Assembly (NCBI GenBank): GCA_014801655.1
Contig: JAAVDT010000001.1
Span: 7,941-18,953, forward strand
Length of the DNA: 11,013 bases
Reading direction: 5' to 3'
From: Bacteroides sp.
GTDB taxonomy: Bacteria > Bacteroidota > Bacteroidia > Bacteroidales > Muribaculaceae
Below, piece by piece: positions 1-11,013 of this stretch (position 1 is the stretch's first letter; each line of letters begins with the position of its first letter). The notes below the pieces were generated by a model. The model ran no database searches. It was given only the letters and a program-made list of their open reading frames with translations, and was not told where the DNA came from. Made by a program: the position numbers and the translations under genes.

Positions 1-3000
1 TGCGCTGCATCTGGTTGATTAGAAGCGACTGCAACTGGCGCTCAGCCTGGAGGCGCTCCTTGCTGCCCTCCTTGGTGATGTTGATGAGAATTTGCTGGTG
101 GCGGATTTCGGCCTCCTCCATTTGCTGATCATAGGTGGCCTTGTCGATCTCGCCATCGAGATAGAACTGCTTGATGTTGGTCATGCGCTCATCGTTGGCC
201 GCCTGTTCCTGCTCGATTTCCTGCCGGGTCAGGTTGTCAACGGCATTTTTGCGCTGCTTGGCCTGAGCTTCGCGCCATTGGGCGGTGATAGTCAGTCGTT
301 CCGATTCCGAGAGATCGGTGTGTTGCAACTGCTTCTCGTAGAATTTGACGAGAATTTCATCCATGCGCTTTGTGTGAGCGAGATAGTCAGATTGGCCGGT
401 TGCGTAGCTGATTCGGGCCAGAGCTTCTTGTTGTTCGCGCCATTCCTTTTCGGCGGCGAATTGGTCAGACTTGCTCTTATTGCCTTTCCCTCCTCCTCCT
501 GCACCTCCACCACCGGGAGGCAGGGTCGGGGTGTTCTCGGTCGCTGCTTTTAAGTCGTTTTCGGCGAAGACTTCCGGATTGCTTTCCTGAAGATATTCCA
601 GCGACTTGTTGATTTCGGCAATGTCCTTGCGGGCTTGCTCCTTGTCGGCAGTGGCCTCCTTTATTTCCGAAACTACGGCTTTTATTTTTGCGCGGGTTTC
701 TTCAGAAACAGCCTCATTGGTTTCGAGAGAACCGCGAGTGAAGAGCACGGTCGCATAGGCTTTGGCCAGTTCTTCTGCAGTGAGAGATTCGCCATCTTTC
801 TTTTTAGCCCCTAATCGTTTTGCAATTCTGGCCAGGTCCTGATTTCCGCTATGCAGGCTTCCACGCTTTATTACATCCTGAGCCTTAGGCAATACGTTTG
901 CATAGATTTCTTTGTATGCTGTTTGTGAGAGATCGGCGTATCGGCCTGCTGCCTGGTGTTTTGCTTCGGTGCTGTTGTGGAACTGCTCTTCCTTCTCCAG
1001 GAGTTGTCCGTAGTTTTCTTCGGCTTTCTTCAGGACGGCTCTGGCTCTGGCGGCTTCGAGTATGCTTACGCGGAGGTCCTTATAGGCCTGCGTTGCCTGG
1101 CCCACCATGATTTGTTCGGTGCTGAGTTGCCCGAAATAGTCGGGGTAGAGTTTCATCAGGGCCTGGGCCGCCTGAATGCGCTCCTCCTTCGACTTCTTCT
1201 CATCGGTTGCGGAATTGTAGAGACGCTTCAGTCGGTCAAGCTCCTCACGGCAATATTGCTGTTCGAGAGCGTTAGTGTCGGTGAGCGATTTTTTCCATTG
1301 CTCGTAAGCCATGCGCTGTTCCTCGACTTGTTTGGCATGTTCGGCAGCTGCTTTCTTGGCCTCGTTGGTGCGCATCACATAGGTCGCCAGAAGGCCGATG
1401 ATTGTGGTTATTACACCGATGAGCAGCCCAAGCGGAGAAAGTTTGGTCACTATGCCGAACAGACGGGTCGCAGCTGTGGCCTTCGTCACCTGGCCTGTTA
1501 GTCGGAAATAAGCGATTTCAAGGGCGAGAACTACGGCTTTGCCTATAGTGGCGGTTGCGTGGCCGGCCCTTTGAAGTGCAATCCATGCAGTAGTTGCTAT
1601 TTTGTTTATGTTGATGGCAATGGTGTAGGCTGCGATTCCGGCGGCAAGTGATAGGATTTCCCGGCGATATTTGATAATGAAGTCGACCAGAATGGAGACG
1701 GCTTTCATTGTGGCGATTGTGGTGGTGTTGACCAGGTTGATGACCGGTTGTAGTCTTTGTCCGAGCTCGACGGTGATTTCGTGAAGGGTCTTTTCTTGTT
1801 TTTCGAGTTTTGCCTGGAGGGTCTCGTTCTGGACTGCAAACTCTACATCGATAGACGTGGCCTCCTCGAAGGCTTTGTTGGCCACAAGCTGCTGGTCTTT
1901 GACATCCTGAATGTGGTTGGCGAGCGTGGCGAGCGTGGAGATGGCATTTGAGCCCTTCTCTCCCATGTCTTTAAACATCGGCGAGAGAACGTCCATGCTG
2001 CCGGCTTGATTAAGCGTCGACAGCAGCTCAATCAGGGCGGCATTCATATCCGTTTTTACCAGTTCGGAGAATTTCTGCACATCCAAGCCGGCTACTTTGG
2101 CATATTTGGCCGGATCTTGATAGATGCGGACAATAACCTGTGATAGAGCCGTTGCAGATGATTCGAGCGCTTGGTTGTTGGAATCAAGAACAGCTGCGAA
2201 GCCCATGATCTCTTGCACCGACATCCCGGCCTGGGAGCCGACGCCACCCATGCGCGAGGCAAACTCAGCCAGATAGGGTGCACCGGCGGAGCAGTTTTGA
2301 GACAATTCGTTAATTACGGAACCGACCGAGAGCAGAGCTTTTTCGGTGCCGAGGCGTTCTTCATCACCGAAAATGCCGGTGAGTTTCGAGAGCTTCAGTG
2401 TGGCATCGTCGCCGAGGTCATCGAGGGCCACATTAATTTTATCGGCAGCGCGCACGAAGCCCAAAACATCTTCCTGGGAGGTTTTGCCGAGGCGACCCGC
2501 CTCCTGGGCGAGTTTGTTCAGATCCTCGCGAGATGTGCGGGTGTCGATTTTCTTGAACTCCTCGTTGAGCGCTTCCACTTCATCGGAGGTCATGCCGGTG
2601 AATTTGCGGACGTTTGCCATCTCCTGCTCCATTTCGGCGTAGGCTTCGACGGCTTCGCGACTGGCGTTTATGAATCCGGTCAAAGCAGCGATAGCCGCCG
2701 TTATGCCCCCGGTGAAACTGGTCCAGTAGCCTTTCAGTTTGCTCCAAGTGCTCTCGTTTGGGGTTACGTTTTGGCTCATCTCTGAGTTGAGCCCTTTGAG
2801 TTCCTGCTTGACGGCCTTGATTTTGGCCATCTGGGCATCCCAAGCGGCGGTTCCGCGCTCAATGTTGTTGAGCTCGGCTCGAAGTTGCTTGAGAGCCTTG
2901 TTGAGTTCCTTGGGTGTGGCTTTGTCGAGACGTTTCAGCACTTGCTCGGCAGTTGAAGAAGAGCCCCGGAGTTGATCCATGAGGCGATTGGTGTTGGTCA

Positions 3001-3166
3001 GCTCGCGCTGGAGCTTCTTCATGGTGGCTTTGTCGCCGGCGTTGGCAGCGTCGAGAATTTTCTTTTCGAGCTGCTGCGCCTCTTGGCCGAGCTTGTTGAG
3101 CATCTGCGAGGCCTGTTTGCCGTTGACGGATAGGACGACGTTGGCGGTAGATGTGTAATTAGCCAT
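1..3166 (-). CDS. Phage tail tape measure protein (TP901-like), C-terminus beyond the window
   Basis: The reading frame opens at ATG 3166-3164 (MANYTSTANV) and stays open for 1055 codons to the window edge, so the gene continues to the left. Tape measure proteins set tail length and assist DNA passage. Residues about 15-140 are rich in Lys, Glu, Gln and Leu and look coiled-coil. Residues about 175-400 (around AEMEQEMANVRKFTGM and ASRMGGVGSQAGMS) resemble the TP901/PhageMin_Tail core. Hydrophobic segments lie near residues 500-550 and 580-597 (LLIGVITTIIGLLATYV). A Pro/Gly-rich linker near 883-893 (PPGGGGAGGGG) leads into another long charged helical region. The length and this helix-membrane-helix pattern fit the family well. 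Many short reading frames on both strands here are shadows of this gene. There is no Shine-Dalgarno sequence; the start follows an A/T-rich stretch, as is usual in Bacteroidota. The exact subfamily is not certain. Confidence 0.9.
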   Translation of the reverse strand, partial: MANYTSTANVVLSVNGKQASQMLNKLGQEAQQLEKKILDAANAGDKATMKKLQRELTNTNRLMDQLRGSSSTAEQVLKRLDKATPKELNKALKQLRAELNNIERGTAAWDAQMAKIKAVKQELKGLNSEMSQNVTPNESTWSKLKGYWTSFTGGITAAIAALTGFINASREAVEAYAEMEQEMANVRKFTGMTSDEVEALNEEFKKIDTRTSREDLNKLAQEAGRLGKTSQEDVLGFVRAADKINVALDDLGDDATLKLSKLTGIFGDEERLGTEKALLSVGSVINELSQNCSAGAPYLAEFASRMGGVGSQAGMSVQEIMGFAAVLDSNNQALESSATALSQVIVRIYQDPAKYAKVAGLDVQKFSELVKTDMNAALIELLSTLNQAGSMDVLSPMFKDMGEKGSNAISTLATLANHIQDVKDQQLVANKAFEEATSIDVEFAVQNETLQAKLEKQEKTLHEITVELGQRLQPVINLVNTTTIATMKAVSILVDFIIKYRREILSLAAGIAAYTIAININKIATTAWIALQRAGHATATIGKAVVLALEIAYFRLTGQVTKATAATRLFGIVTKLSPLGLLIGVITTIIGLLATYVMRTNEAKKAAAEHAKQVEEQRMAYEQWKKSLTDTNALEQQYCREELDRLKRLYNSATDEKKSKEERIQAAQALMKLYPDYFGQLSTEQIMVGQATQAYKDLRVSILEAARARAVLKKAEENYGQLLEKEEQFHNSTEAKHQAAGRYADLSQTAYKEIYANVLPKAQDVIKRGSLHSGNQDLARIAKRLGAKKKDGESLTAEELAKAYATVLFTRGSLETNEAVSEETRAKIKAVVSEIKEATADKEQARKDIAEINKSLEYLQESNPEVFAENDLKAATENTPTLPPGGGGAGGGGKGNKSKSDQFAAEKEWREQQEALARISYATGQSDYLAHTKRMDEILVKFYEKQLQHTDLSESERLTITAQWREAQAKQRKNAVDNLTRQEIEQEQAANDERMTNIKQFYLDGEIDKATYDQQMEEAEIRHQQILINITKEGSKERLQAERQLQSLLINQMQR

Positions 3167-3195
3167 AGAAATTTGATAATTGAATGATTCTATGG

Positions 3196-3226
3196 CGAAA
3201 ATAGTGCCGGCGGTTTGTTCCGGAAA
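3196..3226 (-). promoter_or_regulatory. Weak Bacteroidota-type promoter for the tape measure gene
   Basis: On the minus strand, TTTC (3226-3223) is followed 19 nt later by TATTTTCG (3203-3196). Each box is one mismatch from the Bacteroidota consensus TTTG-N19-TAnnTTTG. The site lies between the terminator at 3235-3272 and the tape-measure start at 3166, which is where an independent promoter would be needed. The mismatches keep this tentative. Confidence 0.35.
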
Positions 3227-3234
3227 AGACGAAT

Positions 3235-3272
3235 AAAAACCCCTCGCCGTGCATTGGATGAGCGACGAGGGG
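3235..3272 (-). terminator. Rho-independent terminator after the three small genes
   Basis: On the minus strand, a 10-bp stem (arms 3272-3263 and 3249-3240) closes a 13-nt loop and is followed at once by TTTTTATTC (3239 downward). One pair in the stem is a G-U in minus-strand RNA but would be an A-C mismatch in plus-strand RNA. This supports minus-strand transcription ending here, upstream of the tape-measure gene. Confidence 0.75.
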
Positions 3273-3275
3273 AAA

Positions 3276-3512
3276 ATTAAAAAAAATAAAGTGGACGATG
3301 GGGGTTTCCGGCCACTCTTGGCCGCGGGGTCCTCACGGATTGCCCGATGAGATGAAAAAAGCCTTTTAAGTGGCGATATTCGGGTAGCGACAACAGCATC
3401 GGAGCGTTATTGAAGCGGCGTAGATTGCCACAATGCTGCTACAAACTTCTTATTCTCGCTTTTCTATATCCCCGGGCGGGGGCGGTGCGCAGCCTGCAAG
3501 GCTGATGAGTGG
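3276..3512 (-). other. Hairpin-rich non-coding 3' region, candidate structured RNA
   Basis: No convincing gene lies between the 94-aa gene and the terminator. Read on the minus strand, it holds: a hairpin with arms CAGCC/GGCTG (3504-3490); a 10 to 12-bp stem (3440-3431 with 3401-3392) enclosing a small inner hairpin TGGC/GCCG with a 7-nt loop; a stem-loop CTCATCGG/CCGTGAG (3351-3332); and a perfect 6-bp stem CGGCCA/TGGCCG with loop AGAG (3324-3309). Several pairs in the second element are G-U on the minus strand and would be A-C on the plus strand, so structure is favoured in minus-strand RNA, the sense of the operon. It could be a structured 3' UTR, a processed small RNA, or incidental GC-rich folding. 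Confidence 0.4.
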
Positions 3513-3797
3513 TTATTGACGGGGAGGGTTGAAGTCGGAAGCCTGGCGGAGGTTGTCGCGCAGGTGCATGTTGTCGATGTAGGTGTTCAGGGCGTCGGCA
3601 ATCTGGACGAGAGCCTCGGTGCCGAAGATGTCGATCTCGATGTTGTTGTAGATGTCTTCTTCGTTTTCGATGGGGTGGACTACGTCGTTAATAGAGATTG
3701 CGTAGCGGACGGTGCCTTGTTTGTGGTGATGGTCGTAGACGAGCACGGGGTTTATTTCAACGTCGATGAATGAGTTGATGATTTCGGCCTTAATCAT
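3513..3797 (-). CDS. Hypothetical 94-aa acidic phage protein
   Basis: I do not recognise a family. The 94-residue product begins MIKAEIINSFIDVEINPVLV. It is acidic, has a His cluster (YDHHHKQG, about residues 22-29), and ends in a probable helix (ALVQIADALNTYIDNMHLRDNL). It has no signal peptide or membrane segment. Its ATG overlaps the TGA of the upstream gene (ATGA, 3797-3794), and a strong Shine-Dalgarno sequence AAAGGAGGT sits 5 nt upstream, so translation is probably coupled and also directly initiated. It is the last gene of the three-gene operon and is followed by the structured region and terminator. Its position just before the tape-measure gene would suit a tail-assembly role, but nothing in the protein shows this. 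Confidence 0.8.
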   Translation of the reverse strand: MIKAEIINSFIDVEINPVLVYDHHHKQGTVRYAISINDVVHPIENEEDIYNNIEIDIFGTEALVQIADALNTYIDNMHLRDNLRQASDFNPPRQ

Positions 3798-4036
3798 TTG
3801 GCACCTCCTTTCTGATTATTCATGAAATCATCGTAGACAATGCAGGCAAACACGTTGTTAACGCCCTCATGGCAGGTGTCGCCATGTTCGGTCAGCCACT
3901 CGTCGAGGTCTTTGGGCGTTAGCGGGGTCTTTTCCACGAGGTTGACAAAATAGGTCAAGTTACCTTTTTTCTTTTCCCAAGTCTGCGAAATCTCGCGCAC
4001 CACGAGATTGATCAGGTCTTCTTTAAATCCCATCAT
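3794..4036 (-). CDS. Hypothetical 80-aa phage protein
   Basis: I do not recognise a family. The product begins MMGFKEDLINLVVREISQ and contains TPLTPKDLDEWLTEHGDTCHEG, a helix-turn-helix-like spacing that is too short to call a DNA-binding domain. It has no signal or membrane segment. The ATG overlaps the upstream stop (ATGA at 4036-4033), and the Shine-Dalgarno sequence AAAGGAGG (4050-4043) lies 6 nt before the first Met; the second Met (4033) is a weaker alternative start. Its own C-terminus, NNQKGGAK, encodes the Shine-Dalgarno sequence for the next gene. Middle gene of a compact three-gene operon. Confidence 0.8.
   Translation of the reverse strand: MMGFKEDLINLVVREISQTWEKKKGNLTYFVNLVEKTPLTPKDLDEWLTEHGDTCHEGVNNVFACIVYDDFMNNQKGGAK
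3803..3811 (-). promoter_or_regulatory. Strong Shine-Dalgarno site of the 94-aa gene
   Basis: The minus strand reads AAAGGAGGT, 5 nt upstream of ATG 3797, a near-perfect match to the 16S anti-Shine-Dalgarno. The bases are also the codons for the C-terminal Q-K-G-G of the upstream protein. Such strong sites are uncommon in Bacteroidota. Confidence 0.8.
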
Positions 4037-4230
4037 CGCTGGCCTCCTTTCTGCCGGGGGGTGGCGGGTTCGTTGATGGTGATGTTGATTGTGGCGCCCT
4101 GGAGGTCGAAGGTGAAGGTGTTGCCATGGGCGGTGATGTCGATAGTGTCGATGGCTGCTGTGGCATCTTCGGCCACCATGCTCATCAGCTCGCGGAACTT
4201 GCGGCCGGTGATTGTTTTTTGCTTTTTCAT
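4033..4230 (-). CDS. Hypothetical 65-aa phage protein
   Basis: The start chosen is ATG 4230 (MKKQKTITGRKFRELMSMVA). A frame extension to 4296 is possible, but it would run through the inverted repeats of the leader and gives an unlikely N-terminus. The family is not recognised. Residues about 8-25 form a basic-to-amphipathic helix, followed by a stretch of alternating polar and hydrophobic residues (DTIDITAHGNTFTFDLQGATINITINE) that suggests beta strands, perhaps a small beta-sheet fold. The C-terminus RQKGGQR carries the Shine-Dalgarno sequence of the next gene. First gene of the operon; its start codon sits 1 nt from the third copy of the 17-bp repeat element, so its translation could be controlled by leader folding. 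Confidence 0.72.
   Translation of the reverse strand: MKKQKTITGRKFRELMSMVAEDATAAIDTIDITAHGNTFTFDLQGATINITINEPATPRQKGGQR
4043..4050 (-). promoter_or_regulatory. Strong Shine-Dalgarno site of the 80-aa gene
   Basis: The minus strand reads AAAGGAGG, 6 nt upstream of ATG 4036. It is embedded in the Q-K-G-G codons at the end of the 65-aa gene, exactly as at the next junction. Confidence 0.8.
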
Positions 4231-4431
4231 TTCGATGAATAGTTTGACTATATAGACAGAAAAACGGCTGCCATATCCCGTCGTCAAACTATTCATCGAT
4301 AACTCCGAAGAGCCGGTATGAAATGGATATGGCAGCCGAAGCTGTTTATGTCAGGGCAAAAAAATTGCCCGAAATATTTCCGAGCCGTTAACCGTGGCTC
4401 ATCGGTATCATTATCGATAAAATAGTTTGAC
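4231..4431 (-). promoter_or_regulatory. Long leader with interleaved inverted repeats (candidate RNA switch or operator set)
   Basis: This ~200-bp stretch lies between the predicted transcription start and ATG 4230. A 17-bp element GTCAAACTATTCATCGA occurs on the minus strand at 4248-4232 and inverted (plus strand) at 4283-4299, a perfect inverted repeat. A variant with an extra T/A-rich insert lies at 4431-4413, at the transcription start. A second perfect 14-bp inverted repeat, CGGCTGCCATATCC, has arms at 4265-4278 and 4325-4338; its downstream minus-strand arm is followed by TTTTTC. The arms of the two repeats interleave (pseudoknot order). Two plain hairpins, GAGCC/GGCTC (4382-4400) and GGGCAA/TTGCCC (4354-4370), lie between. 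It may act as RNA (attenuator or translation switch) or as DNA (repressor sites or recombination sites). Confidence 0.6.
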
Positions 4432-4435
4432 ACTG

Positions 4436-4466
4436 CAAAGCTACGGCAAATTTTTGAAACTGCAAA
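4436..4466 (-). promoter_or_regulatory. Bacteroidota-type promoter for the three-gene operon
   Basis: On the minus strand, TTTG (4466-4463) is followed after exactly 19 nt by TAGCTTTG (4443-4436), a full match to TTTG-N19-TAnnTTTG. Transcription should start near 4430, at the first copy of the 17-bp repeat element, so a protein bound there could block initiation. Confidence 0.7.
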
Positions 4467-4520
4467 ATAAATTTGATTTTTTCCGCAAAAATCTTTTTTA
4501 GCGTTTTTTCTAAAACGAAA

Positions 4521-4551
4521 GCCCCCGCGCTAAGCCAATAGCGTCGGGGGC
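4521..4551 (-). terminator. Terminator of the hicAB cassette
   Basis: A 12-bp stem with one bulged base has arms 4521-4532 and 4539-4551 and a 6-nt loop. On the minus strand it is followed by TTTCGTTTT. It sits 33 nt after the hicB stop. The outer GCCCCCG/CGGGGGC pairs also occur in the hairpin upstream of hicA (5360-5393), so the cassette is bracketed by similar hairpins. Confidence 0.65.
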
Positions 4552-4584
4552 TGAAAATCAGGTGAACTCCATCAAAGGGTGAAA

Positions 4585-4992
4585 TCAAACAAGAGAGACC
4601 TGACTTAATTCGGAGGCAAACAGATGCAAACCGTTCTGAATTTTGGCCGTTGTTTTAGGCGACGGATTGCGATAGCCGGTAGCGTACTGTGAAAGCTGGG
4701 CTGCCGAAACTCCGGTCAGCTTGGCCAATCCTTTGAAGGTGATTAATCCGCCATAATAGGCGAGAAACGAGGGGAGGTCATAGACGAATTTGAAGTCAGC
4801 TTCGACGAAGGGCTTGCCTTCCTCCTGATAGCGAACCTTCATGGCCTCATACATGCGCTGCCATTCTTCAACGGCCTGCTCAACCGTTGCACCTTCACCA
4901 ACCAGACCGTAATTAATCGGTGCGTCTTCGTCTACAAAAATTGAATAAGTGCCGTTTTTCTCACGAGCTACAAATGCTTTAACCTGTTCCAT
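4585..4992 (-). CDS. hicB: HicB-like antitoxin with C-terminal helix-turn-helix
   Basis: A 135-aa protein next to a HicA-like toxin gene. HicB antitoxins bind HicA directly and usually repress their own promoter. Residues about 1-70 (MEQVKAFVAREKNGTYSIFV, then the helix VEQAVEEWQRMYEAM) match the partial RNase H-like N-terminal fold that blocks HicA. Residues about 85-130 (FKGLAKLTGVSAAQLSQYATG) form a Xre-type helix-turn-helix that would bind DNA. The length is normal for HTH-type HicB proteins. It starts at ATG 4992, 68 nt after the hicA stop, with no Shine-Dalgarno sequence. Its likely DNA target is the palindrome in the hicA promoter. The gene order toxin-antitoxin is normal for hicAB. 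It could be a host-protective addiction module carried by the phage, or an anti-phage or superinfection function; the sequence does not decide. Confidence 0.85.
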   Translation of the reverse strand: MEQVKAFVAREKNGTYSIFVDEDAPINYGLVGEGATVEQAVEEWQRMYEAMKVRYQEEGKPFVEADFKFVYDLPSFLAYYGGLITFKGLAKLTGVSAAQLSQYATGYRNPSPKTTAKIQNGLHLFASELSQVSLV

Positions 4993-5039
4993 AGTCTAAT
5001 AATAATAGTATCAACTCAATAGTGTTAAGTTAAAGGGAG

Positions 5040-5053
5040 GGGGCTTTCGCCCC
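5040..5053 (-). other. GC-rich hairpin between hicA and hicB
   Basis: The minus strand has a perfect 5-bp stem GGGGC/GCCCC with a GAAA tetraloop just after the hicA stop. No U tract follows, so it is unlikely to be a full terminator. It could lower readthrough or protect the transcript, altering the toxin-to-antitoxin ratio. Confidence 0.4.
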
Positions 5054-5060
5054 GTTCCCA

Positions 5061-5252
5061 TTATAAATCAACGCCCGATGCTTTTTTGATGTTTCTGAGG
5101 GTTCCTCGGGCCACTTCCTCTTTGCCGTGGTGACTTGTAGCAAAATACTGGTCGGTTAGAGGGCTGAACCATTCAGGGTGACCGCAAAGCTCTCGCCCTG
5201 TCGGGTAACACCCTGCTTTCTTTAATTTTCGATGGAGTTCATTGTATTTCAT
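5061..5252 (-). CDS. hicA: HicA-like mRNA interferase toxin
   Basis: A 63-aa protein of the small HicA family, which adopts a double-stranded-RNA-binding-like fold and cleaves mRNA. The N-terminal helix MKYNELHRKLKKAGC is typical. The expected catalytic His is H25 (CGHPEW), and the C-terminal HGKEEVARGTLRNIKKASGV matches the family's ending. I chose ATG 5252: an in-frame GTG at 5273 would add seven residues, but it lies only 2 nt beyond the -7 promoter box, at or before the predicted transcription start. The insert between the His and the C-terminal helix (FSPLTDQYFATS) differs from the common form, so the family call is strong but activity is not assured. It is followed by hicB. Confidence 0.85.
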   Translation of the reverse strand: MKYNELHRKLKKAGCYPTGRELCGHPEWFSPLTDQYFATSHHGKEEVARGTLRNIKKASGVDL

Positions 5253-5275
5253 AAATCTCGTGTTTGATTTCACTA

Positions 5276-5306
5276 CAAAGATAATGCTATTTTTTATAAT
5301 AGCAAA
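5276..5306 (-). promoter_or_regulatory. hicA promoter with operator-like palindrome
   Basis: The minus strand has TTTG (5306-5303), a 19-nt spacer and TATCTTTG (5283-5276), an exact Bacteroidota promoter. The spacer holds a perfect 7-bp inverted repeat, TGCTATT (5285-5291) and AATAGCA (5298-5304), with a 6-bp centre. This is the expected place for HicB autoregulation. The surrounding sequence is much richer in A/T than the phage genes. Confidence 0.75.
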
Positions 5307-5359
5307 ATAAAATTGATTTTTTTGCTGATTTTTTTTGTCTGGCTCCGATGAAACGAGCC

Positions 5360-5393
5360 AAGCCCCCGGGGCCTGACGGGGCTTCGGGGGCTT
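5360..5393. other. GC-rich hairpin upstream of the hicAB promoter
   Basis: A perfect 9-bp inverted repeat AAGCCCCCG/CGGGGGCTT has arms at 5360-5368 and 5385-5393. Neither side has a clear U tract (TTGAGGTGTTTT on the plus side), so its use as a terminator is uncertain. With the similar hairpin at 4521-4551 it brackets the hicAB cassette. Confidence 0.45.
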
Positions 5394-5884
5394 GAGGTGT
5401 TTTAAGAGATCGTTTAATAATATGAAGTAACCCTCACGGGCAAAAATGCGAAAGTTTTTTCAGTTTTTATCGTTTTTTCGGTTGTTTTTTCGGGGATGTG
5501 TGTCATTTGACTGGCGGAGGTCGAAAAAACGGGGGTTAAAGATGTGTTTTTCAAGCAAATTCGGGTGGTTTCGAGGGGCTCGGGTTTAAGGATTTTTTGA
5601 TTTGTAGGGGCTTGCGAAATGTAAGGCGCGGGAGGTGAGGCGATTGCGGATTACGGGGACTGCCCCGTGTAGTGGCATTGAAGACCCCCCACCGCCCTGA
5701 GTTCGGGGTGGGCCCCCGACCCCCTGCGCCCCTCGGAATATGCGTGAAATGTTAAAAATGTTAACAAAAAGTGTTAAAATCCTCCGATTCCGTTAACAAT
5801 TCGGCCCCTCGCCCTCCGAAGCCCCGGCACCGAGAGGCGGAGTGAGGTTGGCTCGGGTCGGGAGGTGGGTCGGTGTGGCTTCCG
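5394..5884. other. Non-coding stretch with short repeats and G-rich tracts
   Basis: I see no credible gene on either strand. The plus strand has three copies of GTTTTTTC at 5454-5461, 5472-5479 and 5484-5491, with an inverted copy at 5523-5530. A perfect hairpin ACGGGG/CCCCGT lies at 5655-5670. The minus strand has runs of four to six G between about 5734 and 5685 (G-quadruplex potential). GTTAA motifs recur four times between 5749 and 5797. It could hold regulatory or packaging sites; nothing here proves it. Confidence 0.4.
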
Positions 5885-5919
5885 GGGAAAGAACCGGGCC
5901 ACCTTCACAGGCAGCCCGG
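5885..5919 (-). terminator. Candidate terminator of the lysis operon
   Basis: Minus-strand RNA would form an 11-bp helix (5919-5909 with 5904-5894) capped by a GUGA tetraloop, then TTCTTTCCCC. Two adjacent pairs are G-U in minus-strand RNA and C-A mismatches in plus-strand RNA, which favours the minus strand. It lies 73 nt beyond the spanin stop. The U tract is poor. Confidence 0.5.
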
Positions 5920-5992
5920 CATGACAGACATTGAAAAAACGAAAAACACAATTGAAGGTATGAGTCAGCAAAGATGATGGGGGAGGGGGCGG

Positions 5993-6475
5993 TTATTTAT
6001 TGTTGGAGTGGATTGCGAAAATGAGATAGGCCAGGGCTACGAGTGCCAGGGCGATGATGAGCGGCGTGGGGTTGGGAGGGTCATAGATTGCCGTGGCGGA
6101 GGTGGATCGGGCGGAGCCGAAGGTGGCGGAGCGGTGGAGGGTGATGGAATCGAGGGAAGTGGTGGAGAGAGTGGAGGCGCTGGAGGCGGTGTGGGTCGAA
6201 ACGATGTGACCACGAGTGGCGATGATGGAGATGGTGGTGGGTGGCAGTGAATCAGGAGCCGGCCGGGAGATTGTGACGGCGAGAGTGTCGAATGAGAATG
6301 AGAGGGAGGAGAATAGGGAATCGGCGGAGAGGGCTGAGACGGTTCGGGAGGAACCGGCAACGGAATCGGTCAGGGTGGAGGAGGTGGTGGTGAGCTGCTG
6401 CTGTGACCGACAGGCTCCGAGAAGGGGCGGGAGGAGGAGGGGCAGCAGGATCGTGAGGAATCGGGGGGAGGTCAT
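5993..6475 (-). CDS. Lipoprotein with C-terminal membrane segment, candidate unimolecular spanin
   Basis: A 160-aa protein. Residues 1-21 are a classic lipoprotein signal (LLPLLLPPLLGAC), with the lipobox LGAC and acylated Cys at 22. The middle (about 25-135) is rich in Ser, Thr and Ala and probably extended. Residues about 138-155 (LIIALALVALAYLIFAI) form one transmembrane helix, followed by a short polar tail. A lipoprotein anchor at one end and an inner-membrane helix at the other is the architecture of unimolecular spanins such as phage T1 gp11, which join inner and outer membranes in the last step of lysis. The ATG overlaps the endolysin stop (ATGA, 6475-6472), completing a holin-endolysin-spanin order. 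Sequence similarity to known spanins is not expected; the call rests on topology and context. Confidence 0.75.
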   Translation of the reverse strand: MTSPRFLTILLPLLLPPLLGACRSQQQLTTTSSTLTDSVAGSSRTVSALSADSLFSSLSFSFDTLAVTISRPAPDSLPPTTISIIATRGHIVSTHTASSASTLSTTSLDSITLHRSATFGSARSTSATAIYDPPNPTPLIIALALVALAYLIFAIHSNNK

Positions 6476-6876
6476 AAGTCAGTTTTTACGTTGAACGATG
6501 GGCAGGCTTTGGCAGCAAATTCATTGTGGCCGTGGATGGTTGCGGCGGGGAACTTCTGACGAAGCTCTGCGATGAGTTGGCGGAGTGCAGCGCGCTGCCG
6601 GGGAGTGCGGGTGTCCTTCGGGGTTTTGCCGTCGGCGGCGAGGCCACCGACATAGCAGACACCGATTGAATCGGCATTGTGGCCGGAGCAATGGGCCCCG
6701 ACCTTTTCAAGCGGACGGCCGGGGTGGATTGACCCGTCGAGATAAATGAGGAAGTGATAGCCGATGTCGGCCCAGCCGTTGACGCGGACATGGAGGTCGC
6801 GCACCTGGCTGACGGTGACGCCACGGCCCTCAGGCGTGGCAGTGCAGTGGATGATGATTTTGTTGATCTTTCGCAT
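6472..6876 (-). CDS. Endolysin: N-acetylmuramoyl-L-alanine amidase (Amidase_2, T7 lysozyme type)
   Basis: A 134-aa single-domain amidase that would cut the bond between N-acetylmuramic acid and L-alanine in peptidoglycan. It begins MRKINKIIIHCTATPEGRGV. The probable zinc ligands are H10 (IIIHCTAT), H117 (HGHNEF) and C125 (KACPSF); Y40 (IGYHFLI) and K123 fit the catalytic Tyr and Lys of T7 lysozyme, with matching spacing. The length is close to the T7 enzyme (151 aa), with no cell-wall-binding domain and no signal peptide, so export depends on the holin. The gene starts 21 nt after the holin stop and overlaps the spanin start. Many Bacteroidales phages encode very similar amidases. Confidence 0.93.
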   Translation of the reverse strand: MRKINKIIIHCTATPEGRGVTVSQVRDLHVRVNGWADIGYHFLIYLDGSIHPGRPLEKVGAHCSGHNADSIGVCYVGGLAADGKTPKDTRTPRQRAALRQLIAELRQKFPAATIHGHNEFAAKACPSFNVKTDL

Positions 6877-6897
6877 GGAGGAAGATAAGATAGTAAG

Positions 6898-7344
6898 TTA
6901 GTCGAGGTTAAGTTTTTTGCGGGTGAACTCGCGGAAGAGTTCACGGAGGTCGTCTTCGCCGAAGTATTCAATGATGTCTTTGAGGTGGGTTGGGAGTTTG
7001 GTCAGTTTGTCGCGTCGGAGGCGAGCGTGCTCAACCATTGAGAGGACTTCGACAGCAATCATGGCAATGGCGGTGATAACGGTGAGATAGGGAAGTTTGG
7101 TCCAGCAGGCTGCCATGAGGGAATCGATGGCGAGGACTGCGAGCAGGAGGATCCATTCCTTGGCGAGCTTCCAGAGAGCGTGACGGAGCTTGGCGCTCTC
7201 GATGGGGCGGCCAACACTTCGGGAGGTGAACATTGCGTCGATGCAGTCGGCCACGTTGGCAATCATCACGAGGATGAAGGCGAGGACGCTGACGGCGACA
7301 AACGTGTGGATGTGGGGGAATGATTGTAATAAATTAGTGAGCAT
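6898..7344 (-). CDS. Phage holin family protein
   Basis: A 148-aa membrane protein just upstream of the endolysin. Three hydrophobic segments are visible: residues about 14-36 (FVAVSVLAFILVMIANVADC), 64-81 (WILLLAVLAIDSLMAACW) and 86-104 (YLTVITAIAMIAVEVLSMV). A charged tail follows (HARLRRDKLTK, then EDDLRELFREFTRKK). This is the pattern of the larger holins common in Bacteroidota phages, which form lesions in the inner membrane and release the endolysin. It starts at ATG 7344; the 142-nt gap upstream holds the antisense hairpin array. No minus-strand promoter is visible in that gap, so expression probably comes from the promoter at 8399-8429. Confidence 0.82.
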   Translation of the reverse strand: MLTNLLQSFPHIHTFVAVSVLAFILVMIANVADCIDAMFTSRSVGRPIESAKLRHALWKLAKEWILLLAVLAIDSLMAACWTKLPYLTVITAIAMIAVEVLSMVEHARLRRDKLTKLPTHLKDIIEYFGEDDLRELFREFTRKKLNLD

Positions 7345-7373
7345 GGCGTTATGGAGATTTGGAGAAAAATTGT

Positions 7374-7381
7374 TAACTTTG
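7374..7381 (+). promoter_or_regulatory. Bacteroidota -7 box on the opposite strand, in front of the hairpin array
   Basis: The plus strand reads TAACTTTG, an exact TAnnTTTG. The predicted start, about 5 nt downstream, coincides with the base of the first hairpin (7386). The -33 partner is poor: a TTTG lies at 7358-7361 with only a 12-nt spacer, and nothing good lies at 19 nt. So the promoter is plausible, not certain. Confidence 0.45.
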
Positions 7382-7385
7382 TGGC

Positions 7386-7488
7386 ATGCTGGTCGAGCTA
7401 CGGGCTCATCAGCATAGTGTCTATTTGCTGCTACGGGCGCATACTCAGACCTCTATATGTCGGATGCTACGGGCTCCGACTTTTTTTT
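7386..7488 (+). ncRNA. Candidate ~100-nt antisense-strand small RNA with three like hairpins
   Basis: The 9-mer GCTACGGGC occurs three times (7397-7405, 7430-7438, 7466-7474), each at the tip of a hairpin. Hairpin 1 (7386-7415) has 12 pairs and one bulged C at 7394. Hairpin 2 (7419-7450) has an apical stem TGC-T-GC and a lower GTCT/AGAC stem across an internal loop. Hairpin 3 (7459-7480) has 8 pairs with a bulged T at 7465 and is followed by T8. In hairpins 2 and 3 the bulged T lies at the same place, two pairs below the loop. Each loop is UACGG closed by GC, or a stable C(UACG)G tetraloop with a bulged G. A G-U pair in hairpin 1 exists only in plus-strand RNA. The RNA would end on the stop codon of the tail gene, antisense to it. 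Target unknown; no match to a family I know. Confidence 0.55.
7459..7488 (+). terminator. Rho-independent terminator on the plus strand (hairpin 3)
   Basis: GTCGGA (7459-7464) pairs with TCCGAC (7475-7480), with two further GC pairs above a bulged T, and eight T follow (7481-7488). It is the best intrinsic terminator in the window, and it points against the genes. The T tract overlaps the TAA stop of the 288-aa gene on the other strand. Confidence 0.75.
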
Positions 7489-8353
7489 ATGTTGCCAGGA
7501 TCGGGAAGAAGTATGGTCTGTCGAGCGAGCCACCTGGCGCCTGGCCGGGGAAGAGTACCGAGAATGTTGCGAGGTTTGAGACGATGTGGGCCGACGTGAC
7601 AGATTGAGCGTTGTGGTTGAAGTCAGGTTTTGCGAAAGCGATAGCGAACGGCAGGCGTATTGTGCGCCACTTCACTTCGGGGTCGAGAAAGTCGGTTTTG
7701 AGAGTGGCTCGCTTGGCGAGGTCAATGGAGTTCTTGCCCCATGAGATAACGGGGACGCGGAATCTCTGGCCGGCGTAGTTTTTTCGGTAGGCGAATTTGA
7801 TGGTGATCTGCGGGAGCGCGAAGGATTGGATCGCTCCGGAGAAGGAGCGAGTGTGAAATTCGACGAGGTTGTTTTCTTCGCGGTTAATGAAGACATAGTC
7901 GCGAGAGAACATCTGGTGCCAGCCTCTGTATATGGTTTGGTCGTGGACCAGGTCAACACCGCCCTGCGATTTGACGTGGAAAACTTTATGCTTAGATGTG
8001 GGACGGAGGAGAAACGGGATGTAACCGGCATCGAGGTATTGATCGGCATTTCGGAGGTAAAGACCCCAGCCGTCGGATTCGCAGAAGAGGCGAGGCATGG
8101 CAGAATCTTTGGGGAGATTTTGGAGCCGGTCGGTGACCCAGGTTTCGAGAATGTTGTGGTCGGCAATTACATCGTCGAGCCGTGCGCCGAGGAGGCCGAG
8201 ATTGAGGTCGGGGTCGACATTGGCATCACGCACCGCCAGGGCGAGGCGATGGAGTATATAGCCGAGCGATTGTGGGGTGACGGAATCTTTGGCGTTGAGC
8301 AGGCGGAACTCAGAGATGAGTTTATCTAAGGGGGTGATGGAGTCTTCAATCAT
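7487..8353 (-). CDS. Tail-associated structural protein, possibly fibre-like
   Basis: A 288-aa protein starting at ATG 8353 (MIEDSITPLDKLISEFRLLN). A longer frame to 8509 exists, but its extra residues overlap the previous gene and look non-coding, and the promoter at 8399-8429 would be inside it. The N-terminal motif DSITPLDKLISEF...LNAKDSVTPQSLGYIL resembles, from memory, the N-termini of Bacteroidota phage tail or fibre proteins. Residues about 85-100 may form a coiled coil. The remainder (about 105-288) is rich in aromatic and beta-type residues (SDGWGLYLRN, NNLVEFHTRSFSGAIQSF, VKWRTIRLPFAIAF) and could be a receptor-binding or baseplate-like domain. Its stop lies in the T8 tract of the opposite-strand terminator. 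It heads the unit that leads into lysis genes. Function is inferred from context only. Confidence 0.8.
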   Translation of the reverse strand: MIEDSITPLDKLISEFRLLNAKDSVTPQSLGYILHRLALAVRDANVDPDLNLGLLGARLDDVIADHNILETWVTDRLQNLPKDSAMPRLFCESDGWGLYLRNADQYLDAGYIPFLLRPTSKHKVFHVKSQGGVDLVHDQTIYRGWHQMFSRDYVFINREENNLVEFHTRSFSGAIQSFALPQITIKFAYRKNYAGQRFRVPVISWGKNSIDLAKRATLKTDFLDPEVKWRTIRLPFAIAFAKPDFNHNAQSVTSAHIVSNLATFSVLFPGQAPGGSLDRPYFFPILAT

Positions 8354-8398
8354 AGCTTGGAGAGGATTGGTCAAAGTGGAAGAACTTGGTGTCTGGTG

Positions 8399-8429
8399 CA
8401 AAAATATGGCGGTGAGCGGAGGAAGGAAA
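8399..8429 (-). promoter_or_regulatory. Promoter for the 288-aa gene and lysis genes
   Basis: The minus strand has TTTC (8429-8426), a 19-nt spacer and TATTTTTG (8406-8399). The -7 box is exact and the -33 box has one mismatch. It lies in the 82-nt gap after the gp10-like gene, and the predicted start (~8393) is ~40 nt upstream of ATG 8353. Confidence 0.5.
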
Positions 8430-8435
8430 AGACAC

Positions 8436-8873
8436 TTATAGAGTGACGGACCGGCGCATGACGTCGGGGTTGAGAGCGTTGGAAACCGCGAGGCAAAATT
8501 CACGGCCAACGGAATCGGCGTAGAACTCTTGCAGGTTCATAACCGAGGCGTAGTATTTACGCGAGAACCAACGTTTGCGGACACGTGGATTGTCGCGTCC
8601 GATGTCGCCGCCGTTGCCTCGATAGGTGTTGCGCCCGGTGCCATAGTCGACGAAGAGACCATAGGTGTTGAACGCCTGGGAGAGTTTGATGTCGATGAAC
8701 TTGCCGTCGGCAGTCATCGAGACACCTATCGTGGAGCGGTATAGAGCTCCGGTGCGGACTGCACCGAGCAGGGAAATTTGCTCGCGCCAGATCTTGACCA
8801 TGGTGGAATTGAACGCGGTGACGTAGCGCCGGCGCTGTTCAAGAGCGTCCTGAGGAGTTCCATTCATCGGCAT
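8436..8873 (-). CDS. HK97 gp10-like head-tail or tail-completion protein
   Basis: A protein of about 145 aa. The core VRTGALYRSTIGVSM, followed by FVDYGTGR, is the signature of the HK97 gp10 / minor-capsid-like family, which acts at the head-tail joint or tail completion. A basic stretch (NPRVRKRWFSRKYY) and a C-terminal helix (QEFYADSVGREFCLAVSNAL) follow. Candidate starts are ATG 8906, 8873 and 8867. The first would overlap the upstream gene by 68 nt, so 8873 is chosen (35-nt overlap) and 8867 remains possible; none has a Shine-Dalgarno sequence. It follows the 171-aa gene and precedes a promoter, so it appears to end the head-completion operon. Confidence 0.78.
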   Translation of the reverse strand: MPMNGTPQDALEQRRRYVTAFNSTMVKIWREQISLLGAVRTGALYRSTIGVSMTADGKFIDIKLSQAFNTYGLFVDYGTGRNTYRGNGGDIGRDNPRVRKRWFSRKYYASVMNLQEFYADSVGREFCLAVSNALNPDVMRRSVTL

Positions 8874-9354
8874 TGAAACGAAGGTCAGTGAAGACGTCGA
8901 CGGCAATCTGGAAGTAAGCGCCGGCAGCCCCGGTGAAGAAATAGCGGTCGATTTCGTTGAAAGTGATGCGCGGGTCGATGTAGATGCAGTTCTGCTCCAG
9001 TCGGACTTTCTCCGGGAGTAGCCGCGACATGAATTGGCGGAATAGTTCGCGCATTATCTCCATGCAGCGAGCCCGCGCCTCCATGTCTTCGGCAGCGTGG
9101 CGCATTGCGAAAAACACGGTTTTGACGCGGCGGGTGCGCGGGGTGTTGTTGAGTTCGGTGTAGCCGTCGGCAATGTCGCTGACACAGACAAAGGCTGTGG
9201 CCGACTGGGCAGCGTTGACAGCCTCCTCGAAGCCGTCGAGCCCGCTGACGCGACAGAATCGAAAATCATGGGAAGTGGCCAGGCGGTTTTCTTCGGTGAG
9301 TGTCTGGAAGAAAGCCGAGGCGTCCCAGCAGCCATTGAGAGAGGGAGAGTTCAT
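8839..9354 (-). CDS. 171-aa phage protein, tail-terminator/completion candidate
   Basis: The protein begins MNSPSLNGCWDASAFFQTLT. It is a mixed alpha/beta soluble protein without signal or membrane segments. Its C-terminal part (EKVRLEQNCIYIDPRITFNE, then FFTGAAGAYFQIAVDVFTDL) has the helix-strand-strand look of small tail-terminator or completion proteins, and it lies directly before a gp10-like gene, the common order in siphoviruses. I do not recognise a named family with certainty. The ATG overlaps the upstream stop (ATGA, 9354-9351), indicating translational coupling. Start choice is secure because of the overlap. Confidence 0.75.
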   Translation of the reverse strand: MNSPSLNGCWDASAFFQTLTEENRLATSHDFRFCRVSGLDGFEEAVNAAQSATAFVCVSDIADGYTELNNTPRTRRVKTVFFAMRHAAEDMEARARCMEIMRELFRQFMSRLLPEKVRLEQNCIYIDPRITFNEIDRYFFTGAAGAYFQIAVDVFTDLRFNADEWNSSGRS

Positions 9355-10091
9355 TTTTTAATTTTAGAGTTGAGTTCTTTGTATTCGCGCGCCTGAGCGT
9401 TGAGTTCGGTGAGCGCGCGGTGAGTGTCGAGGGCGAGCACCTGGGCCTCCTTGGTGATGTCGCCTTTTGTCAGGGCACGGATCTGAGCGTTCATAGCAGC
9501 CTCGACCGAGAGAGAGGGGGAGCCGAGAAGGTTGTCGCCGGCGGAGGCGGGAGGCTGGAAAAAGTCGGAGTATTTCGATGCGAGCCATGCTTTGAGCGAA
9601 GCCATCCAGTAGAAGATGGCGATGCGCTGCCATGGGGAGAAACGCCGGGCGCCCGGGTAGAGCACCTCGCCGAGCTGATCGAGCAGATTGTCGTCGGAGG
9701 TCTGGAGGTAGCCCTGATAGATGTTGTCGCAGATGATGAAAGTCTCGAAAGGGACTTCAGAGAAGTCGGCGGGGAGAGCGCGCCGGCGTCGACGGATGCG
9801 GTCGGGGCGCACGGGGAAGGCGGGGATTTCATCAATCCAGCCGACGGCCGGGAGCAACTGGGCGATGTCGAGCGGGTGGATTTCAAAAAAGATCTTTTCT
9901 TTTCTGACGAGAAAAGCGCCCGAGGAGTTTCGGCCTATGACTTCGGTGGCAGAGAAGCGGAGAAAGCAGAGTGTCTTGATGGCGTCGGTTGTGAAGTCGG
10001 AGGCCATGAGCGAGTAGATATAGCGGAGCTGCCGGTCAGTGAGAGCGCTCCAACTCGTGGGGAGTGAGAAATCGATTCGGAGTTTTTCCAT
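9351..10091 (-). CDS. Hypothetical 246-aa phage structural-region protein
   Basis: The protein begins MEKLRIDFSLPTSWSALTDR. No family is recognised. The first ~90 residues (TDRQLRYIYSLMASDFTTDAIKTLCFLRF, then KEKIFFEIHPLDIAQLLPAVGWI) look helical, with a beta stretch. An Arg cluster follows (RIRRRRRALP, about residues 98-107), then a helical middle (RRFSPWQRIAIFYWMASLKAWLASKYSDFF). A charged C-terminal helix ends in KELNSKIKK. There is no signal peptide. It starts 15 nt after the DUF6712-like gene and overlaps the next gene by ATGA. In this position it may serve in head completion or head-tail joining, but that is context only. Confidence 0.8.
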   Translation of the reverse strand: MEKLRIDFSLPTSWSALTDRQLRYIYSLMASDFTTDAIKTLCFLRFSATEVIGRNSSGAFLVRKEKIFFEIHPLDIAQLLPAVGWIDEIPAFPVRPDRIRRRRRALPADFSEVPFETFIICDNIYQGYLQTSDDNLLDQLGEVLYPGARRFSPWQRIAIFYWMASLKAWLASKYSDFFQPPASAGDNLLGSPSLSVEAAMNAQIRALTKGDITKEAQVLALDTHRALTELNAQAREYKELNSKIKK

Positions 10092-10106
10092 TGGCGGGGC
10101 TGGCGA

Positions 10107-10949
10107 TTAAAAGAAATAGCCGGAGGCGGATTTGGAGTTTTGGAAGATTGGCGGAGAGAATAGCTGAGCCGTGGCGGAGGAGTGCCATTCGGGGAACTGG
10201 TCGGGGGATAGGCGGATGGTGTTGACAATATCGGTCAGGCGGCGGGAAGACTTCGGCGACTTGGGAGAGAGCAACACGCTGCGAATGGAGGCTGCGATTC
10301 GGGCGCGGGCGCCGGAGAGCGAGCCATCGACCTGCTCCCGGCAGAGCGCCGCGAGAAGCTCGGGGGAGATGTGGGATTCGGCGACGAGATCCTGAGCGAG
10401 AATGAATCCGGGTCGGATGTCGAGGTAACGTTCCCAACGAGTGGAAGCATGAGCCTCGTCATGGAGCGCGTCGAGTTCGCGGAGATCGAGCAGCAGAGTT
10501 TCGGCAAACCACCGTCCGGGCTCGGAGTCGGCCCAGCCGTCAATGGCGGGGAGTTTCGGCAGCAGCTCGGTGATGCAGTCGTCGCGGTCGGAGGCCATTG
10601 AAGTCATCAGGGCAGCGGAGCGCTGCTGCGATGCGGGGGCAATGTTGGAGGTGTTGATGACACCGAAGCCATTGGGGGTGAGGATTACATCGAGCGAGGG
10701 GATTGCATGGAACAGAGCATCGCACACTACCATGCGCTCGATGACCGGGCGGATGGCAGCCAGAGCGGGGTCGTTGTCGCAGAGCCGGTCGAGGATGTCG
10801 GAGCCGATGAAGGTGTTGGCCACCCAGCGCTCAGAGCGGTCGAGTTGCAGGGCGATTCGCTGGATGAGAGGAGTTTCGCCGTTGACGGCCGAGATGACGT
10901 TGGGGATGTGGGCGCGGAGTTCGCTGTCAGTTGTTATCAGTCTGGGCAT
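10107..10949 (-). CDS. DUF6712-like phage protein, head-tail connector region
   Basis: A 280-aa protein. The start MPRLITTDSELRAHIPNVIS and the layout that follows (ETPLIQRIALQLDRSERWVAN, ILDRLCDNDPALAAIRPVIERMVVCDALF, VILTPNGFGVIN, QQRSAALMTSM) fit what I recall of the DUF6712 proteins widespread in Bacteroidota phages and prophages. There they lie just after the capsid genes and are thought to be head-tail connector or adaptor components. It is mostly alpha-helical with no membrane segment. The C-terminal half (about 150-280) contains many short helices. The ATG overlaps the end of a partial upstream frame by 23 nt. The DUF assignment comes from memory. Confidence 0.8.
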   Translation of the reverse strand: MPRLITTDSELRAHIPNVISAVNGETPLIQRIALQLDRSERWVANTFIGSDILDRLCDNDPALAAIRPVIERMVVCDALFHAIPSLDVILTPNGFGVINTSNIAPASQQRSAALMTSMASDRDDCITELLPKLPAIDGWADSEPGRWFAETLLLDLRELDALHDEAHASTRWERYLDIRPGFILAQDLVAESHISPELLAALCREQVDGSLSGARARIAASIRSVLLSPKSPKSSRRLTDIVNTIRLSPDQFPEWHSSATAQLFSPPIFQNSKSASGYFF

Positions 10950-11013
10950 TGGTGGTTACGGTTTTAGCGTCTTTGTGTTCGTCGAGAGTGGTGAGTTGGA
11001 TGAAAGGCACGTC
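10927..11013 (-). CDS. C-terminal end of an upstream gene (partial)
   Basis: From the right edge one minus-strand frame stays open for 28 codons (from DVPFIQLTTLDEHKD to the C-terminal TNAQTDNN) before TGA at 10929-10927. The other two frames stop earlier (10957 and 10964). It overlaps the DUF6712-like start by 23 nt, which fits the tight packing of this operon. The fragment is too short to name; it may be the tail of a capsid-region protein. Confidence 0.45.
   Translation of the reverse strand, partial: DVPFIQLTTLDEHKDAKTVTTNAQTDNN

Follow-up and report, generated by a model that had tools for sequence, protein, structure and literature searches.

Genomic Context of the Array

The stretch of DNA analyzed here (the window, 11,013 bases) corresponds to bases 7941-18953 of contig C19 in a genome of 2.29 Mb. 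On C19, a 57-bp exact direct repeat was found at 3496-3552 and 38742-38798, 35.3 kb apart, of which the first copy ends exactly at the 3' end of tRNA-Ser. The two copies are likely the ends of a prophage. An integrase gene lies beside the first repeat and a repressor-like gene near the other end. The prophage genes identified also include those for terminase, head protease, primase, tape measure, holin, and amidase. The minus strand carries the structural and lysis genes that were identified, and the integrase and repressor genes lie outside the window and are encoded by the plus strand. Judged by its sequence, the region of C19 around the array described below is a prophage.

The lysis genes in the window encode an N-acetylmuramoyl-L-alanine amidase (endolysin; 6472-6876, minus strand; Pfam PF01510, PHROG 822) and a holin of 148 amino acid residues (6898-7344, minus strand; Pfam PF05105, E = 1.1e-7). 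A third minus-strand gene at 7487-8353, whose longest ORF extends to 8509, encodes a protein of 288 amino acid residues that matched no family in Pfam or PHROG and that, by position, is perhaps a part of the virion. The array lies within the 142-nt gap between this gene and the holin gene, on the opposite strand. Its position against the likely genes of the window and beside the lysis genes, which had been pointed out in an earlier note on this DNA, agrees with the placement of the Pfam- and PHROG-assigned genes on the minus strand.

Several other features of the prophage were observed. A toxin gene at 5061-5273 (PHROG 353), which we take to encode HicA, and the gene for its helix-turn-helix partner at 4585-4992 are situated within 4388-5322 of the window. 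They are flanked by a 52-nt direct repeat with 79% identity (4431-4482 and 5271-5322) and by inverted repeats with 94% identity (4579-4596 and 5256-5273), and the cassette looks as if it had moved as a unit. In addition, the prophage contains two copies of a block of small genes, at 3224-4474 of the window and at C19:21590-22416 (L146:1590-2416), in three pieces with identities of 82-93%. Finally, no likely gene was found in the roughly 700 bp between 5274 and 5992, where the minus strand has only ORFs of 65 and 52 amino acid residues; this gap contains a 16-pair hairpin (5359-5394) and several inverted repeats.

Predicted Structure of the Array

The earlier note had described three copies of GCTACGGGC with spacings of 33 and 36, each at the tip of its own hairpin. 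Exact search placed them on the plus strand at 7397-7405, 7430-7438, and 7466-7474 with these spacings, and found no further exact copy in the 11,013-base window. When 7386-7490 was folded, three hairpins were predicted at -35.8 kcal/mol (z = -3.74), and none of 200 shuffled sequences was as stable. The three stems differ in sequence and all pair in the predicted fold, also as described before. Hairpin 1 (7386-7415, tip at 7397-7405) has a bulged C in its 5' arm and one G-U pair in its lower stem. In hairpin 2 (about 7419-7450 in the centroid fold, tip at 7430-7438) and hairpin 3 (7459-7480, tip at 7466-7474), a U is bulged out two pairs beneath the loop; hairpin 2 in addition has an internal loop lower down, and hairpin 3 is the predicted terminator stem. 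The bulged T reported for hairpins 2 and 3 was thus recovered, the bulge of hairpin 1 being a C at a lower position. Directly 3' of hairpin 3 is the T8 run that had been noticed after it (7481-7488), the tail of a putative intrinsic terminator.

Each tip is predicted to consist of UACGG flanked on both sides by GC, and in two of the three hairpins a bulged U lies immediately beneath it. The predicted loop comprises either three nucleotides (ACG, with U-G as the closing pair) or five (UACGG). In each tip, A, C, and G alone are reliably unpaired, the U and the next G are unpaired with a probability of about 0.2, and the rest is paired in the prediction. The tips had been assigned to the UNCG tetraloop class as C(UACG)G; forcing this loop cost 4.6 kcal/mol relative to the best fold (hairpins 1 and 3 evaluated), which speaks against the assignment.

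The promoter consensus of Bacteroides is described as a -7 box, TAnnTTTG, plus TTTG near -33, and the -33 motif as not found in Flavobacterium johnsoniae, in the excerpted text of PMC7366714. On the plus strand at 7374-7381, TAACTTTG matches the -7 box and predicts a start near 7386. The start box proposed earlier is therefore present, but TTTG at -33 is missing, and a TTTG at 7358-7361 lies closer to the box than that spacing allows. In simple scans, no sigma-70-type promoter was reported at the array, and hairpin 3 was not reported as a terminator, probably because of its bulge. Taken together, the box, the hairpins, and the T-run delimit a candidate small RNA of about 100 nt at 7386-7488 on the plus strand, whose predicted start is 42 nt from the start codon of the holin gene.

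Comparison With Chance Expectation

Apart from GCTACGGGC, no 9-mer in the window had three copies within 110 nt, and none of 400 dinucleotide shuffles contained any such 9-mer. The window held 7 triples of 7-mers (3 of them inside GCTACGGGC) versus 0.5 per shuffle and 28 triples of 6-mers versus 7.4 per shuffle, counts to be read with the fact that dinucleotide shuffles understate local repeats, of which real DNA holds more. As the 9-mer begins and ends with GC, we also fixed the three 9-mers and shuffled the spacers alone in 2000 rounds. The native energy was reached in 13 of the 2000 rounds, and all three 9-mers were at a stem-supported apex in only one. The near absence of such folds among the spacer shuffles means that the 9-mer by itself does not account for the stems. 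Moreover, the whole plus strand of the window (11,013 bases) contains just 4 TAnnTTTG boxes and 3 T-runs of at least seven bases, which makes it unlikely that a box and a T-run bracket the array by chance.

The loci fetched in this study (3.13 million strand-bases, with the window and nine loci of the array itself excluded) provided a yardstick that is rough, as most of them were picked for pairs of GCTACGGGC and several overlap. Diverged flanks together with three tips were found for 34 of 4922 9-mer triples in these loci, none of the 34 with a T-run. For 8-mers, they were found for 44 of 5672 triples, one with a T-run, in the repeat of L177, and for 7-mers for 24 of 7114 triples. The 9-mer is also rare in its own genome, where it occurs at 8 places on both strands (3 of which are the array) versus 74 for the reversed control pattern; the scarcity of its complement, GCCCGTAGC, may be because of its TAG and CTA.

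Strand and Coding Potential

The plus strand, to which the earlier note had assigned the element, is favored because the T-run follows hairpin 3 on this strand only and because the G-U pair of hairpin 1 forms only in plus-strand RNA. The minus strand also folds, but less well relative to its shuffles (7345-7490, a longer stretch than that folded for the plus strand; z = -2.73, with 1 of 200 shuffles as stable). An element on the minus strand, where there is no T-run and the G-U pair is lost, is the less likely possibility.

The spacings of 33 and 36 are multiples of 3, which prompted a reading of the array as a plus-strand peptide. Of three plus-strand ORFs at this place, two extend across the array and one overlaps hairpin 1; at E up to 1, Pfam gave no match for any of them. 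The sole protein match of the ORF of 82 amino acid residues was P0028 (2 members on 2 contigs), which probably comes from this genome or from a near-identical one. P0028 is identical to the ORF for 46 residues, through the array, and thereafter follows another frame of the window; this frame change seems to come from a T-run with one more T. Such a change in T-run length would break the plus frame, which argues against a coding repeat, and with the lack of a Pfam match a coding repeat on the plus strand was rejected.

Distribution of the Array and Its Neighboring Genes

Among 61 relatives (the own genome counted), the array pattern was found in the own genome and in one genome with another type of repeat. 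As a separate observation, a different repeat centered on UACG, with units resembling CCCTACGGGG or CCCTACGGGAT, occurs at six places (L124-L129) in G032, a genome of the same genus. The pair pattern was found in the own genome and 3 others among 393 genomes of the order, and likewise in the own genome and 3 others among 397 genomes of the family (the own genome counted in both). When the 8 loci of those 6 other genomes were folded, none had T6 behind the pair; one (L142-L144) is a tandem repeat and the others are within open frames of 240-643 codons.

In viral contigs, the two-copy pattern was found in at least 120 stretches (80 among the matches listed), which were scanned by script. Three copies of CTACGGG plus T5 gave no match there, and two copies plus T4 gave one, which is inside a frame of 1676 codons and, judged by sequence, does not have three such tips ahead of a T-run. 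Two copies of CTACGGG plus T6 gave 18 matches in viral contigs, and folding revealed none with three such tips. Terminator-like hairpins with UACG tips were seen twice in one of these contigs, L203, and once each in a few others of the 18. On inspection, the 16 matches in genome contigs were long open frames or tandem repeats, apart from L172, which looks like the end of a tRNA, and in no case did a T-run follow three such tips. Phage records contained no array match. Hence, no array of this kind is apparent outside its own genome in the collections searched, with patterns that require exact tips and so miss arrays with other tips, and with sample sets that overlap.

That no described family resembles the array, as the earlier note had stated, is in line with the search of 4227 Rfam families, which gave no match at the gathering score on the window and none at E up to 10 on 7300-7550. 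A hairpin model, R1, was built from the three units of the array. In 26 loci, R1 matched the three units and one further site, L146:11727-11750, with an E value of 0.038 (0.01 over two loci). This site is near the start of a small early gene and folds otherwise in its context. In a strict motif count in the prophage, hairpins 2 and 3 and L146:11727-11750 fit and hairpin 1 does not. Beyond the three units, R1 had one match in the own genome and 7 matches in 5 others among 34 genomes of the genus, all with E values of 0.24 or worse and no two on one contig, and these were taken as chance matches.

The holin had 23 protein matches at E up to 1e-3, 20 of which were aligned. One of the 20 is nearly the window's own (99%), and the other 19 are 56-81% identical to that one at the protein level. 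A search with this alignment gave no match in viral contigs or in genome contigs, and a search with the single sequence gave one partial match in viral contigs and one phage record at 28.8% identity. With the own genome counted, holin matches were found in 7 of 34 genomes of the genus (E 1e-3), where the distant holins are 27-33% identical, in 13 of 149 of the family (1e-10), and in 1 of 393 of the order (1e-22), which is the own genome. The 288-aa protein had 4 protein matches, none in viral contigs with the single sequence or the alignment, and none in phage records.

The 320 nt upstream of 20 distant-holin places (8 of 8 for the genus and 12 of 13 for the family, with L139 and L162 left out) were scanned on the antisense strand. 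T6 or longer was found in three of them (L133, L136, and L155), and no such array was found in the 8 upstream regions that were folded (including L133 and L136 but not L155). With the window's own locus counted, an antisense TAnnTTTG box is upstream of the holin gene in 4 of 21 loci. In L131, L159, and L160 this box is 32-37 bases from the start of the holin match, compared with 29 in the window; no hairpin array was found upstream of the distant holins at these three loci.

Possible Roles of the Candidate RNA

The results above show that the array is a real pattern and make it a candidate small-RNA gene. Our preferred reading, offered tentatively and with clearly less than even confidence, is that it specifies a plus-strand small RNA of the prophage whose three equal tips are one repeated recognition element, likelier for a protein. 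Transcription would start near 7386 from the -7 box at 7374-7381 and end near 7488 at hairpin 3 and T8. The product would consist of three hairpins with the same tips on different stems, and the tips could serve as a single recognition element used three times. They may bind a phage or host RNA-binding protein and thereby titrate or gather it. Such an RNA would face the late mRNA just upstream of the holin gene, and its likeliest outcome would be on the expression of late or lysis genes. We infer the transcription, the protein binding, and the lysis effect from the features of the locus. A protein partner is considered likelier than base pairing because the predicted tips are tightly closed and leave ACG alone reliably unpaired. 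Against this reading speak the lack of a candidate protein and of a second such array in the collections searched, the missing -33 element, the greater number of local repeats in real DNA than in shuffles, and the one further R1 match in the prophage, which folds otherwise in its context. The proposal that the three bulged hairpins form a decoy for an RNA-binding protein, of which the last doubles as the terminator, and that synthesis against the lysis mRNA links both controls, is improbable in this complete form. A discrete RNA with three equal tips would be a ready bait for a partner that binds it and a means of influencing when lysis occurs in phages of the Bacteroidales, if the host belongs to that order, as the earlier note has it.

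Alternatively, the RNA might act in cis in the manner of lambda OOP: after initial contact between loops, the whole RNA would pair with the stretch of late mRNA that separates the 288-aa gene from the holin gene. The predicted outcome is cleavage or early termination of the late mRNA, by which the lysis genes would be held down. This explanation is possible but rather doubtful. It is consistent with the location of the array, which lies on the strand opposite the holin gene and 42-144 nt upstream of its start, with the complete complementarity in cis, and with the precedent of OOP as described in an excerpt of PMC5488031. The minus strand of 7345-7490 also lacks a TAnnTTTG box, the nearest upstream box being at 8406, and the holin gene therefore probably depends on read-through. 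However, pairing over the full length leaves the sameness of all three tips unexplained, and the candidate RNA does not cover the start codon of the holin gene.

It is unlikely, although somewhat less so than some of the other roles considered here, that the array has no function and is an unexpressed relic, either a plus-strand terminator plus local duplicated hairpins or a product of sequence drift in the prophage. The lack of a homologous array in the collections searched agrees with such an origin, as do the UACG-tipped terminator hairpins of other viral contigs, which occur once as a pair (L203). The 13-nt family around the tips, whose later copies are 92% and 85% like the first copy, would fit an old local duplication. 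Against this stand the stems, which differ yet pair, the box and T-run that bracket the array, and the absence of a T-run from all 34 three-tip 9-mer triples in the fetched loci.

Finally, a trans-acting small RNA with redundant seeds in the manner of LhrC and sX13, whose tips would repress mRNAs of the host or of rival phages, has a precedent in svsR, a small RNA of an Escherichia coli prophage that is described in part of its source as limiting infection by other phages (PMC12803456), but is quite improbable here. The tips are predicted to be closed by GC pairs. Apart from the array, the genome has 5 sites with their full complement, GCCCGTAGC; none coincides with a start codon, 4 being on the strand opposite a likely gene and one deep inside a frame. 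Across 42 prophage start regions, the tips paired no more strongly than shuffled loops did, in a test with little power, and host starts were tested with the full 9-mer. The best pairing among the 42 starts was with the holin's own overlapping leader (-15.5 kcal/mol), which was equaled by 44 of 300 shuffled loops, and the next was -12.1 kcal/mol.

Comparison With Known Systems

Neither a small RNA controlling lysis in a Bacteroidales prophage nor such an array was mentioned among the titles and abstract openings listed for the open-licence literature searched. The OOP RNA of phage lambda ends at an intrinsic terminator, is located at cII and not at the lysis genes, and is not known to have repeated hairpin tips. 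Similar to the candidate RNA, OOP (77 nt, opposite cII-O) is described as a short phage RNA opposite an mRNA in the excerpt of PMC5488031. As in OOP, the element is encoded opposite phage mRNA, the likely genes of the window being on the minus strand and the array on the plus strand. Of a promoter and terminator of its own, the array has a -7 box and a hairpin with T8 but no -33 box.

The coat operator of phage MS2 has a bulged A two pairs below a 4-nt loop and is situated at the start codon that it regulates. The likeness to this operator proposed in the earlier note does not extend past the bulge, which is U and not A and is present in 2 of the 3 hairpins, below a loop of 3 or 5 nt; the site at L146:11727-11750 folds otherwise. 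The decoy RNAs CsrB and RsmZ show that a repeated hairpin motif can titrate a protein, and their repeats carry GGA motifs. The array is like them in its repeated hairpin motif, which could titrate a protein, and differs in the GGA motifs. The RNA of type III toxin-antitoxin systems (ToxI) consists of tandem repeats followed by the toxin gene on the same strand, and an RNA of this type was rejected here, as what lies downstream on the plus strand is the back of a minus-strand gene.

Similar to the array, LhrC of Listeria contains one motif in several places of the RNA, including the terminator loop, according to the available portion of PMC4132741. In LhrC, however, the motifs are CU-rich UCCC motifs that pair with the mRNA start, whereas the array has closed, G+C-rich tips for which no such target was found. 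In sX13 of Xanthomonas, three stem-loops also have like tips, but these are C-rich loops directed against G-rich mRNA motifs, unlike those of the array (PMC3771888, in part). Like RNAs of the LhrC/sX13 type, the array repeats one motif at several positions, the terminator loop among them. It differs in that the motif is not unpaired and free, ACG alone being predicted to be unpaired. FopS and GibS of Bacteroides thetaiotaomicron, as presented in an excerpt of PMC11697453, have a single-stranded seed and one terminator hairpin, whereas the array has three hairpins and no Rfam match. Similar to the candidate RNA, they are small RNAs that end in a terminator hairpin, and their authors suggest that they were spread by phages (PMC11697453).
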